From Amycolatopsis azurea DSM 43854 (lineage in GTDB: Bacteria > Actinomycetota > Actinomycetes > Mycobacteriales > Pseudonocardiaceae): DNA of 64,000 bases. Location: contig NZ_MUXN01000009.1 in NCBI RefSeq assembly GCF_001995215.1, forward strand, positions 1 through 64,000. The letters are read 5' to 3'. The position numbers and the translations under genes are program-made. Positions 1 through 64,000 of the stretch are shown piece by piece. The notes under the pieces are model-generated. The model saw only the letters and a program-made list of their open reading frames with translations. It was not told the DNA's origin and ran no database searches. The stretch's first letter is position 1, and each line of letters begins with the position of its first letter.

Positions 1-1
1 C

Positions 2-21
2 AAGGAGGCCTTCACGGACCT
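2..21. repeat. Half copy of a dispersed hairpin repeat
   Basis: These 20 bases are identical to 55353-55372, where they form the right arm and flank of a perfect 22-bp-arm hairpin. The left arm, if present here, lies outside the window. The copy sits about 90 bp before the ABC exporter operon. Confidence 0.7.
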
Positions 22-38
22 TAGGACGCCCCCACCCC

Positions 39-50
39 TGACAACTGTCA
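39..50. promoter_or_regulatory. Candidate response-regulator operator TGACA-N2-TGTCA
   Basis: A small inverted repeat (TGACA ac TGTCA) lies 59 bp before the ATG of the ABC ATPase gene, in the only intergenic space before the four-gene exporter/two-component operon. DesR/LiaR-class (NarL-fold) regulators bind short dyads of this general form and the operon encodes such a regulator. Binding is inference. Confidence 0.35.
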
Positions 51-109
51 CCCCCAGGTCGTGACGCGTGGCCCACGGCCGGAAAGCCTGAGCGCGACAA
101 GCTCTAGGC

Positions 110-1033
110 ATGGGAGAACAAGACATCACCGCGGGGGCGGCGGTACGACTTTCCGGCCTGCGTAAGCACTATGGCGACGTCCACGCCGTCGACGGCGTGG
201 ACCTCACGATCGCGCCGGGCGAGGTGGTCGCCCTCCTCGGCCCCAACGGCGCGGGCAAATCCACCACCGTCGACATGATCCTGGGCCTTTCCGTGCCCGA
301 CAGCGGCACCGTGAGCGTCTTCGGGCGGAAGCCGGGCGACGCGGTCGGCGACGGGATGATCGGCGCGATGCTGCAGGGCGGCGCGCTCGTCGAGGACCTC
401 ACGGTCGCCGAGACCGTCGGCATGGTCGCCGCGCTGCACCGCAAGCCGATGCCGGTGCGCGAGGCGCTGCGCCGCGCCGGGATCGAGGACATCGCGAACC
501 GGCGCTCCACCAAGCTTTCCGGCGGGCAGAAGCAGCGCGTGCGGTTCGCGGTCGCGCTGGTGAGCGACCCGGATCTGCTGATCCTCGACGAGCCGACCGC
601 CGCGATGGACGTCGGCACGCGCCGCGAGTTCTGGAAGTCCATGTACGAGTACACGAACTCCGGTCGCACGGTCCTGTTCGCGACCCACTACCTCGAAGAG
701 GCCGAAGAGTTCGCCGACCGGGTCGTGCTGATGCGGTCGGGGCGGATCGTCGCGGACGGTTCGGTCGCGCAGGTGCGTGCGATGGCAGGGGGCCGCACGA
801 TCCGCGCGGCGGTACCCGCTGCGGCGGAGCCGGTGATCGCGGGGCTGCCCGCGATCACCGGGTTCGAACTCCGAGGCGGCCGCGTCGCGATCTCCAGCTC
901 CGATTCCGACGCCACGCTGCGGGCCCTGATGACCGAAGTCCCCGAAGCGCACGACATCGAGATCAGCGCCGTCGGCCTCGAAGGCGCGTTCCTTTCCCTG
1001 ACCACCGAAGACACCGAGGACGCCGTCCGATGA
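110..1033 (+). CDS. ABC transporter ATP-binding protein (exporter type)
   Basis: ATPase subunit of a two-gene ABC exporter, 307 aa. Walker A GPNGAGKST is at about residues 44-52, the signature LSGGQKQR at about 136, followed by Walker B ILDEPT and a switch His in ATHYLEEAEE. About 90 residues follow the ABC core, as in the DrrA/YvfR drug- and lipid-exporter family. The ATG is followed directly by the permease gene, which overlaps its end by 4 bp, so the two are translated together. Substrate is unknown. The downstream kinase/regulator pair suggests induction by membrane stress or an exported antibiotic, by analogy with YvfRSTU and Bce/Lia-like systems. Confidence 0.9.
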   Translation: MGEQDITAGAAVRLSGLRKHYGDVHAVDGVDLTIAPGEVVALLGPNGAGKSTTVDMILGLSVPDSGTVSVFGRKPGDAVGDGMIGAMLQGGALVEDLTVAETVGMVAALHRKPMPVREALRRAGIEDIANRRSTKLSGGQKQRVRFAVALVSDPDLLILDEPTAAMDVGTRREFWKSMYEYTNSGRTVLFATHYLEEAEEFADRVVLMRSGRIVADGSVAQVRAMAGGRTIRAAVPAAAEPVIAGLPAITGFELRGGRVAISSSDSDATLRALMTEVPEAHDIEISAVGLEGAFLSLTTEDTEDAVR

Positions 1034-1758
1034 ACCCGACCTATCTCAAGACCGAGATCGTCCGCACCTTCCGCTCGACGCGGTTCGTGTTCTTCGCGGT
1101 CGCCTTCCCGGTGCTGATGTTCCTGTTGCAGGCCAACGTTTTCAGCACCGCCAGCGTGGACATCTCCGGGGTGATCATGGTCAACATGATGGCCTTCGGA
1201 ACCTTCTCCGCCGCGATGACGAGCGGCGCGAAACTGGCCATCGAGCGGTCCACGGGCTGGCAGCGCCAGCTGCGGTTGACCCCGTTGACCGGCACCGGCT
1301 ACCTCGGTGGCAAGGCGCTGTCGGCGATGCTCGTCGCGCTTCCGTCGCTGCTCGTCGTCCCGCTGGTCGGCGTCCTGGTCCAGGGGGTCCACCTCGACGC
1401 CGCCGGCTGGCTGCGGCTGGTGCTCGGCATCTGGCTCGGCGCGATCCCGCTGGTGCTGCTCGGCCTGCTGCTGGGTCAGTTCGGCACGCCGGAGTCGATG
1501 CAGCCGATGAACATGATCGTCATGATGGGGATGGGCTTCCTCGGCGGCCTGTGGATCCCGATCGACGGGATGCCGTCGTGGATGGCCGACATCGCCCAGG
1601 TGACGCCGACGTACTGGCTGATCCAGCTCGTCCGGCCGGTGGTCACCGACCATCTCACGGTGAGCCTCCCGGCCGCGCTGGGTGTGCTGGCGGCGTGGAC
1701 CGTGGTCCTCGGGGCGCTGGTGGTCAGGCGTTACCGTAAAGACAGTGCGCGGGTCTGA
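1030..1758 (+). CDS. ABC-2 type transporter permease
   Basis: Membrane subunit pairing with the preceding ATPase, 242 aa. Six hydrophobic segments are visible: one near residues 17-37, then 50-70, 100-125, 132-152, a Met-rich helix around 160-180 (sequence MNMIVMMGMGFLGG), and a final one at about 215-235 before a basic tail. This is the ABC2_membrane (DrrB/YvfS) layout. The start ATG overlaps the ATPase stop (ATGA). The next gene begins 15 bp after its stop, consistent with a single operon with the sensor kinase. Cargo cannot be told from sequence. Confidence 0.88.
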   Translation: MNPTYLKTEIVRTFRSTRFVFFAVAFPVLMFLLQANVFSTASVDISGVIMVNMMAFGTFSAAMTSGAKLAIERSTGWQRQLRLTPLTGTGYLGGKALSAMLVALPSLLVVPLVGVLVQGVHLDAAGWLRLVLGIWLGAIPLVLLGLLLGQFGTPESMQPMNMIVMMGMGFLGGLWIPIDGMPSWMADIAQVTPTYWLIQLVRPVVTDHLTVSLPAALGVLAAWTVVLGALVVRRYRKDSARV

Positions 1759-1773
1759 GAAAAGGGTGACCAG

Positions 1774-2970
1774 GTGAAGGACTACCCGGGCAGGGTGCAG
1801 ACGGGTTTGAACAACCGTGAGAACTGGTGGTCGGACATGCCGCCGAGGACCGGCAGCGGACCCCGGCCGGGACGGTGGGCCATCCTCGGCATCGCCTTCA
1901 TCCTGCCCAGCTTCATCCCCACCGCGGTCGAGCTGTTCAGCGATGGGGTGACCGGTGAAGAGCTGGTGATCGCCGCTCTCATGGTCGCCTACGGCGCCTG
2001 CTACGTGCTGTTCCCGCTCAGCCTTTCGCCTTCCCGGCGGAAGACGACCTACACCTTCTCGGTGGTGATGCTGCTCATCGGCATCGCCCTGGTGTTCCTG
2101 CACGACAACAACCCGTACATCCTGATCTACGCGACAGCGGTGCTGTCCTTCACCTTGCCGGCGGGGTGGGCGTTGATCCTGGACGGCGGTGCCCTGCTGC
2201 TGGTGCTGGCCGTCCACCTGGCCATCGGGAAAGACGACTTCGGTGACCTGGTGGCGACCACGTCGATCACGGCGGCGATGTTCTTCATGGCGAACCTGGT
2301 CCGCGCGATACGGAAGCTGGAGGCGGCGAACCGGGAGATCGCGACGCTCGCGGTGGCGGATGAACGCGAGCGACTGGCGCGGGACCTGCACGACATCCTG
2401 GGGCACAGCCTCACCACCATCACGGTCAAGGCCGGGCTCGCCCGCCGGATCCTGGAGAGCGGCAAGGACGATCCCCGCGCTCTCCAGGAGATCAGCGACG
2501 TCGAGAACCTGACCCGCAGCGCGCTCTCGGACATCCGCGCCACGGTCTCCGAGTATCGCGAGGTGTCGCTTTCGGCCGAGGTCGCCGGGGCGCGGGCGGC
2601 GCTGCGGGCGGCCGAGATCGACGCGGACCTCCCGCACGCGGTGGACAACGTCGATCCCGCCCTGCAGCGGACCTTCGGCTACGTGCTGCGGGAGGCGGTC
2701 ACGAACGTGCTCCGGCATTCCGGGGCGAAACGGGTCAAGGTCCGCCTCGGCAAGACCTGGCTGGAGGTCGAAGACGACGGCGACGGCGGTGAGGTCACGG
2801 CCGGAAACGGCCTGCGCGGGCTCACCGAAAGGCTGGAAGCGGTCGGCGGAACCTTGACCGCGACGGCGCCTTCTGCGGGAGGATGGCTCGTCCGCGCGGA
2901 GGTACCGGAATCCGCCGTGCGGAGCGGCGCGCGGGCGTCGCTCACCGAACCGGCTGGAGGCTGCGCGTGA
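1774..2970 (+). CDS. Sensor histidine kinase (HisKA_3, DesK/LiaS-like)
   Basis: Membrane sensor kinase, 398 aa. A hydrophilic N-terminus of about 30 residues precedes five or six transmembrane helices (about residues 32-175) with almost no extracellular domain, so it probably senses the membrane itself. A coiled stretch leads to the HisKA_3 motif ERERLARDLHDILGHSL, with phospho-acceptor His206, then a HATPase_c domain whose G-box is GNGLRGLTERL. The start is set by GTG at 1774, 15 bp after the permease stop with GGTGA upstream. The stop overlaps the GTG of the response regulator, giving coupled translation. Likely phosphorylates that regulator. Confidence 0.9.
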   Translation: MKDYPGRVQTGLNNRENWWSDMPPRTGSGPRPGRWAILGIAFILPSFIPTAVELFSDGVTGEELVIAALMVAYGACYVLFPLSLSPSRRKTTYTFSVVMLLIGIALVFLHDNNPYILIYATAVLSFTLPAGWALILDGGALLLVLAVHLAIGKDDFGDLVATTSITAAMFFMANLVRAIRKLEAANREIATLAVADERERLARDLHDILGHSLTTITVKAGLARRILESGKDDPRALQEISDVENLTRSALSDIRATVSEYREVSLSAEVAGARAALRAAEIDADLPHAVDNVDPALQRTFGYVLREAVTNVLRHSGAKRVKVRLGKTWLEVEDDGDGGEVTAGNGLRGLTERLEAVGGTLTATAPSAGGWLVRAEVPESAVRSGARASLTEPAGGCA

Positions 2971-3572
2971 TCCGGGTCCTGCTCGCCGACGACCAGGCCA
3001 TGGTGCGTGGGGCGTTGGCCACCGTGCTCGGCCTCGAAACCGACATCGAGGTGGTCGCCCAGGTCGGCACGGGTGACGAGGTGCTCCAACGGGCGCAGGA
3101 AACCGCCCCGGACGTCGCGTTGCTCGACGTCCAGATGCCGGGAAAGGACGGCCTCGAAGCCGCCGCCGAACTGCACGGCGCGCTGCCGTCGTGCCGGATC
3201 ATCATCTGCACCACCTTCGGCAGGCCCGGGTACCTCTCGCGGGCGATGGCGGCGGGCGCGGCGGGATTCGTGGTCAAGGACGCCCCGCCGGAGCAGCTCG
3301 TCGACGCCGTCCGCAGAGTCCACAGTGGACTCCGAGTGGTCGATCCCGCGCTCGCCGCCGAATCGCTCGCCACCGGCGCGAGCCCGCTGACCGGACGCGA
3401 GCACGACGTCCTCAAGGCGGCCAAGGACGGCAGCACGGTGGCGGACATCGCCGGTGCGCTGCACCTTTCCGAAGGCACCGTGCGCAACCATCTTTCGGCC
3501 GCGATCGGCAAGACCGGGGCGAGGACCCGGGCCGAGGCGGTGCGGCTCGCGGAAGAGCACGGCTGGCTCTGA
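2967..3572 (+). CDS. NarL/FixJ-family response regulator
   Basis: DNA-binding partner of the preceding kinase, 201 aa. The receiver domain begins VIRVLLADDQAMVRG (acidic pair near residue 9), with phospho-acceptor Asp54 in LLDVQMPGKDG. The C-terminal LuxR-type HTH spans about 140-200 (LTGREHDVL ... VADIAGALHLSEGTVRNHL). I start at GTG 2967, which overlaps the kinase stop as GTGA and gives the canonical receiver N-terminus; an upstream in-frame start would add 28 residues that are antisense-like filler. Probable target is the promoter before position 110. Confidence 0.9.
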   Translation: MIRVLLADDQAMVRGALATVLGLETDIEVVAQVGTGDEVLQRAQETAPDVALLDVQMPGKDGLEAAAELHGALPSCRIIICTTFGRPGYLSRAMAAGAAGFVVKDAPPEQLVDAVRRVHSGLRVVDPALAAESLATGASPLTGREHDVLKAAKDGSTVADIAGALHLSEGTVRNHLSAAIGKTGARTRAEAVRLAEEHGWL

Positions 3573-3604
3573 GATCGACTCGCGGCTCTGCGAGAATCTC
3601 CCCC

Positions 3605-4237
3605 GTGAGTACCGCCGAACGGACCAAGCCCACCCGCGCGAACTGGGTGCGCCGGACCTTGGCGGGGTTCCTGCTGATCGTCGTCGCGGTGATCGGCGGG
3701 ACGGCGTTCCGCGTTTGGCAGGTCGCGCGGGAGGACGTGCGCGACCAGGCAGACGTGATCGTGGTGCTCGGCGCGGCCCAGTACAACGGCAGGCCGTCGG
3801 AGATCTTCCAGTCGCGGCTGGCCAAGGCGAAGGCGCTGTACGACCAGGGCGTCGCGAAGGTCATCGTCACTGCGGGCGGCAAGCGGGCCGACGACAACTA
3901 CACCGAGGGGCAGGCCGGCGCGCAATGGCTGCGCAAACGCGGCGTGCCCGCGTCGGCGACGTTGCCGGTCGGCGAGGGCAGTGACACCCTGCGCAGCCTG
4001 CGCGCGGTCGCCGAACAGGTGCAGAAGCGGGGCTGGAAGACCGCCGTGCTGGTCAGCGACCCGTGGCATTCCTTCCGCGCACGGGTGATGGCCGACGACC
4101 TCGGGCTGGAGGCCTGGACGTCGCCCACCCACAGCGGCCCGATCGTGCAGACCCGCGAGACGCAGGCCCGCTACATCGTCCGCGAGACCGGCGCGCTGCT
4201 GTACTACCGCCTCACGAGGTTCCCGGCGGAAGTCTGA
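3605..4237 (+). CDS. YdcF/ElyC (DUF218) family membrane-anchored protein
   Basis: 210 aa. One N-terminal transmembrane helix (about residues 18-38) is followed by a DUF218 domain: ADVIVVLGAAQYNGRPS, then a GGKRADDNYTEGQAG stretch, VLVSDPWHSFRA and the C-terminal ARYIVRETGALLYYR. Members such as SanA/ElyC act in envelope integrity, and the vancomycin-sensitivity protein SanA shares this fold; the biochemical activity is not settled. GTG at 3605 is chosen because it places the basic leader directly before the anchor. It stands alone between the two-component system and dgt. Confidence 0.85.
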   Translation: MSTAERTKPTRANWVRRTLAGFLLIVVAVIGGTAFRVWQVAREDVRDQADVIVVLGAAQYNGRPSEIFQSRLAKAKALYDQGVAKVIVTAGGKRADDNYTEGQAGAQWLRKRGVPASATLPVGEGSDTLRSLRAVAEQVQKRGWKTAVLVSDPWHSFRARVMADDLGLEAWTSPTHSGPIVQTRETQARYIVRETGALLYYRLTRFPAEV

Positions 4238-4275
4238 ACCCGATAAGTGTCGGTGATCGCGTTTAAGCTGGTCGC

Positions 4276-5544
4276 GTGGACACCTACACCGGGGCCGACA
4301 GGGCGCGCCTGCTGCCCGAGCGGCCCAAGGGCGCGGCGCTGGAGGGCGCGAAGGACGGGCGGAGTGCCTTCGCCCGCGATCGCGCGCGGGTGCTGCACTC
4401 GGCGGCCCTGCGGCGGCTGGCCGGCAAGACGCAGGTGGTCGGCCCCGGTGAAGGCGCCGAGGTCAGCGGCGTGCCCCGCACCCGGCTGACGCATTCGCTG
4501 GAGGTCGCGCAGATCGGCCGCGGTATCGCGGACGAACTGGGCGCGGATCCGGATCTGGTGGACACCGCCGGGCTCGCGCACGACATCGGGCATCCGCCGT
4601 TCGGGCACAACGGCGAGCGCGCGCTGAACGAGGTCGCGCGGTCGTGCGGTGGTTTCGAGGGCAACGCGCAGACGTTGCGGATCCTGACCAGGCTGGAGCC
4701 CAAGGTCCTGCTCGAAGGCGGGGCCGTCGGCGGACTGAACCTCACGCGCGCCTGCCTCGACGCCTCGACGAAGTACCCGTGGCCGCGTGAAGAAGGCAAT
4801 CCGAAGTACGGCGTCTACGCCGACGACGCCGAGGTGTTCGCGTGGATCCGCGAAGGCGCGCCGGACCGTCGCACCTGTCTGGAAGCGCAGATCATGGACT
4901 GGTCCGACGATGTCGCGTACTCCGTGCACGACGTCGAAGACGGGGTGCTCGCGGGCCGGATCTCCTTGCGGGTACTGGCCGACGCCGAGGAGCGGGCGGC
5001 CGTGGCCGAGGCCGCGCGGCGGTTTTCGGACCAGTCCCAGTCCACTTTGGAGGGTGCGGCGAAGGAACTGCTCGACCTGCCGGTGGTCGCGGAACTCACC
5101 GAACCGGGACTCGACGGATCACTCAAGGCCCAGGTCGCGCTGAAGCGGCTCACGAGTGAACTGGTCGGCCGGTTCGCGACGGCGGTCGTCGGCGCGACGC
5201 GGGAGGTGTACGGCGAGGGCCCGCTCAGCCGCTACGGCGCGCGGCTGGTCGTCCCGGAGCAGGTCGCGGCCGAGGTCGCGTTGTTCAAGGCGCTCGCGCT
5301 GCGGTACGTGATGAGCGACAAACGGCGTCTCGCGATGCAGGACGGCCAGCGTCAGACGCTCGCCGAGCTGGTCGGGGCGCTGTGCCGTCGCGCGCCGGAC
5401 GCGCTGGACGGCCTGTTCCTGCCCGCGTGGGAGGCCGCCCCGGACGACGCGGCCCGCCTGCGCGTGGTCGTCGACCAGGTGGCTTCGCTCACGGACGCGC
5501 AGGCGTACGCGTGGCACGCCTGGCACACCGGCCGCCACGGCTGA
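4276..5544 (+). CDS. dgt: Deoxyguanosinetriphosphate triphosphohydrolase-like protein
   Basis: HD-domain dNTPase, 422 aa. It hydrolyses dNTPs to deoxynucleoside and triphosphate, adjusting pools for DNA synthesis. The HD motif [13 protein letters not shown] near residue 105 carries the metal ligands, with the upstream H of [17 protein letters not shown] and [15 protein letters not shown], all typical of the short (about 420 aa) actinobacterial type. GTG at 4276 follows a short spacer with TTTAAGCT as a possible -10, which may make it nearly leaderless. Location a few genes upstream of dnaG is the common actinobacterial arrangement, although here a serpin, two other genes and an operon intervene. 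Confidence 0.93.
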
Positions 5545-5559
5545 GGACGGCTTCGCCCA

Positions 5560-5615
5560 AGTACATGAAGGCCCCATCCTTGCGCCTAGGTACAGGATGG
5601 GGGCCTTCATGTACT
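5560..5615. repeat. Inverted repeat between dgt and the serpin gene
   Basis: Arms AGTACATGAAGGCC-CCATCCT (5560-5580) and its complement (5594-5615, one extra G) surround a 13-base loop. No T-run follows, so it may be a dispersed palindromic element rather than an ordinary terminator; it shares the GAAGGCC core with the hairpin at 55318-55368. Confidence 0.75.
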
Positions 5616-5682
5616 GCGAGAGCGTCACCGCGGAACTCATCGACAGGAGACGGACGGGCCGGTCCACGGTACGGTCTGCGGC

Positions 5683-6759
5683 ATGGGCGCTGTCGAAAGC
5701 CACCTCCGGTTTGGTCTGGACCTCTATCGGGTGCTGGCGAGCCGCGCGGAGAACGCGTGCTTCTCGCCGTACTCGATCGCGAGCGCGCTCGGCCTGGTGA
5801 CGCAGGCCGCCAAGGGGAAGACCAGAGAAGAACTGATCGCGCTGCTCGGCGACCCGGACGAGCTCGCCGACCTGCTGGGCAAGGCCTCGTCGCTGCTCGA
5901 CGACGGCCCTGAACTCGCGGTCGCGAACACGCTCTGGGCCTGGGACGGGCTCCCGCTCGAAGAGTCCTTCCGTGCGGAGATCGCCACGTGGCCGGGCGGC
6001 AAGGTCGAGAGCGCCCCGTTCGGCGACGACCCGGAGGGCGCGCGGCGGCTGATCAACGCCGACGTCGCCGAGGCCACCCGCGAACTGATCCCCGAGCTGC
6101 TCAAGCCGGGGACGGTCGCGCCGGACACCGTCGCGGCGATCGTCAACGCGCTGTATCTCAAAACCGCTTGGCACAATCCGTTCTCGCGTGACAACACCGC
6201 GCCCGCGGACTTCCACGCGCCGTCCGGCACCCGTACGGTGCCGACGATGTGGCTCGAAAAGCAGCTCGACCACACCCACGAGGACGGCTGGCAGGTCGTC
6301 CGCCTCGGTGCCGAGGGCGGGGTGGAGGCGATCGTCCTGCTGCCCGACGGCGACCTCGACGACGCCGAGCTCGACGCGGGCAAGCTTGCGCGACTGCTGG
6401 AGAACACGCGGTCCAGGACGCTCGCCCTGTCGCTGCCGAAGCTGGATCTGGACGTCGACAGCCCGCTGACGGCGAAACTGAAGGAGCTCGGCGTGCGGAC
6501 GATGTTCACCGCAGGCGCCGATCTCACCGGGCTCGCCGACGACGACCGGCTCGAAGTGTCCGACGTCCTCCACCAGTCCGTGCTCCGCATCGACGAACAG
6601 GGCCTCGAAGGCGCCGCCGCGACGGCGGTGCTGATGCGGCTGACGTCGATCATGGTCGACGAACCGCTCGAAGTCACCGTCGATCGTCCCTTCCTTCTGC
6701 TCGTGAGGCACGCCTCGACGGGTGTGATCTACTTTCTCGCCCGCGTTGTCGAGCCGTGA
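5683..6759 (+). CDS. Serpin family protease inhibitor
   Basis: 358 aa, lacking a signal peptide, so probably cytoplasmic. Start MGAVESHLRFGLDLY and the motif NACFSPYSIASALGL match helix A/B of serpins; the C-terminus DRPFLLLVRHASTGVIYFLARV is the serpin signature. The reactive-loop hinge is at residues 305-316 (EQGLEGAAATAV): Ala-rich P12-P9 suggests an inhibitory type. Counting from Glu305 as P17 puts P1-P1' near Thr321-Ser322, suggesting an elastase/subtilisin-like target; P14 is Leu instead of the usual Thr/Ser. Serpins are uncommon in bacteria. The next gene starts 10 bp later and may be co-transcribed. Confidence 0.9.
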   Translation: MGAVESHLRFGLDLYRVLASRAENACFSPYSIASALGLVTQAAKGKTREELIALLGDPDELADLLGKASSLLDDGPELAVANTLWAWDGLPLEESFRAEIATWPGGKVESAPFGDDPEGARRLINADVAEATRELIPELLKPGTVAPDTVAAIVNALYLKTAWHNPFSRDNTAPADFHAPSGTRTVPTMWLEKQLDHTHEDGWQVVRLGAEGGVEAIVLLPDGDLDDAELDAGKLARLLENTRSRTLALSLPKLDLDVDSPLTAKLKELGVRTMFTAGADLTGLADDDRLEVSDVLHQSVLRIDEQGLEGAAATAVLMRLTSIMVDEPLEVTVDRPFLLLVRHASTGVIYFLARVVEP

Positions 6760-6768
6760 GGATGGTCA

Positions 6769-8571
6769 GTGAGTCTTTTCCAGGCTGAGGCGGCGGACGT
6801 GGAGGCCGACGAGACTCCCACGAGACCCCGCCGGTTCGCGGCCGCCGACGCCGCCATCATGGGCGCCTTCGTGCTGTTCGCCTTCCTGCTCTACAACGGG
6901 CTTTGGCTCGATCTCGAAGAGGGCTATCTCTGGAACAGCGCGTCGGACCAGAACCTGTGGGAGTGGTTCTTCTCCGTCACCGCGGACAACGTGCTGCACC
7001 TGAGGAACCCGCTCAGCTCGCACTTCCAGAACCATCCGCTCGGCGTGAACCTGATGGCCAACACGGCCATGCTCGGCATCGGCATCCCGCTTTCGCCGAT
7101 CACGCTCACCTTCGGCCCGACGCTCACCTGGGCCATCGCGCTCACCGGCGGTCTCGCCGGCACGGCGGCGGCCTGGTACTGGGTCTTCTCACGGCATCTG
7201 GTCACCCACCGGGTCGGCGCGGCCATCGGCGGCGCGTTCATCGGGTTCGCCCCGCCGATGATCTCGCACGGCAACGCGCACCCGAACTTCGTCGCGTGGT
7301 TCGTCCTGCCGTTCATCGCGCTGCTGATCTTCAAGATCGCCCGCGGCGAGCGCCCGGTCCGCAACGGGATCTTCCTGGGGCTGCTGGCGGCGTACCAGAT
7401 CTTCCTCGGTGAAGAGCCGCTGCTGATCTTCGCGATGGCGTTCGCGATCTTCGCCATCGCCTATTTCGCGACGAACCACCGCGAGTTCCGGCCGATGGCG
7501 AAACCGCTCGGGATCGGTGTCGGCATCGGTGTCCTCGTGGCGCTCGTGCTGTGCGCGTATCCGCTGTGGTGGCAGTTCTTCGGTCCGCAGAGCTATCAGG
7601 CGATCGAACACGGCCCCGTCGGGAACGACACCGCCGCCTTCACCCGTTTCGCGACGCAGTCGGTCGCCGGGCAGCCGCAGGCCGCCGCGGACGTGTCGAT
7701 GAACCGGACCGAGGAGAACGCTTTCTTCGGCTGGCCGCTGATCGTGCTGATGGTGGTCATCACCGTCTGGCTGTGGCGCGAGGTGTTCGCGCGGGCGCTG
7801 GCGATCTCGATGTTCGTGATGGCCTGGCTCTCGCTCGGCGTGCAACTCGTGGTGGTGCACGAGGAGACCGGGATCCCGGGGCCCTGGAAGCTCCTGTCGG
7901 AACTGCCGCTGTTCGAATCGCTGCTGGAATCACGGCTCGCGATGGGCTGCATCCCGCTGATCGGCGCGCTGCTGGCGCTGGCGACCGAGCGCGTCTACGC
8001 GGTCGCGTCGAAGCTGCCGGAAGTGCCGGGGGAGCGGCGATTCCCGTTGCGGCTGCTGTGGATCGGCGTCGTCATCGCGGTACTGTTGCCGATCGCGCCG
8101 ACCCAGCTGATCGTGAAGGAACGGCCGCCGACGCCGAAGTTCCTCGCCGACGGCACCTGGCGGTCCTACGTCGCGCCCGGCGGGACCGTGGTGCCCGTGC
8201 CGTTGCCGAGTTCCGGCGAATCCGAGCCGCTGCACTGGCAGATCGACGCGGGCCTCGGCTACTCCATGCCGGAGGGCTACTTCGTTGGGCCGAGCGGTCC
8301 GGACGACAAACGTGGCCGCTACGGCGCCATCCAGCGTCCGACGTCGATCATCTTCGACCAGATCAAGCAGACCGGTGTGCCCGCGACGATCACCGAGTCG
8401 CAGCGGGTGCAGGCACTGGAGGATCTGCGGTACTGGAACGCCGACGTGCTCGTGCTGATCCCGCGCGAACACCAGGACGCGTTCCGGGCCACGGTGGATC
8501 TGCTGCTGCGGAAGCCCGCCGAGTTCGTCGACGGCGTCTGGGTCTGGGACGTCCGGACGATCACCCCCTGA
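6769..8571 (+). CDS. Polytopic GT-C-like membrane protein, function unknown
   Basis: 600 aa. After an acidic/basic 25-residue head come about 11 transmembrane helices (about 27-470), then a soluble, presumably extracytoplasmic C-terminal domain of about 130 residues. The first long loop contains DLEEGYLWNSASDQNLWEWF, acidic and aromatic like the first external loop of GT-C glycosyltransferases; the overall plan (multi-TM plus C-terminal soluble domain) also fits. I cannot name acceptor or donor. GTG at 6769 lies 9 bp after the serpin stop. The gene converges on the minus-strand operon that ends at 8575, leaving 3 bp. Confidence 0.7.
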   Translation: MSLFQAEAADVEADETPTRPRRFAAADAAIMGAFVLFAFLLYNGLWLDLEEGYLWNSASDQNLWEWFFSVTADNVLHLRNPLSSHFQNHPLGVNLMANTAMLGIGIPLSPITLTFGPTLTWAIALTGGLAGTAAAWYWVFSRHLVTHRVGAAIGGAFIGFAPPMISHGNAHPNFVAWFVLPFIALLIFKIARGERPVRNGIFLGLLAAYQIFLGEEPLLIFAMAFAIFAIAYFATNHREFRPMAKPLGIGVGIGVLVALVLCAYPLWWQFFGPQSYQAIEHGPVGNDTAAFTRFATQSVAGQPQAAADVSMNRTEENAFFGWPLIVLMVVITVWLWREVFARALAISMFVMAWLSLGVQLVVVHEETGIPGPWKLLSELPLFESLLESRLAMGCIPLIGALLALATERVYAVASKLPEVPGERRFPLRLLWIGVVIAVLLPIAPTQLIVKERPPTPKFLADGTWRSYVAPGGTVVPVPLPSSGESEPLHWQIDAGLGYSMPEGYFVGPSGPDDKRGRYGAIQRPTSIIFDQIKQTGVPATITESQRVQALEDLRYWNADVLVLIPREHQDAFRATVDLLLRKPAEFVDGVWVWDVRTITP

Positions 8572-8574
8572 GCA

Positions 8575-9465
8575 TCAGGTCCAGGGGGCGAGCGGGTACC
8601 ACGGCAGGATCCCCCGGAACTGGAGCATCCGCACGTCCCAGTAGAACAGCGTGAACACGCCGGTGAAGATCAGCGCGCCCGCGGTCAGCGCCACGATCCG
8701 CCCCGGCCTGGCCGCCAGCCAGCGCCGCAGCCCGCCGCCCGCGACGTTGACCAGGATCAGCAGGATCGCCATCACCAGGATGTTCCCCACCGATTGCAGC
8801 GTGAACGCCGCCGCGCCGTAGAGCGGGTTCCCGCTCTCCGCGGCGTCGCGGAAGATCTGCCGGAACAGCACCCACGGCCGTCCGATCAGGAACGCGCCGA
8901 TCAGCGCGCCCAGGAACACCGTGCGCGCCCGCGCGGAGAACGGATCGCGGACGTACCCGAGCTGCGCCAATCCCAGGTACGTCAGTGAAACCCCGATGAG
9001 CCCGAACACCACCATCGACTGGACGTTGCGCGCGGTCAGCTCGCCCAGCGGCGCCTGGTCGCCGGTGAACTGCGGCATCTTCGTGCCCACCAGGCTGACG
9101 ACGACGCCGTAGAGCGCGGACACGGCGATCATCCCGGCGGCCAGCAGCCGCAGCGGGGCGAGCGTCGCGCGGAACCGCGCCCAGCGGCCGCCTTCGGAGC
9201 CCAGCATCGGCGACATGGCCCCGAAAACCGCGACATTGCAGCCCGTGAACGTCCCCGCGAGACCGGACACGAACGCGTACACCACTCCCGTGACGACGCC
9301 GTCGATCGGCGACTGCGCGGGTTTGCCCAGCACGGTTTCGGTGACGCCACCGCCGATCACCGTGTCGACGAACTGCGCGGACCACACGGTGGTCAGCACG
9401 AAACCCGCGAGAGCGCTGACGAGCACCACACGCCGCCGGTTCACCTCCGTTTCGAGCGCGGTCAT
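8575..9465 (-). CDS. Polytopic membrane protein, last gene of the oxidative operon
   Basis: 296 aa with about eight hydrophobic segments and short loops. A conserved-looking stretch VSGLAGTFTGCNVAVFGAM lies near residue 60. I do not recognise the family; a small-molecule permease or quinone-linked carrier would fit the neighbourhood. The ATG at 9465 overlaps the end of the aldehyde dehydrogenase gene (stop 9462-9464), so it is the sixth and last cistron of the operon starting at 15730. A longer frame upstream exists but is antisense-like composition from the dehydrogenase. It might import the operon's substrate or export its product (inference). Confidence 0.7.
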   Translation of the reverse strand: MTALETEVNRRRVVLVSALAGFVLTTVWSAQFVDTVIGGGVTETVLGKPAQSPIDGVVTGVVYAFVSGLAGTFTGCNVAVFGAMSPMLGSEGGRWARFRATLAPLRLLAAGMIAVSALYGVVVSLVGTKMPQFTGDQAPLGELTARNVQSMVVFGLIGVSLTYLGLAQLGYVRDPFSARARTVFLGALIGAFLIGRPWVLFRQIFRDAAESGNPLYGAAAFTLQSVGNILVMAILLILVNVAGGGLRRWLAARPGRIVALTAGALIFTGVFTLFYWDVRMLQFRGILPWYPLAPWT

Positions 9466-10799
9466 CGCGCACCTGCCGGACGGTGCACGACGAACGGTTC
9501 CGTATTGCCCTCGATACCCCAGGTACCACCGGAAACGCCGAGCCCGCTCCATTTCGAGCCCGCGAACGGCTCGTCGAGGGACATGGCCAGATGCTCGTTG
9601 ACCCAGACCGTCCCGCATTCGAGCCGCATCGCGACCGCGGCGGCGTGCTCCTCGTCCGCACCCCACACCGATCCGCACAGGCCGAACGTCGTGGCGTTCG
9701 CGAGCCCGACCGCTTCGTCCACTGTGGAGCATCGTACGACCGGCAGTACCGGGCCGAACTGTTCCTCGGCCACCACCCGCATCCCGTCGTGCGCCTCGGC
9801 GAGGATCGCCGGGGCGAAGAAGTACCCGGGGCCGTCGAGCCGCCCGCCGGTGACGATCCGCGCGCCGTCCGACCGCGCTTCCTCGGTGAGACCGATGACG
9901 CGGTCGTACTGCGGCCGGTTGTTCACCGGGCCGATCTGCGTCCCGCGCGTCCGTCCGTCGCCCACCACGGCCTTCGCCGCCAAGGCCGCCAGCGCCTCGA
10001 CGACGCCGTCGTACGCGGACCCGACGGCGTAGACCCGTTTGATCGCCATGCAGATCTGCCCGCAGTTGGCGAAAGCGCTCCAGAACAGTCTTTCCGCGAC
10101 GACGGCCGGGTCGGTGCCGGGAAGGACGATCGCGGGATCGTTACCGCCCAGCTCCAGCGTCAGGCGTTTCAGATCGGCCGCGGCCGCGGCGGCCACGTGC
10201 TTCCCGGTCACGACCGAGCCGGTGAAGTTGATCTTCCGGATCCCGGGATGCGTGACCAGCCGCTCGCCGAGCGGATCCTGTCCGGTGAGCACGGTCAGCA
10301 CGCCCGGCGGCAGCACCTCCGCCAGCATCCGGCCCAGGTGCAGGGTGGTGAGCGGGGTGTGCGGCGACGGTTTGAGCACCACCGTGTTCCCCGCGGCGAA
10401 CGCGGGCGCGAGCTTCGCGACGGCCAGCTGCACGGGGAAGTTCCACGGCGTGATCGCGGCGACCGGGCCCAGCGGCCGCCGGTGCACCTCGGTCCGGCCG
10501 AGGGCCTGGGGTTCGATCCGCAGCCCGGCGAAGTACCGGAACCGCGCCGCCGCCCTGGTGAACTCGGCTTCGGCCTCCCTCAGCGGCTTCCCTTGCTCTT
10601 CGGTCAGCACGGGGGCCAGCACCGGTGCGGCCTCCTCGACGACGGCGGCGCACGACAGCAGCGCCGCGTGCCGGTCCGTGACCCGCCACGCCGGCCAGGC
10701 GTCGACGGCGGCGCGTACCGCTTTGTCGACATCGGCCGGTCCGGCGTCCGGGACGGTCGTGATCCGCTGCCCGGTCGCGGGATCCTCGACGGCGAGCAT
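9462..10799 (-). CDS. NAD(P)-dependent aldehyde dehydrogenase family protein
   Basis: 445 aa, slightly shorter than typical ALDHs (about 480). Oxidises an aldehyde to the acid. Landmarks in order: PWNFPVQLAVAKLAPAFAAG, KPSPHTPL, FTGSVVTGK, general base Glu in LELGGNDP, nucleophile Cys in NCGQICMAIKR, and EEQFGPVLPV near the C-terminus, all intact. Start ATG at 10799 overlaps the stop of the preceding hydrolase gene (ATGA). Within the operon it lies downstream of a hydrolase and P450, so a likely role is finishing an oxidation series started by the flavin enzymes. Substrate is unknown. Confidence 0.9.
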   Translation of the reverse strand: MLAVEDPATGQRITTVPDAGPADVDKAVRAAVDAWPAWRVTDRHAALLSCAAVVEEAAPVLAPVLTEEQGKPLREAEAEFTRAAARFRYFAGLRIEPQALGRTEVHRRPLGPVAAITPWNFPVQLAVAKLAPAFAAGNTVVLKPSPHTPLTTLHLGRMLAEVLPPGVLTVLTGQDPLGERLVTHPGIRKINFTGSVVTGKHVAAAAAADLKRLTLELGGNDPAIVLPGTDPAVVAERLFWSAFANCGQICMAIKRVYAVGSAYDGVVEALAALAAKAVVGDGRTRGTQIGPVNNRPQYDRVIGLTEEARSDGARIVTGGRLDGPGYFFAPAILAEAHDGMRVVAEEQFGPVLPVVRCSTVDEAVGLANATTFGLCGSVWGADEEHAAAVAMRLECGTVWVNEHLAMSLDEPFAGSKWSGLGVSGGTWGIEGNTEPFVVHRPAGAR

Positions 10800-11872
10800 C
10801 AGTCCTCCGCGCCGAGCAGTTTGGACGGGTTCACCGAACTCGTCGTGTGGACCTCCTCCTTGGTGAGCCCGAAGGCCTCCATATGCGCGCGCAGCAGCCG
10901 CAGCGCCTCGACCGTGTTGGGGAACAACGGTTCCCCGGCGTCGCTGGACAGCGTGACGTATTCGGTGCCGAGCGCCTGGATGGTCCGGCACATCTCGGCC
11001 GGGTCGACGCCGAGCAGCGGCGAGATCTCGTCGTAGGTGAAGTTCAGGTAGACGCCCGCGGACGTGAGTTCCCGCATCTGCTCCAGCGAGAGATCGATGA
11101 ACGGGCTGAACGGATGGTCGATGACCGCCTTCGTGATGCCCAGTTCGCGGACCTGTTCGGCCATCTCGAAGATTTCGGCGTGGGTCGCGTGCGCGAACGA
11201 GATCATCACGTCGTGGTCCGCGACCATCTTGAACACCTCGCGGTACTCGGGTTTGAGCTTCCCGCGCTCGTCGAGGGTGTACGTCCCGACGCGCAGCGCC
11301 TTGTCCCACGGCAGCGGATCGGTCCACACGCTGGGTTCCTCGCCCCACCAGCTGCTCATGCCGCCGACCTTGCTCAGGGTGTTGGCGCTGCGGAACACCG
11401 GCATCCACACCGCCGAGACGCCGTCGGCCAGCTGTTTGCGCGCCTGTTCCGGGATGGACAGGCCCATGGTGTCGGTGGTGATCCAGCCGGACCACAGCCG
11501 CGTCGGCGGCACCTCGGCCTCGTCGCACCACTTCCGTAGTTCGCCTTCGACCTCGCGGACGACACCGGCGGGACCGGCGACGTCGGTGCGCGCCCGCCAG
11601 ACGATGCTCTTGAACAGCAGGCCTTTCACGCCGCTGGCGGACGCGAGTTTCGCGATCGACAGGCCGTCCTGCTGTCCTTCGTGACCGTGGCAGTGGATGT
11701 CGACGGCGCCTTCGACGCCGAACACCGCGGGCGGCACGAGGACGTCGCCCCGGTAGCCCATCCGGGCCCGGTAGGAGGACAGGAACCGGTCGTGCGGGGC
11801 GTTGTTCCGCCGCCGCAGCTTCGCCTCGGCGAGGTATTCCTTCTCGTCGTCCATCTCGGCCGCGTCGTTCAT
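10799..11872 (-). CDS. Amidohydrolase-superfamily metal hydrolase (DUF6282-like)
   Basis: 357 aa. Metal-binding signatures of an amidohydrolase/PHP-like TIM barrel are visible: DIHCHGHEGQQDG (HxH) near residue 50, SFAHATHAE, AVIDHPFSPF, and a late Asp in TLSSDAGEP. The N-terminal 35 residues are charged and lack a signal, indicating a cytoplasmic enzyme. The ATG at 11872 overlaps the P450 stop by 4 bp. Proteins of this DUF6282 type have, as far as I know, no assigned reaction; hydrolysis of a C-N, C-O or C-C bond in a ring or amide would fit an oxidative pathway. Family name is from memory of motif pattern. Confidence 0.75.
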   Translation of the reverse strand: MNDAAEMDDEKEYLAEAKLRRRNNAPHDRFLSSYRARMGYRGDVLVPPAVFGVEGAVDIHCHGHEGQQDGLSIAKLASASGVKGLLFKSIVWRARTDVAGPAGVVREVEGELRKWCDEAEVPPTRLWSGWITTDTMGLSIPEQARKQLADGVSAVWMPVFRSANTLSKVGGMSSWWGEEPSVWTDPLPWDKALRVGTYTLDERGKLKPEYREVFKMVADHDVMISFAHATHAEIFEMAEQVRELGITKAVIDHPFSPFIDLSLEQMRELTSAGVYLNFTYDEISPLLGVDPAEMCRTIQALGTEYVTLSSDAGEPLFPNTVEALRLLRAHMEAFGLTKEEVHTTSSVNPSKLLGAED

Positions 11873-13155
11873 CTTCTCACCCGTCCTTCGGCGTCGTGGG
11901 TCGCGAAATAGCTTTGGGCGAGCCGTTTCCGGCGCGCGTCGAGCACCATGTAGGTGCCGAGCACCAGCTGGACCACGTCGCGCCGGACCTCCCCGGCGCG
12001 GTCCCGCACGCGGAGATACCGCAGCAGCAACCGATCCGAGCCGGGACCGTCCACCGGCCGCAGCACGCACGGCCCCCGGTTGGGGATCGAGCGGACGTGC
12101 GTCGCCGTGGAACTCAGGAGGTACCGCGACAGCACGGTCTTCGCGACCGCGCGCATCGTGGGCGGCACCATTCCCTTGGCGGGGCACGGACGGTTCGCGG
12201 TGACGCCGAACGGGATGTGGTTCGCCCGCGCCGCGCTCCGGTGCTCCCAGCGGTCCGGGTCGAAGTGCTCCGGATCGGTGAACCCGGTCGCGTGGAAATC
12301 CGCGTAGTTGAAGCACAGCACCGAACCGGCGGGCAGCGTCGTGTGTTCGTCGACGGTGATCTCGCCCGAGCTGATCCGGTGCGCGATCCCGAACAGCGGG
12401 TACCGGCGGAAGGATTCGGACAGGACCCGGTCGAGGTAGGCGTCGCCGGGTTCGGTGCGCAGGCGTGCCTGCACCTCCGGATGGTGCGCGATGGCCAGCA
12501 GCAGGTGGGTCATCGCCTCCGAGGACTGCACGACGGCGGTGTTGAAGAAGGTGCCTTGCAGGTACAGGACCTGTTCTTCGGGGGAAAGCCGTTGTGGCAG
12601 CGACAAAGGACGCTCGCGCAGCTTCTCCGTCAGATACCGGGTGAGTGCCGCCCGCCTGCCCATGTGCCGAAGCCCCAGGCATTTCAGCGCGGTGACGACG
12701 TCGGTCGCGTTGGCCACGATCAGGTCCCGCGCGTGCCGGGGACACGGTTCGCCGAACACCAGCTCGTAGTAGAACTCCGCCCAGATCGGCATCATCTCGT
12801 CGCGCAGGCGGACCAGCCGGACGCGCTCCGGCTTCTCGTCCAGGACCCGTTCCGCCGCCCGCGTGGCCCGTTCGGCGCTTTCGGCGTGCGGGCGCGCCAG
12901 GAAGCGCCGGGTGGCGCGGGCGACCTCGGCGTAGCGTTCGCCGGGTTCGAGATGTTCCTGGTGGACCTGCGGTCCCGGGGCCAGCCAGTACCAGAAGAGG
13001 TCGGACAGGACGGCGCCCTCGCTGCGGCCGTCGGCGTTCGGATGCGCGTAGACCTCGCGGAAGTGCTCGATCCCGACGGTGTCGCCGGGGATCGGCACCG
13101 CCTCCTGGCCGTTGACCCTGGCGAAGACCCAGTTGCGGAGCGCGGTCAGCGCCAT
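11869..13155 (-). CDS. Cytochrome P450
   Basis: 428 aa haem monooxygenase. The K-helix ExxR is ESFRRYPLFG; the haem loop is atypical, FGVTANRPCPAKGM with Cys324, in place of the usual bacterial FGxGxHxCxG. The I-helix lacks an obvious AGxDT: the corresponding stretch FFNTAVVQSSEAM carries no acid-alcohol pair, which occurs in P450s with unusual oxygen chemistry (for example peroxide users or NO/aldehyde-handling types). The C-terminal 60 residues after the haem loop are longer than usual. ATG 13155 overlaps the oxidase stop by 10 bp. No ferredoxin gene is adjacent, so reductase partners must be elsewhere. Confidence 0.88.
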   Translation of the reverse strand: MALTALRNWVFARVNGQEAVPIPGDTVGIEHFREVYAHPNADGRSEGAVLSDLFWYWLAPGPQVHQEHLEPGERYAEVARATRRFLARPHAESAERATRAAERVLDEKPERVRLVRLRDEMMPIWAEFYYELVFGEPCPRHARDLIVANATDVVTALKCLGLRHMGRRAALTRYLTEKLRERPLSLPQRLSPEEQVLYLQGTFFNTAVVQSSEAMTHLLLAIAHHPEVQARLRTEPGDAYLDRVLSESFRRYPLFGIAHRISSGEITVDEHTTLPAGSVLCFNYADFHATGFTDPEHFDPDRWEHRSAARANHIPFGVTANRPCPAKGMVPPTMRAVAKTVLSRYLLSSTATHVRSIPNRGPCVLRPVDGPGSDRLLLRYLRVRDRAGEVRRDVVQLVLGTYMVLDARRKRLAQSYFATHDAEGRVRR

Positions 13156-14219
13156 GGCACCTCCTCCACCAGATCGCGGCGGACGGCGGCCGGGTCGGCG
13201 TACCCGCACAAGGTCAGCGCGTTGACGATTTCCCGGCGCAGCAGGTCCAGGACCTTGGTGACACCGGCCTCGCCGTCGTAGGCGAGACCCCAGACGACCG
13301 GACGGCCGATCGCCACCGCCCGCGCGCCGAGGGCGAGGGCCTTGACCACGTCCGTGCCTCGGCGGACGCCGCCGTCGAGCAGGACCGGGACGCGGCCTTC
13401 GACGGCGTCGGCGATCCGGGGGAGCAGCCGGATCGACGGCGGGGTGGTGTCGAGCTGCCGCCCGCCGTGGTTGGACACGATCACGCCGTCGGCGCCGTGC
13501 TCGACGGCGAGCCGGGCGTCGTCGGGATGGAGCACACCCTTGAGCAGGATCGGCAGCGACGTCGTCTCGCGCAGCCACTCGATGTGTCGCCACGAGATCT
13601 CGGGCGAGAGCACGACGTTGCGGACCTCGCCCGCCTGCTCGGCCAGGTTCGGGCATTTCATCCCGGGCGGGAGGTCGTGGAAGTCGTTGCGGTCGTTGCG
13701 TTCGTGCCTGCCGAGGGCGGGGGAGTCGGCGGTGACCACCAGCGCGCGGCAGCCCGCCGCCTCCGCCCGACGGACGATCGCCTCGGTGAAGCCCAGGTCG
13801 GGCTGGAGGTAGAGCTGGAACCAGATCGGCGGTTCGTGCTCAGAGGACACCTTGCGGGCCTCGGCGGCGATGTCCTCGATCGCCACCGTCGACAGCATCG
13901 CCGAGATCAGGATCGTGCCCGCGGCCGCCGCCGCGCGGGCGGTGGCGCGTTCGCCCTCGGGATGCGCGAGCTCGTGGAACGCCGTCGGCGCCAGCAGGAC
14001 CGGCATCGACGCGCGTTCACCCAGGACGGTCACTTCCGGCGACGGCTCGCCCGCGCCGGTCAGGACCCGGGGGACGAGCGCGAGCCGTTCGAACGCGGAT
14101 TCGTTGTCCCGCACGGTGACTTCGTCCTGCGCGCCGCCGGCGAAGTAGTCGTCGCGGACCTTGTCGAGCAGGGCACGGGCGGCCTGCTCGACCTCGCGGA
14201 GGTTGACCGGCCCGGTCAC
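13146..14219 (-). CDS. FMN-dependent alpha-hydroxy-acid oxidase/dehydrogenase
   Basis: 357 aa, TIM-barrel flavoenzyme of the lactate/glycolate/mandelate oxidase family, converting a 2-hydroxy acid to a 2-keto acid. Family marks: PVLLAPTAFHELAHPEGE, ISAMLSTVAIEDIA, WFQLYLQPD, VVTADSPALGRHERNDRN, PILLKGVLHPDDA, and the catalytic VSNHGGRQLD, then LLDGGVRRGTDVVKALALGA for phosphate binding. All catalytic residues appear intact. GTG 14219 overlaps the stop of the flavin monooxygenase gene (GTGA). Place in the operon suggests action on a hydroxylated intermediate. Not tied to a hydroxymandelate synthase, so a glycopeptide Hpg role is unlikely. Confidence 0.9.
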   Translation of the reverse strand: MTGPVNLREVEQAARALLDKVRDDYFAGGAQDEVTVRDNESAFERLALVPRVLTGAGEPSPEVTVLGERASMPVLLAPTAFHELAHPEGERATARAAAAAGTILISAMLSTVAIEDIAAEARKVSSEHEPPIWFQLYLQPDLGFTEAIVRRAEAAGCRALVVTADSPALGRHERNDRNDFHDLPPGMKCPNLAEQAGEVRNVVLSPEISWRHIEWLRETTSLPILLKGVLHPDDARLAVEHGADGVIVSNHGGRQLDTTPPSIRLLPRIADAVEGRVPVLLDGGVRRGTDVVKALALGARAVAIGRPVVWGLAYDGEAGVTKVLDLLRREIVNALTLCGYADPAAVRRDLVEEVPWR

Positions 14220-15730
14220 CGGACGGCCACCAGGTCGCGGACCGGGGCGCGGTACTCGGCCTCGCCCGTCCAGTCGTTGGCGACGTCTTCGGGGAGATGC
14301 CGCGTCTCGACGAGTTCGCCGTCGCGGTACCGGCGCAGCACGGGGTGCATGTACAGCGACTCGGTCGCGGGGTCGTCCTCCCAGGCCCGTCCCGCGCTGA
14401 CGTCGAAGGGGTCGATTTCGGGATAGCCCGAGCCGTACTCCAGGGTGATCGTGACGAAACGCGTGCCGGGCCGCTCCGCGAGGGCGAGCCCGACCGGCAT
14501 CTCCTCCAGCAGCCGGGACGTGCCGTCGTCGTTCAGCACCAGTACGTCGGCGAGGAAGCCGAACTGGTTCCACAGCCCGGAACTGCGGTTCACCCGGGCC
14601 AGGATCGCGCCCGCCACGACGTCCGGATCGGCGGGCAGGTCCGTACCCGGCCACGCGGTGCCCTCGTAGCGCTGTTCGAGCACGTGGTGCAGGGCGCGGA
14701 CGCCGTAGCGGAAACCGTGCAGGACGCTGCTGGTGAACTTGCGGCGGTCGAGGACCTGGGTCAGCGTGCCCGCGAAGTACAGGCCGGGCACGGTCGCCGA
14801 TTCCCAGGCCGGGGTCAGGTCGGCGAACCGGTCGTTCATCGTCAGGCGGGGGCTCACCCGATCGGTGAAGATGCCGGTGTCCATCCGGAACCCGGTGCAG
14901 GTGACGACCCGGTCGTAGACCAGTGTCACGGTCTTCGGCCTGCGGGAATAGCGGAGGGTCACGTGGTATTCCGCGTCGCGGAGCTCGATCCTTTCCACGG
15001 TGGCGTCGAGGACCAGGTTCTGCGATTTCAACTGATAGGTGTCGAGGAAGTTGTTGTTCACCGCGCGTAGATCGCCCGAGAAATGCGTGCGCCAGGCGAA
15101 CCGGAGCGACTCCGGGCCGAGTACGTGGATCAGCGCCGCGTTCGCGACGAGATTGTCGGCGGTTTCGAACGCCGAGTTCCCCTTGCCGAGGATCAGCACC
15201 CGTTGATCGGTGAAATCCCGGGGATCTACCGAAACCTCGTCGTACGATTCCGTCGTTTCGATTCCGGGGATGTCGGGGACGAACGGGCGGGCCAGTCCGG
15301 TCGCGACGATGACCCGTTTCGCGGAGTAGGTCCTGCCGGTGTCGGTGGCGACCCGGAATTCGGTGTCCCGGTCGATCGAGGTCACCCGTGTCCCGTATTC
15401 GACCTGGACGCCCGTTTTTGCCGCGTAGTCGGCGAAGTAGTCGACCAGGAGGTCGGCAGAAGGGAAGTACTCCTCGGTGTAGCGGGTGAACCGCAGGTCC
15501 GGATCGTCGGACAGCAGGGAATTCCAGTCCATCCGGAGATTCAGTTCGGGATCGGTCCAGCCGGTGTGCGGTTTGTTGATCGAGATCAGTTTCCGGTGCC
15601 GCGGAAATGTGCGGAAGTACGAGCCGGGTGCGTCTTCCGCTTCCAGTACGACGTGATCTCTTCCGGCTCGCTGGAGGAAATGTCCGAGTTGAAGACCCGC
15701 CGGGCCCGCGCCGATGACGAGATAGTCCAT
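14216..15730 (-). CDS. NAD(P)/FAD-dependent monooxygenase, first gene of oxidative operon
   Basis: 504 aa class B-type flavoprotein. The FAD Rossmann motif is at the very start, MDYLVIGAGPAGLQLGHFL; the second dinucleotide site is RVLILGKGNSAFETADN near residue 165; a GLARPFVPDIPG hinge and late FAGTLTQVLD complete the family pattern. It resembles flavin-containing monooxygenases and N-hydroxylating enzymes that oxidise N, S or a carbonyl neighbour. ATG 15730 is preceded on its strand by a strong CGGAGGAAA site. It heads a six-gene operon; all following junctions overlap. Upstream, 12-bp direct repeats at 15813 and 15900 may be operators. Confidence 0.88.
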   Translation of the reverse strand: MDYLVIGAGPAGLQLGHFLQRAGRDHVVLEAEDAPGSYFRTFPRHRKLISINKPHTGWTDPELNLRMDWNSLLSDDPDLRFTRYTEEYFPSADLLVDYFADYAAKTGVQVEYGTRVTSIDRDTEFRVATDTGRTYSAKRVIVATGLARPFVPDIPGIETTESYDEVSVDPRDFTDQRVLILGKGNSAFETADNLVANAALIHVLGPESLRFAWRTHFSGDLRAVNNNFLDTYQLKSQNLVLDATVERIELRDAEYHVTLRYSRRPKTVTLVYDRVVTCTGFRMDTGIFTDRVSPRLTMNDRFADLTPAWESATVPGLYFAGTLTQVLDRRKFTSSVLHGFRYGVRALHHVLEQRYEGTAWPGTDLPADPDVVAGAILARVNRSSGLWNQFGFLADVLVLNDDGTSRLLEEMPVGLALAERPGTRFVTITLEYGSGYPEIDPFDVSAGRAWEDDPATESLYMHPVLRRYRDGELVETRHLPEDVANDWTGEAEYRAPVRDLVAVR

Positions 15731-15812
15731 GTGTTTCCTCCGAGGGGAGAGAGCGGAGGGATCGCCGAATAAACCGATGTGGCGGCACCGGTTTTTCGAG
15801 GGGGTTGCTGAA

Positions 15813-15911
15813 CGACAGCGTACCTTCGATGATCGAATGGGGGTTCCGGCGAAAAGGCTAATCGTCACCTACCCGGGCGGACGATGACTAAAGTAGGTTC
15901 GACAGCGTACC
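15813..15911 (+). repeat. Pair of 12-bp direct repeats upstream of oxidative operon
   Basis: CGACAGCGTACC occurs at 15813-15824 and again at 15900-15911, 87 bp apart, 83 and 170 bp before the monooxygenase start. No regulator gene is adjacent, so if these are operators their protein is encoded elsewhere. Confidence 0.6.
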
Positions 15912-16028
15912 GACAGTAAGTTCTTCATTTCGTCCCGTTCCCCGGGAATCGCGTTGGGCCGATCCATCGTTTTCCGATCTCTCTCCGTGATCGGAAAGGC
16001 CGGGTGGCTCACGTCACCGGCGAGCGGC

Positions 16029-16055
16029 TGTCACGTCCGCGTCCGCCGTCTCGTC
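16029..16055 (+). promoter_or_regulatory. ECF41 sigma-factor promoter
   Basis: TGTCACG at 16029-16035, exactly 16 bp, then CGTC at 16052-16055. This fits the published ECF41 promoter form (TGTCACA, about 16 bp, CGTC) with one mismatch. The start codon of the AhpD-like gene is 34 bp downstream with a GTAGGAGGAGGA ribosome site between. The cognate ECF41 gene lies tail-to-tail with that gene. Confidence 0.75.
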
Positions 16056-16089
16056 CACCCGGTGATCGCAACCGTAGGAGGAGGACACC

Positions 16090-16656
16090 ATGCCGCGTAT
16101 TCCCGCCGTCAAGACCGCCGAAGCCGGCTTCCTGCTGAAGTTCATCTACAAGTTCGCCGGGAAGCGGTTCGGCGCCGTGCCCGAGCCGATGGCCGTCTAC
16201 GCGCACCATCCGGCGCTGCTGCGGGCCAACGGCGTGCACGAGATGCTGGCGGAGAAGGCCAGCAAGACGCTGCCGTCGAACGTGCGCGAGCTGGCCGTGT
16301 ACCGCGTCGCGACTCGGCTGGGCTGCTCGTGGTGCATCGACTTCGGGACCATGCTGCAACTGCACGAGGGCCTCGACATCGAACGGCTGAAGACCATCGA
16401 CGACTACGCGAAGTCGCCCGCCTTCACCGCGCAGGAACGGCTCGCGCTCGCGTACGCCGACGCGATGACCGCGAGCCCGGTGACCGTCACCGACGAACAG
16501 GTCGCCGAGCTGGAACGCGAGTTCGGTCGCAAGGGTGTCATCGAGCTGACCTACCAGATCGGGCTCGAGAACATGCGTGCCCGGATGAACAGCGCGCTCG
16601 ACATCACCGCCCAGGGCTTCACCTCGGGCGACGCGTGCAAGATCCCGCTTCCCTGA
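16090..16656 (+). CDS. Carboxymuconolactone decarboxylase / AhpD-family protein
   Basis: 188 aa all-helical CMD-fold protein. It carries the redox motif CSWCIDFG near residue 78 with upstream Arg/Glu-rich helix (VRELAVYRVATRLG) and a late DEQVAELEREFG helix, the AhpD-like arrangement in which a CxxC pair acts as a disulfide reductase; a decarboxylase role is less likely because of the CxxC. A strong Shine-Dalgarno (AGGAGGAGGACACC) fixes the ATG. CMD proteins are the commonest targets of ECF41 sigma factors, and both the sigma gene and its promoter are present here. Stop lies 4 bp from the stop of the converging sigma gene. Confidence 0.9.
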   Translation: MPRIPAVKTAEAGFLLKFIYKFAGKRFGAVPEPMAVYAHHPALLRANGVHEMLAEKASKTLPSNVRELAVYRVATRLGCSWCIDFGTMLQLHEGLDIERLKTIDDYAKSPAFTAQERLALAYADAMTASPVTVTDEQVAELEREFGRKGVIELTYQIGLENMRARMNSALDITAQGFTSGDACKIPLP

Positions 16657-16660
16657 TCCG

Positions 16661-17599
16661 TCAAGCGCCGACGCGGGCCCGGGCGGTGGTGAGCTTGTCC
16701 GGGTTCGCGACGTCGTAGATCTCCACGATCTTCCCGTCGCGGATGACGAAGGCGTCGACGTGCTCGTCGAGCGCCCGGTACCCCTCCGAAGCGGCCTGCG
16801 GCGGGATGTAGAGCCCGAGGTCGCCGTTGACCAGCGCGAGCCTCGCCTGCTCGATGCCTGCCGGGTCGTACATCCGCATGAGCCCCTGGAACAGCCGGGT
16901 GACCTTGTCGAATCCGGTGACCGTGTGGACCGCCGTGCGCGCCTTGCCGCCGCCGTCCCCGACGAGGACGACGTCCGGATGCAGCACCTCGGCCACCGCC
17001 TGGATGTCGCCGGTGAGCATCGCGGTCATGAACTTCTCGATGATCTGCTGCTGCTCGGCGAGCGCCGTCCGGGGCGGCGGGTCGGCGTCGGCGACGGCGC
17101 GGCGGCCGCGGGAACCGTGCTGGCGCGCGGCCTCGACCGTGCAGCCCAGGATCTCGGCGATCTCGCCGAACGGCACCGAAAACGCGTCGTGCAGGACGAA
17201 CGCGACGCGCTGCTCGGCGGTCAGCCGGTCGAGGACCACCATCGCCGCCATCCGCATGCCGTCGTCGCGGACCGCGATGGTCAGCGGGTCCTCCGACGAC
17301 GGCGTGCCCAGCGGGCCGAGCACCGGCTCGGGCAGCCACTCGCCGACGTACCGCTCGCGGCGCACCACCGCCGAGCGCAACCGGTCGAGGCAGATCCGGC
17401 TGACGACGGTGGTCAGCCAGCCCTTGTGGTCCTCGATGGCCGCGCGGCGGCGCTCGTCGAGGCCGCTCAGCCGCAGCCACGACTCCTGGACCGCGTCCTC
17501 GGCGTCGGCGAGCGTGCCGGTGAGCCGGTAGGCGACCGACACCAGATGGGGGCGCAACGCGGCGAAGTTCCCGGCGAGTTCGTCCAGGGCGGTGCTCAT
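16661..17599 (-). CDS. sigJ: ECF41-family RNA polymerase sigma factor (SigJ type)
   Basis: 312 aa. Sigma region 2 (YRLTGTLADAEDAVQESWL) and region 4 (AFVLHDAFSVPFGEIAEILG) are followed by a SnoaL-like extension of about 120 residues. The three ECF41 hallmarks are present: WLPEP in the linker, DGGGK in the extension, and NPDKL near the C-terminus. In this group the extension, not a separate anti-sigma factor, controls activity (published for Bacillus and Rhodobacter members). Symbol follows the mycobacterial ECF41 member SigJ. Start ATG 17599; its only clear local target is the promoter at 16029. It is divergent from dnaG with a 45-bp gap. Confidence 0.92.
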   Translation of the reverse strand: MSTALDELAGNFAALRPHLVSVAYRLTGTLADAEDAVQESWLRLSGLDERRRAAIEDHKGWLTTVVSRICLDRLRSAVVRRERYVGEWLPEPVLGPLGTPSSEDPLTIAVRDDGMRMAAMVVLDRLTAEQRVAFVLHDAFSVPFGEIAEILGCTVEAARQHGSRGRRAVADADPPPRTALAEQQQIIEKFMTAMLTGDIQAVAEVLHPDVVLVGDGGGKARTAVHTVTGFDKVTRLFQGLMRMYDPAGIEQARLALVNGDLGLYIPPQAASEGYRALDEHVDAFVIRDGKIVEIYDVANPDKLTTARARVGA

Positions 17600-17644
17600 T
17601 CCCCGAGTGTGCCGCACAGCGCTCCGCGAGCGGCAACTAGAGTG

Positions 17645-19549
17645 ATGAGCGTGGCAGGACGGATTCGGGAGAGCGACATCGCGGAGGTGCGCGAGCGCAA
17701 CCGGATCGACGAGGTCATCGGTGATTACGTGGCGCTGCGCAGCGCCGGCGGCGGCAGCCTGAAGGGGCTTTGCCCGTTCCACAACGAGAAGACCCCGTCG
17801 TTCAATGTGCGCCCCACCCACGGCACCTTCCACTGCTTCGGCTGTGGCGAGGGCGGTGACGTGATCAAGTTCATCCAGAAGATGGACCTGATCTCGTTCG
17901 TCGAGGCCGTCGAGCGGCTCGCGGACCGCGCGGGCTTCCGGCTGACCTACGAAGGCGGCGGCGGAAGCGTCCAGCGCGATCGCGGCACCCGCGCCCGGCT
18001 GATCGAAGCCCACCGCGCGGCCCAGGAGTTCTACGCCGAGCAGCTGCTCACCCCGGACGCGCGCGCGGCCCGGGACTTCCTCTCCGAACGGGGTTTCGAC
18101 GCCGCCGCCGCGCAGACGTTCGGCTGTGGGTACGCCCCGGCGGGCTGGGACAAGCTCACGAAGCATCTGCTCAACCGCGGGTTCGAGGTCAAGGAACTGC
18201 TCACGGCCGGGCTCGCGAAGGAAGGGCAGCGCGGGCCGATGGACCGGTTCAACCGGCGCCTGCTCTGGCCCATCCGCGACGTCGGCAACGAGGTCGTCGG
18301 GTTCGGCGCGCGGCGCCTGTACGACGACGACCGCGTCTCGGCGAAGTACCTGAACACCGCGGAATCGCCGATCTACAAGAAGTCGCAGGTGATGTTCGGC
18401 CTCGACCTGGCCAAACGTGAGATCGCGAAGCGGCACCAGGTCGTCGTGGTCGAGGGCTACACCGACGTGATGGCGATGCACGCCGCCGGGGTCCCGACGG
18501 CCGTCGCGTCGTCGGGGACGGCGTTCGGCGAGGACCACATGAAGGTCCTCCGGCGGCTGATGATGGACGACGACGCCTTCCGCGGCGAAGTGATCTTCAC
18601 CTTCGACGGTGACGAAGCCGGTCAGAAGGCGGCGTTGAAGGCTTTCGAGGGTGACCAGACGTTCGCCGGGCAGACCTACATCGCGGTCGCCCCCGACGGC
18701 ATGGACCCCTGCGAACTCCGGCTGGCGAAGGGCGACACCGCGGTGCGCGACCTGGTCGCGCGGCGGATCCCGCTGTTCGAGTTCGCGATCAAGAGCATGC
18801 TCAAGGCCTTCGACCTCGACTCCGTCGACGGTCAGGTCGCGGCGTTGCAGAAGACCGTGCCGATGGTCGCCGGGATCAAGGACCGCGCCAGCCGCGACGG
18901 CTACGCGTCGAAACTCGCCTGGTGGGTCGGCTGGCAGGACGCGGCCCAGGTGGTGAACCGGGTCCGCGGCAGCGCGGGGGCCACGGCGAAACGCAGCGCC
19001 ACCGTCGAAGCCCGGCGGCCCGCCCCGGCGGCCACCGCCACCGCCGAGGAGGACCTGCCGAGGCCCGCGCCCGGCGATCCGCGGTTCATCGCGCAGCGCG
19101 AGGCGCTCAAGGCGGCGCTGCAACAGCCGATGCTCGCCGGGACCGAGTACGACGCGCTCCCCGAGGACGCGTTCACCCATCCGGTTTACATCGCCATCCA
19201 CAAGGCGTTGCTGTCGGCCGGGGGAGCGGGTTCCGGGCTGACCGGGCCCGCCCTGCTCGACGCGGCCGCCCCGCACTGTCCGCAGGGGACGGTGCGGCGG
19301 GTGCTCAGCGAACTGTCGGTGGAACCCCTGCGCGCCAAGGGCGAGGTCGACTCGCGCTACATCTCCGCGCAGCTCGCGGCGGTGCAGGAAAGCCTGGTCG
19401 GCCGCCAGATCAACGAGATCAAGTCGAAGCTCCAGCGGCTGTCCCCGGTCGAGGCGCCGGACGACTACCGCGCGCTGTTCGGCGACCTCGTCGCGCTCGA
19501 GCAGTACCGGAAGGCGCTGAAGGAACAGGCCATCGGCGGATTGGACTGA
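17645..19549 (+). CDS. dnaG: DNA primase
   Basis: 634 aa. Synthesises RNA primers at the replication fork with DnaB. CHC2 zinc finger: Cys43-x2-His46-x17-Cys64-x2-Cys67. The catalytic core follows, then TOPRIM with Glu270 in VVVEGYTDV and Asp321/Asp323 in FTFDGDEAG. The C-terminal third is a helical helicase-binding region after an Ala/Pro-rich linker (about 450-480). ATG at 17645 is used; a GTG two codons later is an equally good start. Length and motifs are normal. It probably also drives the two genes after it; the next starts 2 bp past its stop. Confidence 0.97.
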   Translation: MSVAGRIRESDIAEVRERNRIDEVIGDYVALRSAGGGSLKGLCPFHNEKTPSFNVRPTHGTFHCFGCGEGGDVIKFIQKMDLISFVEAVERLADRAGFRLTYEGGGGSVQRDRGTRARLIEAHRAAQEFYAEQLLTPDARAARDFLSERGFDAAAAQTFGCGYAPAGWDKLTKHLLNRGFEVKELLTAGLAKEGQRGPMDRFNRRLLWPIRDVGNEVVGFGARRLYDDDRVSAKYLNTAESPIYKKSQVMFGLDLAKREIAKRHQVVVVEGYTDVMAMHAAGVPTAVASSGTAFGEDHMKVLRRLMMDDDAFRGEVIFTFDGDEAGQKAALKAFEGDQTFAGQTYIAVAPDGMDPCELRLAKGDTAVRDLVARRIPLFEFAIKSMLKAFDLDSVDGQVAALQKTVPMVAGIKDRASRDGYASKLAWWVGWQDAAQVVNRVRGSAGATAKRSATVEARRPAPAATATAEEDLPRPAPGDPRFIAQREALKAALQQPMLAGTEYDALPEDAFTHPVYIAIHKALLSAGGAGSGLTGPALLDAAAPHCPQGTVRRVLSELSVEPLRAKGEVDSRYISAQLAAVQESLVGRQINEIKSKLQRLSPVEAPDDYRALFGDLVALEQYRKALKEQAIGGLD

Positions 19550-19551
19550 GC

Positions 19552-20064
19552 ATGGGCTGGCTGCGTCACCTGCTGGGTGAGCGTGTCCCGGCGGATTTCG
19601 ACGGCACGCTGGACGACGGCGAGCACGTCGTCGGCGGCGCGGCGGTCGAAGGCGGCGGATACCTGCTGGTCACGGCGCTGGGCCTGTGGATCCCGGGCCC
19701 GCGGCGGGTCGGCTGGCATCTGGTCGGCAAGGCCGCCTGGTCCGACGGCGTGCTCACCCTGACCGAGTCCGAGGAGGCCGGGACCGCGGGGAAGGCCGTC
19801 CTGCTGGCCGACAAGACCCCGATCCGGTTCCGGCTCACCCGGCCGGGCAAGGTCCCGATCCTGCTGCGGCAGCGCGTCGATGGCTCGATCCGGGGACGGC
19901 ACCGCAAGGACCTCGAAACCGGGGGAGCGTGGTTCGTCGAGCGCAAGGTCCCCGGCCAGGACGGCACGGTGTTGCAGGTGCGGCCCGATCCGGGCACGGA
20001 CGTCGACGTGATCAAGGCGATCGCCGAGGAAGCGGCGGAGAAACTGGCCAAGCCGCGCGGCTAG
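19552..20064 (+). CDS. Conserved hypothetical protein downstream of dnaG
   Basis: 170 aa, no signal peptide or membrane helix. It looks like a single beta-rich domain: short strands such as YLLVTALGLWIPGPRRVGWHLV and GVLTLTESEE, then a basic region RQRVDGSIRGRHRK and a helical tail. The pattern (value tested against a threshold-like loop, PH-domain-like strands) is seen in uncharacterised actinobacterial proteins next to dnaG. The ATG lies 2 bp after the primase stop, so it is translationally linked with primase. Function unknown. Confidence 0.8.
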   Translation: MGWLRHLLGERVPADFDGTLDDGEHVVGGAAVEGGGYLLVTALGLWIPGPRRVGWHLVGKAAWSDGVLTLTESEEAGTAGKAVLLADKTPIRFRLTRPGKVPILLRQRVDGSIRGRHRKDLETGGAWFVERKVPGQDGTVLQVRPDPGTDVDVIKAIAEEAAEKLAKPRG

Positions 20065-20097
20065 CAGTACGCTCGTACTGTATCGCTGGGAGGCGCC

Positions 20098-20862
20098 ATG
20101 TGGGATCCGGTCAAGTACCTCGACTACGCCGACCTGCGGGCCCGGCCGTTCTACGACCTCGTCGGGCGGATACCGGCCGAGAAGCCGCGCCGGGTCGCCG
20201 ACCTCGGTTGTGGCCCCGGCAACCTGACCGCCGACCTGGCGGAACGCTGGCCGGACGCGATCATCGAAGCCAGTGACAGTTCACCCGAAATGGTCGAGGC
20301 CGCCCGCTCGCGGGGCGTCGACGCGCGAGTCCTCGACGTCAACGACTGGGAGCCCGAACCGGACACCGACGTCGTCATCTCGAACGCCGTGCTCCAGTGG
20401 GTCCCGGAACATCGTGTCCTGCTTCGTCGCTGGGTGGACCTCCTGCCGTCTGGGGCGACGCTCGCGTTCCAAGTCCCCGGCAACTTCGACGCGCCGTCGC
20501 ACGCCCTGGTCCGCGCCCTCGCGCGCACCAAGGAATGGGCTCCGCGCCTGGCCGACGTCGTCTTGCGGGAGAACGAGGCCGTCGACAGCCCGCTCGGCTA
20601 CGGGAACCTCCTCGCCGACGCGGGCTGTGCCGTCGACGCCTGGGAGACGACTTATCTCCAACGGCTGACCGGCGAGGACGCCGTACTCGAATGGATCACC
20701 GGCACGTCGCTGCGGCCGGTCAAGGAAGCCCTCCCCGGCGCCGACTGGGACCACTTCCGCGCGCAGGTCGCCCGCGAACTGGACAAGGCCTACCCGTCGC
20801 GGCCCGACGGGACCACGTGGTTCGAGTTCCGGCGCGTCTTCGTGGTCGCCGTCGTACCGTGA
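20098..20862 (+). CDS. tam: Trans-aconitate 2-methyltransferase
   Basis: 254 aa SAM-dependent methyltransferase. Motif I is VADLGCGPGNLTADLAERW at about residue 32, motif II ends in ASDSSPEMVEAA, and the stretch DVVISNAVLQWVPEH followed by LAFQVPGNFDAPSH is specific to Tam. The N-terminus (MWDPVKYLDYADLRARPFYDL) is also the Tam hallmark. Tam methylates trans-aconitate, which otherwise inhibits aconitase. Start ATG follows a GGGAGG site. The gene ends directly in a terminator hairpin, so it closes the dnaG-led group. Confidence 0.93.
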   Translation: MWDPVKYLDYADLRARPFYDLVGRIPAEKPRRVADLGCGPGNLTADLAERWPDAIIEASDSSPEMVEAARSRGVDARVLDVNDWEPEPDTDVVISNAVLQWVPEHRVLLRRWVDLLPSGATLAFQVPGNFDAPSHALVRALARTKEWAPRLADVVLRENEAVDSPLGYGNLLADAGCAVDAWETTYLQRLTGEDAVLEWITGTSLRPVKEALPGADWDHFRAQVARELDKAYPSRPDGTTWFEFRRVFVVAVVP

Positions 20863-20895
20863 AAAGGCCCTCCACGTGCAGGTGGAGGGCCCTTT
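20863..20895. terminator. Hairpin terminator after tam
   Basis: Stem AAAGGCCCTCCAC / GTGGAGGGCCCTTT with a short GTGCAG-region loop begins immediately after the tam stop codon. It also lies 20 bp past the end of the converging small gene, so it may serve both strands. Confidence 0.85.
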
Positions 20896-20914
20896 CGGCT
20901 TGTCGTGAGCGGGG

Positions 20915-21094
20915 TCAGCGCTGAGACCGTCCGAACCTCTCGCCGACCTTGGCGCGAGCGACCCCGGCGGCGCCCTGCACCATGGGGTGGTCAGCGACCT
21001 TGCGGTACGTCCGCACGATCTGCTCGTACCGTCCCCGGCCGGCCTTCGCGCCCAACACGTAGCCCGCGGCCGCACCCAGCAGGAACATCTTCAT
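20915..21094 (-). CDS. Small YtxH-like single-helix membrane protein
   Basis: 59 aa. It begins MKMFLLGAAAGYVLGAKAGR, a glycine-rich hydrophobic helix ending in basic residues, then RYEQIVRTYRKVADHPMVQ, the pattern of small actinobacterial YtxH-like proteins (G-Y-x-L-G-x-x-A-G-R-x-R-Y-E-x-I). The start is the ATG at 21094; no alternative gives the motif. Role is unknown; these proteins are often stress-associated. It converges with tam across the terminator. Confidence 0.8.
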   Translation of the reverse strand: MKMFLLGAAAGYVLGAKAGRGRYEQIVRTYRKVADHPMVQGAAGVARAKVGERFGRSQR

Positions 21095-21257
21095 CCGAGT
21101 CCACGCCTCCGTTCGATCTTGCTCCGACTGTCATTGTCCCTCAAAACGCGAGCTTGACGAGGTGACGTCGAAAGTGGGGGGTGGGTGCGCGGGCATCCGA
21201 GGGCATGGGCTAAAGTTCTCTCATCGGTCGGAGCGATCCGGCTGGTACGGAGCACAA

Positions 21258-21330
21258 TCCCCTGTAGCTCAACTGGCAGAGCATTCGGCTGTTAACCGGA
21301 GGGTTCTTGGTTCGAGTCCAAGCGGGGGAG
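21258..21330 (+). tRNA. tRNA-Asn (GTT anticodon)
   Basis: 73 nt cloverleaf. Acceptor TCCCCTG pairs with CGGGGGA (one T-G), discriminator G; anticodon stem TTCGG/CCGGA closes loop CTGTTAA with anticodon GTT; the T arm is CTTGG TTCGAGT CCAAG. CCA is not encoded. A hairpin terminator follows 3 bp later. Single tRNA genes are frequent integration sites, and the DNA that follows is degenerate, but I found no duplicated 3' end. Confidence 0.96.
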
Positions 21331-21333
21331 CAC

Positions 21334-21361
21334 AAGGCCTAGGTCATCTGACCTGGGCCTT
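21334..21361 (+). terminator. Terminator after tRNA-Asn
   Basis: AAGGCCTAGGTC / GACCTGGGCCTT, twelve pairs with one mismatch and a 4-base loop, followed by CTTCGTTTCT. Position directly after the tRNA supports a terminator. Confidence 0.75.
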
Positions 21362-21690
21362 CTTCGTTTCTGGGGTACGAGGGACGATGCACCTCGCGCT
21401 GAGCGCTCCGGTTTGGTGTCCCGGTGTCCCGGCGTCGCGCAGCGTCATCTTGCCTGCCCGTACTTCCTTTGCCATCTCGGCCAGTATCGGGTCCTGCCCC
21501 TTGGTCGCCGTCCGGAGCGCGAACTCGCGGACCGCGCCGAGCCTGCTCAGGTCCAGGTTCAGCGGTGGAATCCGGTGGCGTGGTCGTAGTCGCGGTTCTT
21601 CCCCTGATGCCGACGATGTCCCAGACCGCCATGACCCAGCCGTCCCCGGCGATCATCGCCACCGCTTCGAAGGGGGCGTCGAAGATCAGA
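21346..21690 (-). pseudogene. Probable gene remnant
   Basis: On the minus strand two frames carry protein-like but disconnected segments: one reads DAPFEAVAMIAGDGWVMAVW, the other, further downstream, LDLSRLGAVREFALRTATKG and ILAEMAKEVRAGKMTLRDAG before a stop at 21346. Neither has a plausible start, and stops interrupt both. I read this as one or two decayed genes after the tRNA. I do not recognise the family, and accidental open frames in high-GC DNA remain possible. Confidence 0.4.
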
Positions 21691-21692
21691 GT

Positions 21693-21745
21693 GAGGGGTG
21701 TGTGGAAATAGAGACGGTGAACGTCCCTATTTCCACACACCCCTT
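21693..21745. repeat. Inverted repeat, 24-bp arms
   Basis: Arms at 21693-21716 and 21722-21745 (core GGGGTGTGTGGAAATAG) match with two mismatches around a 5-base loop. It lies in the degenerate stretch, not next to an intact gene end, so it is more like a dispersed palindromic element than a terminator. Confidence 0.75.
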
Positions 21746-21944
21746 CGTAACCGGACCGGTCACGCGGGACTGTAGTGACCAGAGCTCCGCGACGGCGGTC
21801 CACCAGGCGAGCGCGGGCTGACACGCGAAAGGGTTACTGTCCATAGTGGACGGACATGCTTGGGCCAGGTTGGTTCACGATAGGCGAACAGCGATCTGCC
21901 CGCGTCGAGGAATGTGCGCACCGCGCCGATGACATGATCCGGTC

Positions 21945-22451
21945 ATGGCTCTCATTGAGGTAGCGCGTGGCGATATCACCGAAGAGAACGTGGACGCTGT
22001 GGTGACCGCTGCCAACGAGTCGTTGCTCGGTGGTGGAGGAGTCGATGGGGTCGTCCACCGGGCGGCAGGACCTCGGCTGGCCGAGGCGGGTGCTGCCATC
22101 GGGCCGTGTCCGCCCGGCGACGCGATGGCAACGTCGGCGTTCGATCTCGACCCGCCGGTTCGCCACGTCATCCACACTGTCGGTCCAGTCTGGGAAGGCG
22201 GTGACCAGGGCGAGGCAGAGACCCTGGCCTCGTGCTACCGCCGAAGCGTCCAGGTCGCAGATGAGCTCGGCGTGCGCAGCCTGGCCTTCCCCGCCATCGC
22301 CACCGGCGTATATGGATATCCCGCCGACCAAGCGGCGCACATCGCGGTCGCGACGCTCAGATCCACGCCGACTCACGTTCAGCGGATCCGGCTGGTCGCG
22401 TTTGATCAAGACACCTACGAGCACCTCACGGCCGCACTGCGAGGACAATAG
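21945..22451 (+). CDS. Macro domain protein (ADP-ribose/O-acetyl-ADP-ribose binding)
   Basis: 168 aa, a stand-alone macro domain. Ligand-binding motifs are intact: VARGDITEENVDAVVTAANE, GGGGVDGVVHRAAG, then FPAIATGVYGYPADQA, matching the MacroD/YmdB type that hydrolyses O-acetyl-ADP-ribose or removes mono-ADP-ribose from Asp/Glu. No second domain is present. It stands alone between the degenerate stretch and a converging PASTA gene, about 600 bp after tRNA-Asn, so it may have arrived with an integrated segment. No partner ADP-ribosyltransferase or sirtuin is seen nearby. Confidence 0.9.
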   Translation: MALIEVARGDITEENVDAVVTAANESLLGGGGVDGVVHRAAGPRLAEAGAAIGPCPPGDAMATSAFDLDPPVRHVIHTVGPVWEGGDQGEAETLASCYRRSVQVADELGVRSLAFPAIATGVYGYPADQAAHIAVATLRSTPTHVQRIRLVAFDQDTYEHLTAALRGQ

Positions 22452-22647
22452 ACCGAGATCGCTGTCCGGGCCACGTACCGGGCTCGGCGAAGCCTTCTAT
22501 CCCGGTGGGGACCCGCGGTCAGACTGCTTGAGCTGGTGTGCCCCGAGTGCCGCCCGAACCGATTCCGTTCCAAGGACTCCTGAAATGGCTGTTGGTTTCA
22601 ACCAAATCGTCAGCCGACTTTGATTTGAAGTCCGATTCTCGTATTCA

Positions 22648-23010
22648 TCACTCGGGTGCGCTGTCCTTACTGACGTCGTCGGTCGTCTCCTCCGGATCTT
22701 TTTCGGCGGAGAGCACGTCCGGGTCCGGGAGAGGCCGTCGAGGCTCTCGTACACCGGCCGCTCCGCCGGGACCGGCGCTGCGGAAACGCACTCTGACGCT
22801 GTCCCAGCGATACACGTGGTTGCCTGCCGGCGGGTCCTGCTCGGTGATCACCCACACGCCAGGCCAGGTCAGGGCGCCCAGCGGAGGGCCGTCCGGGTCT
22901 GGCTGCGCCAGGGCCACTCCAGCCTCGGACGCGACCTGGCGAGCGTCGCTGACCGTCATTCCCACGACGTCCGGAACGACGACGAGGTCCGCATGGCGGT
23001 GCCCACCCAT
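22648..23010 (-). CDS. Single-PASTA-domain protein
   Basis: 120 aa. One PASTA domain occupies about residues 8-75: VVVPDVVGMTVSDARQVA, AGVALAQPDPDG, then ITEQDPPAG and VRVRF. A polar acidic tail follows (DPEETTDDVSKDS). PASTA domains bind muropeptides or beta-lactams when outside the cell, but no signal peptide or membrane helix is visible here, so it may be cytoplasmic or exported by another route. ATG 23010 is chosen; an ATG at 23028 adds six residues. It converges on the macro-domain gene. Confidence 0.8.
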   Translation of the reverse strand: MGGHRHADLVVVPDVVGMTVSDARQVASEAGVALAQPDPDGPPLGALTWPGVWVITEQDPPAGNHVYRWDSVRVRFRSAGPGGAAGVREPRRPLPDPDVLSAEKDPEETTDDVSKDSAPE

Positions 23011-23246
23011 GGACGAAGTATGGCGCATTGGGGCGCGCTCTCGACCTTTTGCGAGCCACTTTCGCCTCACCTGACACCCGTTCTGGACTTTTCGGCCGGG
23101 TGAGGGGAATAACGGGACATGGCATGAGAGTTCGACTACGCTGGCCACTCGGCCGGTTACGCTCGTGTGTTGATCGAGGGTGACGCGGTCGGGCCGGAGG
23201 GGCGGCCAGCAGGGGAGATGTCGGGCGACGGGGAGGGCGAGCCGAC

Positions 23247-23711
23247 GTGTCATTGAATGTGGCCAAGTTGCTGCAGCAGGCAGGTGAGCTTGATGCCGAG
23301 CTGGAGCAGGCCCGGTACACCGGTCGATCTGCCGACGGTGTCGCGTCGGCGGTGGTGACCGGTCAGGGCAAGCTGGTGGACCTGACGATCGCGGATCACG
23401 TGATCCGGAGTTCTCATCCACAGCGGCTGGGACCGGCGGTGCTGGAGGCGGTGTCCGCGGCCCGGCGTGCGGCCGCTCAGGTCAGCGCCGCCAAGATGCG
23501 CGCAGTGGTGGACAAGGACCAGGAGTGGGTGCCCGAGCACACCCCTGGATCAGTGGTCGCGCAGCAGAATGACAGCGCGCCATCACCTGCTTCCCGAACT
23601 GCGACGGTGGCCGAGCCGCGCCGAACGCGACCTGAAGTCGAAGAGGAGAGTTTCGATCAGCTCGACTTCCTGGGCGATGACGTGGAGGACGAGGGGCGGG
23701 ATCGCTGGTGA
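23247..23711 (+). CDS. YbaB/EbfC-family protein with acidic tail
   Basis: 154 aa. The N-terminal 90 residues follow the YbaB/EbfC plan: coiled helix (KLLQQAGELDAELEQARY), a beta hairpin (VASAVVTGQGKLVDLTI), and a second helix (VLEAVSAARRAAAQVSAAKM). The last 60 residues are disordered and acidic. In actinobacteria such proteins, distinct from nucleoid EbfC beside recR, head cassettes of small helical ESX/WXG-like genes. GTG at 23247 is followed by a downstream gene whose GTG overlaps the stop. It starts a five-gene cassette ending at 25719. Confidence 0.8.
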   Translation: MSLNVAKLLQQAGELDAELEQARYTGRSADGVASAVVTGQGKLVDLTIADHVIRSSHPQRLGPAVLEAVSAARRAAAQVSAAKMRAVVDKDQEWVPEHTPGSVVAQQNDSAPSPASRTATVAEPRRTRPEVEEESFDQLDFLGDDVEDEGRDRW

Positions 23712-24019
23712 GCTACGAGAACGAGCTGTATCACCTGGCGAAAGAGATCGACGCGTCAGCGGCTGCGGTGGAGCAGGCTGCGGCGGGTGCGGCGCGCGAT
23801 CGTGTCACGTGGACGTTGCCGGGCGAGTTGGGGTCGGTGACCGTGACCGGCGCCGGTGAACTGGTCGATGTGTCGGTGGACGTGGCCGCGATGAAGGACT
23901 ACAGCGCGTCGAGTCTGTCTCGTCAGCTGTTGCTGGGGATTCAGCGGGCTGAGGAGGCCGCGGTCCGGAGGTATGACGCGGCGATCGCGGCGGTCCAAAA
24001 CGAGGAGCGGCTGGTATGA
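23708..24019 (+). CDS. Second YbaB/EbfC-like protein
   Basis: 103 aa. Again helix-hairpin-helix: MSYENELYHLAKEIDASAAAV, then LGSVTVTGAGELVDVSVDV and SLSRQLLLGIQRAEEAAVRR. It lacks the acidic tail of its neighbour; the pair may form a heterodimer (inference). GTG 23708 overlaps the previous stop by 4 bp, and its own stop overlaps the next ATG by 4 bp. Confidence 0.78.
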   Translation: MSYENELYHLAKEIDASAAAVEQAAAGAARDRVTWTLPGELGSVTVTGAGELVDVSVDVAAMKDYSASSLSRQLLLGIQRAEEAAVRRYDAAIAAVQNEERLV

Positions 24020-24399
24020 GTCTTCCGGATCCGTTCGACCCTGGGCCCGGCAAGGGCTATCACGTCTATCCGGAGAAACTGCGGGCCGCGGCCGACGCCA
24101 TCGCGGACGCGGCGGGCCTGCTGCAGACCTTCGCGGTGGTGAATCTGGCGGATGTCGCGCTCGGCCCGTACGACCTCGGTTTGCCGGGTACCGCGACGAG
24201 GCTGATGCCCGGGCTCAACGGCACGGGGACGGTGGACCGGTACAACGCGGCCATCGACACGATTCGGCGGATCACGGCCGAGAATTCGACCCAGCTCGCC
24301 GTGTTGAGCGCGGCCTTGGGCAAGGCCGCGAACCATTACGAGCAGCTCGATCAGGAGGCGTATGAGCGGATGAAGAAGCTGGAGGGTGAGATCAAGTGA
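24016..24399 (+). CDS. Small helical ESX/WXG100-like protein
   Basis: 127 aa. N-terminal GPGKGYHVYPEKLRAAADAI leads into long amphipathic helices with a turn rich in Gly/Pro in the middle and a final helix ANHYEQLDQEAYERMKKLEG. Size and helical hairpin are compatible with WXG100/PE-like type VII secretion partners, but a clear WxG is not present. Coupled by ATGA overlaps on both sides. A pairing with the next, larger helical protein is likely from gene order. Confidence 0.65.
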   Translation: MSLPDPFDPGPGKGYHVYPEKLRAAADAIADAAGLLQTFAVVNLADVALGPYDLGLPGTATRLMPGLNGTGTVDRYNAAIDTIRRITAENSTQLAVLSAALGKAANHYEQLDQEAYERMKKLEGEIK

Positions 24400-25126
24400 C
24401 CACACCCGATCCTGGCCAGGCCGCCGCGGACCTCGCCACCATGAACTACCCGGAGGGTGCGGACCAGAAGATCCGGCAGTACGCGGATCTGATCGGCGCG
24501 AACGGGATCATCGGACTGCTCGACAAGCTCCGCGTGTTCGTCGCCGGCGACCTGGAAAAGACGTTGAGGCTGGCCGAAGCGTTTGCCAGGGAGAGCAAGT
24601 TGAAGCACGTCGCCGAAATCGTCAACGACGCCAAGCTGTCGTTGACGGCTGCGTGGCATGGTGACGCGTACGATCAGTTCTCCCTGTATTCCGGGATGGT
24701 CGTCGACAGCTTGAACAAGGGCCAGGTCTCCATCACGAGCCTGACCAAAACGATGAGCGCGGTCGCTGTGACGGTGATCAGTACCTACAAGAATCTCTTG
24801 GTCACGCTGGGGAACTGTGCGGTCAGCTTGTCGGCGCTGGGCGGTAAGGTCGGGATTCTTCTCGGGAGCGCGCTGGTACCGCGCTGGCGCCACTCGCGGT
24901 CAAGGATTTCTTCGACGCGGTCAATTCGGCCTTCGAGAAGTTCTGGAATGAGTGCATCAAGTTGATCTCCGGCCTGATCACGGACATCGGGGCGCTGGTC
25001 GGGAGCAGCCTCGAGTTCACGGTCGTCGAAACCAACTTCCCCAAGATCCCGGATGTCGGCACGAGTGTCGAGGTGGTCGGGGAACCTCGCCGCTGGCGGG
25101 TCAAACCAGGAGCGGATCCTTCGTGA
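24396..25126 (+). pseudogene. WXG/ESX-like helical protein, frameshifted at about 24881
   Basis: The reading frame from the coupled GTG at 24396 is healthy through LGGKVGILLGSALVP, then turns into Arg/Ser-rich nonsense and stops at 24965. One base lower, the other frame continues as LAPLAVKDFFDAVNSAFEKF and runs to TGA 25124-25126, which overlaps the GTG of the next gene exactly as the other cassette junctions do. Restoring one G (or C) near 24881 gives a 243-aa protein: N-terminal helices with a WHG turn (TAAWHGDAYDQF, like WXG100), a hydrophobic pair and a soluble tail. Either a recent deletion or a sequencing error. Confidence 0.75.
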
Positions 25127-25719
25127 ACCGACGACTGATCCGAGGGCTCGCCACGCTGATCGTCGGCGGATTTGCGGTGCTGGCCGGCTGCGGAACGAGC
25201 CCGCCGCCCCGGCCACCGGCACCGTCGGTGTCGGTCCCGCCGATCCCCGCACAGCTGAACGGCAACAAGTTCATCGCCGATCCGTGTTCGGCGATCACTG
25301 TGGATCAGTTGCAGAGCATCGGCTTCGGGGACGGCAGGCATGAGCAGACCCGGGAAGGCCAGTGCCTGATCGTGTTCGGTTCGTCGGTCGATGTGACCAC
25401 ATCATGGTTCCCGCCGTTGAGGACGAGCATCAGCACGCTGTACAGGGACCGTGTCATAGGCCGCGATACTGGCAATCACTGGGAAGAAGTCACGATCAAC
25501 GGCTACCCGGCCGTGATCGTGGATGTCGAAGCGAACATTCCGAGCAGGCGGGACAAGGGGCCTCTGGCTTGCAGGCTGGTTCTCGGTGTCGATGACAGCA
25601 CGTTGGTACACATCAAAGCCAACACATGGGGGAAGATCGAGGCCGGTCCTTGGCAGGCCGATCCCTGCGGCGCGGTCAAGAAGATCGCCGAGTTCGTCAT
25701 CGACAACCTTCGCAGTTAG
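25123..25719 (+). CDS. DUF3558-family lipoprotein
   Basis: 198 aa. Signal peptide with lipobox LAGC (residues about 20-24), then a Pro-rich spacer PPPRPPAPSVSVPP and a DUF3558 domain: DPCSAITVDQLQSIGFGDG, a Cys in REGQCLIVF, then VTINGYPAVIVDV and a late DPCGAVKKIAEF. Four conserved cysteines suggest two disulfides. Such lipoproteins are attached to the outer face of the membrane in Pseudonocardiaceae and mycobacteria and commonly close the small-helical-protein cassettes. GTG 25123 overlaps the end of the repaired upstream frame. Confidence 0.85.
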   Translation: MNRRLIRGLATLIVGGFAVLAGCGTSPPPRPPAPSVSVPPIPAQLNGNKFIADPCSAITVDQLQSIGFGDGRHEQTREGQCLIVFGSSVDVTTSWFPPLRTSISTLYRDRVIGRDTGNHWEEVTINGYPAVIVDVEANIPSRRDKGPLACRLVLGVDDSTLVHIKANTWGKIEAGPWQADPCGAVKKIAEFVIDNLRS

Positions 25720-25813
25720 AAGCGGTCGCCGCATGTCGAGACGGCCGGATCGGCTCCGACCCCTTCGTGAAAGCGCCGGACAGCGGCGCCTCGGAGGCGA
25801 AGGAGGCCTTGCG

Positions 25814-26380
25814 ATGAGCAAGGTGGTGCTGGATGTGTCGATGTCGCTGGACGGCTTCACCGCCGGACCGAACGTCCGGGCCGAGGAGCCCATGGGCGAC
25901 GGCGGTGAACGGCTGCACGAATGGATGGCCGGGGACGGGCCCGACGCTCGCGCCTTCGAAGAGGTGAACGCGATGGTCGGGGCCACCGTCATCGGGCGGC
26001 GCACTTTCGACCTCGGCCTGCGTCCCTGGGGCGGGACACCGTGGCCCGGCGTCCCGGCCTTCGTTGTCACGCACCGGACCAGGGAAGACCTCCTCGGCGA
26101 CAACGGCGGCACGTTCGCCTTCGACGGCCTGGAGGCCGCGGTCCGGCGTGCCAAGGACGCCGCGGGTGACAAGGACGTGCTGGTGATGGGCGCGGACGTC
26201 GCCGGGCAACTGCTCGGCGCGGGCCTGCTCGACGAGGTCCATCTCCACCTCGCCCCCGTGGTGCTGGGGCAGGGGACCGGCCTGTTCGCCGGGCGGCTGG
26301 GCGAGTTGATCCCGCAGGGGGAACCCGTCGCGGGGATCGCGACTCATCTGCGCTTCCGTGTCCGGCCCGCCGCAGGCTGA
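25814..26380 (+). CDS. Dihydrofolate reductase-family (RibD C-terminal) protein
   Basis: 188 aa, single RibD_C/DHFR-like domain. N-terminal KVVLDVSMSLDGFTAGPN, then TVIGRRTFDLG, PAFVVTHRT, and VLVMGADVAGQLLGAGLLDE with LAPVVLGQGTGLF near the end are the family landmarks for NADPH and pterin-like substrate binding. These stand-alone reductases are common in actinobacteria and rarely characterised. GGAGGCCTTGCG before ATG 25814 fixes the start. Transcribed alone. Confidence 0.88.
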   Translation: MSKVVLDVSMSLDGFTAGPNVRAEEPMGDGGERLHEWMAGDGPDARAFEEVNAMVGATVIGRRTFDLGLRPWGGTPWPGVPAFVVTHRTREDLLGDNGGTFAFDGLEAAVRRAKDAAGDKDVLVMGADVAGQLLGAGLLDEVHLHLAPVVLGQGTGLFAGRLGELIPQGEPVAGIATHLRFRVRPAAG

Positions 26381-26598
26381 ACTTGTCGACGAAATAGGTT
26401 CTCTTTCGCTCGGTAGTGCGGATCTTTCGAATTGCCGATACTGGGTGTTAATGACCGCGCCGCGGCGAATACGTCCGGATCGGTGTCCTGCCCGACATCG
26501 CCGGGTGACCGCATTGTTGCCGGGCTTCATCCTGCTGGCCGTGTCCGTGTGCGGCGGATATGCGGAATCGTGAATGCGCTCGAAGGGGAGGCGGGAGC

Positions 26599-27492
26599 AT
26601 GGAACTGCGTCATTTCAAGTATTTCACGGCCGTCGCCGAGCAGGGTGGGTTCACCAAGGCCGCGAACATGCTGTTCGTCTCGCAACCGACCTTGAGCCAG
26701 CAGATCCGTGCGCTGGAAAGAGAACTCGGCGTGTCCTTGTTCCTGCGGGCACCGGACGGAGTCCGGCTGACCGCAGCCGGAGAGGTCTTTCACGGGCACG
26801 CCGAAGCCGTGCTGCGGATGGTGGACGAGGCCGCCCGCGCGACCCGGCGCGCGGGCGCGGAGCCGAACACACTGCGGATCGGGTGGTCCCCGCCGATCCC
26901 GCGTGCACTGCACGTGCCGATCGCGAGCGCGTTCTCCGCGGTGTACCCGCAGGTGCGGCTGTCGTGGCAGGAGACCACACTGCCCGACCCGGAGGGGCCG
27001 CTGCTCGACGGCGACGTCGATGTCGCGCTGCTGCGGCTGCCGGTGGACGTCGAGCGGGTGCTGTGGGAGCCGATCGCCGACGAGCCGTGCGGCCTGGCGG
27101 TTCCGGACGGGCATCCCTTGGCGGAACTCGAATCCGTCGGCGTCACCGAAATACTCGACGAACCGATGCCGAACGTCGGGGACGCCGTGCCCGAGTCCAT
27201 GAAGCGATGGTGGCTGCTGCCCGGGTCTCGCAACGGGGAATATCCGAAGGCGGTGGGCGAGCCGGTCGCCACCGTGACGGAGCTGGCGTTGTCCGTCGTG
27301 CTGAACGGCGTGGTCTGCCCGGCTCCGTACCTCTACGTCAAGACCGCCGCCGTGCACGGGTTCCACGCCGTGGAGCTGCGGGACGGTCCGTGCTCGTCCA
27401 CCGGTGTCGCCCGCCGCCGGGACGACCGGCGCGCGCTGCCGCGCCTGTTCTGCGAGCTGGCGGCCCGGGTCACGGCCGAGCTGCGGACATAG
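26599..27492 (+). CDS. LysR-family transcriptional regulator
   Basis: 297 aa. Winged HTH at the N-terminus (MELRHFKYFTAVAEQGGFTK, SQPTLSQQIRALERELG), linker helix ending near residue 85, and a periplasmic-binding-like effector domain. ATG 26599 follows GGGGAGGCGGGAGC. LysR proteins usually regulate a divergent gene, but here the upstream gene runs the same way, so the target is unclear; the secreted-protein gene 105 bp downstream is a possibility. Effector not predictable. Confidence 0.92.
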   Translation: MELRHFKYFTAVAEQGGFTKAANMLFVSQPTLSQQIRALERELGVSLFLRAPDGVRLTAAGEVFHGHAEAVLRMVDEAARATRRAGAEPNTLRIGWSPPIPRALHVPIASAFSAVYPQVRLSWQETTLPDPEGPLLDGDVDVALLRLPVDVERVLWEPIADEPCGLAVPDGHPLAELESVGVTEILDEPMPNVGDAVPESMKRWWLLPGSRNGEYPKAVGEPVATVTELALSVVLNGVVCPAPYLYVKTAAVHGFHAVELRDGPCSSTGVARRRDDRRALPRLFCELAARVTAELRT

Positions 27493-27596
27493 CCACGGCC
27501 GATCGCCGGATAGCCACAACGACTTCGACCCGGACCGGTGCCTTGGCCGATCCTCGAAGACATCGAGTACGACAGCACGACGGGAGTCCACCGACC

Positions 27597-28127
27597 ATGA
27601 CCGGAATCCGGCGCACCATGCTGATCACGGCAGCCGTGGCCGCGCTCGCCCTGCTCCAGCCGGTGCCCGCCCACGCGGGTACGGCGCTGTCCCAGCAGTT
27701 GTGCCGCGGCAACCAGATCGGCGCGATCAGGGACACGGCCCTGACCATCCTGAACGGTCAGCCGGTGAGCTTCGGCTACCGCGACCGGACGGTCGTCGGA
27801 CCCGGCATCCCCCTCCAGGACGGGGACGTCGTGCGCATCCGGGCGACCGGTTCGATCAAGATCGACTCGTGGCCGTGGGGCCCGTCGTACTCACCGGCCG
27901 GTCATCCGACCGAGCGGACGAGAACGTTCTGGGGCGGGATTTCGGCGCCGTCGTACGGTCTCTACGGATTCTTCAACTCGACGGGAGCGGCGTTCCCGGT
28001 CGGGGCCGACAGCGGATGCGTGGTCTACCGCGGACCGCAGACCTGGCTATGGCTGGCGCAGAACGACGACAGGACCGTCGACAACAGCGGACGGTGGGAC
28101 CTCACCGTCCGGATCTGGACCTTCTAG
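27597..28127 (+). CDS. Secreted protein with LecA (PA-IL)-like lectin domain
   Basis: 176 aa. Signal peptide of about 27 residues (MTGIRRTMLITAAVAALALL ... AHA). The mature part has a LecA-like order: LQDGDVVRIRATGSIKI followed by WGPSYSPAGHP, later GFFNSTGAAFPVG, and LWLAQNDDRTVDNSGRWDL, which parallels the galactose/calcium site of Pseudomonas LecA (an ND...NNSG strand-loop). The assignment is by motif memory. Two cysteines in the mature chain could form a disulfide. A 6-bp gap to the Ig-like membrane protein gene implies an operon. Confidence 0.7.
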   Translation: MTGIRRTMLITAAVAALALLQPVPAHAGTALSQQLCRGNQIGAIRDTALTILNGQPVSFGYRDRTVVGPGIPLQDGDVVRIRATGSIKIDSWPWGPSYSPAGHPTERTRTFWGGISAPSYGLYGFFNSTGAAFPVGADSGCVVYRGPQTWLWLAQNDDRTVDNSGRWDLTVRIWTF

Positions 28128-28133
28128 CGTGCC

Positions 28134-30161
28134 GTGAACCGCACCCTGGCGTTGCTGATCGCCGGGCTGGGCGCCTTCCTGAGCCTGGCCGCGGCGCCGC
28201 CCGCTGCGGTGGACGACCGCTTCGTCTTTTCCAGCAATCAGGCGATCGACGGCTGGTTCACGGTCGACGTCCTGGCCAACGACACCCCGCGGGGCGCTCA
28301 GGTCCGCGGGGTCGAGCTGGTGTCCGGTCCGACGGACGGCGTGGTGGAGCCGACCACCAGTCCCGTCGGGTTTCGTTGGCGCAAGGGATCTTCGACGACC
28401 GCCCGCTGGAGTTACCGGGTCGTCGACACGGTGGGCACCCGGAGCAACACGGCGACCGTGTCCGTGGGCGTGCGGCTCGGCCCGCATCCGCATGAAGACA
28501 GCTACCAGGCGATCTCGGGCGTGCTCCTGAAGGTCCCGGCGCCCGGCGTGCTGGCCGGGGACACCCACCCCGAGGGGGAGCCGCTGACGGCGGAAAGCCT
28601 GGCACGCAACGGTTTCACCGCGCGAGGTGGGCGGGTCGACCTGCGGCGGGACGGCTCGTTCGACTACGCGCCGCCGATCGGCTTCACCGGAACGGACTCC
28701 TTCGGCTATCGAGCGGTGGACCCGCAGAACGACGCGGCGGACGCGACCGTCACCATCGTGGTCCGGCCGAAGCCGGCCACGTCCACAACCGTGCCCACGC
28801 CGTCCCGATCCGATGATCAGCCGTCGGGCAGACCCGAGGTCACCGTCCACCTGCACGGCTATCCGGCGGATTGCCGGGCGAGCCCCATCATCGTCGGCGG
28901 CACGAGCCTGGACACCTGGCTCGACGAAGCGCGGCAGGGGCAGGGCGGAGGCGGCTGGGAGTTCATCGACCTGCACGCGTTCATCCCGGACGGTCTCGCG
29001 GCGGGCGTCCGCACCGTGGAGTTCCGGTGCGCCGGGAGCGTCCGGGCGGCCGGCACCATGAGGCTGCCGGCCGGACCGGGACTGACGACCTTCGAGCTGA
29101 CCTGGAAGCAGAAACCTGGCTCCACCACCGCGATCCCGCAGACGACGGAGCCTCCCGGCCCTCCACCGCCGCCTTCTCCCGAGCCGCCCCAGGCGGAACG
29201 GCGCGGAATCCTCTTCATTCCCGTCCTGAGCGAGGTCCTGACCGATCTGCGATCCCTCGCGGAGAGCGCGGTGCAGACGGCGGCGATCATCGCGATCGTG
29301 CTGTTGCTGGAGACGGCGTTCCCGGCGGATCTGGTCAACAAGGTCATCGAAGTGCTGCGGACCAAGAGCATCCGGAAGCGGCTGGGGCCGGCGGCCCCTC
29401 GCGGCCACGCGTGGACGCGGACACTCGGCTACGCGGTGCTCGGCGGGGGACTGCTGGTCTGGGCCGACACGGAGATCAAGGCAGGCACCCTCGACTGGGG
29501 CGTCGTCGCGCTGAAGGCGGCGGCTGGTGCGGTCTCGCTGTCATTGGTGGTCGCCGCCTACGAGAAACCCAAGGATTCGCTGCTCGCCGCCAGTCGCGGA
29601 CGCGGCCACCTCCGGGCGGTCTGGCTGGGGTTCCTCGTGGCCGCGGCGATGGCCACCCTGTCCCGCCTGCTGGACTCGCCCGTGCCTTACGTCTACGGAC
29701 TGGTCGTCACCTTCTTCGCCGTCGTGGAGGCGAAGAAACGCGACCAGGGACGCGCGACCTTGGTCGGCGGGATCGCCGTCCTCGTGACCTGCGTCGGGCT
29801 CTGGGCGGCACTCGGTCCGCTGGTCGTCGCCGGACGGGAAGCGGCCCCGAAGTCGCCGGCCTACGGGATCGCCTTCGCGATCTGTGTCGTCCTCGCCGCG
29901 GGCGTCCAGGTCGTCGTCTTCGGGCTGCTCCCGATCAAGCCGTTGGACGGCTACGCGCTGAAGAGCTGGAGCAAGGTCGCGTGGTGGGCGCTTTACGTGC
30001 CCGCGGTCTTCTTCTACGTCCACGTGGTCCTCAACAGCGTGCATCCCACCCTCGCCGAAGACCCCTCCGGCGAGAAGGTCCTCGTGGCGTCCTGCCTGTT
30101 CGTGTCGGCGGGGTTGGCGAGTTTCCTCCTGCGCCGGCTCAAGAAGGTGTCCGAGCACTGA
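28134..30161 (+). CDS. Ig-like (cadherin-like) multi-domain membrane protein
   Basis: 675 aa. Signal peptide, then two tandem bacterial Ig/cadherin-like domains (about 25-105 and 120-225; the second has the typical GSFDYAPPIGFTGTDSFGYR), a Thr/Pro linker, a further beta-rich domain (about 240-330), a Pro-rich stretch, one helix near residue 385, and a cluster of about seven transmembrane helices (about 420-660). The unusual join of outward adhesion-type domains to a polytopic C-terminus is not something I can name. GTG 28134 starts 6 bp after the lectin-like gene. Its end overlaps the converging MFS gene by 23 bp. Confidence 0.75.
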   Translation: MNRTLALLIAGLGAFLSLAAAPPAAVDDRFVFSSNQAIDGWFTVDVLANDTPRGAQVRGVELVSGPTDGVVEPTTSPVGFRWRKGSSTTARWSYRVVDTVGTRSNTATVSVGVRLGPHPHEDSYQAISGVLLKVPAPGVLAGDTHPEGEPLTAESLARNGFTARGGRVDLRRDGSFDYAPPIGFTGTDSFGYRAVDPQNDAADATVTIVVRPKPATSTTVPTPSRSDDQPSGRPEVTVHLHGYPADCRASPIIVGGTSLDTWLDEARQGQGGGGWEFIDLHAFIPDGLAAGVRTVEFRCAGSVRAAGTMRLPAGPGLTTFELTWKQKPGSTTAIPQTTEPPGPPPPPSPEPPQAERRGILFIPVLSEVLTDLRSLAESAVQTAAIIAIVLLLETAFPADLVNKVIEVLRTKSIRKRLGPAAPRGHAWTRTLGYAVLGGGLLVWADTEIKAGTLDWGVVALKAAAGAVSLSLVVAAYEKPKDSLLAASRGRGHLRAVWLGFLVAAAMATLSRLLDSPVPYVYGLVVTFFAVVEAKKRDQGRATLVGGIAVLVTCVGLWAALGPLVVAGREAAPKSPAYGIAFAICVVLAAGVQVVVFGLLPIKPLDGYALKSWSKVAWWALYVPAVFFYVHVVLNSVHPTLAEDPSGEKVLVASCLFVSAGLASFLLRRLKKVSEH

Positions 30162-31362
30162 CGAGACGGTCGCGCCCGGCTCCGTAACCGGTACCGGCCA
30201 TGAGAAGGCTCAACGCGATCAGGAGAAGGAGAGCGCCGGTCCAGCTGCCGGTGACTTCGTGCAGGACACCCAGCAGCATCGGCCCGGTCGCCGCGACGAG
30301 ATAGCCGATGGACTGGGCCATCCCGGCCAGTGCCGTGGTTTCGCCGGGTCCGCTGGCGCGCTGGCTTTGGAAGCTCAGGGCGAGCACGAGGCAGGCGCCG
30401 GTGCCCAAGCCGAGCAGTGTGCACGCCACGAGCGCGAGCGCCGGGACGAGAAGCAGGACCACGAAGCCGACGGCGACGACCACCGAGGCCGCGGCCGCGG
30501 TGAAGCGCTGATCGTGGCGGCCCCGGGTGAGCAAGGGCAGCGCCATCCCGGTGACCAGCCCGACCACCTGGTAGAAGAACAGCGTCCAGCCGCCCGCCGC
30601 GGTGCTCATACCCTGGTCGGCGAGGATGCTGGGCAGCCAGGCGATGGCGGTGTAGAAGACGAGGGATTGCAGGCCCATGAAGAAGGAAACCTGCCACGCC
30701 AGCCAGGATCCCCACGGCGTCCGGGCGTGTTTCCCGCGAGGCCGGCCACCATCGTCCGGCCGGGCCTCGCGCAGCCGGGGAAGCCACGCGACAAGAGCGG
30801 CGAGGGCGATCACCACTCCCCAGGCGAGGGCGGAACGCCAGCCTCCGGGGAGCACTTTGGCGAGCGGCACGGAAATCCCGGACGACACGGCGGCGACCAG
30901 ACCCATGGCGGTGACGTAGAGGGCGTTGACGGTGTGCGCCTTCGGACCGGGTACGTGGGTGCGGATCATCGTCGGCAGCAGGACGTTCCCGACCGCGATC
31001 GCGGCCGAGAGGATCACGGTTCCGGCGAACAGGAAAACGAGCGACGGCAGGGACCGGAGCACGGTGGCCGCCGCCAGCACCGCGAGGGCGATCACGAGGA
31101 GGCGGGTGGTGCCGAACCGGTGCGAAGCACGTCCGACGAAGGGTGAAGTCACCGCGAACATGAGCAGTGGCACCGTGTTCAGGACACCGCTCGCCGAGGC
31201 CGTCAGCCCGGTGTCCTGCTCGATGGACGGCAGCAGGGTGCCCACTCCGGTCAAGGTCGCGCGCAGATTCGCCGCCACCAAAAGGATCGCGATCACGAGG
31301 CCGGCCGAAAGGGCGGGCGCGGTCCGGGCCGGATCGCTTCTCGTCGTTACGGGAGAGGTCAT
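30139..31362 (-). CDS. MFS transporter (CynX/NimT family)
   Basis: 407 aa with 12 membrane helices. N-terminal AANLRATLTGVGTLLPSIEQ matches the cyanate/2-nitroimidazole transporter family CynX/NimT; the inter-half loop is RLREARPDDGGRPRGKHART. Members export or import small organic anions and nitro-heterocycles. ATG 31362 overlaps the stop of the upstream GntR regulator gene (ATGA), so the regulator and transporter form one operon and the regulator very likely controls it. Substrate unknown. Confidence 0.88.
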   Translation of the reverse strand: MTSPVTTRSDPARTAPALSAGLVIAILLVAANLRATLTGVGTLLPSIEQDTGLTASASGVLNTVPLLMFAVTSPFVGRASHRFGTTRLLVIALAVLAAATVLRSLPSLVFLFAGTVILSAAIAVGNVLLPTMIRTHVPGPKAHTVNALYVTAMGLVAAVSSGISVPLAKVLPGGWRSALAWGVVIALAALVAWLPRLREARPDDGGRPRGKHARTPWGSWLAWQVSFFMGLQSLVFYTAIAWLPSILADQGMSTAAGGWTLFFYQVVGLVTGMALPLLTRGRHDQRFTAAAASVVVAVGFVVLLLVPALALVACTLLGLGTGACLVLALSFQSQRASGPGETTALAGMAQSIGYLVAATGPMLLGVLHEVTGSWTGALLLLIALSLLMAGTGYGAGRDRLVSARTPS

Positions 31363-32051
31363 TTCCGCCGTTCCGTTCCGGCCTCGGTGAGCTTGACGAT
31401 TTCGGCGGCGCGGTAACGTGCGCCGACTTCGTCGCGGGCCGCGATCGCCTCGACGAGACTCCGATGCAGATCGGCGTGCTGCGCGGCGGTCTCGCCGGAC
31501 CAGGACGTGTCGCCGATCTGCTCGGCGACCGCTGCGCCGAGGACGTCGTAAACCTCGGTGAGCAAAGGATTCCCGCCCGCGTTCACCACGGCTTGGTGGA
31601 AGCGGACGTCGGCCTCCGCGGCGAGCGTCACCTCCTGGGAGACGGCGGTCGTCTCGGCCTCGTCGAGGAGCTGTCGAAGGCGGACGAGGTCCTCTTCGGT
31701 CCGCCGCACAGCGGCCAGGCCCGAGGCGTACTCCTCGAGCACCGCGCGCAGTTCCAGCACGTCGCTTCGCCGGGAGGTGGTGGCGCGCCTCATCAGGACC
31801 GAGTGCATCTCGCTCGACGCCCGGACGTAGGTTCCGTCGCCCCGCCGGGCTTCCAGCAAGCCCAGATGCACCAACGCGCCTAGCGCCTCGCGCACCGTCG
31901 TGCGCCCGACGCCGAGCTGCTCGACCAGATCGTGTTCGGGCGGGATCCGGGTCCCCACCGGCCAAGCGCCGGAGGCGATCTTCTCGCGGAGGGTGTCCAC
32001 CAGTTGCGCCGACAGGCTCGCGACCCGGCGCGGCGCACGAAGTTCGTTCAT
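31359..32051 (-). CDS. FadR-subfamily GntR transcriptional regulator
   Basis: 230 aa. N-terminal wHTH (TLREKIASGAWPVGTRIPPE, VGRTTVREALGALVHLGLLE) and a C-terminal FCD helical domain; the FCD metal-site residues Asp...His are visible in EADVRFHQAVVNAGG and later AAQHADLHRSLVEA, so a metal/carboxylate effector is likely. ATG 32051. A 9-bp palindrome lies 20 bp upstream, a plausible auto-operator. Downstream it is coupled to a CynX/NimT-type transporter. Confidence 0.9.
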   Translation of the reverse strand: MNELRAPRRVASLSAQLVDTLREKIASGAWPVGTRIPPEHDLVEQLGVGRTTVREALGALVHLGLLEARRGDGTYVRASSEMHSVLMRRATTSRRSDVLELRAVLEEYASGLAAVRRTEEDLVRLRQLLDEAETTAVSQEVTLAAEADVRFHQAVVNAGGNPLLTEVYDVLGAAVAEQIGDTSWSGETAAQHADLHRSLVEAIAARDEVGARYRAAEIVKLTEAGTERRK

Positions 32052-32071
32052 AAGGCGACCCTAACACCGAA

Positions 32072-32080
32072 TGTCTGACA
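32072..32080. promoter_or_regulatory. Candidate GntR operator TGTCTGACA
   Basis: Perfect 9-bp dyad (TGTC-T-GACA) located 20 bp before the start of the GntR gene. FadR-subfamily operators are short dyads of this kind. Binding is inference. Confidence 0.45.
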
Positions 32081-32122
32081 ATTACTGTGACGCGGGCGAC
32101 CTCGGGTGGCGGCCGCGGTCGG

Positions 32123-32515
32123 TCAGCCGAGGCCTTCGGGGGTGACCAGGCAGAACGGATGTCCGACCGGATCGGCGTACACGCGGTAGCCGATGGGCTT
32201 GTCGGAACCGTCGAGGAGGGTGCCGCCGAGGGCGAGCACTTCCCGCTCGGTTTCGTCGAGATCGGTCACGAGCAGATCGAGGTGCAGCTGCTGCGCGGGC
32301 TCGCCCCGGAGCCAGTCCGGGCGGACGTGGTGGTCGGTGCGATGAAGTGCGAGGTCCGGCTGCCCGTCGCCCAGTGCGAGGTTCACGTGGTCGGCGCTGT
32401 CCTTGGTCCGGCTCACGCCCAGGAGCGCCTCGTAGAAAGGTGCGAGGGCCTGCGGGTCGGGGCAGTCCACCACCACGACGGCGATCCTTGGCCGCGGGCT
32501 TCGAATATGACGCAT
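32123..32515 (-). CDS. VOC-family (glyoxalase/dioxygenase fold) protein
   Basis: 130 aa, two beta-alpha-beta modules. IAVVVVDCPDPQALAPFYEA starts the first; HLDLLVTDLDETEREVLALG and YADPVGHPFCLV end the second. The metal residues His...Glu are incompletely conserved in type, so enzyme or drug-sequestering roles are both possible. Minus-strand ATG 32515 lies 5 bases after a TAGGAT (32521-32526), a good -10 for a leaderless transcript. Divergent from the P450 gene. Confidence 0.85.
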   Translation of the reverse strand: MRHIRSPRPRIAVVVVDCPDPQALAPFYEALLGVSRTKDSADHVNLALGDGQPDLALHRTDHHVRPDWLRGEPAQQLHLDLLVTDLDETEREVLALGGTLLDGSDKPIGYRVYADPVGHPFCLVTPEGLG

Positions 32516-32598
32516 ATCACATCCTATTTGTCCGATTACCGGGGTTCCCGGCGCCGACATGCTGCGGACGTACACATGGTCGACACCGGGAGGATTCC

Positions 32599-33813
32599 AT
32601 GACCGAAGACAAAGCGGCGCCGCAGTTTCCGATGGCTCGGGCGGCGGGATGTCCGCTCGCGCCGGCGCCGGAACTGACCAGGCTGGCCGAACTCGATCCG
32701 GTGTCACGGGTGAGGTTGTGGGACGGCAGTACGCCGTGGCTGGTCACGCGGCACGAAGACGTGCGTGCGGTGCTGGCCGACCCGCGCGTCAGCGTCGATG
32801 CCACGCAACCCGCCTTTCCGCACACCAACCCGGTGAGCAAGGCCCGCGACACCCGGATGAAAACGCTGATGCAGATGGACGCGCCGGAACACGCCGCCCA
32901 GCGACGGCTGCTGACGCCGGAGTTCACGGTCAAGAAGATGGAGGTCCTGCGGCCCCGGATCCAGCGGATCGTCGACGACCTCGTCGACGAGATGCTCGCC
33001 GGTCCCCGGCCGGTCGATCTGGTCGAGGCGTTCGCGCTCCCGGCCCCGTCGCGGGTGATCTGCGAACTGCTGGGCGTGCCCTACGCCGACCGCGCCTACT
33101 TCCAGGGCGTGGCGCGCACGCTCGTCATGGACGAAGGCGATCCCCGAAAAGCCATGGCCGCCAGCGAAGAACTGAACACCTACCTGGAGAACCTGGTGCT
33201 GGAGCGGGGCGCCGACCCCGGCGAAGACCTGATCAGCGCCTTGACCGTCGGGCAATTCCGGACCGGCGCGATGACCTCACGCGAGATCGCGATGCTGGGC
33301 CAGCTGCTCCTGGTCGCCGGGCACGACACGACCGCGAGCATGATCACCTTGGGCACGATCGCGCTCCTGGCCCATCCGGAGCAGCTCCATGCCGTTCGGG
33401 ACAGCGGAGATCCCGCGGTGGTGGCCAACGCCGTGGAAGAACTCCTGCGCCACCTGTCGGTCACCCATACCGAAGCCCGCCGTGTCGCGCGGGAAGACCT
33501 GGAGATCGGCGGCCGGCTCATCCGCGCCGGCGAGGGCATCATCGCGGTGAAGAGCACTGCGAACCGGGACCACGCCGTCTTCCCGGACCCCGGCACCCTC
33601 GACGTCCACCGCAAGACCCGGCACCATCTCGCTTTCGGCTACGGCAAGCATCTGTGCCTGGGCGCTCCGCTGGCGCGGGTGGAGCTTCAGGTCGTCTACG
33701 GCACGCTTTTCCGGCGCGTACCGACGCTGACATTGGCGAAACCGTTGAGTGACTTGGAGTTCGACGAGAACGCGATCTTCTACACGGTGCGGGAGCTGCC
33801 CGTCACCTGGTGA
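32599..33813 (+). CDS. Cytochrome P450 (CYP105-like)
   Basis: 404 aa. Standard bacterial P450: I-helix LLLVAGHDTTASMITL, K-helix EELLRHL, and haem loop FGYGKHLCLGAPLAR with axial Cys353. The N-terminus (FPMARAAGCPLAPAPEL) and MDAPEHAAQRRLLTPEFTVK are typical of CYP105/107 xenobiotic or macrolide hydroxylases. GGGAGGATTCC precedes ATG 32599. No ferredoxin follows; the gene is alone, ending at a long palindrome. Divergent from the VOC gene with an 83-bp gap. Confidence 0.93.
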   Translation: MTEDKAAPQFPMARAAGCPLAPAPELTRLAELDPVSRVRLWDGSTPWLVTRHEDVRAVLADPRVSVDATQPAFPHTNPVSKARDTRMKTLMQMDAPEHAAQRRLLTPEFTVKKMEVLRPRIQRIVDDLVDEMLAGPRPVDLVEAFALPAPSRVICELLGVPYADRAYFQGVARTLVMDEGDPRKAMAASEELNTYLENLVLERGADPGEDLISALTVGQFRTGAMTSREIAMLGQLLLVAGHDTTASMITLGTIALLAHPEQLHAVRDSGDPAVVANAVEELLRHLSVTHTEARRVAREDLEIGGRLIRAGEGIIAVKSTANRDHAVFPDPGTLDVHRKTRHHLAFGYGKHLCLGAPLARVELQVVYGTLFRRVPTLTLAKPLSDLEFDENAIFYTVRELPVTW

Positions 33814-33832
33814 TACGGAGGAGGGCGGCGAC

Positions 33833-33885
33833 GTTCCCAATGTCGCATTCGAGACGCTCAGCGACTCAAATGCGACATTGGGAAC
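33833..33885. repeat. Palindromic element between convergent P450 and MarR genes
   Basis: Arms of 21 bp (33833-33853 and 33865-33885; core CCCAATGTCGCATT) with one mismatch and an 11-base loop. It lies between two converging genes and could terminate both, but there is no T-run and the long perfect stem resembles the other palindromic elements in the window. Confidence 0.8.
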
Positions 33886-33903
33886 CAGGATGGTCCTTAC
33901 CGC

Positions 33904-34353
33904 TCACGAGTCCAGGGTTTCGGAGACGGCGCGCATGGCACGCCCGACCGCCTTCAGGTCCTCCGGCTCGATCGCGTCGACGAAGTGCTCGCGGACGGTG
34001 CGGAGGTTGTCCGGCGCCGCACGGCGCAGGGTCTCGTGCCCCTCGTCGGTGAGCCGTGCGCGCACGCCTCGACCGTCGTCGGTGGTCGTTTCCCGCTGGA
34101 CCAGGCCGCGGACCTCCAGCCCGTTGACGCGATGCGAGAGCCGGCTCCGCGAGTAGTACGCCGATTTCGCGAGGTCCGCCATGCGCATCGAGCCGCCGGT
34201 GGCTTCGGACAGCCGCACCAGGAGTTCGTACTCCGCCAGGGAAAGCCCGTGCTGCTCGCGCAGCCGCCGGTCGAGCAGGTCGACGAACCGGACGGATCCT
34301 TCGATGAACGCACGCCAGTCGCGCTGCTGGTCGGTGTCGAGCCAGTTGGTCAC
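33904..34353 (-). CDS. MarR-family transcriptional regulator
   Basis: 149 aa. Winged-helix core: EYELLVRLSEATGGSMRMAD, SRSRLSHRVNGLEVRGLVQR, and the wing ETTTDDGRGVRARLTDEGHE, then a dimerisation helix. GTG 34353 is chosen because it gives the normal MarR length and leaves the operator region free; an ATG at 34416 would include the operators inside the coding sequence. Divergent from a cupin gene, with two GTTGA...TCAAC sites between them, so it very probably represses itself and the cupin gene. Confidence 0.88.
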   Translation of the reverse strand: MTNWLDTDQQRDWRAFIEGSVRFVDLLDRRLREQHGLSLAEYELLVRLSEATGGSMRMADLAKSAYYSRSRLSHRVNGLEVRGLVQRETTTDDGRGVRARLTDEGHETLRRAAPDNLRTVREHFVDAIEPEDLKAVGRAMRAVSETLDS

Positions 34354-34369
34354 GGTGCCCACGGTAACA

Positions 34370-34417
34370 GTTGACGCCTTCAACCACTTCGGTCTAGCTT
34401 TGGTTGAAGACTTCAAC
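34370..34417. promoter_or_regulatory. Twin MarR operators
   Basis: Two 15-bp sites share GTTGA...TCAAC: 34370-34384 (imperfect) and 34403-34417 (perfect, GTTGAAG-A-CTTCAAC). Their centres are 33 bp apart, close to three helical turns, and they fill the space between the MarR and cupin start codons. Confidence 0.7.
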
Positions 34418-34432
34418 TAGATGGGGATCGTG

Positions 34433-34891
34433 ATGACGAACGAAGCCTGGGTGATTCAGGAGAAGGACGCGGAGGTCGTCGAGAAGCCCGCGTTGTGGTT
34501 GCTGGCCGACGGCGAGCACACCGGCGGATTCCTCGGCGCGAACCGGCTTTCCTTACCCGCCGGGGAACCCGGCACGAAACCGCACTATCACAAGAAATCC
34601 GCGGAGGCCTTTTACGTGCTCGACGGGGCGCTGCGGATGTTGGTCGGCACCGAGACGGTCACGGTGGAGCGAGGCGGTTACGTGGTGGTCCCGCCGGGTG
34701 TCCGGCACGCCTTCGCCGCGCCGTCGGACATCGCCGCGGACGTCCTCATCACGTTGGCGCCCGGCGTCGAACGGTTCGACTATTTCCGTGTCCTGCCGGA
34801 GATCCTGCGCGGAAACGTCGCGCCGGAAGAGATCGAGCGCATTCACGAACGGTACGACGTCCACTTCGTCGACGCGCCGGAATGGGAGTGA
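34433..34891 (+). CDS. Cupin-domain protein
   Basis: 152 aa single cupin. Motif 1 is PHYHKKSAEAFYVLDGALRM (His, His, Glu ligands) and motif 2 PPGVRHAFAAPSD (His), so a metal-binding site is intact. Related small cupins include quercetinase-like and polyketide-cyclase-associated proteins; the reaction is not predictable. ATG 34433 is preferred over the one at 34421 because GGGGATC precedes it at good spacing. Its promoter overlaps the twin MarR sites. Confidence 0.85.
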   Translation: MTNEAWVIQEKDAEVVEKPALWLLADGEHTGGFLGANRLSLPAGEPGTKPHYHKKSAEAFYVLDGALRMLVGTETVTVERGGYVVVPPGVRHAFAAPSDIAADVLITLAPGVERFDYFRVLPEILRGNVAPEEIERIHERYDVHFVDAPEWE

Positions 34892-34904
34892 CCGGCGCTC
34901 CCGC

Positions 34905-35324
34905 TCAGGTGGAGCGCTGCTGTCGTTCCGCGGTTTCCCGTTGTCCGAGGTGATGGAGCATGACGCCGTGGTTCACGCGGCGGCCGAGGGTGACCGGGTC
35001 GTGTTCGCCCAAAGCGGTCACTGAAGCCTCGACGAGTGCTTGTTGCTGGTGTGCCGCTTCGCGGACGTTGCCGGAGTCGAGCAAAAGGTACGCAAGCAGG
35101 CTTTGGCTGAACAGGGTTTCCGAGTCGGTCGCGCCGAGCGCGCGGGTGCATTCGTCCTTCGCGGCGCGCAGCTCACGTTCGGCCTCGTCCAGGCGGCCGG
35201 CCCGGTGCAGGGCGAAGCCGAGAAGATTCCGTGCCTGCAACGTTTCCCGGTGATCGGCGCCGAACCGGCTCGCGGCGCGAGTGACGGCCTCCTGGCGTGT
35301 CGGGATCGAATCATTCTCCGACAT
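34905..35324 (-). CDS. Tetratricopeptide-repeat protein
   Basis: 139 aa made of about three TPR-like helix pairs of the NB-ARC-associated TPR_10/12 kind: ETLQARNLLGFALHRAGRLD, ETLFSQSLLAYLLLDSGNV, and DPVTLGRRVNHGVMLHHLGQ. No enzymatic or membrane domain. It resembles the isolated repeat domain of the large STAND regulators in this window. Divergent from the SMI1/KNR4 gene across 72 bp containing an 11-bp palindrome (CTCGA-T-TCGAG, 35353-35363). Role unknown; probably protein-protein contacts. Confidence 0.75.
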   Translation of the reverse strand: MSENDSIPTRQEAVTRAASRFGADHRETLQARNLLGFALHRAGRLDEAERELRAAKDECTRALGATDSETLFSQSLLAYLLLDSGNVREAAHQQQALVEASVTALGEHDPVTLGRRVNHGVMLHHLGQRETAERQQRST

Positions 35325-35396
35325 ACTGCCTCCCCTGATGTCGAAATACCCACTCGATTCGAGAGTACCGACATTTTCGACCTCTATCCTTTCGCC

Positions 35397-36044
35397 GTGT
35401 CCACCAGAGAAGGAGCGTCGGCCGACATGATCCGGACGCTGTGGCGGCGGATCGTGGACGTGCTGCGAGAACACGCCCCGGCCACCGCGCGCACGATCCG
35501 CCATCCGGGGCCGGTGGAAGATGTCCGCGCTCTCGAAAGCGTTGTCGGACTTCCTTTTCCGGCGGATCTCGTCGAATGGTGGGCGCTCATGGACGGAATC
35601 GACGATGGATACGATCAGCGAGCCGGGGATCTCGTGCCGAACGGCTTCGTACCCCTTTCGGTCACGCGAGCTCGCGAGGAATACGAGCGGCTCACCGAGT
35701 CGACCGCCACGGATCCGACGTGCTGCGGTCCGGACCGGACGCATCGGAACCGGGCAGGCGACGACGGCGGGCCGTTCTGTTCGGCGATGGTTCCCTTCTG
35801 CCGCGACCTGACCGGCGCCGTCTTGTGCGTTGACCTGCGCGATGGTGACGACCACGGCATGCTCGTGACGATGGCGCCCGGGGACGGTTTCGGCGCGACC
35901 CACTGGGGCAGCGTGACCGAGATGCTCGCCGAGATCGCCGAACGGCTCGAGGCGTATGCGCGCGGAGCCGAACTTCCCTACGGGGAGAAGCATCCGACGG
36001 TCGACCCTGAGGGAAAGATCCACTGGACCGAGTCGGCGGGCTAG
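35397..36044 (+). CDS. SMI1/KNR4-family protein
   Basis: 215 aa. Core SMI1/KNR4 (SUKH) features: an early helix ALESVVGLPFPADLVEWWAL, then DGGPFCSAMVPFCRDLTGAV and LVTMAPGDGFGATHWGSVTE. SUKH proteins often serve as immunity proteins in polymorphic-toxin systems, but no toxin gene is adjacent. GTG 35397 is preceded by TATCCT as a possible -10, giving a near-leaderless start; ATG 35427 is an alternative. Its TAG overlaps the stop of the converging gene in a shared CTAG. Confidence 0.8.
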   Translation: MSTREGASADMIRTLWRRIVDVLREHAPATARTIRHPGPVEDVRALESVVGLPFPADLVEWWALMDGIDDGYDQRAGDLVPNGFVPLSVTRAREEYERLTESTATDPTCCGPDRTHRNRAGDDGGPFCSAMVPFCRDLTGAVLCVDLRDGDDHGMLVTMAPGDGFGATHWGSVTEMLAEIAERLEAYARGAELPYGEKHPTVDPEGKIHWTESAG

Positions 36045-38473
36045 GAGGCGTTGAGGCGGTCAGCCAGCTTCTCGCGGAGCTTGCTGCCTTCGGACCGGCC
36101 GAGCCGGTCGCAGAGGCCCAGTGCGCGTTCCCGGTCGTCGCGGGCCGACGCCGCGTCGCCCATCTCCTCGGCCACGGCGGCCCTGTCGCAGAGCGTGTCG
36201 ATCTGGGCCTGCGTCAGCCCGATGCGTTCGTAGACCTCTTCGGCCTCGGTCAGGCGGCGGCGCGCGTTCGCATGGTCGCCCTGGCGGCGCAGGAACTTCC
36301 CGGATTCCTGGAGCGCGCGGGCCTGGCCCATCCCCGCGCCGTGGCGGCGGAACAGGTCGAGTGCCGTCTCGCAGTGGGAGAGCGCCCGGTCGATCGAGTC
36401 CAGCGCGGCCAGGTTCTGGGCCGAGCGCAGCAGGACGTACGCGTAGTTGGTGTCGTCCACCGGAGTGCGCGAGCCGCCGTGTTCCTGCGCGAAGTAGCGG
36501 ACACACGCGTCGAACTCTTCGGCGGCGTCGTCGAACCGGCCGTTCCGGTACCAGTACGAGGCCCGCATCGTCCGCGCCACGTGGACCCCGAGCGGGTAGC
36601 CCGCTTCTTCGAACAGGCGCGCCGCCTCGTCGAACAGCTCGGGCGACGTGGCGAGACTGGTGTCGCGGGCGTGGGCGCTGGTCACGTACACCCGGGCCCA
36701 GCCCTGCTCGCGGCGATCGTCCGCCTCCTCTGCGGCGGCCCAGGCCCGCCGGGCCGTCTCGACGGACTCTTCCGCCTGATCGCACAGCGAAGCCTGCACC
36801 CAGGCCAGATAGTTCAGATGGACGGCCTCGTCCCGCTTGCTGCCGATCGCGACGGCCGAGTCCACGGCGAGCGCGAACACGGCGTACCAGGTGCTCGCCG
36901 TCCCGCCGATCTCCGAGTACCAGTGCATGGACTCGGCCAGGTCGAGGACCGGCCGGTGATCGCCCCGGGCGGCGAGGCTCTCGACCGCGGCGAGCCAGTT
37001 CTTCAGCTCGACCTCCAGCCATCGGCCCGCTCTGGAGTGATCGTCGAACGACGGCGTGGCGGCCGGGAGCGGGCTGACCCCGTCGGTCGGATGGAAGTAG
37101 CGCCCCGCCGCGGTCGCGGTGCGCACCAGCCAGCAGGCCAGCCGGTTCTCCGCGGCCTCGACGACTTCGGGTGCTTCTTCCCGGGCGAGCCGTTCGGTCG
37201 CGAAAACCCGCAGGAGATCGTGGAACTGGTACCGACCGTTCTCCGGCGACGTCTGGAGCAGGCTCGCGTCGGCCAGTTCCTCCAGGAAGACGGCGGCCTC
37301 GTCCTCGTCGGAGGCTTCGACGAGCGTCATCGCGGCCCCGACGGAGAAGTCCGCGGCCGGGACGAGCGAAAGCCGCCGGAACACCGCGGCGGCGTTGGGG
37401 CTGAGCTGGCGGTACGAAAGTTCGAACACGCTGCGCACGTCGAGATCGCCGGCGGTCAGCGTGGTCAGCCGCCTGCTGCGGTCGCGGAGCTGATCCACCA
37501 GGCGCGTCAGCGGCCAGGTGGGACGGCTCGCCAGCCGGTTGCCCGCGATCCGCAGCGCCAGCGGTAGCCGCCCGCACAGCTCGACCAGTTCGAGCGCCGC
37601 CTGCCGTTCCCGTGCGACCCGGCTCGCTCCGACGATGGCCGACAGCAGGACGAGCGCGTCGTCCTCGCCGAAGACGTCGACGGGGAGACGGCTCGCTCCT
37701 TCGAGCCCCACCAGCATCTGACGGCCGGTGATCAGGGTGAGGCAGCGGGGCCCGCCGACCAGCAGCGGGCGGACCTGGGCTTCGTCGGCCGCGTCGTCCA
37801 GCACGATCAGGGTGGCCCGGTCCTGGAGGAGGGAGCGGCACAGACTCGCCCGGTCCTCCGGATCGGCGGGGATGCGGACGGCGTCGATGCCCAGCGAGCG
37901 CAGGATCAGGTGCAGCACGTCCGCCGGATTCGTCGCTTCGGCGGACATCCCGCGCAGCTTCAGGAAAAGCCTGCCGTCGGGGAAGTCGACGGCGAGATTG
38001 TGCGCCGCGCGGACGGCGAGCGTCGTCTTGCCGGTACCGGGAGGTCCGCTCAGGATCGCGACCCGGCCCGACCGGCGGCGGCCGTCGCGCAGATCGGCGG
38101 CAAGGGCGCGCAACGCGTCGAGATCGCGTTCGCGTCCGGTGAGGTCGTCGACGTCCGCAGGCAGGACGCCGATCAGCGGTGACCCGTAGATCCCGAGGGG
38201 CGCGGGCGCGGCGACCGGCCGGGCGCGTCCCTGCCTCGCGGCCTTTTGCAGGGTGGTCAGCTCTTCGTCGGTCAGGGACAGCGACGCGGCGAGAGCTTCG
38301 ATCGTCCGCCGCTGGGGACTCTTGGCGACCCCTCGCTCCATGTCGCTGATGGCCCGGACACTCACCCCGGACCCTTCGGCGAGTTCTTCCTGCGTGAGGT
38401 TCGCACGAACGCGGTGACCCTTCAGCAGCGACTTGAACGTCGTGGTCGCCCGTCCCGAGGCGGCGTTCGTCAT
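36041..38473 (-). CDS. HTH-STAND (NB-ARC)-TPR regulator
   Basis: 810 aa. N-terminal Xre-type HTH (LTQEELAEGSGVSVRAISDM, about residues 25-75), then a STAND ATPase with Walker A GPPGTGKTT near residue 143 and Walker B LIVLDDAADEAQ, a winged-helix region, and about 350 residues of TPR-like repeats. This is the AfsR/MalT-type signal-sensing switch: ATP-driven oligomerisation controlled by a repeat sensor. ATG 38473. There is no SARP domain, so the HTH is the DNA reader. It may act on local promoters or on secondary metabolism. Not part of an operon. Confidence 0.88.
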   Translation of the reverse strand: MTNAASGRATTTFKSLLKGHRVRANLTQEELAEGSGVSVRAISDMERGVAKSPQRRTIEALAASLSLTDEELTTLQKAARQGRARPVAAPAPLGIYGSPLIGVLPADVDDLTGRERDLDALRALAADLRDGRRRSGRVAILSGPPGTGKTTLAVRAAHNLAVDFPDGRLFLKLRGMSAEATNPADVLHLILRSLGIDAVRIPADPEDRASLCRSLLQDRATLIVLDDAADEAQVRPLLVGGPRCLTLITGRQMLVGLEGASRLPVDVFGEDDALVLLSAIVGASRVARERQAALELVELCGRLPLALRIAGNRLASRPTWPLTRLVDQLRDRSRRLTTLTAGDLDVRSVFELSYRQLSPNAAAVFRRLSLVPAADFSVGAAMTLVEASDEDEAAVFLEELADASLLQTSPENGRYQFHDLLRVFATERLAREEAPEVVEAAENRLACWLVRTATAAGRYFHPTDGVSPLPAATPSFDDHSRAGRWLEVELKNWLAAVESLAARGDHRPVLDLAESMHWYSEIGGTASTWYAVFALAVDSAVAIGSKRDEAVHLNYLAWVQASLCDQAEESVETARRAWAAAEEADDRREQGWARVYVTSAHARDTSLATSPELFDEAARLFEEAGYPLGVHVARTMRASYWYRNGRFDDAAEEFDACVRYFAQEHGGSRTPVDDTNYAYVLLRSAQNLAALDSIDRALSHCETALDLFRRHGAGMGQARALQESGKFLRRQGDHANARRRLTEAEEVYERIGLTQAQIDTLCDRAAVAEEMGDAASARDDRERALGLCDRLGRSEGSKLREKLADRLNAS

Positions 38474-38519
38474 GGGGCGAATTATCCACGTTCGGCGGGA
38501 TCGCCTCCGATGACAGCGA

Positions 38520-39497
38520 TCACTCCGGCGAGGTCTCGTAGCGGGTGGTGATCGCGATGGCGCGCTCGTGCAGGGAAGCACGCAACCACTGCGGCGACAG
38601 GGCTTCCGCGTCGGTGGCGAGCTGCCACAACGCCCATTCGGCGTGCCGGGCGTCCTGGAAGGTCACCTCCATCCGCAGCCACTCGTCCGCGTCGGTTTCC
38701 TCGGTGAGGACGGCCAGCGCGGTGCCCACCAGCTCTTCCCGCCGCGCCGGGCGCACCCGTGCCAGCACGGCGACCTGGTCGCCGCCGGTCCGGAACCGGG
38801 TGCTGCGCTCCTGCCAGGCGCGGTCGAGGTCGACCCGGTCCGCCCGGTGCGCGGGTTCGGGGAGTTCCTCGGCGGCCCGCAGCCGGGAGAGCCGGTAGGT
38901 GCGGTCTTCGCCGGCCCTCGTGGCCAGCAGATAACCCTGATCGCGGACGGTGACCAGGCCGATCGGGTCCACCGTGCGCCATTGCGGTTTCCGGCCCGCG
39001 GCCGCGTAGTGGATGCGCAGCTTGTGCCCGGCGAACACCGCGCGCCGGACCTCGGCCACGATCGCGTCGGGCACCTCCTCGGCGGCCACCCGGCGCGCGA
39101 GGAGGTCGGTCTCCGGGTCGACGAGCAGGCGCCGGGCCGCGCCCGCCGCGGTGTCACGCTGGGTTTCGGGCAGGGCGTCGACCACCTTGAGCATGGCGGA
39201 GGCGAGCGCCGAACCGAGGCCGAACGCCTGCGCGCCGCGCCGCGACCCGGCGATCAGCAGGGCGAGCGCCTCGTCGTGGTTCAGCCCGGTCAGCTCGGTC
39301 TGAAAACCGGGTAGCAGAGCGAAACCGCCGTGCCTGCCGCGTTCGGCGTAGACCGGGACGCCCGCCGCGGACAGCGCCTCGATGTCGCGCAGCACGGTGC
39401 GGGTGGAGACCTCCAGCTCGCGCGCCAGCGTCGCCGCGGACAGCCGGCCGCGGTGGCGCAGCAGCAACACCAGGGAGACCAGCCGGTCGGCGCGCAT
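38520..39497 (-). CDS. WYL-domain transcriptional regulator (YafY type)
   Basis: 325 aa. N-terminal HTH_11 (RGRLSAATLARELEVSTRTV, then LRDIEALSAAGVPVYAERGR), central WYL domain (LRIHYAAAGRKPQWRTVDPI ... GYLLATRAGEDRTYRLSRL) and a C-terminal WCX-like extension. WYL domains bind nucleotides or other ligands. ATG 39497. A perfect 12-bp-arm palindrome lies 16 bp upstream, shared with the divergent NTF2-like gene, so it probably represses that gene and itself. Confidence 0.92.
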   Translation of the reverse strand: MRADRLVSLVLLLRHRGRLSAATLARELEVSTRTVLRDIEALSAAGVPVYAERGRHGGFALLPGFQTELTGLNHDEALALLIAGSRRGAQAFGLGSALASAMLKVVDALPETQRDTAAGAARRLLVDPETDLLARRVAAEEVPDAIVAEVRRAVFAGHKLRIHYAAAGRKPQWRTVDPIGLVTVRDQGYLLATRAGEDRTYRLSRLRAAEELPEPAHRADRVDLDRAWQERSTRFRTGGDQVAVLARVRPARREELVGTALAVLTEETDADEWLRMEVTFQDARHAEWALWQLATDAEALSPQWLRASLHERAIAITTRYETSPE

Positions 39498-39512
39498 GCG
39501 AAAACTCTAACG

Positions 39513-39541
39513 GAATACACGACACAGGATGTCGTGTATTC
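39513..39541. promoter_or_regulatory. Perfect operator palindrome for the WYL regulator
   Basis: GAATACACGACA (39513-39524), spacer CAGGA, and the exact complement (39530-39541). It sits between the divergent WYL and NTF2-like genes, 19 bp from the latter's ATG, where bound protein would block both promoters. Confidence 0.75.
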
Positions 39542-39559
39542 GCTGCGAAGCTGCTCCCC

Positions 39560-39913
39560 ATGACAAGCAGGACTGTGGCCACCGAGCCGAACGATCTGGG
39601 CAGGTTCTTCATCGAACGCGGCAACGCGGGTGAAGTCGAGGGGCTCGTGGCGTTGTACGAACCGGACGCCGTGCTGGCGTTCCCGCCGGGCAACCTCGCG
39701 ACCGGGCACGCGGAGATCCGCAAGGTGTACGAGGAGTTCGTCGCGGCCGCGCCGGAACTCCTGCCGGGCAGGCAGCATCCGGCACTGGTGAGCGGGGATC
39801 TGGCGCTCACGGCGTCCACCCTGACCACCGGCGAGATGACCGTCGAGGTCGCCCGTCGTCAGCCGGACGGGTCCTGGCTCTGGGCCCTGGACCAGCCGGT
39901 GTTCGTGCCGTAA
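39560..39913 (+). CDS. NTF2/SnoaL-like protein
   Basis: 117 aa cone-shaped NTF2-like fold: helices LGRFFIERGNAGEVEGLVAL, then YEPDAVLAFPPGNLATGHAE and strands GDLALTASTLTTGEM, VARRQPDGSWLWALD. This matches the DUF4440/SnoaL-like families, which include steroid isomerases, dehydratases and orphan stress proteins. Under probable control of the divergent WYL regulator. Ends at a strong bidirectional hairpin. Confidence 0.85.
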   Translation: MTSRTVATEPNDLGRFFIERGNAGEVEGLVALYEPDAVLAFPPGNLATGHAEIRKVYEEFVAAAPELLPGRQHPALVSGDLALTASTLTTGEMTVEVARRQPDGSWLWALDQPVFVP

Positions 39914-39920
39914 TCGGGCG

Positions 39921-39958
39921 GTTCGCCGGTGACGGGCGCGAACCCGTCACCGGCGAAC
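39921..39958. terminator. Bidirectional hairpin terminator
   Basis: Perfect 16-bp stem, GTTCGCCGGTGACGGG / CCCGTCACCGGCGAAC, with a 6-base loop, between the NTF2-like gene and the converging secreted-protein gene (4 bp from its stop). Confidence 0.85.
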
Positions 39959-39962
39959 GGCG

Positions 39963-40892
39963 TCAGACCGTGCAGTTCCTCGACGTACCGGTGTTCACCT
40001 TGGCCCCGGTGAACTCCTCGATGATCGCGATGTTCTCCGGCGCGTAGTTCTTGGCGACTATCTTGGCCACGTCCGCGCTGCCGAGTTTGGCCGCGTAGGG
40101 CTCGGATTGATCCAGCCAGTACGCGGCGCGGAGAAACTCCACGAGCACGAATTCACGCAATTCCGGCTGGCCCTTGATCTTGGCCCAGTAATCGGGATAC
40201 TTCGCCTTGGCGACCCGCAGATAGAGCTGGAGATAGCGGATGTTCGTGGCGACGATGTCCCTGGCGTTGCTCGCGCCGACTCCTTGGATGAACTCGGCGA
40301 CGACGGACGCCGCGGGCAATCCCATGAGTCCCGCGTTGAGTTCCGCGATGACTCCTTGGATTTTGTACGACCCCTGCTGCTGGTCCCGCAGATAGATGTC
40401 GTCCATCGACTTGGTGAGATTGTCCGTGATCAGCGGCAGAATCTCGCGGCGGGCGAATCCGCCGTGGATCGGGACCTTCATCGCCTTGCGGGAGGCGTTG
40501 ATCCACGCCGAGACGTACACGTCCCACGAGGTTCTCGAAGGATCCAGGTCCCACATGTGGGTTTCCTCGTGGATCGCCACCATCAGGGACTCGGCGAGCC
40601 CGTTGAAACTGGTCTTGGTGACGAACTGGCTGAAGTACTTGTCCTTGGCCTGGGCGATCGCGAGGCCCTCGCCGCTGGGCCATCGCCGTTTGTACACACC
40701 TTGGATCGTCTGCAACCACTTCGAAGACGTGAAAGCGGCCTTTATGTCACTTACATCGGCTTTCGGCTGCGAAGGCTCTTCATAACATATGGGAGCCAGT
40801 ACTTTCGTCGTGTCCTGGGCGGACGCGGGGGCGGTCAATTGAGTGAGGGACAGAGCGAGGCATGCGGTCAGTACGGTAATACGATTGCGCAT
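39963..40892 (-). CDS. Secreted HExxH-motif protein (putative metallopeptidase)
   Basis: 309 aa. Signal peptide of about 25 residues ending APASAQ. The mature protein is mostly helical with no recognised family. A zinc-peptidase motif HEETH occupies residues 108-112 within LMVAIHEETHMWDLD, and a later helix VIAELNAGLMG offers a Glu that could be the third ligand. Two mature Cys residues (near the N-terminus and third from the end) could link the chain ends. ATG 40892. The codon use is less GC-biased than neighbours (for example ATT, AAA). Protease activity is inference from the motif. Confidence 0.65.
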   Translation of the reverse strand: MRNRITVLTACLALSLTQLTAPASAQDTTKVLAPICYEEPSQPKADVSDIKAAFTSSKWLQTIQGVYKRRWPSGEGLAIAQAKDKYFSQFVTKTSFNGLAESLMVAIHEETHMWDLDPSRTSWDVYVSAWINASRKAMKVPIHGGFARREILPLITDNLTKSMDDIYLRDQQQGSYKIQGVIAELNAGLMGLPAASVVAEFIQGVGASNARDIVATNIRYLQLYLRVAKAKYPDYWAKIKGQPELREFVLVEFLRAAYWLDQSEPYAAKLGSADVAKIVAKNYAPENIAIIEEFTGAKVNTGTSRNCTV

Positions 40893-40995
40893 AGGGACCT
40901 CGGTTCACGGTAGGGGTTTTCCGTGGGTCGGAACGCAGTGTCCCCTGATCGTCACCGTTTCCTCAATGATCCAGCCCGTACTGCGGCTGGACAGG

Positions 40996-42438
40996 CTAGG
41001 AATTATGGCGGCGAACGGCCGAATCGTCAGTGGTGTTCCCGCCGTTTCCGGCCAGCCGGGATCGGCGCATGCCGTAGCCGAAGTAAATGAGCAGGCCGAG
41101 CGCCATCCAGCCGCCGAAGACGATCCAAGTGGCGCCGTCGAGACTGAGCATCATGTAGCCGCAGCACAGCACCCCGAGGATCGGCGTGACAGGGGAGAAC
41201 GGCACGCGGAACGAGCGCGGCGCTTCCGGCTGACGACGTCGCAGCAGCAGGACGGCGATGTTCACCAGCCCGAAGGCGAACAGAGTGCCGATGCTCGTGG
41301 CGTCGGCCAGTTTCCCGAGCGGGATGAACGCGGCCAGCGTCGCGACGAAACCGGAGACCACCAGGGTGTTGATCCGCGGGGTGCCGGTCTTGGCGTCCAC
41401 TTTGGACAGCGCCGCCGGGACCATGCCGTCACGGGACATCGAGAACAGGATGCGCGTCTGCCCGTAGAGGACGGTCAGCACCACGCTCGAGATCGCCACG
41501 ATCGCGCCGACGGCGAGCAGCGCCGCCCACAGCGGGTTGTCGGACACGGCGCCGAGCACGTGCGAGAGCGCGGCTTCCTGGCCGTCGAACTCCTGCCACG
41601 GCAGCGCGCCGACGGCGGCGACGGCGACCAGGCAGTACAGCACGGTGACGATGGCGAGCGAGAGCAGGATCGCCCGCGGCAGGTCCCGCTGCGGGTTCTT
41701 CGCCTCCTCGCCCGCGGTGGAGGCCGCGTCGAACCCGATGTAGGAGAAGAACAGTTTCGCGCCGCCGGCACTCAGCCCGGCCAGGCCGAGCGGCAGGAAC
41801 GGGGTGAAGTTCGCCGCGCGGACGGCGGTGAACGCGATCGCGCAGAACAGCACCAGTGTGCCGATCTTGATCACGACCATGATCGCGTTGGCCCGCGCGC
41901 TCTCCTTCGCGCCGGAGAGCAGCAGGACCATGGCGAGCAGGACCACGACGATGGCCGGGACGTTGACGATCCCGCCCGAACCCGGCGGCTGGCTCAACGC
42001 GTCGGGGATGGCGAAACCGAACGTCAGCCGCAGCAGCTCGTTGAGATACTGCCCCCAGCCGACGGCGACCGACGCCACCGAGACGCCGTATTCGAGCACC
42101 AGGCACCAGCCGCAGACCCAGGCGACCAGCTCGCCGAGGGTGGCGTACGCGTAGGAGTAGGACGAACCGGACACCGGGATCATCCCGGCGAGTTCGGCGT
42201 ACGAAAGCGCCGAGAACAGCGCGGTGACGCCGGCGAGCACGAACGACAGCACGACCGCGGGGCCCGCCACGGGGACCGCTTCGCCGAGCACGACGAAGAT
42301 CCCGCTGCCCAGCGTCGCGCCGATGCTGAGCATGGTCAGCTGGCTGAGACCGAGGGAGCGCTTCAGCGTGCCGTGATCGCTCTCGGCGATCAGGTCGGCG
42401 ACCGGTTTCCGCCGCACCGCCGCGGCTCGCAGATTCAT
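40996..42438 (-). CDS. APC-family amino acid permease
   Basis: 480 aa with 12-13 transmembrane helices. The APC signature is present: LSIGATLGSGIFVVLGEAVP in helix 1 (unwound G-S-G site), then FVLAGVTALFSALSYAELAG and SGSSYSYAYATLGE. The basic N-terminal leader (RRKPVADLIAESDHGTLKRS) and length match the cationic amino-acid transporter (CAT/YfnA) subgroup. ATG 42438. Runs in the same direction as the secreted HExxH gene, 103 bp apart; a separate transcript is likely. Confidence 0.9.
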   Translation of the reverse strand: MNLRAAAVRRKPVADLIAESDHGTLKRSLGLSQLTMLSIGATLGSGIFVVLGEAVPVAGPAVVLSFVLAGVTALFSALSYAELAGMIPVSGSSYSYAYATLGELVAWVCGWCLVLEYGVSVASVAVGWGQYLNELLRLTFGFAIPDALSQPPGSGGIVNVPAIVVVLLAMVLLLSGAKESARANAIMVVIKIGTLVLFCAIAFTAVRAANFTPFLPLGLAGLSAGGAKLFFSYIGFDAASTAGEEAKNPQRDLPRAILLSLAIVTVLYCLVAVAAVGALPWQEFDGQEAALSHVLGAVSDNPLWAALLAVGAIVAISSVVLTVLYGQTRILFSMSRDGMVPAALSKVDAKTGTPRINTLVVSGFVATLAAFIPLGKLADATSIGTLFAFGLVNIAVLLLRRRQPEAPRSFRVPFSPVTPILGVLCCGYMMLSLDGATWIVFGGWMALGLLIYFGYGMRRSRLAGNGGNTTDDSAVRRHNS

Positions 42439-42486
42439 GCCGACGACCGTATCTGCCGCCCCGCGTGCCCTCCGCAGGGTGGCCTG

Positions 42487-42551
42487 GAGGGTGTCGCGAA
42501 AGCCACTTTCAGGACATCAGATGTCCTGAAAGTGGCTTTCGCGACACCCTC
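42487..42551. repeat. 65-bp perfect palindrome
   Basis: Two exact 32-bp arms (42487-42518, 42520-42551) around a single base. The core GTGGCTTTCGCGACACCC is found again at 43238-43255. A one-base loop cannot form a normal RNA hairpin tip, so at least two to four pairs must open; DNA cruciform is possible. Confidence 0.9.
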
Positions 42552-42590
42552 GACCCGCGGCCGGGCCGAGGGGCGGCGAGGGATGAGCGG

Positions 42591-42643
42591 GTCCCGAGCG
42601 CCTCGCCCGGGACGCTCACCGTCTCGAACGTGGCGCTCGGGAC
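42591..42643. repeat. 53-bp hairpin element, copy 1
   Basis: Outer arms GTCCCGAGCGCC / GGCGCTCGGGAC separated by 29 bp that include GACGCTCACCGTCTCGA. The same element, with about six changes, is at 58813-58865. Confidence 0.85.
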
Positions 42644-42810
42644 TTATTGAGCAGAAAGGCAAAGGTGTCTTGGCTGAGCCTATGCGGTGAAGTACTTCTC
42701 GAGGTGGTCTGAGTCGGCCTACGGGGGCCACTTGGCGTTCGAATGTCCATAAAGGACGCCTATCGAAGGCCAGATGTCCGTTTGATGTCTATATGCCTGA
42801 ATTCGCACGC

Positions 42811-42860
42811 GGGTCGTGAGTGGTAAAGAGCGTTAGAACGCTCTTTACCACTCACGACCC
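42811..42860. repeat. 50-bp palindrome
   Basis: Perfect 24-bp arms (42811-42834 and 42837-42860; core GTGAGTGGTAAAGAGCG) with a two-base centre. The right arm begins the diverged repeat block that recurs at 43040. Confidence 0.9.
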
Positions 42861-43115
42861 TCTCGTACGACTACGCAAAGCGCCCAAATCAGGCACTTCG
42901 ATCCCGGCTAGTGTCCTCTATAGACGGTCGTGTCCCGGGTTCGGTGCTGGCGACTCATCCAGCTTGATCGATCAGAGCGACGGTCACCGAAGGGCGCATT
43001 CCAGGATCAACTTAAGCTACGTGGCATGGGGTTCTAACCCTCTTTGTCGCTCACAACCCCAGTGCAAAGCGCCTAAAACGGACACTTCGCCCGGCGGGAT
43101 GTCCCTTGTGGACGG
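42841..43115 (+). repeat. Diverged tandem-like repeat block, two copies
   Basis: 42841-42927 and 43040-43115 share the ordered pieces CTCTTT..C.CTCAC.ACCC, CAAAGCGCC.AAA, CACTTCG, CCCGGC, TGTCC and GACGG with small indels between. About 113 bp separate the copies. Confidence 0.65.
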
Positions 43116-43305
43116 CTGGCTGGGGTTCCCGTGAGCCGGTTCGGGCCGCGCCGCGAAGGCCCTGTTGAGAAGCCGATGGCGAGGGCTTGCTCGGCCGCGG
43201 ACTCGATCGCGACACCTTTGCCTTACCCCTCAATAACGTGGCTTTCGCGACACCCGAACCCGACGGACACGTGAGCAATCGAGCACGACACGTTTGCCAT
43301 ACCCC

Positions 43306-43938
43306 TCAAGAGATCCCTGCGCGAACAGGTCCGACCAGCTGCCGGTCGTGTACCCGGCGCCAGAGCGCCAAGGAGACCACCGCGCCGCACAGGCAGAGGA
43401 ACATGTCCCACTGGGTGTCCCAGACATCTCCTTGGGTGGCCAGGAAATTGTCCGCGCCCGACCCGGCGAGGAGCGCGCTGAACCACTCCACGAACTCGAA
43501 ACAGGCCGAGATCGCCAGGCAGACGCAGACGGTCAGGAAAGCGACCCACCCGCCAGGTCGCAGCGGTGTCCGGCGCAGTAGCACCTCGCGGACGGCGATC
43601 GCGGGGACGAAGCTCTGGACGAAATGGGCGAACCGGTCGTAGTTGTTCCGCTGGGTGCCCAGCCACTCCTACACCCATTCCCCGACGGGGGTCTCGGTGT
43701 AGGTGTACTGCCCGCCGTAGCACAACACGATCGCGTGAAACACCAGCAGCCAGCAGAGCAGCCGGGTCAAGGGGAAGCGTCCGCGCAGCGCCACCACCAG
43801 CGGTAACCCGATCATGACCCAGACGACTTCCAGTAGCCACGTGCCTGGCGACTTCGCCTGGATCCCGGTCACCACGAGTGCCGTGAGCACCACGACGGCC
43901 AGCAGGACCCCTTCGACCCGGCCGACTCCGCGAACCAC
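43306..43938 (-). pseudogene. YjdF/DUF2238 membrane protein with in-frame amber codon
   Basis: One frame encodes a whole DUF2238 protein of about 209 residues: N-terminal helices (VEGVLLAVVVLTALVVTGIQ), FPLTRLLCWLLVFHAIVLCY, then GGQYTYTETPVGEWV, a TAG at 43669-43671, and straight on as EWLGTQRNNYDRFAHFVQSF, VREVLLRRTPLRPGG, FEFVEWFSALLAGSGADNF and GDVWDTQWDMFLCLCG. Family members have a Gln at about the stop position, so a single C-to-T change (CAG to TAG) explains it. The start is GTG 43938, 5 bp from the upstream gene's stop. Recent mutation, readthrough or sequence error. Confidence 0.75.
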
Positions 43939-43943
43939 AGGGA

Positions 43944-44723
43944 TCAGTTCAGCTTGCGCATGTCGGCGGGCAGGCCGCCGCCTGCGTAGACGTCCTCGGC
44001 GAGCTTCGCCAGCGCGGTGAGCGCGACGTTCTGGCTGAACGGCCCGTAGGACACCCGGGACACGCCGAGTTCCTGCGCGGTCGCCAGCGGGATCGAGCCC
44101 GGGACGCCGATCAGGTTCACCTTGCGCTCGCCCAGCGCCTCGACCAGCCTGCCGACCTGGGTCTCGTCGAGCTTGCCGGGCACGAAGAAGTTCGACGCGC
44201 CGGCGTCCAGGTACGCGCGGCCGCGGGTGATGGCCTCGGCCAGCACCTCCTCGGGGTCGCGGTCGCCCGCCCGGAGGAACGCGTCGGTGCGGGCGTTGAG
44301 CACGAAGTCGATCCCGGCGGACTGGGCGGCGGCGACCGCGGCCTCGACGGCCTTGACGGACTCGTCCAGCGGCTTCATCTGGTCTTCGAGGTTGCAACCG
44401 ACCGCGCCGACCTCGATCGCGCGGGCGACCGTGCCGCCCGGGTCGCCGTAGCCCGCTTCCAGGTCCGCGGTGACCGGCAGGTCGCCCGCCGTCCGGACGA
44501 TCAGCGCGACCTCGGAGATCATCAGGTCGCGGGGGATCTTCTCGCCGTCGGGGTAGCCGCGGGAGGCGGCGATGCCGTGACTCGGGGTGGCGAGCGCCTG
44601 CGTACCGGGGGTCTCGGCGACGACCTTCGCGGTGATCGCGTCCCAGACGTTGACGACGAGCAGCAGTTCGGGGGCGGCGTGCAGCTCTTGCAGCCGGGTG
44701 GCCTTCTCGGCGGTGGAAACCAT
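43944..44723 (-). CDS. Isocitrate lyase / PEP mutase-family protein
   Basis: 259 aa TIM barrel. Family marks: LLVVNVWDAITAKVVAETPG, PVTADLEAGYGDPGGTV, GAVGCNLEDQMKP, FVLNARTDAFLRAGDRDPEE, and GASNFFVPGKLDE. The catalytic-lid motif (KKCGH of lyases) is absent, which is usual for the PEP-mutase/oxaloacetate-hydrolase branch; the reaction forms or breaks a C-C or P-C bond next to a carboxylate. ATG 44723. Upstream of the YjdF pseudogene with a 5-bp gap. No phosphonate genes nearby, so a 2-methylisocitrate lyase-like or oxaloacetase role is equally possible. Confidence 0.85.
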   Translation of the reverse strand: MVSTAEKATRLQELHAAPELLLVVNVWDAITAKVVAETPGTQALATPSHGIAASRGYPDGEKIPRDLMISEVALIVRTAGDLPVTADLEAGYGDPGGTVARAIEVGAVGCNLEDQMKPLDESVKAVEAAVAAAQSAGIDFVLNARTDAFLRAGDRDPEEVLAEAITRGRAYLDAGASNFFVPGKLDETQVGRLVEALGERKVNLIGVPGSIPLATAQELGVSRVSYGPFSQNVALTALAKLAEDVYAGGGLPADMRKLN

Positions 44724-44759
44724 GTCTTCAATCTAGAGGCCGCCGCAAGGCGAGGGGCC

Positions 44760-46576
44760 TCAAGACGCGGCGGTGAGGGCGCCGAGTCCACTCGCCTGGG
44801 TCCGCCAGTCCGTCTGGTTCGGTGTCCCGCCCGCCCAGCGCTGTCCGATCCGGTTCAGCGGATCGCGGTCCGACGTCCACAGGGAGTCGGCCTGTCGCTT
44901 CACGTAGTCACGGTAAGCCGGGGAGTTCGTCGCGACGGCCAGATCGGCGAGGAAGCGCATGAAGATGCCCTTGAACTGTTTTTGGTTGTCGTCACAGGAG
45001 TTCTGGCCGACGTCGCAGGATTCGGTGAGGACGCCGTCCCTGGTCAGCGCCGTGCCGTTGACCGCCGTGTCGCCCAGGCGCCGGGCCGCGTCGAGCCAGC
45101 GGGTCTCGCCGGTGGCCCGCCAGATCTCGACCAGGCCGCCGATGCCCAGGCCCTGGTTGTAGGTCCAGACCGTCTGGCCGTTGTTGCGGCAGTCCCGGGT
45201 GAGGCCGTCGTTGACCAGCCCGGACGCGTTGATCATCCCGCTGGCCAGGTACCAGTCCGCGGCGGTCCGGGATCGTTGCAGCCACACGGAATCTCCCGGC
45301 GTCCGGCGATGGACGGAAGCCGCGAGCCGCAGGTACAGACCACTGGTGACGGCGTTCTTGTAGGTCCGCTCCCGGTCCCACCAGACACCGCCGCCGCAGG
45401 TCCCCGGATCCCAGTACTGGTGCACGTACGCGGCGATCGTCGTCGCCATGGACAGGTACCGGGGATCGCCGGTGTGGTCGTAGGCGGCCACCCACGCCAG
45501 GCCCCACCAGGCGCTGTCGTCGATGGCCCGGCTGGCGAAATTCCCTTCGATGGCGTCGGAACTGCGCTCCCCGGCGGGGAAGACGCCGCGGTTCTGCTCG
45601 AAGGTCCGCGCGATGATCCAGTCGTAGCGGCGATCCCCGGTGGTCTTCGCGTGGTCGATGACCGCCGTCAGCGTCGCCGCCGAGTTCCACCAGCTGCTCG
45701 GCCACCAGCCCGGATACGGATCGTAGGAATACAGGAGCGCGTCGGCCGCCGCCTGCGCGCGGGCCGGTGCCGGACGGGCCACGCCGTACAGGAGCCTTCC
45801 TGATGCCCGGCTTCACGGCCGCAAGCGCGGACGGCGCCGCCGTAGTGGCGGCCCCGGGGATCACGCGTCGCGAACAACGCCGTCCGGCCGGTACTCGCGC
45901 CCGCGGCGACCGACGTCCGGCCCAGCGACGAACCGCCCGCCCAGCTCGCCCCCGCGTCCCAGGATCGGTCCAGCCAGATTTCGTCGCCCCGCGCGCCGGA
46001 CTCGATGGTGCCCCACGCCATCGCGTTCCCGTCGACGTGCAGGCGGATCGTGCGCCCGAACAACGTCGTCGGCGGAACGGGCTGGGTGTCCCCGTCCGGC
46101 TGGGTCGCGCCGTCGCAGACGACATCGCAGACCTTCGGGTGGATCCACTCCGTGCAGGTGACCCCGGCGGCGTCGCCGCATACGCGGATCAGGCCGCGCC
46201 GGTGCTTCCCGGGGTCGGTCACGTTGTACATCAACGTTCTCGTGCCGGTCCAGGTGCCGGGAATGCTCGCTTTGCCCAGTAGCCCTTCCCAGGTCGCGCC
46301 GCCGTCCCAAGAGCGGTCGAGCCAGACCGAATCGCCGGCCACGCCGCGATCGATGCTGCCCCAGGCCATCCCGTCGGCGTCGGACGCGTGCAGCCGGAGC
46401 AACCGTCCGTTGAACACCTTGTCCGGAACCGGAAAAGTGTCCTGCTGCGCCTTCGAAGGGTCTAGAGTGTCGCAGGACAGCACACAGACCACCGCCGCGG
46501 CGGTCACCGGTTTCCCCGTCGGTACGGGAATCGCCGTCAGAATCAGGCAAAGCACGAGATGGATCAGCGATGACAT
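44760..46576 (-). pseudogene. Secreted GH76 alpha-1,6-mannanase, frameshifted at about 45772
   Basis: The N-terminal frame (from ATG 46576) has a signal peptide and two about 110-residue beta-domain repeats, each with GMAWGSI or NAMAWGTI, a WLDRSWD motif and a closing Cys pair (VCGDAAGVTCTEW, ACGREAGHQEGSCTAW). Then it breaks, and the GH76 catalytic domain continues one base lower: AQAAADALLYSYDPYPGWWP, with the catalytic Asp pair in SRAIDDSAWWGLAWVAAYDH, NQGLGIGGLVEIW near the end. One missing base near 45772 (GTCCGG for GTCCCGG) restores one protein of about 600 aa. GH76 enzymes cut mannan; in actinomycetes they digest fungal or mycobacterial mannans. Confidence 0.8.
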
Positions 46577-46679
46577 CGTTGTCCGCCCTCGGGGTCGGCC
46601 GCGCACCGGATCTGGATGCCTTTGATGATCCGGGTTTCATCACCGGCCGGTCAACGGGAACCACCGGTCAGATCTCGGG

Positions 46680-46692
46680 ACAGGAATCCTGT
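46680..46692. promoter_or_regulatory. 13-bp palindrome before the EACC1-caspase module
   Basis: ACAGGA-A-TCCTGT, 55 bp before the GTG of the EACC1 gene, within the 171-bp gap from the divergent GH76 gene. A possible operator; no adjacent regulator. Confidence 0.3.
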
Positions 46693-46747
46693 TACGCCTC
46701 ACGCTCAGGCCGCGATCTGTAGGGATATCACTTTCGAGGGAGGTCTC

Positions 46748-47080
46748 GTGGAGCTGACCATCAACGCGGCGGGCGACGAACAGGCGCTGAACGAGTTCTA
46801 CAGCTGGCTCCGTGAGGACGTGGACGTCGCCCGGTCCGCGACGATCAGCGCGGTGGGGTCCCGGGGCGCGGGGGAGATGGGGGTCTTCGAGGTCATCTGC
46901 ATGTCCATCGGCTCCCTGACCGGGCTGGCGAACCTGGGCATCGCCTGGGGCAACTTTCTGCGCTCCCGCAAGGAAACGCCCCCGTTCACGATCACGATCG
47001 AGGGGGAGTTGACCGCCGAACAACGCGCCATGCTCCGGAACCTGGATCTCCCGCTGAGCCGCCCGGAGGACGTCGAGTGA
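46748..47080 (+). CDS. EACC1-like effector-associated constant component
   Basis: 110 aa. It starts VELTINAAGDEQALNEFYSWL, a short beta strand and helix, then a hydrophobic helix (about 48-70, VFEVICMSIGSLTGLANLGI), and ends with two strands FTITIEGELTAEQRAML. This matches effector-associated constant component 1 (EACC1), a small one-helix protein that accompanies varied effectors (caspase-like, trypsin, SIR2) in predicted actinobacterial conflict systems. GTG 46748 has GGGAGG upstream. The next gene starts inside its stop (GTGA) and is a caspase-like protein, the expected partner. Confidence 0.75.
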   Translation: MELTINAAGDEQALNEFYSWLREDVDVARSATISAVGSRGAGEMGVFEVICMSIGSLTGLANLGIAWGNFLRSRKETPPFTITIEGELTAEQRAMLRNLDLPLSRPEDVE

Positions 47081-49674
47081 GGTTGCCCGATCCACGGAAG
47101 TCGCGAGCCGTACTGGTCGGGGTTTCGGAGTACGCGACGCTCGAAGAACTGCCGGGCGTCGCGAACAACATCGAGACCCTGCATGACGCGATGACCGATC
47201 CCGAGTTGTGGGGGCTGTCGGAGGAGCACTGTGTCGCGCTGCTCAACCCCGAGTCCCCTGACGAGGTGATGGACGCCGTCCATCGAGCCGCGTCGGAAGC
47301 GACCGACGCACTGCTGTTCTATTACGCGGGCCACGGACTGCTCGACAACCGGTTCGAGCTGTACCTGGCGATGCCGGGTTCGGACAACGACCGGCTCTAC
47401 CGTTCCGTCCGGTACGACGACATCCGGCGTGAGGTCGTCGGCACCGCCTTGTCCTGCTACGGCAAAGTGGTGCTGCTGGACTGTTGTTACAGCGGCCGCG
47501 CCATCGGAGGGATGGGCGGTTCGGTGGACGACCTGGCCGATCAAGCGCGCGTCGACGGTACCTATGTCATGACCGCGACGGCCGAGACGCGCAAGGCACT
47601 GGCGCCGCCGGGGGAGCGCTACACCGCGTTCACCGGCGCGCTCGTCGACAAGCTGACGCGCGGACTGCCCGACGGACCTGAACTCCTCGACATGGAGACG
47701 CTCTTCTACCACGTGAAGGCCGACCTCCAGGCCCGGCACTTTCCCGTGCCCCAGCAACGCAGCCGCAACGACGGTGCCGCGATCACCCTGGTGCGCAACC
47801 GGTGGAGCGCCGGGCGGACGATCGTGGAACGGCCGGTGGTCACACCCCGCTCGCTGCCCCGGCCACCCGCCGGTTTCGAGCCGTTCCTCAGACGTCGCCC
47901 GTCCGACGTCTACGCGGAAGTGCGGACACTGCGGGCGCACGAGCTGGGCGAGATCGCCGAGCAACTCCTCGTCGCGAGCGCCGCCCTGCGGCCGGATCAG
48001 GAGGTCGCGGCGATCGTCGGACTGCTCCGCCGGTCGGATGCGAGCAAGGACGTGGCGACGGTTCTCGAGGCCGCGTCCCGCCGCCCGCCCGAAGAGATAC
48101 TGGGGATCCTGGACGCGCTGTACGACACGGAGCTTCCCGACGATGCGGCTCTTCTGTTGCGTGCGGCCGGATCCGGTCCGGTCGGCGACGTGGCGGCTCT
48201 GGCGCATCTGCTCCAGAAGCGGTTTCCCCTCGATCGTGACCTTGTCCGGCTCCTCGACGCGGCACTCGATGCCGCACAGGCCAGTTCCTCGCTGATCGAC
48301 CTGGTCAACGCCCTGTGGGTGGCCGGGCTGCGTGAAGAGGTCGACAGCCTGATCGGGCGCACGGTGACTCGGTTGCCTGCCTCGGCGGTGCTCGCCTTGG
48401 CCGACGAACTGCGGTCCGTCGGCAGGGAAGAGGCGGCGTTCGGCCTCTACGCGGCGTCGGCGGAAGCGATGGTGTCGCGTCCGCCGGACGTCGTGGCCCA
48501 GCTCTGTCACGCGATGACCGAGGCAGGCCGTCCGGCGGACAGTGACGCGGTTGCCGAGGCGGTGATCGGCGGCACCGGCGACGTCGGTGGTTTGCTCGCG
48601 ATCGCGCTCGCGTTCTGGGAGACCGGCCAGGAAGAGCACGCCGAGCGGGTGCTGACCCGGGCGGCGAAAGTCCTGCCGGACGACGCCGTGATCAGTTTCG
48701 TGGCCGAGTTGCGGGCCCACGGCCGAGACGACGCCGCGCACCGGTTTTGCCTGCAAGCCATGCTGAACCGCTCCGCTCGGTCCATTCGGGAGATCCTTGC
48801 CGAACTCCGGGACGAGGGCTGGCCGGTCCTGGCGAAGCAAGTGCTCGACGAGGTGAGCGCTCAGGTTTCGGTGGCCACGGTCGCCGAGTTCCTTGTTCTC
48901 TGCACGGCGGCGGACCGGCAACGGGTGCTGAGCCTGGCAGTCAAGCGCGAGCGAGAGTATGTGGCGAAGTTGTTGAAGTTGCTTCTGTCCGCGCATCCTG
49001 CCCTCGCTCGGGAATTCGCCGATCAGATCACGGCGAAGGCCGAGAACAGGACCGAACTGCTTCCCGTCGTCATCAAAGGCCTTGATTCTCGCTACAAGGA
49101 ACAGGTGCTCGCGAGGGTCGTCGACAACAACGGAGGCCCCGAGCTCGTCACCTTGTTGAAAGCGTTGCCCGTGCCTGACGCGAAGTACCTGATGTTCCTC
49201 ATCGTCAGAACCGGACAGGCGAAGTTCCTGTCGGTGGTGAGCGGCCTACCGGGGCGTGATCCGCACAGCTTCCTTCGCAGCCAGCCTGTCGAAAGACTTC
49301 CCGTACTGGTCAAGATGCTGCTCACTGTCCCCCACGGCAAGCGTTACACGGATGCCATGCTCGACGAACTCGCCGCGCCCGAACGGGGACTTCTCGCCGT
49401 CACTCAGGAGTTGTCGTATCTCTTCGACGAGAACGAGACGGTGGTCGGAAAGCTTCTGCTGGGCAGGACGTTGATCGGAAGGTCCTCCGACGACCTCAAG
49501 AACTTCGTCCAAGCGGTCCGGATCGAGGGTTGTTCGGCGGTACTGGCCGCCACGGCGGACTGGGTGAAGGAGCACTACGAGGAGGTCGGTGCGACGGACG
49601 GCATCCTTCGCCGTATCGGTCTTCCCGAGTACGCGAGTCGTCGCTCACTCTTCGGTAGACGAGCCAAGGACTGA
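47077..49674 (+). CDS. Caspase-like peptidase with long alpha-solenoid
   Basis: 865 aa. Residues 1-250 form a caspase (C14) domain: KSRAVLVGVSEYATLEELPG, catalytic His in LLFYYAGHGLLDNRFELYL, catalytic Cys in VVLLDCCYSGRAIGGMGG, and MTATAETRKALAPPGERYTA. The remaining 600 residues are a regular helical array of about 34-36 residue repeats (for example VLALADELRSVGREEAAFGLY, LLAIALAFWETGQEEHAERV), an alpha-solenoid that may sense a partner or oligomerise. No signal peptide or membrane helix. GTG 47077 overlaps the EACC1 stop by 4 bp. Activation probably triggers suicide proteolysis on infection or stress; the cellular substrate is unknown. Confidence 0.85.
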   Translation: MRLPDPRKSRAVLVGVSEYATLEELPGVANNIETLHDAMTDPELWGLSEEHCVALLNPESPDEVMDAVHRAASEATDALLFYYAGHGLLDNRFELYLAMPGSDNDRLYRSVRYDDIRREVVGTALSCYGKVVLLDCCYSGRAIGGMGGSVDDLADQARVDGTYVMTATAETRKALAPPGERYTAFTGALVDKLTRGLPDGPELLDMETLFYHVKADLQARHFPVPQQRSRNDGAAITLVRNRWSAGRTIVERPVVTPRSLPRPPAGFEPFLRRRPSDVYAEVRTLRAHELGEIAEQLLVASAALRPDQEVAAIVGLLRRSDASKDVATVLEAASRRPPEEILGILDALYDTELPDDAALLLRAAGSGPVGDVAALAHLLQKRFPLDRDLVRLLDAALDAAQASSSLIDLVNALWVAGLREEVDSLIGRTVTRLPASAVLALADELRSVGREEAAFGLYAASAEAMVSRPPDVVAQLCHAMTEAGRPADSDAVAEAVIGGTGDVGGLLAIALAFWETGQEEHAERVLTRAAKVLPDDAVISFVAELRAHGRDDAAHRFCLQAMLNRSARSIREILAELRDEGWPVLAKQVLDEVSAQVSVATVAEFLVLCTAADRQRVLSLAVKREREYVAKLLKLLLSAHPALAREFADQITAKAENRTELLPVVIKGLDSRYKEQVLARVVDNNGGPELVTLLKALPVPDAKYLMFLIVRTGQAKFLSVVSGLPGRDPHSFLRSQPVERLPVLVKMLLTVPHGKRYTDAMLDELAAPERGLLAVTQELSYLFDENETVVGKLLLGRTLIGRSSDDLKNFVQAVRIEGCSAVLAATADWVKEHYEEVGATDGILRRIGLPEYASRRSLFGRRAKD

Positions 49675-49678
49675 ACGT

Positions 49679-50917
49679 TCAGGTGCCCAGCCACCGCAAC
49701 GTTTCCAGCGCCACCGCCACGTCCACCGCGTTCTCCGCCAGCGGTCGCGGAAGCAGCTCGTCGGCCCGCGCCAGCCGCCGGACGACGGTGTTCCGATGGG
49801 TGTAGAGCCGTTCCGCGGTCCGCGTCGTGTTGCCCAGTTCGTGCACATAGGTCCGGACGGTCTCGCGGGTTTCGGCGTCGGCGTGCCGGAGTTCGCCGAG
49901 GGTGTCGGCGATGAACTCGCTCGCCTGCGCCGGGTCACCGGTGAGCAGGACGAGCAGTTGGATGTCCTGGTACCGCGCGATCTGCTGCGGTGAGGTGAGC
50001 CGGGCGAGCATCCGCTGGGTGGCGGCGGCGTCCAGATGACTGCGGCGGAAGCCGTCGATCCCGCTGCCTGGCCGCCCGAGCGCCACCCGGACGTCGGGGT
50101 GCGGCGCGAGATCTTCGGCGAGCCGGTCCGCGCGCGGCGGGGTCCGGCCGGGGAGCCAGACCCACAGGGCGGCGGCGCTGGCGACGACGGTCAGCCGGTG
50201 TGAGGCGCCGCCGGCCCGCATGAGCGTCTCGGCGGCGGTTTCGAGCTGCTGGGACGACGGGGTGGCCGAGCCGCTCCAGACGATCGCGGCCGTATGCGGA
50301 CCGGCGAGCGGGTAGCCCAGCTGGGCTTCGGCCCGCGAACGGCTGATCGGCGCGCCCTCCAGCAGCAGCGTGACGGTCGCCCGCCGCTCGGCGTGCGCGC
50401 CGCGGGTCAGTTCCGTGCGTTCGGCGGCCATCCGTTCGGACACCGCGGCGACGGTGTCCTCGATGAACGTCGTGATCGACAGCGACGAGACGTCCAGCAG
50501 CTCGCGGAGCAGGACCGGGTCCGACGTGAGGTCGAAGCAGATCTCGATCCAGCGCCGCCAGGCCACTCCCTGCGCCCGCCGGTAGGCGTCGAGGCCGCCG
50601 GAGTCGAAGCCGCGGCGCACCATGTCGCGGGCGCCTTCGAGCACTTCCTGATTCAGGTTGGCGGTGACCCTTTTGCCCGGATGCTGCACGTTGGCGGCGG
50701 CCCAGTGCAGGAGATTCGCCAGGTTCGCGCGTTTGGTCCCCTCGGTGAGCACGGGGTCCTCGGCGACCGCGCGCATGCTGCCCCCGCCGAGCGAGGCTTC
50801 GTGCAGCTCCTCGATCCATTCGGCGCGCGGATGCAGGACGATCTCCGCTCCCCGTCGGAAGAGCTCACGCGCTTCGGCGGACAGCGTCGGCCACGGCGAT
50901 GCGGCACTTTGCACCAT
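49679..50917 (-). CDS. PucR/CdaR-family transcriptional regulator
   Basis: 412 aa. The C-terminal PucR HTH_30 ([36 protein letters not shown]) is complete; the middle is a GGDEF-like/CdaR domain ([20 protein letters not shown] ... [19 protein letters not shown]). The N-terminal 150 residues hold a helical sensing region ([20 protein letters not shown]). ATG 50917 overlaps an inverted repeat spanning the divergent promoter. Probably controls the adjacent Baeyer-Villiger operon; PucR regulators often sense catabolic intermediates. Confidence 0.9.
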
Positions 50918-50937
50918 GGAGCCATCATGATGGTGCA
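50910..50937. promoter_or_regulatory. Inverted repeat at PucR start / BVMO promoter
   Basis: TGCACCAT (50910-50917) and ATGGTGCA (50930-50937) flank a 12-bp spacer. The left half covers the regulator's start codon and the right half lies 70 bp before the monooxygenase ATG, so a dimer could control both directions. Confidence 0.5.
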
Positions 50938-51006
50938 GATAGTGCTAGCGCAATTCCCCCGCGCACCCGCATGGTGGGGAGAACCGAGACGAGGCTGGAG
51001 TACCGC

Positions 51007-52500
51007 ATGACGACGAGCACACCCGTCGAGCACCTCGACGTGGTCATCATCGGTGCCGGGATTTCCGGGATCGGGGCCGCGCGCTACCTGAAGACCGAGA
51101 ACCCGGGCAAGACGTTCGCCATCCTGGAGGCCCGCGGCACGTCCGGCGGCACCTGGGACCTCTTCCGGTACCCCGGCATCCGGTCGGACTCCGACCTCCA
51201 CACCTTCGGCTACGAGTTCAAGCCGTGGCGGGACAAGCAGTCCATCGCCGACGCGCCCCGCATCCTGTCGTACCTGCGTGAGACGGTCACCGAGAACGGC
51301 CTCGAACCGAGCATCCGCTACCACCACAAGCTGCTCTCGGCCGCCTGGTCGAGTGACGAGGCCCGCTGGCTGCTCGAGATCGAGCGGACCGACACCGGCG
51401 AGCGCACCCGGCTCAGCGCGGGCTGGCTGTTCAACGCGGGCGGCTACTACCGCTACGACGAGGGCTTCACCCCGCGTTTCGAGGGCCGCGACCGGTTCGC
51501 CGGCACGATCGTGCACCCGCAGCACTGGCCGGAGGACCTCGACTACGAGGGCAAACGCGTCGTCGTGATCGGCAGCGGCGCCACCGCGGTCACCCTGGTC
51601 CCGGCGATGGCGGGGACGGCGGCGCACGTGACGATGCTGCAGCGCACCCCGACCTACGTCATGCCGGTGCCGCGCGAGGACAAGATCGCCAACGGCCTGC
51701 GCAAGATCCTCGGTGACGAGCGGGCATACGCGCTCACCCGCCGCAAGAACATCCGCAAGGGACTCGCGGTCTGGCAGTTCTGCCAGAAGTTCCCGAAGAC
51801 CGCCCGCGGGCTCATCCGCTACGTCAACAAGAAGCAGCTGCCCAAGGACTTTCCGGTCGACGAGCATTTCAACCCGCCGTACGACCCGTGGGACCAGCGG
51901 CTGTGCGCCGTGCCTGGTGGCGACCTGTTCGCCGCCATCCGCAAGGGGCAGGCCGACGTCGTCACCGACAAGATCGCGACCTTCACCGAGAAGGGGATCC
52001 TGCTCGAATCCGGTCGCGAGCTGGAGGCGGACATCATCGTCACCGCCACCGGCTTGAACCTCCAGGTGTTCGGCGGGGCGAAGCTCAGCGTCGACGGCAA
52101 GCCGGTGATTCTGCCGGAAACGGTCGCGTACAAGGGAATGATGCTTTCGGACGTGCCGAACGCCGCCTTCGCGATCGGCTACACGAACTCGTCGTGGACA
52201 CTCAAGATCGGCCTGCTGTGCGAGCACTTCTGCCGCCTGCTGTCGCATATGGACACTCACGGCTACGACGTCTGCCGCCCCGTCCTCGCCGATCCGGACA
52301 TGCCGACGCGGCCGTTCCTGGACTTCGCCGCCGGATACGTCCAGCGCGCCCTCGACCAGCTTCCGCGCCAGGGCGACCGTTTGCCGTGGCTGACGTCGAT
52401 GAGCTACCACTCCGACATCAAGCTGCTGCGCGCGGACGACATCACCGATCCCGAGCTGCACTTCTCCCGCGCGCAGGTCCGGGAAGCGGTGAGCTCGTGA
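51007..52500 (+). CDS. Baeyer-Villiger monooxygenase (EthA-like)
   Basis: 497 aa. FAD site [20 protein letters not shown] at about residue 11; BVMO fingerprint [12 protein letters not shown] at residues 164-175; NADPH site [20 protein letters not shown] near 182. Many segments ([42 protein letters not shown]) parallel mycobacterial EthA, which activates thioamide drugs and oxidises ketones. ATG 51007. It opens a three-gene operon with an alpha/beta hydrolase and an SDR, the usual order for ketone-to-ester-to-alcohol degradation. Drug-activating ability is a possible side reaction only. Confidence 0.93.
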
Positions 52501-53396
52501 CCGACAGCTTCGCCGACCTGCCCGGCGGCCCCCGGATCTGTTACCGGGAAGAGGGCGCGGGCGACGGTGTACCGCTGGTGCTGATCGCCGGGCTCGGACT
52601 GGATCTCACGTCGTGGCCGCGGCCGATGATCGAGGGGTTCGCCGGCCGCGGCTTCCGGGTCGTCACCTTCGACAACCGGGACGCGGGCCGCTCGGACCGC
52701 ATCAAGGCGCCGAATCCCGGCAAGCTCCGCCAACTGCTGGCCCGGCCCCTGCCGGGCGCCTACGACCTGGGCGACATGGCGGCGGACACCGTCGGCCTGC
52801 TGGACCACCTGGGCATCGAGCAGGCGCACCTGGTCGGCATGTCGATGGGCGGCATGATCGCCCAGACCGTCGCCGCCCGGAATCCCGGCCGCGTCCTGTC
52901 GCTGACGTCGATCTTCTCCACCACCGGCCACCGCAAGGTCGGGCAGCCCGCGCGGTCGACGCTGCTGCGCATGGCGAGGCGGCCGGCCCAGACGGTCGAG
53001 GAATCGGTCGTCGGGCATCTGGCGATGATGGGTCACCTCGGCTCGACGACTTTCCCGCTGGACAAGGACGTCGAGACGGCCTGGGCCACCGAGCTGTGGG
53101 AACGGGCTGGAGGGCGGCGCGCCCGCAGCGGCATCGCCCGCCAGATCGGCGCGATCCAGGCCAGCGGCGACCGCACCGCCGAACTCGGCCGGATCACTTG
53201 CCCGACGGTCGTCGTCCACGGGAACAGTGACCGCATGGTCCACCACAGCGGCGGGCGGGCGACCGCGGAAGCCGTGAACGGCGCCCGCTACGTCGAAATC
53301 CCCGGTATGGGCCACCACATCGCCCCGGGCCTCGTCGACCGGCTGGTCGAGCTCACCGCCGAACTGGCCCTCGATCCGGCAGGAGAATCCCGATGA
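52497..53396 (+). CDS. Alpha/beta hydrolase (esterase of the BVMO operon)
   Basis: 299 aa. Nucleophile elbow [10 protein letters not shown] (Ser) near residue 118, oxyanion-loop [13 protein letters not shown], late acid in VHGNSDRMV and catalytic His in GMGHHIAPG complete a triad. Likely hydrolyses the ester or lactone made by the preceding monooxygenase. GTG 52497 overlaps the monooxygenase stop by 4 bp; its own end overlaps the SDR start by 4 bp. Confidence 0.9.
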
Positions 53397-54241
53397 GCAG
53401 CGTTCGCGGCAAGGTCGCCGTCGTCACCGGCGCCGGTTCCGGCATCGGACGTCAGCTGGCCCTCGAACTCGCGCGACGCGGAGCGCGCCTCGCGGTGTCC
53501 GATGTGGACGAAACCGGCCTGGCCGAGACCGTCGCCGAGGTCAAGGCCCTCGGCGCGGAAGTACAGGGCGCCGCCTTGGACGTCAGCGACCGAGCGGCCG
53601 TCCTGGAGTATGCGACCACGGTCGCCGGGCAATTCGGTGTGGTGCACCAGATCTACAACAACGCGGGGATCGCCGGCGGCGGGCAGACCGTCCTCGACGC
53701 CGAGTGGGAGCTCTACGACCGCACGCTCGCTGTCAACCTCTTCGGCGTCATCAACGGCACCAAGGCCTTCCTGCCGCATCTGATCGACTCCGGCGACGGC
53801 CAGGTCGTCAACGTCTCCAGCCTCAACGGTTTCATGGCCCAGCCGACGCTCAGTGCCTACTGCGCCAGCAAGTTCGGCGTCCGCGGGTTCACCGAGGCGT
53901 TGCGCACCGAGATGATCGCGGGCAGGCATCCGGTGCGGGTGACGGTCGTCCACCCGGGCGGGGTCAAGACCGGCATCGCCTCGGCGGCGCTGAAGGAAGC
54001 CGAAGCCCGCGGCATCGAGCCCACCGCCGAACAGCGGGAACGTGTCCGCGTGTACAACGAAAAGCTGCTGAAGATGCCCGCCGATCAGGCCGCCCGCATC
54101 ATCGTCGACGGGGTCGAAGCCGGGAAACCGCGCGTGCTCGTCGGAAACGACGCGAAACTGGTCGACAGGCTGGTCCGCCTGCTGCCGCGGCTCTACCCGA
54201 AGCTGATCGTCGACTTCGAACGACGGCGTCTCGCCCGCTAG
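53393..54241 (+). CDS. Short-chain dehydrogenase/reductase
   Basis: 282 aa classical SDR. Cofactor motif VAVVTGAGSGIGRQLALELA at residue 9, NNAG in QIYNNAGIAGGG, Ser in VNVSSLNGF, and YxxxK in AYCASKFGVRG. Motif spacing is normal. It probably oxidises or reduces the alcohol or ketone at either end of the BVMO route. The ATG overlaps the hydrolase stop; the operon ends 1 bp before the converging zinc-finger gene's stop. Confidence 0.92.
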   Translation: MSSVRGKVAVVTGAGSGIGRQLALELARRGARLAVSDVDETGLAETVAEVKALGAEVQGAALDVSDRAAVLEYATTVAGQFGVVHQIYNNAGIAGGGQTVLDAEWELYDRTLAVNLFGVINGTKAFLPHLIDSGDGQVVNVSSLNGFMAQPTLSAYCASKFGVRGFTEALRTEMIAGRHPVRVTVVHPGGVKTGIASAALKEAEARGIEPTAEQRERVRVYNEKLLKMPADQAARIIVDGVEAGKPRVLVGNDAKLVDRLVRLLPRLYPKLIVDFERRRLAR

Positions 54242-54242
54242 T

Positions 54243-54575
54243 TCAGGCGAACCGTTCCCACGCCGACTGGCGGCGCATGCCCAGCGCTTCGCCGATGCGG
54301 TCCCACGAGATACCGCGGCGACGGGCCTCGCCGACCCAGGACCGCAGGTCGTCGTCGACCAGATGCCGGATCGCCTCGATACGCGGCAGATGCGCGAGAA
54401 GAGCCGCGTCGTCGACGCCTTCCCAAACGGGTGTGGCGCGCTTCAGTCCGGCGGGTTTTTTCTTGACCGCATCGGCGCACAACACCACGCAGTCGTTGCA
54501 GATGTAGACACCGGCGCCGGCGACCAAGGTGTCGACGTCGTCGGCCGAACGTCTACAAAAGGAGCAACGGTTCAC
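54243..54575 (-). CDS. ClpX-type C4 zinc-finger protein
   Basis: 110 aa. N-terminal zf-C4_ClpX: CSFCRRSADDV at residues 4-7, then YICNDCVVLC, the same four-Cys spacing as the ClpX zinc domain but without an AAA+ module. The C-terminal part has a HTH-like helix pair, RHLVDDDLRSWVGEARRRG and ISWDRIGEALGMRRQSAWER, suggesting DNA binding. ATG/GTG at 54575 has GAGAGGATCC upstream. Two strong palindromes fill its promoter. Probably a regulatory protein, or a ClpP-independent adaptor (inference). Confidence 0.82.
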   Translation of the reverse strand: MNRCSFCRRSADDVDTLVAGAGVYICNDCVVLCADAVKKKPAGLKRATPVWEGVDDAALLAHLPRIEAIRHLVDDDLRSWVGEARRRGISWDRIGEALGMRRQSAWERFA

Positions 54576-54588
54576 GGCGGATCCTCTC

Positions 54589-54633
54589 GTCAGGAGTCTC
54601 CTGACAAGTTAGACCCGTCAGGGTAGTCCTGAC
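54589..54633. promoter_or_regulatory. Twin operators GTCAGG-N5-CCTGAC
   Basis: Site 1 (54589-54605) is a perfect 17-bp palindrome, GTCAGGAG-T-CTCCTGAC. Site 2 (54617-54633) keeps the same GTCAGG-N5-CCTGAC half-sites. Centres are 28 bp apart. They lie between the TetR gene's end and the zinc-finger gene's start on the minus strand. Confidence 0.7.
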
Positions 54634-54646
54634 AAGCGGCCGGTGA

Positions 54647-55291
54647 TCAGGCGCCGACGCTCCGATGTCCGAACAAGCCGAGCAGCCAGATGTAGCGGAC
54701 GGCTTCGCGTGCCTGGCCGTAGGCGTCTTCGGTGCCGATCCAGATGGCCTGCGTGATCAGTTCGATGGTGGCGGCGACGACCGCGCGTGCGGTGAACGGC
54801 GGCGGTGCCGGCAGCGTGGGATCGGTGGCACGCAGCCATTTCGCCGTCTGATCGAAGACGGCTTCACCGGCGCGCAAGGTGTTCTCCCGTGCTTCGAGTC
54901 CCGCGTCGCCGAGCGCGTAGATCTCCAGCAGAGCGGCGCGGACGGCCGTGGGGCGCCGGTGCACGTAGTCGACGAGGAAGTCGCAGCACGCGGCGACGGC
55001 GTCCAGCGGGGTCGCGGCTTCGGCGCCCGCGGCGACGCCTTGCGCGATGAACTCGGCGGTGATCTCGCGGTAGGCGGCGAGGAACGCGTCCTGTTTGCCG
55101 GAGAACTGTTCGTAGAACGAGGTCCGGGACACGCCCGCGGTGGCGGTGATGTGGCCGACGGTGGTGGCGACGTAGCCGCGTTTGCCGGCGTTCTCCAGTA
55201 CGGCGTCGATCAGCCGGGCTCGCTGGGTTCCGGCGACCTCGTCACGGCTGAGGTTGTGCGGCCCCTTCGGCAGCCTGCGGTGCTCGGTCAC
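54647..55291 (-). CDS. TetR-family transcriptional regulator
   Basis: 214 aa. HTH at about residues 30-65 (NAGKRGYVATTVGHITATAG, VSRTSFYEQFSGKQDAFLAAY), then an all-helical ligand domain. The start is GTG 55291, giving a short basic leader VTEHRRLPKGPH; in-frame codons further up run into the hairpin element at 55318. It lies directly upstream of the zinc-finger gene, whose promoter has TetR-like twin sites, and downstream (minus strand) of the lipase gene. Ligand unknown. Confidence 0.9.
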   Translation of the reverse strand: MTEHRRLPKGPHNLSRDEVAGTQRARLIDAVLENAGKRGYVATTVGHITATAGVSRTSFYEQFSGKQDAFLAAYREITAEFIAQGVAAGAEAATPLDAVAACCDFLVDYVHRRPTAVRAALLEIYALGDAGLEARENTLRAGEAVFDQTAKWLRATDPTLPAPPPFTARAVVAATIELITQAIWIGTEDAYGQAREAVRYIWLLGLFGHRSVGA

Positions 55292-55317
55292 GTGCGGCAC
55301 CGTACCGGTCCGGAAAG

Positions 55318-55368
55318 CCGTGAAGGCCTCCTTCCCTACCTTGAGAGTAGGGAAGGAGGCCTTCACGG
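55318..55368. repeat. Hairpin element with perfect 22-bp arms
   Basis: Arms CCGTGAAGGCCTCCTTCCC... (55318-55339) and complement (55347-55368) around a 7-base loop. It lies between the TetR start and the lipase stop and could terminate the lipase message, but the exact 20-bp match at window positions 2-21 marks it as a dispersed family. Confidence 0.85.
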
Positions 55369-55378
55369 ACCTGTGCGG

Positions 55379-56689
55379 TCAGCTGACCGGCACCTCCGGG
55401 GCAAGGGAGTTGCCGGGCGCGATCTTCCCGCAGGTGGATGGCGCGGTCTTGCCGGCGAACCGGTCGTTGAGCCAGCCGATGGCCTGCGGCGCCCAGGCGA
55501 CGGCCGCCCCGACGTGGCTCAGCAGGTTGTACTGCTCGAACTTGATCGACTTGTTGCCGGTGTCGCAGTACTGACGCGCGAGCGACCGCACGTCGCCGGC
55601 CACCATGACGCCGTCACCGGTCCCGATCCCCGGCGGGTTGCCGAAAGTGCCTTCCAGGACACCGTTGTTGCCCTGCGCGATGTATCCGGGCACGGTGGGC
55701 GTCGCGGCCGAGCCGAGGTTGATCTTGTTCACGGCCTCGACGTACGGCAGCACCTTGTTCGGGTTGGTGTACTCGGGCTTGACGAACTTCTCCCACGTCA
55801 GCCCGGGATAACGGCCGAGCGCGTCGACGATGGACGCCTTCTCCATGTCCTTGAGCACCTGAAGGCCGTAAGAATTCGCGTACGGCTTGAGATCGATGCC
55901 GAAGGAACGCGAGACCCCGATGAGCGCCATCGGAATGACACCGGTCCACGCGACACTGCCGTTGACGTACTTGAGATTGTGCGACGGCTTGACGAGCAGC
56001 CCGCCTTCGGTGAACCCGACCAGATTCTTGTTGACGTCGGGGGCGTAATCCGGCGCGAGCGCGGCGGCCCAGCCGGTCGCGATGGCGCCGCCCGAATACC
56101 CGATGAGACCGAAGCGGGTCTTGTCGTTCATTCCCGTTTCCGGTGCCTTCGTCGCGGCACGGATGGAATCCAGGGTGTTCGTGCCGTATTCCGGCCCGGC
56201 CGCGAAGTTCGCCTTCTGGCCCTCGGTGTCGGGAATGACGACGTTGTAGCCCAGTAGCAACGCGGGCGCGATGAACAGTGCCTCCGCGTTGGCGATCAGG
56301 CCGCCGAGCGAGAGGTCGCCGGCGATCGCCCTCGACGGGCCGTGCTCGGGGTTGAGCGAGTCGTAGAACGATTGGTACGAAACGGCTTTGGTGCTGTCGC
56401 CGGTGAGGCTGCGCACCACCGAAGTGACGTTGGCGGACGGCTTCCCTTGCGCGTCGGTGCTCCGGTAGAGCAACTGGGTCACCTTGAGCGGCGTGGAAAT
56501 ACCGACGACGTGGTAATTCAGCGTCCGGGTCTTCAAGACGGTTCCGGGGCTGTACGACGACAGCGGTTCACTGCCGCTGTAGGCGTAGAACGGATCTGTC
56601 GCAGGGGCGGCGGAAGCGGCTGGCGCGGCGGCGAAACCGACGATGACGGCGATCGCGACGGCCAGCAGGCGAGCGGGCTTTCGGGTCAT
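55379..56689 (-). CDS. Secretory lipase (LIP family)
   Basis: 436 aa. Signal peptide (MTRKPARLLAVAIAVIVGFA ... ASAAP). The catalytic Ser199 is in GLIGYSGGAIATGW; the Asp/His partners lie later (the VGAAVAWAPQA helix follows a His in LLSHVG). This layout is the fungal-type secretory lipase family (Candida LIP), which is common in actinomycetes and hydrolyses long-chain esters outside the cell. ATG 56689 has AAAGGGGAG upstream; in-frame codons further up are not needed. Runs after the MFS gene on the minus strand with an 88-bp gap. Confidence 0.9.
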   Translation of the reverse strand: MTRKPARLLAVAIAVIVGFAAAPAASAAPATDPFYAYSGSEPLSSYSPGTVLKTRTLNYHVVGISTPLKVTQLLYRSTDAQGKPSANVTSVVRSLTGDSTKAVSYQSFYDSLNPEHGPSRAIAGDLSLGGLIANAEALFIAPALLLGYNVVIPDTEGQKANFAAGPEYGTNTLDSIRAATKAPETGMNDKTRFGLIGYSGGAIATGWAAALAPDYAPDVNKNLVGFTEGGLLVKPSHNLKYVNGSVAWTGVIPMALIGVSRSFGIDLKPYANSYGLQVLKDMEKASIVDALGRYPGLTWEKFVKPEYTNPNKVLPYVEAVNKINLGSAATPTVPGYIAQGNNGVLEGTFGNPPGIGTGDGVMVAGDVRSLARQYCDTGNKSIKFEQYNLLSHVGAAVAWAPQAIGWLNDRFAGKTAPSTCGKIAPGNSLAPEVPVS

Positions 56690-56777
56690 GACTCCCCTTT
56701 GAATCATGAAGTGGATCACGTTTGGATGTTCGGAACCTACCAGCCGGTAACCGATGGTGTACAGGGTCGTACATCAT

Positions 56778-57962
56778 TTATTCGCGCGAAATTGACACTT
56801 TTTCCGCCGGAGGTGTTCCGGTTTGGACGGAGCACGGCTCGGACAGGCTCCGGGTTGTGATCCAGCACAAAAACGGCAAGGCGATCAACGGCGTCAAGGC
56901 CGTCCGCAAGGACGTGTGGTCCGCGATGGCGCCGATGACGGGGCTCGCGAGGCCGCCGATGCTGACCGTCAGCCCGAGGGTGACGCCACTGGCCGTCCCG
57001 ACGCGCGTGGGCAGGTAGTCCTGAGAGAGCGTGATCTGGAGGGAGAACGGGATGTACAGGCCCACCGCGGCCAGGAGGACGAACGGGAAGAACGCCGGAC
57101 CCGGCACGAACACGACTCCCGCGACAGCCCCGATCGTGGCCAGGTACGACCGCCGCACCACGGTGACGCGGTCCCGGCGTCCGGCCAGCCTGCTGCCCAG
57201 CAGCGTGCCCGCGGCGCCGCCGAGGTAGAGCAGGAACAACGCGGCACTGCCCGTCGCCGTGCCGCCGCTGACCCGTTGCCGGGCGTAGAGCGAGACGAAC
57301 GTGCTCAGTCCGACGAACACGATCGAGCGGAAGACGACGGCCATCGACAGTCTCGCGAACGACCTCCAGTCGTCGACGCCCGCGACGTCCGCGGACGAGC
57401 CGCCGGCCCGGGCGGTCTTGGCGAGCGCGCGCAGCACGGGCAGGCACAGCACGGAGCCGGCCAGCGCGGGCACGACGAGCAACGGCGACATCCGGAGCCC
57501 GCCGAGGGCCATGACCGCGGCGACGAGCACGGGCGCGGCGGCGAAACCGACGTTGCCGCCGAGGGAGAACCAGCCCATGGCCGTATGCCTGCCGTCGCCG
57601 GCGATTCTCGCGACCCGGGCGGCCTCGGGGTGGTAGGCGGCCACCCCGATCCCCGACACGGCGACGAAAACGAGCGTGAGCGCGTACGAGTCGACGAGTC
57701 CGCCCAGTCCGATGCCGAGGCCGCCGAGGAGCGTGGCCGACGGCAGCAGCCAGGGCATCGCCCATCGGTCGGTCAGCGCGCCGAACAGCGGCTGCGCCAC
57801 CGACGACAGCAGCGACGCCGCGAGCACGATGCCCGACACCGCCGCGTACCCGTAGGCGCGCTCGGCGGCGAAGAACGGCACCAGCGCGGCCACCGAACCC
57901 TGGTACACGTCCACGCACGCGTGTCCCGCCGACAGCAGGAAGATCGCTTTGTTCCTCGACAC
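56778..57962 (-). CDS. MFS transporter (fosmidomycin-resistance-like)
   Basis: 394 aa, 12 membrane helices. N-terminal helix 1 SRNKAIFLLSAGHACVDVYQ and the 2-3 loop LFGALTDRWAMPWL, with GIGVAAYHPEAARVARIAGD in helix 4-5, match the Fsr-type drug-efflux MFS group. GTG 57962 is chosen over longer options that would run into the divergent AraC gene. Divergent from that regulator with a 54-bp gap, an arrangement like nimR-nimT of E. coli, so drug- or metabolite-induced export is likely. Confidence 0.88.
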   Translation of the reverse strand: MSRNKAIFLLSAGHACVDVYQGSVAALVPFFAAERAYGYAAVSGIVLAASLLSSVAQPLFGALTDRWAMPWLLPSATLLGGLGIGLGGLVDSYALTLVFVAVSGIGVAAYHPEAARVARIAGDGRHTAMGWFSLGGNVGFAAAPVLVAAVMALGGLRMSPLLVVPALAGSVLCLPVLRALAKTARAGGSSADVAGVDDWRSFARLSMAVVFRSIVFVGLSTFVSLYARQRVSGGTATGSAALFLLYLGGAAGTLLGSRLAGRRDRVTVVRRSYLATIGAVAGVVFVPGPAFFPFVLLAAVGLYIPFSLQITLSQDYLPTRVGTASGVTLGLTVSIGGLASPVIGAIADHTSLRTALTPLIALPFLCWITTRSLSEPCSVQTGTPPAEKVSISRE

Positions 57963-58002
57963 CCCGTCATGCTCGCCGTGGGGCAGGGTGTCGCACTTCC
58001 GA

Positions 58003-58008
58003 TAAAAT
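58003..58008 (+). promoter_or_regulatory. TAAAAT -10 element of the AraC-type regulator gene
   Basis: TAAAAT ends 8 bp before the ATG at 58017, the spacing expected for a leaderless transcript. A clear -35 is not seen. The surrounding TGTC...GACA (57990-58012) could be the regulator's own site. Confidence 0.4.
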
Positions 58009-58016
58009 GACAGACG

Positions 58017-58760
58017 ATGACGGAAATCCGCCATATGCCCGAAGCGCCGACGCAGGTCCAGTCCCTGGCCTCCGGCACGACGATCGACGCGCACCGCCAC
58101 GACGACCACCAAGTCGTCTACGCGGCCCGCGGCGTCCTGGCCGTCACCACGGACAAGGGCTCTTGGGTCGCGCCCGCCACCAGGGCCATCTGGGTGCCCG
58201 CGGGGACCGTGCACGCCCATCAGGCGCCTGGCGACCTCGAACTCCGTCTGCTCGGCCTGCCCGCCACCGTGAACCCGTTACGGCTGAACGAACCGAGCGT
58301 GCTGGCCGTCGGCCCGCTCCTGCGCGAGCTGATCCGCGCCTACACCGATCCGCCGCACGACGACACCCCGGAACGACGACGGCTGCGCGCGGTCCTGCTC
58401 GATCAGCTGCGCGCCTCGCCGCAACAGGCTCTGCACCTGCCGACGCCGGAAGACCCGCGGCTGCGCGCCCTGTGCGAGATCCTGAGCGCGGACCCGGCCG
58501 ACAACCGGACACTGGCCGCACTCGGCACCCGGGTCGGAGCGAGCGATCGCACCCTGGCCCGGCTCTTCAAGGCCGATCTCGGCATGACGTTCCCGCAATG
58601 GCGCACGCAGCTACGGCTGTACCGCGCTTTGGCGCTCCTGGCCGAGAACACCCCGGTGACCACGGTCGCGCACGCCTGCGGCTGGGCGTCCACCAGCGCG
58701 TTCATCGACGTCTTCCGCCGCGCCTTCGGGCACACCCCTGGCACGCACTTCGATCCGTGA
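58017..58760 (+). CDS. AraC-family transcriptional regulator (cupin N-terminus)
   Basis: 247 aa. An AraC_binding cupin-like domain (TTIDAHRHDDHQVVYAARGV, WVPAGTVHAHQAPGDL) precedes two HTHs: LAALGTRVGASDRTLARLFK and VTTVAHACGWASTSAFIDVF with the closing FRRAFGHTPG. Domain order and length match NimR-type regulators that control a divergent efflux gene, which is the case here. ATG 58017. Confidence 0.9.
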   Translation: MTEIRHMPEAPTQVQSLASGTTIDAHRHDDHQVVYAARGVLAVTTDKGSWVAPATRAIWVPAGTVHAHQAPGDLELRLLGLPATVNPLRLNEPSVLAVGPLLRELIRAYTDPPHDDTPERRRLRAVLLDQLRASPQQALHLPTPEDPRLRALCEILSADPADNRTLAALGTRVGASDRTLARLFKADLGMTFPQWRTQLRLYRALALLAENTPVTTVAHACGWASTSAFIDVFRRAFGHTPGTHFDP

Positions 58761-58812
58761 CCGAGGAAGTTGCGTCAGCTGGTGGTGGCGCGTCGGTCAC
58801 GGGGGCAACGGT

Positions 58813-58865
58813 GTCTCGTGCGCCTCGCTGGGGACGCTCACCGTCTCGAGCGTGGCGCTCGAGAC
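58813..58865. repeat. 53-bp hairpin element, copy 2
   Basis: Outer arms GTCTCGTGCGCC / GGCGCTCGAGAC with the same 29-bp interior as at 42591-42643. The arms differ from copy 1 by a compensating C-to-T and G-to-A pair, so pairing is kept; one further change breaks one pair. Confidence 0.85.
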
Positions 58866-58892
58866 CTCGTCGCCGGCCGCCCGGCAACGAGA

Positions 58893-58927
58893 AAGCGGGG
58901 CCGGTCCACAATGGACCGGCCCCGCTT
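58893..58927. terminator. Bidirectional terminator
   Basis: Perfect 16-bp stem AAGCGGGGCCGGTCCA / TGGACCGGCCCCGCTT with a 3-base loop, located 16 bp past the end of the converging thioester-protein gene and about 130 bp after the AraC gene. Confidence 0.85.
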
Positions 58928-58943
58928 CGTGTTCGGTTCTTTC

Positions 58944-60101
58944 TTACGCCTCGCTACGGCGACGACGCACCAGCAGCACCATCAGCACACCCGCGCCGAG
59001 GAGCGCGCCGCCGATGACCAGCGGCATGGTGGCGGAGGCGCCGGTGTTGGCCAGCTCGTTGCCGCCACCCGACTCGGCGCCACCGGGCGTGGTGGGGGCC
59101 GGGGTCTCGGTGACGGGCGCGCCACCCTGCTTCCAGCTCGCGGTCGCGTTCGCGGAGACCGAGGTCTTCTCGGAGTCGGCGACGATCAGCGACTGGGCGG
59201 GAACCTTGGCGTAGTTCTCGCCCACGAACAGGCGGCCGGTGTCGAGGTGGCCGCTCACCTTCAGCGAGAACGAGCCCTCGCCGTCCTTGGTGTCCTTGGG
59301 GACGTCGACGAAGACCTTGGTGCCGTCCTTGATGGCGGAGGCCTTGATCTCCTTGCCGTCGGCGTCGACGACCTTGACACCCTCGGGCAGCTTGCTGGTC
59401 AGCTCGGTGATGTCACCGGTGGTGGCCACGCTGAACGGGCCGATCTTGCTACCGGTCGCACCGGAGGCCTTGGCCGGGCCGATGTCGAGGGTCGGCTTCG
59501 GCTGCGCGCTGATACCGACGTTCTCCTTGCCGACGAGGTAGTCGTAGAGGGCCAGCACGTCGGCCGAGGCCGCGGGGTTGCCGTCCATCAGCGGCTTCTC
59601 GCGGTCGAAGTCCTTGCCGTCGCTGAAGTGCCAGACGGCCGCCTGCGTCGCGGTGACAGCCTCACCGGCGGACAGGCCCTCGTTGAACTTGACCCCGTTC
59701 TTGCCGAGCGCGCCTTCGATGGCCTTCACGCCGACAGCCGGGTAGCCGTGGTGCAGCACCCAGTTGATCTTCGCGTTGTTCTTGTTGAACGGCGACGAAG
59801 CGTCCGGGTACTTGTTCCACGGGCGCTCGATCATGTCCTGATCGGTCCGCATGTTCACTTCGATCTGGACGCAGTACATCTTGAGCTTGCTGCCGTCGGA
59901 GAGCTTGAGCTCGAACAGCTCCGGGACGTAGTGCTTGGGGTCCCCGAAGTTGACGCTGTAGCCCCTCTCGCCGGCCTTCTCGACGACCCGGCCCCGTGCC
60001 GCGCCATCCTCGGCGAGGGCGGCCGGAGCGGCCATCGTCAGCGCGACGGCCGCGGTGGCGACCGCGATCCCGCCGCGAACCAGAACTGACCTGCCGTGCA
60101 T
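58944..60101 (-). CDS. Thioester (TQXA) domain surface protein with LANTG sorting signal
   Basis: 385 aa. Signal peptide (MHGRSVLVRGGIAVATAAVA ... ALAE). Thioester domain: Cys77 in LKMYCVQIEVN pairs with Gln153 in TATQAAVWHFSDG, the classical Cys-Gln isopeptide-like thioester of actinobacterial adhesins. A beta-rich repeat (about 210-320) and Pro/Thr stalk follow, then LANTG at residues 350-354, a hydrophobic helix and RRRRSEA, a class E sortase signal. So it is a covalently wall-anchored adhesin able to bond chemically to a target. ATG 60101 has GGGAGACAC upstream. Confidence 0.92.
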   Translation of the reverse strand: MHGRSVLVRGGIAVATAAVALTMAAPAALAEDGAARGRVVEKAGERGYSVNFGDPKHYVPELFELKLSDGSKLKMYCVQIEVNMRTDQDMIERPWNKYPDASSPFNKNNAKINWVLHHGYPAVGVKAIEGALGKNGVKFNEGLSAGEAVTATQAAVWHFSDGKDFDREKPLMDGNPAASADVLALYDYLVGKENVGISAQPKPTLDIGPAKASGATGSKIGPFSVATTGDITELTSKLPEGVKVVDADGKEIKASAIKDGTKVFVDVPKDTKDGEGSFSLKVSGHLDTGRLFVGENYAKVPAQSLIVADSEKTSVSANATASWKQGGAPVTETPAPTTPGGAESGGGNELANTGASATMPLVIGGALLGAGVLMVLLVRRRRSEA

Positions 60102-60853
60102 GTGTCTCCCATCCGAATACGGACCACGAATGCCAGTGCCGCGTGCGACCACAGGCCCCGACCGCAACGGCTCGCCCACATGGGGGATCAGTAATCCCAT
60201 CGAGCGAGAGCGGAGCATACAGAAGTCATACACGTGGCTACTCCGGGGTATGGCTCATGTCCGAATTGCCCTGAAAGAAGGGTGAACGCCAGGGGAATGA
60301 TCTTGGGCGAGTAGATGACCTTGCGTGGCGGGAGTCCGTGGCGGTCCTCGTCTCGCGAGGGCGGGGTTGGTCTGCATGGCAGGCGACTTGCTCCGATGGA
60401 AAGACTGCCCGAAAAGGGGATCTCGGCATGTCCTGGCGTGATTTTCCCGTCGACTCGGGTAGTACTTCAATTTGCCGGTTTATTTCCGTCTCCTTGCGCC
60501 TGGCGGTTTTGGGTATTCGTGTGCGCGGAAACGCGAATGGCGACGAGTGTCGAATGTCACAGTATGTGGCGACGGTGTCCCCGCCTCCTTCATTCGGGGG
60601 TGTCACCGACTTCGGTCTTGGTTCTTTCGGGTGGAAGTTCCAGTCTTGCTGGGGGGATCGAGCTCGGCGAGGTAGACAGGGAGGTTCGAGGATTGCGCGG
60701 GAGTTCTCGGGTGTGGCTTGACGTAATGACGCGACGGGGCTTCGTGTCCGGGTATTTGCGCGAACAAAAAAATGTGTCCGTGAGGGGGAATCACGAGCAT
60801 GCGTTTCGCGGCGCGTAACCTGCGATCGTATTCGTCATGGGGTTCTGTATTCA
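60102..60853. other. Long intergenic region, no gene seen
   Basis: 752 bp between two divergent genes. Local GC is lower than in coding DNA and stop codons are frequent in all frames. The largest open frames here have no ribosome site or recognisable protein. It must hold the promoters of the thioester-protein gene and the STAND-TPR gene; I see no strong palindrome or riboswitch. Confidence 0.55.
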
Positions 60854-63013
60854 GTGACGAAGAATCGTGGTCGGGCAATTCGAGGTCGGCTGGTCACCGG
60901 TCTGGGTGTCGTCATGGGAGATGACATCGGCACGGTGCCGTGGGCACCGGCCGTGACGTCATCCTCCGGCACCCCGGTTCCCCGGCAGCTGCCTCCGGTG
61001 CCGGCGCACTTCACCAGCAGGACCGCGGAGCTCGAAGCGCTCGACTCAGCCGCCGCCGGTCAGGAGGGCGACGCGGTCGACCAGCTGCCTGCGGTGACCG
61101 TCGTGGTCGGACCGGGCGGAGTGGGCAAGACCGCGCTCGCCGTCACCTGGGCGGTCCGGAACGCCGGGCGGTTCCCGTCAGGTCAGCTGTACACGGATCT
61201 CCGTGGGTTCTCCCCGGAGACAGCCGTCCCGCCCGAAGAGGCGCTCGGAGCGTTCTTACGCGCACTCGGCGTCCCTCCGGAACGGGTGCCGATCGAACTG
61301 GCCGAGCAAGCGGCGCTGTTCCGGACCACCACCGCGGGAATGCGGCTGCTTCTGGTGGTGGACAACGCGATCTCGGCCGCCCAGGTGCGGCCGCTGATCC
61401 CCGCTTCGTCGGGATGCGTCGTCGTGGTCACCAGCAGGTTGAGACTGGACGGTCTGCACGCGGAGGGCGCGCGGTTCGTCGACATGGCGCCCCTGCCGCA
61501 GGAGCACGCCGTCGAACTGCTGACCCGATCGGTGGGGAAGTCGCGAGTGGCCGACGAACTGTCCGACGTCACGAAGCTGGCGTCCCTGTGCGGCCGGCTG
61601 CCGATCGCGCTCCGCGTGGCGGGCGCGAGGCTGGCGTCGCGACCGAAATGGCCGGTGGCGAGGATGGTGGCCGAGCTTCGCGACGAACGACTGCGGTTGA
61701 CGAGGCTGTCGCCGGTGGGCGAGGCGTCGTTGACTGCCACTTTCGACTCGTCGTATGCCGCCCTGCCGCCGCACGCCGCCCGGCTCTACCGGCTGGTCAG
61801 CGAACACCCGGGGCCGGCGGTCGAAGTGGGTGCCGCCGCCGCGGCCGCCCGGGTTTCCGACGACGAGGCCGCGGACGGGCTCCAAGTGCTCGCGGACGCC
61901 AGTCTCCTCGAGGAGATCGGCGTGAGCGGCTACCGCTTCCACGATCTGGTGCGGTTGCACGCGCGGGCGCTGCCCGACGACGACCGCTTCGAAGTGGTCC
62001 CGAGGATCGCGGAGTGGTACCTGCACCGGATGACCCGGGCGAACATGGTCGTGATCCCGATGCGATGGCGGATCAGCACTGTGCGCGCCCGCTACGGAGA
62101 CTCACCGCCGTTGTTCGACACGGGCGTCGATGCCCTTCGCTGGCTGGACGAACGCCTGCCGGACGTCATCCGACTGCTCGACGAGACGTTCGCGCTGGGA
62201 CAGGACGAACTGGCCTGGCAACTGTGCGAGGCTCTCTGGGAGCTCTTCCTCTATCGCAAGCACTATCAACTTTGGCTTCGGACGCACGAGGTCGGCATCG
62301 CCGCGGCACACCGGTGCGCCGATGCGGTCGCCGAAGCGCGGTTGCGATGCCAGCTGGCTCGCGCCTATCTGGATCTGGGACGGTTCGAAGACGCCGAAAC
62401 CGAATGCTTGAAGGCGGCGGAGCTGGCGAGAGGAGCCGGAAGCCGCCACAACGAGTCCGTGGCCTTGGACCAGTTGGGCATGGCGGCGCAAGGTCGCGGT
62501 GACTTCGAGCGGGCGGTCGAGTACTTCGGCGAAAGCCTCGTGATCGAAGGGGAGCTCGGGATCGACCGTGGTGTCGCCCAGCGGCACCGCCGGATCGGCG
62601 AGGCCTTGCTCCAGGCGGGCCGGACCACCGACGCCGCCCGGCATCTGCGTCTCGCGCAAGAGATGTTCAAAGAGGCCGGCGACGTGAAGGCCGAGGCTTT
62701 GGTCGCCATGCCGCTGGCGCGGATCGAGGCGCGAGCGGGCGAGATCACCGCGGCGAAGCGTGAGCTCGAACGCGCCGCCGCGGTTCTCGACCAGTCAGGT
62801 TCGGCCGTCTATCAGTCCGATGTGCTGGTGGCGTTCGCCGAGGTCGCTGAGCTCGAGGGTGATCTCGCCGCCGCTCGCGGCCATCTGACCGAGGCACTGG
62901 ACCTGTGCCGTCCGATCGGCGGGCTGCGGCTGGACCAAGCCCGCACCCGGCTGGCTGCTTTGGACGCACGAAGTGATCGTCCGCAGCGACCGGAGCCGAC
63001 GGCGGGTGAGTGA
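60854..63013 (+). CDS. STAND (NB-ARC)-TPR protein without HTH
   Basis: 719 aa. A STAND ATPase with Walker A GPGGVGKTA (about residue 91) and LLLVVDNAISAAQVRPLIPA as Walker B-like region, GRLPIALRVAGARLASRPKW as the NB-ARC GLPLA-type motif, a winged helix near 330-380, and a C-terminal TPR array (CQLARAYLDLGRFEDAETEC, LDQLGMAAQGRGDFERAVEY). No DNA-binding domain at either end, so it would act through other proteins or as a conflict-type STAND switch. GTG 60854 is the longest start; ATG 60914 is a fair alternative. Confidence 0.85.
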   Translation: MTKNRGRAIRGRLVTGLGVVMGDDIGTVPWAPAVTSSSGTPVPRQLPPVPAHFTSRTAELEALDSAAAGQEGDAVDQLPAVTVVVGPGGVGKTALAVTWAVRNAGRFPSGQLYTDLRGFSPETAVPPEEALGAFLRALGVPPERVPIELAEQAALFRTTTAGMRLLLVVDNAISAAQVRPLIPASSGCVVVVTSRLRLDGLHAEGARFVDMAPLPQEHAVELLTRSVGKSRVADELSDVTKLASLCGRLPIALRVAGARLASRPKWPVARMVAELRDERLRLTRLSPVGEASLTATFDSSYAALPPHAARLYRLVSEHPGPAVEVGAAAAAARVSDDEAADGLQVLADASLLEEIGVSGYRFHDLVRLHARALPDDDRFEVVPRIAEWYLHRMTRANMVVIPMRWRISTVRARYGDSPPLFDTGVDALRWLDERLPDVIRLLDETFALGQDELAWQLCEALWELFLYRKHYQLWLRTHEVGIAAAHRCADAVAEARLRCQLARAYLDLGRFEDAETECLKAAELARGAGSRHNESVALDQLGMAAQGRGDFERAVEYFGESLVIEGELGIDRGVAQRHRRIGEALLQAGRTTDAARHLRLAQEMFKEAGDVKAEALVAMPLARIEARAGEITAAKRELERAAAVLDQSGSAVYQSDVLVAFAEVAELEGDLAAARGHLTEALDLCRPIGGLRLDQARTRLAALDARSDRPQRPEPTAGE

Positions 63014-63271
63014 CCACAGATAGGCGCCCGCGCCCGCCAGTTCCGTGGACTCGCACGGGATGACGGCCACGTCCCCGGCACGGTCGCCGACGAGACAGAG
63101 CCCGGGGGAATACTCGACGGCGACGATCGTGAGGCCGGGCAGCCGGTCGAAGTCCCTCGCGATCACGGATCGGGCGTTCGCGACCGGATGCGGTCCGGTA
63201 TGGACGAGCACGTCGACGAGAGTGGAACGGGTCCCGTCACCCGCCTCCGCCAGGAGGAACGAGGTCAGCAC
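62795..63271 (-). CDS. Small protein coupled to a glycosyltransferase-like gene
   Basis: 158 aa as an open frame. The first about 85 residues (VLTSFLLAEAGDGTRSTLVD, VANARSVIARDFDRLPGLTI) look like a real alpha/beta fragment with a Cys in YSPGLCLVGDRAG. GTG 63271 overlaps the upstream gene's stop by 7 bp, so translation is coupled. After about residue 86 the frame lies opposite the 3' end of the STAND gene, and that part looks like antisense sequence, so either the true protein ends early through a lesion or the overlap is genuine. Family not recognised. Confidence 0.5.
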   Translation of the reverse strand: MLTSFLLAEAGDGTRSTLVDVLVHTGPHPVANARSVIARDFDRLPGLTIVAVEYSPGLCLVGDRAGDVAVIPCESTELAGAGAYLWSLTRRRLRSLRTITSCVQSSQPGAGLVQPQPADRTAQVQCLGQMAASGGEITLELSDLGERHQHIGLIDGRT

Positions 63272-64000
63272 GGCAGCACCTCCGCCATCGGCACCGGGGA
63301 CACCGGGATCGCCCGGGTGGGCTCGGGCAGGCCGAGGAGCCGGTACATCTCGGTGCGCAAGAGCGCTCCGGCGCGCCCCGGCCGGGACGAAAGCGATGCG
63401 CGCACCTGCTCGGCCACGCCAGTGGACTCCGCCTCACGCAGCTGGGGGAGAAGAGGACTGCCGGGTGTCCATCGCGGCGCGTGTTCGGCGATGACCGCGC
63501 TGGGCGTCCCGGGCAGCAACGCTTGGGTGCCGTCCACGGCGAGGAGCACCGATTTGCCGATGCCGGACGCGTAGGCGGTCACGGAGCCGTAGTCGCCGAT
63601 GACGTGGTCGGCGGCGATCAAGGCCGCCCGCCAGCTTCCTTCCGGCCGTAGGAGGGTGAGCCCGGCCCGCAGACAGTCGGCCAGCCACGCTCGAACCTGC
63701 CAAAGGCTGTGATGCGACCAGATCTGGGGGTGCAGGACGCCGAGCACCTGGAACCGTTCGGCCGGGAGCTCGTCGAGAACTCGTTCGAACAGGTCGTGGT
63801 GACGTCCGAAGGCCGAGCGGTCGGACCAGGTCGACGTGACCACCACGAGACGCCGGTCGTCGGAGACGCCGAGGCCGCGCCGGTAGTGATCGCGGAAGGG
63901 AAGGCTGGCGGTGAGCCGATCCAGCGCGATGTCGCCCGCGACGACCGCGGCGGGAACCGCCCGGGGGCAGGTCTCGGCGAGGACGTCCATCTCGCGGTCG
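63265..64000 (-). CDS. Glycosyltransferase-like (CDP-glycerol/teichoic-type) protein, 5' end outside window
   Basis: At least 241 aa; the frame continues to the edge of the window, so the N-terminus is missing. The visible part has a Rossmann-like GT-B C-terminal half: GVSDDRRLVVVTSTWSDRSA, FERVLDELPAERFQVLGVLH, then a late IAADHVIGDYGSVTAYASGI, which matches the SDxSSV-like acceptor/donor loop of CDP-glycerol glycerophosphotransferase and related enzymes. It heads at least a two-gene unit with the small downstream protein. Acceptor unknown. Confidence 0.6.
   Translation of the reverse strand, partial: DREMDVLAETCPRAVPAAVVAGDIALDRLTASLPFRDHYRRGLGVSDDRRLVVVTSTWSDRSAFGRHHDLFERVLDELPAERFQVLGVLHPQIWSHHSLWQVRAWLADCLRAGLTLLRPEGSWRAALIAADHVIGDYGSVTAYASGIGKSVLLAVDGTQALLPGTPSAVIAEHAPRWTPGSPLLPQLREAESTGVAEQVRASLSSRPGRAGALLRTEMYRLLGLPEPTRAIPVSPVPMAEVLPC

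Follow-up and report, generated by a model that had tools for sequence, protein, structure and literature searches.

A conserved core of flavoprotein, hydroxyacid oxidase and atypical P450 genes in a putative oxidative operon of Amycolatopsis azurea

We analyzed a stretch of 64,000 nucleotides from Amycolatopsis azurea DSM 43854 (contig NZ_MUXN01000009.1, positions 1 to 64,000; hereafter the window). An operon of six open frames occupies its minus strand from position 15730 to position 8575, in the following order:

14216..15730, minus strand: flavoprotein, 504 aa, with an NAD(P)H/FAD two-dinucleotide fold (Pyr_redox_3) and the motifs GAGPAG and GKGNSAFE
13146..14219, minus strand: FMN-dependent alpha-hydroxyacid oxidase-type enzyme (HAO), 357 aa, GTG start, FMN_dh
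11869..13155, minus strand: atypical cytochrome P450, 428 aa, p450 domain, Cys324
10799..11872, minus strand: DUF6282 enzyme, 357 aa, PF19799, five invariant His/Asp
9462..10799, minus strand: aldehyde dehydrogenase (ALDH), 445 aa, Aldedh
8575..9465, minus strand: hydrophobic, probably integral membrane protein, 296 aa, belonging to no described family

From the flavoprotein to the membrane protein, the frames overlapped by 4, 10, 4, 1 and 4 bp. The overlapping cistrons reported in the first-pass annotation are therefore real, although one junction, of 1 bp, lies outside the 4-10 bp that it gave for all of them. The Pfam matches cited for five of the proteins all exceeded the curated cut-offs: HAO matched FMN_dh (PF01070) at 408 bits, ALDH matched Aldedh (PF00171) at 456 bits, P450 matched p450 (PF00067) at 57 bits, the DUF6282 protein matched PF19799 at 98.4 bits (cut-off, 26.8) and the flavoprotein matched Pyr_redox_3 (PF13738) at 174 bits. 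The membrane protein had no match in Pfam or NCBIfam at E<=0.01. All six genes recur with matching flanks in A. thailandensis (L152 = L172) and A. oliviviridis (L153 = L173), so the operon is not an assembly artefact. Inspection by eye of the window's predicted proteins, on the first 90 residues of each, revealed nothing resembling a PKS or NRPS, and a 3Fe-4S/4Fe-4S ferredoxin profile had no match inside the window, in agreement with the earlier statement that synthase, NRPS, PKS and ferredoxin genes are missing. The same inspection revealed no gene for ring cleavage or beta-oxidation beside the operon.

The earlier names of HAO, P450, DUF6282 and ALDH stand on these matches, but "flavin monooxygenase" is weaker. 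The FMO-like family PF00743 was absent from the 13 Pfam families listed for the flavoprotein at E<=0.01. Class B flavin monooxygenases carry the fingerprint FxGxxxHxxx(Y/F); at its His position, placed by eye, the flavoprotein family has Asp in 112/116 members and Glu in the other 4/116. The flavoprotein thus has neither mark of that class.

We compared the locus across actinomycetes. In a one-genome-per-species collection, 331 relatives of the P450 were found, of which the best 80 were surveyed. The core loci, 128 plus the window, were reduced to 115 by removing copies with an identical P450 stretch, and gene order was counted at the 102 distinct loci flanked by 4.5 kb or more on each side. 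At 100/102 loci HAO was encoded upstream of the P450, in the same orientation and within 1200 bp, and the flavoprotein lay upstream within 4.5 kb at 95/102. By record labels, the HAO-P450 linkage spans six actinomycete families. At five loci (four of Acrocarpospora and one of Actinomadura; L193, L218, L225, L234 and L248), a gene of a sulfotransferase-like cluster stands between HAO and the P450 and no flavoprotein was found upstream. Since the pair persists there, the HAO and P450 steps are the most tightly linked. The cluster comparison that the first-pass annotation had proposed thus found the order neither confined to this strain nor broken up among scattered orthologues; its conservation far beyond A. 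azurea implies one pathway, as had been claimed. The six genes are not the natural unit, however, because the membrane protein occurred at only 4/115 core loci. That unit is a three-gene core of flavoprotein, HAO and P450, found together in many soil actinomycetes, with exchangeable accessory genes.

Two accessory sets were found downstream of the core, and these searches never saw both at one locus. The usual set comprises an antiporter and a ligase. The second, carried by the window, comprises DUF6282 and ALDH, sometimes with an MFS transporter; it occurred at 11/115 loci, in three actinomycete families and nearly one P450 clade. The antiporter was called at 44/48 whole-genome loci. A ligase was nearby at 64/102 loci and an aromatic ammonia-lyase at 15/102. 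Single-query thresholds undercount the accessories: 22/102 loci showed no antiporter, MFS or DUF6282, and an antiporter is visible in the gene calls at several of these. The sister type, with its frequent ligase, looks biosynthetic, and the DUF6282, ALDH and MFS combination looks degradative. The nearest PDB entries of the sister-type ligase are named "fatty acid CoA ligase", so the core could have an aliphatic or biosynthetic substrate.

The P450 has its haem ligand, Cys324, in 109/109 members; of the ExxR residues, Arg250 is present in 108/109 and Glu247 in 105/109, with Asp in the other 4 (residue counts exclude 6 loci where no P450 of at least 300 aa was called and 7 where no HAO of that length was). 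Together with a model fold score of Z 27.6, these residues place it in the cytochrome P450 superfamily. The I-helix signature of O2-activating P450 monooxygenases, (A/G)Gx(D/E)(T/S), was absent: the position of the acid-alcohol pair is occupied by Val209-Gln210 in 109/109 members. Further, the haem loop is one residue longer than usual. The I-helix register was anchored on a canonical P450 at window positions 32599-33813 and on 3/4 other P450s, in each of which the pair lies 14 residues ahead of the same HP; an alignment with CYP3A4 presumably agrees once the CYP3A4 residues that precede the aligned part are added. The ferredoxin profile, which covers the 3Fe-4S/4Fe-4S type with 2Fe-2S outside its scope and whose 9/9 controls were its own training set, had no match within 6.5 kb of the P450, or up to the end of the stretch where that was shorter, at any of the 115 core loci.

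These features bear on a possible but unlikely alternative, namely a tailoring operon, in which a conventional O2-dependent P450 borrows a genomic ferredoxin and HAO and the flavoprotein act on different positions of a natural product with a scaffold that originates elsewhere. P450 clusters without ferredoxin genes are known from other cases too, and the host genome contains nine ferredoxin matches with PF13459 and nine with PF13370, all on other contigs. The ligase and ammonia-lyase of the sister type would also suit tailoring. The best NCBIfam profile of the P450 was ApyO (49 bits versus a cut-off of 525), which matched 38/40 members at E<=0.001, and ApyO was run with a ferredoxin according to PMC13192836. 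A RiPP reading of this match was dropped, given that 49 against 525 bits indicates likeness at the superfamily level only. Against tailoring stand the replacement of the acid-alcohol pair in every member, the absence, by eye, of any PKS/NRPS-like gene close to the operon, and an HAO-P450 pairing far tighter than free tailoring requires.

The non-canonical I helix and haem loop, the lack of a nearby ferredoxin by profile and the gene coupling to a two-dinucleotide flavoprotein could also be expected of a P450 that is an isomerase, dehydratase or lyase acting on the flavoprotein product (for example an oxime), while HAO and ALDH would remove by-products. We regard this as very improbable. No known non-oxygenase P450 stood out among the matches, and the fold comparison tied with many ordinary P450s (Z 25.3-27.6 across the 50 matches listed). 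Aldoxime/nitrile chemistry, for which there was no positive evidence, was set aside.

Membership of CYP152 was rejected. According to PMC9112060, an I-helix Arg that anchors the substrate is conserved in CYP152 enzymes. Among the five commonest residues at each of positions 205-213 in 109 P450s, with the register set by sequence counting, there was no Arg (at position 211, 1/109 was unlisted), and the fold tie with many P450s singles out no family.

HAO is related to glycolate oxidase, hydroxyacid oxidase 1 and lactate oxidase. Ala80, Lys227, His251 and Arg254 are present in 108/108 family members, and FMN_dh together with the catalytic His, Arg and Lys marks it as an FMN-dependent 2-hydroxyacid oxidase; we take Ala80 to be the oxidase-type position of these enzymes. 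HAO positions were compared with the seven conserved active-site residues of glycolate oxidase, in the numbering of that enzyme. Matched by eye, the Trp108 position has Met in 100/108 members and the Tyr24 position has Phe in 32/108, so that HAO departs from the full set of seven at these two. In PMC8491902, one of seven conserved residues was missing in 8/10 inactive proteins versus 2/14 active ones. The residues present in HAO fit a working 2-hydroxyacid enzyme.

The DUF6282 proteins at the core loci are 71-97% identical to the window copy, whereas other homologues in the same bacterial family are 26-33% identical, which suggests a dedicated pathway enzyme. His60, His62, His228, His253 and Asp311 (an HxH, His, His, Asp set) are invariant in 11 DUF6282 proteins. 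Against the PDB, the sequence alone gave 0 matches up to E 1, and the profile gave three chance-level matches only. With a model of only middling quality (mean pLDDT 68.8), amidohydrolase-type barrels headed the VIA-align list at Z 13-15 (best barrel: Z 14.8, rmsd 3.5, 234 aligned), and Foldseek ranked aldolases, RuBisCO-like proteins and other barrels first. The VIA-align result and the invariant residues suggest that the enzyme is probably a metal enzyme of the amidohydrolase superfamily. ALDH at L174, L175, L180, L182, L194 and L195 was 61-72% identical to the best reference copy.

Relatives of the membrane protein occurred in 31/150 genomes of the family, and the core operon was absent from all 15 stretches examined around them. 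A large PKS-like gene was seen in the stretch beside three of these relatives (L134, L135 and L137). At 5/11 DUF6282-type loci, an extra MFS gene lies between the P450 and DUF6282. The single MFS protein scanned, from L178, was nearest the aromatic acid/H+ symporter subfamily at 132.8 bits, below the cut-off of 418.55, and the link to aromatic acids comes from this one sub-threshold match. The MFS gene favours, in part, the imported substrate proposed earlier, but the window lacks this gene.

The joint travel of DUF6282 and ALDH, with MFS at those five loci, and the symporter likeness would suit an operon that serves only to degrade an aromatic or fatty acid taken up from outside; the antiporter/ligase operon would then do something unrelated with the same core. 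DUF6282 homologues elsewhere (L148-L150) adjoin genes that by eye look catabolic or transport-related, as this explanation would have it. We consider it improbable: visual inspection picked out no gene for ring cleavage or beta-oxidation beside the operon, the operon of the window has no MFS gene and the core is common to the ligase type.

Our preferred reading of the sequence, to which we give a probability of about 0.35, is that the window carries one oxidative pathway operon of the DUF6282/ALDH type. The P450 would hydroxylate the alpha carbon of a small, probably aromatic, carboxylic acid; HAO would convert the 2-hydroxy acid to a 2-keto acid and H2O2; the DUF6282 metal enzyme would cleave the product by decarboxylation or hydrolysis, giving an aldehyde; and ALDH would oxidize this to a shortened acid. 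The flavoprotein may perform a further NAD(P)H-dependent oxidation at no fixed step, and the membrane protein, like the MFS protein in relatives, may transport substrate or product. Alternatively, the P450 could act on a different part of the molecule from HAO. We found no described pathway with such a gene set in the open-licence PMC literature, and the route, common in rare actinomycetes, is apparently undescribed. DUF6282, a family of unknown function, gains a pathway context.

It is also conceivable, though doubtful, that HAO and the P450 recycle peroxide between them in nature: the P450 would alpha-hydroxylate a carboxylic acid with H2O2 and HAO with O2 would return the H2O2. The net reaction would be R-CH2-COOH + O2 -> R-CO-COOH + H2O, and neither ferredoxin nor NAD(P)H would be needed. 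Under such recycling, the 331 P450 relatives suggest a cofactor-free module with exchangeable downstream genes in very many actinomycete species. If the P450 is an ordinary monooxygenase, the pathway is still a widely conserved orphan, of an ordinary kind.

Fatty-acid peroxygenases of CYP152 (P450 BSbeta, OleT) also deviate from the usual I-helix pair, and their Arg-Pro presumably sits where the window P450 has Val-Gln. The P450 resembles them in a weak match to the CypC profile (18/40 members) and in a fold about as close as that of other P450s, but identity in structural alignments is about 12-18%. An artificial in vitro cascade (PMC5768024) combined the CYP152 peroxygenase P450CLA with alpha-hydroxyacid oxidases and internal H2O2 recycling. 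The core described here likewise brings together a P450 and an alpha-hydroxyacid oxidase, but that cascade was built with unrelated oxidases, and the window P450 is without the CYP152 anchoring Arg. A P450 family whose oxygen-activation site is rewritten and whose genes are linked to HAO raises the question of whether nature runs this lab-built cascade. HAO shares FMN_dh and the catalytic Lys, His and Arg with glycolate oxidase, hydroxyacid oxidase 1 and lactate oxidase, and differs in the Met for Trp108/Tyr124 and in a gene tied to a P450. The mandelate pathway consists of mandelate dehydrogenase, benzoylformate decarboxylase and benzaldehyde dehydrogenase. The proposed route would likewise run from a 2-hydroxy acid through a 2-keto acid and an aldehyde to an acid; unlike that pathway, the operon has no thiamine-dependent decarboxylase, DUF6282 would take this step, and the P450 would precede the sequence.

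The window carries a gapless run of six minus-strand genes, in which successive members overlap by 4, 10, 4, 1 and 4 bp:

15730-14216, minus strand, flavoprotein
14219-13146, minus strand, FMN-dependent alpha-hydroxyacid oxidase-type enzyme (HAO)
13155-11869, minus strand, P450
11872-10799, minus strand, DUF6282 protein
10799-9462, minus strand, aldehyde dehydrogenase (ALDH)
9465-8575, minus strand, membrane protein

The run and overlaps reported in the first-pass annotation are real, but its range of 4-10 bp required correction, as one junction is 1 bp. A Pfam scan of the operon proteins confirmed the five enzyme families and matched the membrane protein to no family; in NCBIfam, no match was listed at or above its cut-off (best 25 matches for the flavoprotein and ALDH). 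A consensus scan of 8000-16700, which says little for an actinomycete, detected neither a sigma-70-like promoter nor a terminator on the operon strand. Beside the operon, at 16090-17599, a CMD/AhpD-like gene directly adjoins one for an ECF sigma factor that carries a SnoaL-like domain (Pfam matches). Such pairs are known as ECF41 modules, and the synteny of this one is preserved in L152 (Amycolatopsis thailandensis) and L153 (A. oliviviridis). These two are the nearest named relatives by operon among the best 80 of 331 P450 relatives. Further, a full-length serpin is encoded at 5683-6759 (PF00079, 272.8 bits); serpins are uncommon in bacteria.

Close relatives of the P450 occurred in 29/150 sampled genomes of the family and 47/80 of the genus (both at E<=1e-20) and in 35/397 of the order (E<=1e-40); a two-peptide-pattern scan of a collection of 84,980 species gave 331 relatives. 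The best 80 of these 331 entered the locus comparison: 128 loci were fetched, 28 from the family set, 20 from the genus set and 80 named ones, and together with the window they yielded 115 distinct loci after copies with the same P450 stretch were removed; 102 of these are flanked by 4.5 kb or more on each side. HAO lay upstream of the P450 on the same strand within 1200 bp in 100/102 loci and within 250 bp in 94/102, and was absent from the search range only in L192 and L216. The flavoprotein was found within 4.5 kb upstream in 95/102 loci (exceptions: L177, L193, L218, L225, L230, L234 and L248). The tightest gene link in the operon is that of HAO with the P450. In five of the loci where no flavoprotein was found upstream (L193, L218, L225, L234 and L248), HAO and the P450 are separated by a gene of the Sulfotransfer_4-like cluster (scanned member: L181). 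Two P450 relatives, L187 and L224, come from metagenome bins that bear the labels Candidatus Sulfopaludibacter and Melainabacteria, which would reflect wide transfer or else actinobacterial contigs placed in the wrong bin.

The core is common to two main operon types, and a few loci match neither. In the first, a CPA2-type Na+/H+ exchanger follows the P450 (one member scanned: Pfam above and TIGR00932 below cut-off). In addition, an AMP-forming ligase was present within 4.5 kb at 64/102 loci. Some loci also have a response regulator (50/102), a sulfotransferase-like gene (25/102) or an aromatic ammonia-lyase (15/102), with one representative of each scanned. The nearest PDB entries to the ligase scanned from an exchanger-type locus were 6sq8 and 6h1b, titled fatty acid CoA ligase, which we take to be the amide bond synthetase McbA. 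In the second type, DUF6282 follows the P450, usually with ALDH; among the 115 loci, DUF6282 occurred at 11, ALDH at 8 and the membrane protein at 4. None of the 11 DUF6282-type loci contained the ligase (whole fetched stretch and gene calls) or the antiporter (2 kb downstream and gene calls). An MFS gene separates P450 and DUF6282 in five of them (L178, L179, L180, L182 and L194) but is missing there in the window, L152 and L153; a response regulator and kinase lie downstream in five (L174, L175, L177, L178 and L179). In Lentzea sp. NBRC 105346 (L180), all six operon genes recur in unchanged order, with the MFS gene in addition. The gene order is therefore conserved across actinomycetes, supporting the single pathway proposed from the overlaps, and the six genes do form one operon; as a set, however, they are a local version of a modular system.

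On a P450 tree of 109 rows (quick IQ-TREE run, with SH-aLRT as the only support measure), the rows of the 11 DUF6282-type loci required 2 changes (shuffled mean, 10.6). The smallest fork that unites them takes in L221 and L250 as well, and its support is weak (86, drawn open), so that a single origin of this type is no more than possible. The type occurs in Pseudonocardiaceae, Thermomonosporaceae and Micromonosporaceae. Few genomes have a close DUF6282 orthologue: they were present in 3/80 genus genomes (6 more had only 27-31% matches) and, apart from the window's own genome, in none of the 150 family genomes (identity above 33%) or the 394 class genomes (E<=1e-30). A hydrophobic N-terminal stretch of the P450 is missing in the window, L152, L153 and L180, the same four loci that have the membrane protein, and present in the other seven DUF6282-type loci; since the four form one clade, this difference represents at most one event.

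The membrane protein has a second copy (56% identity) in the 9.2-Mb source genome (G000:C16:156594-157472), with similar-looking neighbours in one genus relative (L146 and L147). Its relatives in L134, L135 and L137 adjoin a 1,893-1,921-aa PKS-like gene that, by eye, reads like an enediyne PKS; the genes downstream in L142 and L143 are similar, but the stretch fetched there contains no PKS. DUF6282 has an HxH...H...H...D set of invariant residues. Its model was middling (mean pLDDT 68.8), with dipeptidase, dihydroorotase and phosphotriesterase-like barrels on top in VIA-align (Z 13-15) and aldolases and other barrels in Foldseek (TM-scores to the model, 0.2-0.45). The solved structures nearest to ALDH were 8yen (365 bits) and then phenylacetaldehyde dehydrogenase (287 bits). 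The flavoprotein possesses both dinucleotide motifs. Because Pfam gave it no FMO-like match, and because the His of the monooxygenase fingerprint (placed by eye) is replaced by Asp or Glu in 116/116, "monooxygenase" is an unproven label.

Ranked by single-domain score, HAO came nearest to the solved structures of glycolate oxidase and hydroxyacid oxidase 1, at about 296 bits; the top rank of two lactate oxidase chains is due solely to each containing two copies (about 185-201 bits per copy). The Pfam scan detected no cytochrome b5 domain in HAO. Ala80 (the position of Ala in oxidases), Lys227, His251 and Arg254 were invariant across 108 family members and Tyr137 was kept in 101. At the Tyr24 position, 76 members have Tyr and 32 have Phe; Met stands at the Trp108 position in 100, and position 172 was Arg in 67, His in 32 and Asn in 9. 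In PMC8491902, all seven conserved residues are reported to occur in 12/14 active proteins, and at least one to be missing in 8/10 inactive proteins. The substrate of HAO is therefore probably unusual, or else its activity is only putative.

Judged from its residues, the operon P450 departs from the norm. A canonical P450 encoded at 32599-33813 has the motif AGHDT, in which the catalytic Thr lies 14 residues before a conserved HP; at the same count the operon P450 has Gln210, with Val209 at the expected Asp/Glu position. Four further P450s from the loci served as register controls: three had the same spacing and the fourth ended in another sequence. Alignment with CYP3A4 gave the same I-helix register, provided that its AGYETT sits just before the aligned stretch. 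Val209, Gln210, Cys324 and Ala326 (where Gly is usual) were present in 109/109 sequences, and the haem loop is one residue longer than in the canonical P450 and CYP3A4. The AlphaFold2 model was good (mean pLDDT 89.3), has a P450 fold and best matched zebrafish CYP17A2 (Z 27.6, rmsd 3.0, 342 aligned). Because P450 BSbeta (Z 26.0) was level with many other P450s and, although it had the top model-normalised TM-score among the best 50 Foldseek matches (0.64), CYP51 entries scored closely (0.57-0.62), the fold comparison does not decide the class.

A profile for 3Fe-4S/4Fe-4S ferredoxins, built from nine of the source genome, detected none in 115 loci within 6.5 kb of the P450 or to the stretch end. 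These nine are encoded elsewhere in the genome, and therefore the P450 could borrow its partner from there. H2O2 from HAO might instead feed the P450, a form of the pathway that we consider rather improbable. Loss of Thr does not by itself suffice for a peroxygenase: as reported in PMC10750395, Thr-to-Ala in CYP105D18 abolished peroxygenase activity and Thr-to-Ala or -Val in P450cam led to wasted H2O2. Further, a CYP152-like anchoring Arg was not seen in the operon P450 family, and the nearest profile among the matches listed, ApyO, is ferredoxin-driven according to PMC13192836.

Because a P450 without the O2-activating pair adjoins an H2O2-making enzyme type, we suggest that the P450 would alpha-hydroxylate a substrate and HAO would then oxidise the product to a keto acid; in the window type, DUF6282 and ALDH might then shorten the chain by one carbon. 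We give this general pathway a probability of about one in three, and the chemistry is directly testable. No described pathway with this gene set was found in our searches of the open-access literature; the window operon thus appears to be an oxidation operon of modular make-up that has so far gone undescribed, and its P450 is unusual. PMC5768024 describes a CYP152 enzyme and alpha-hydroxyacid oxidases paired in vitro, with H2O2 recycled between them; the operon has a like pairing of genes for a P450 and an alpha-hydroxyacid oxidase-type enzyme.
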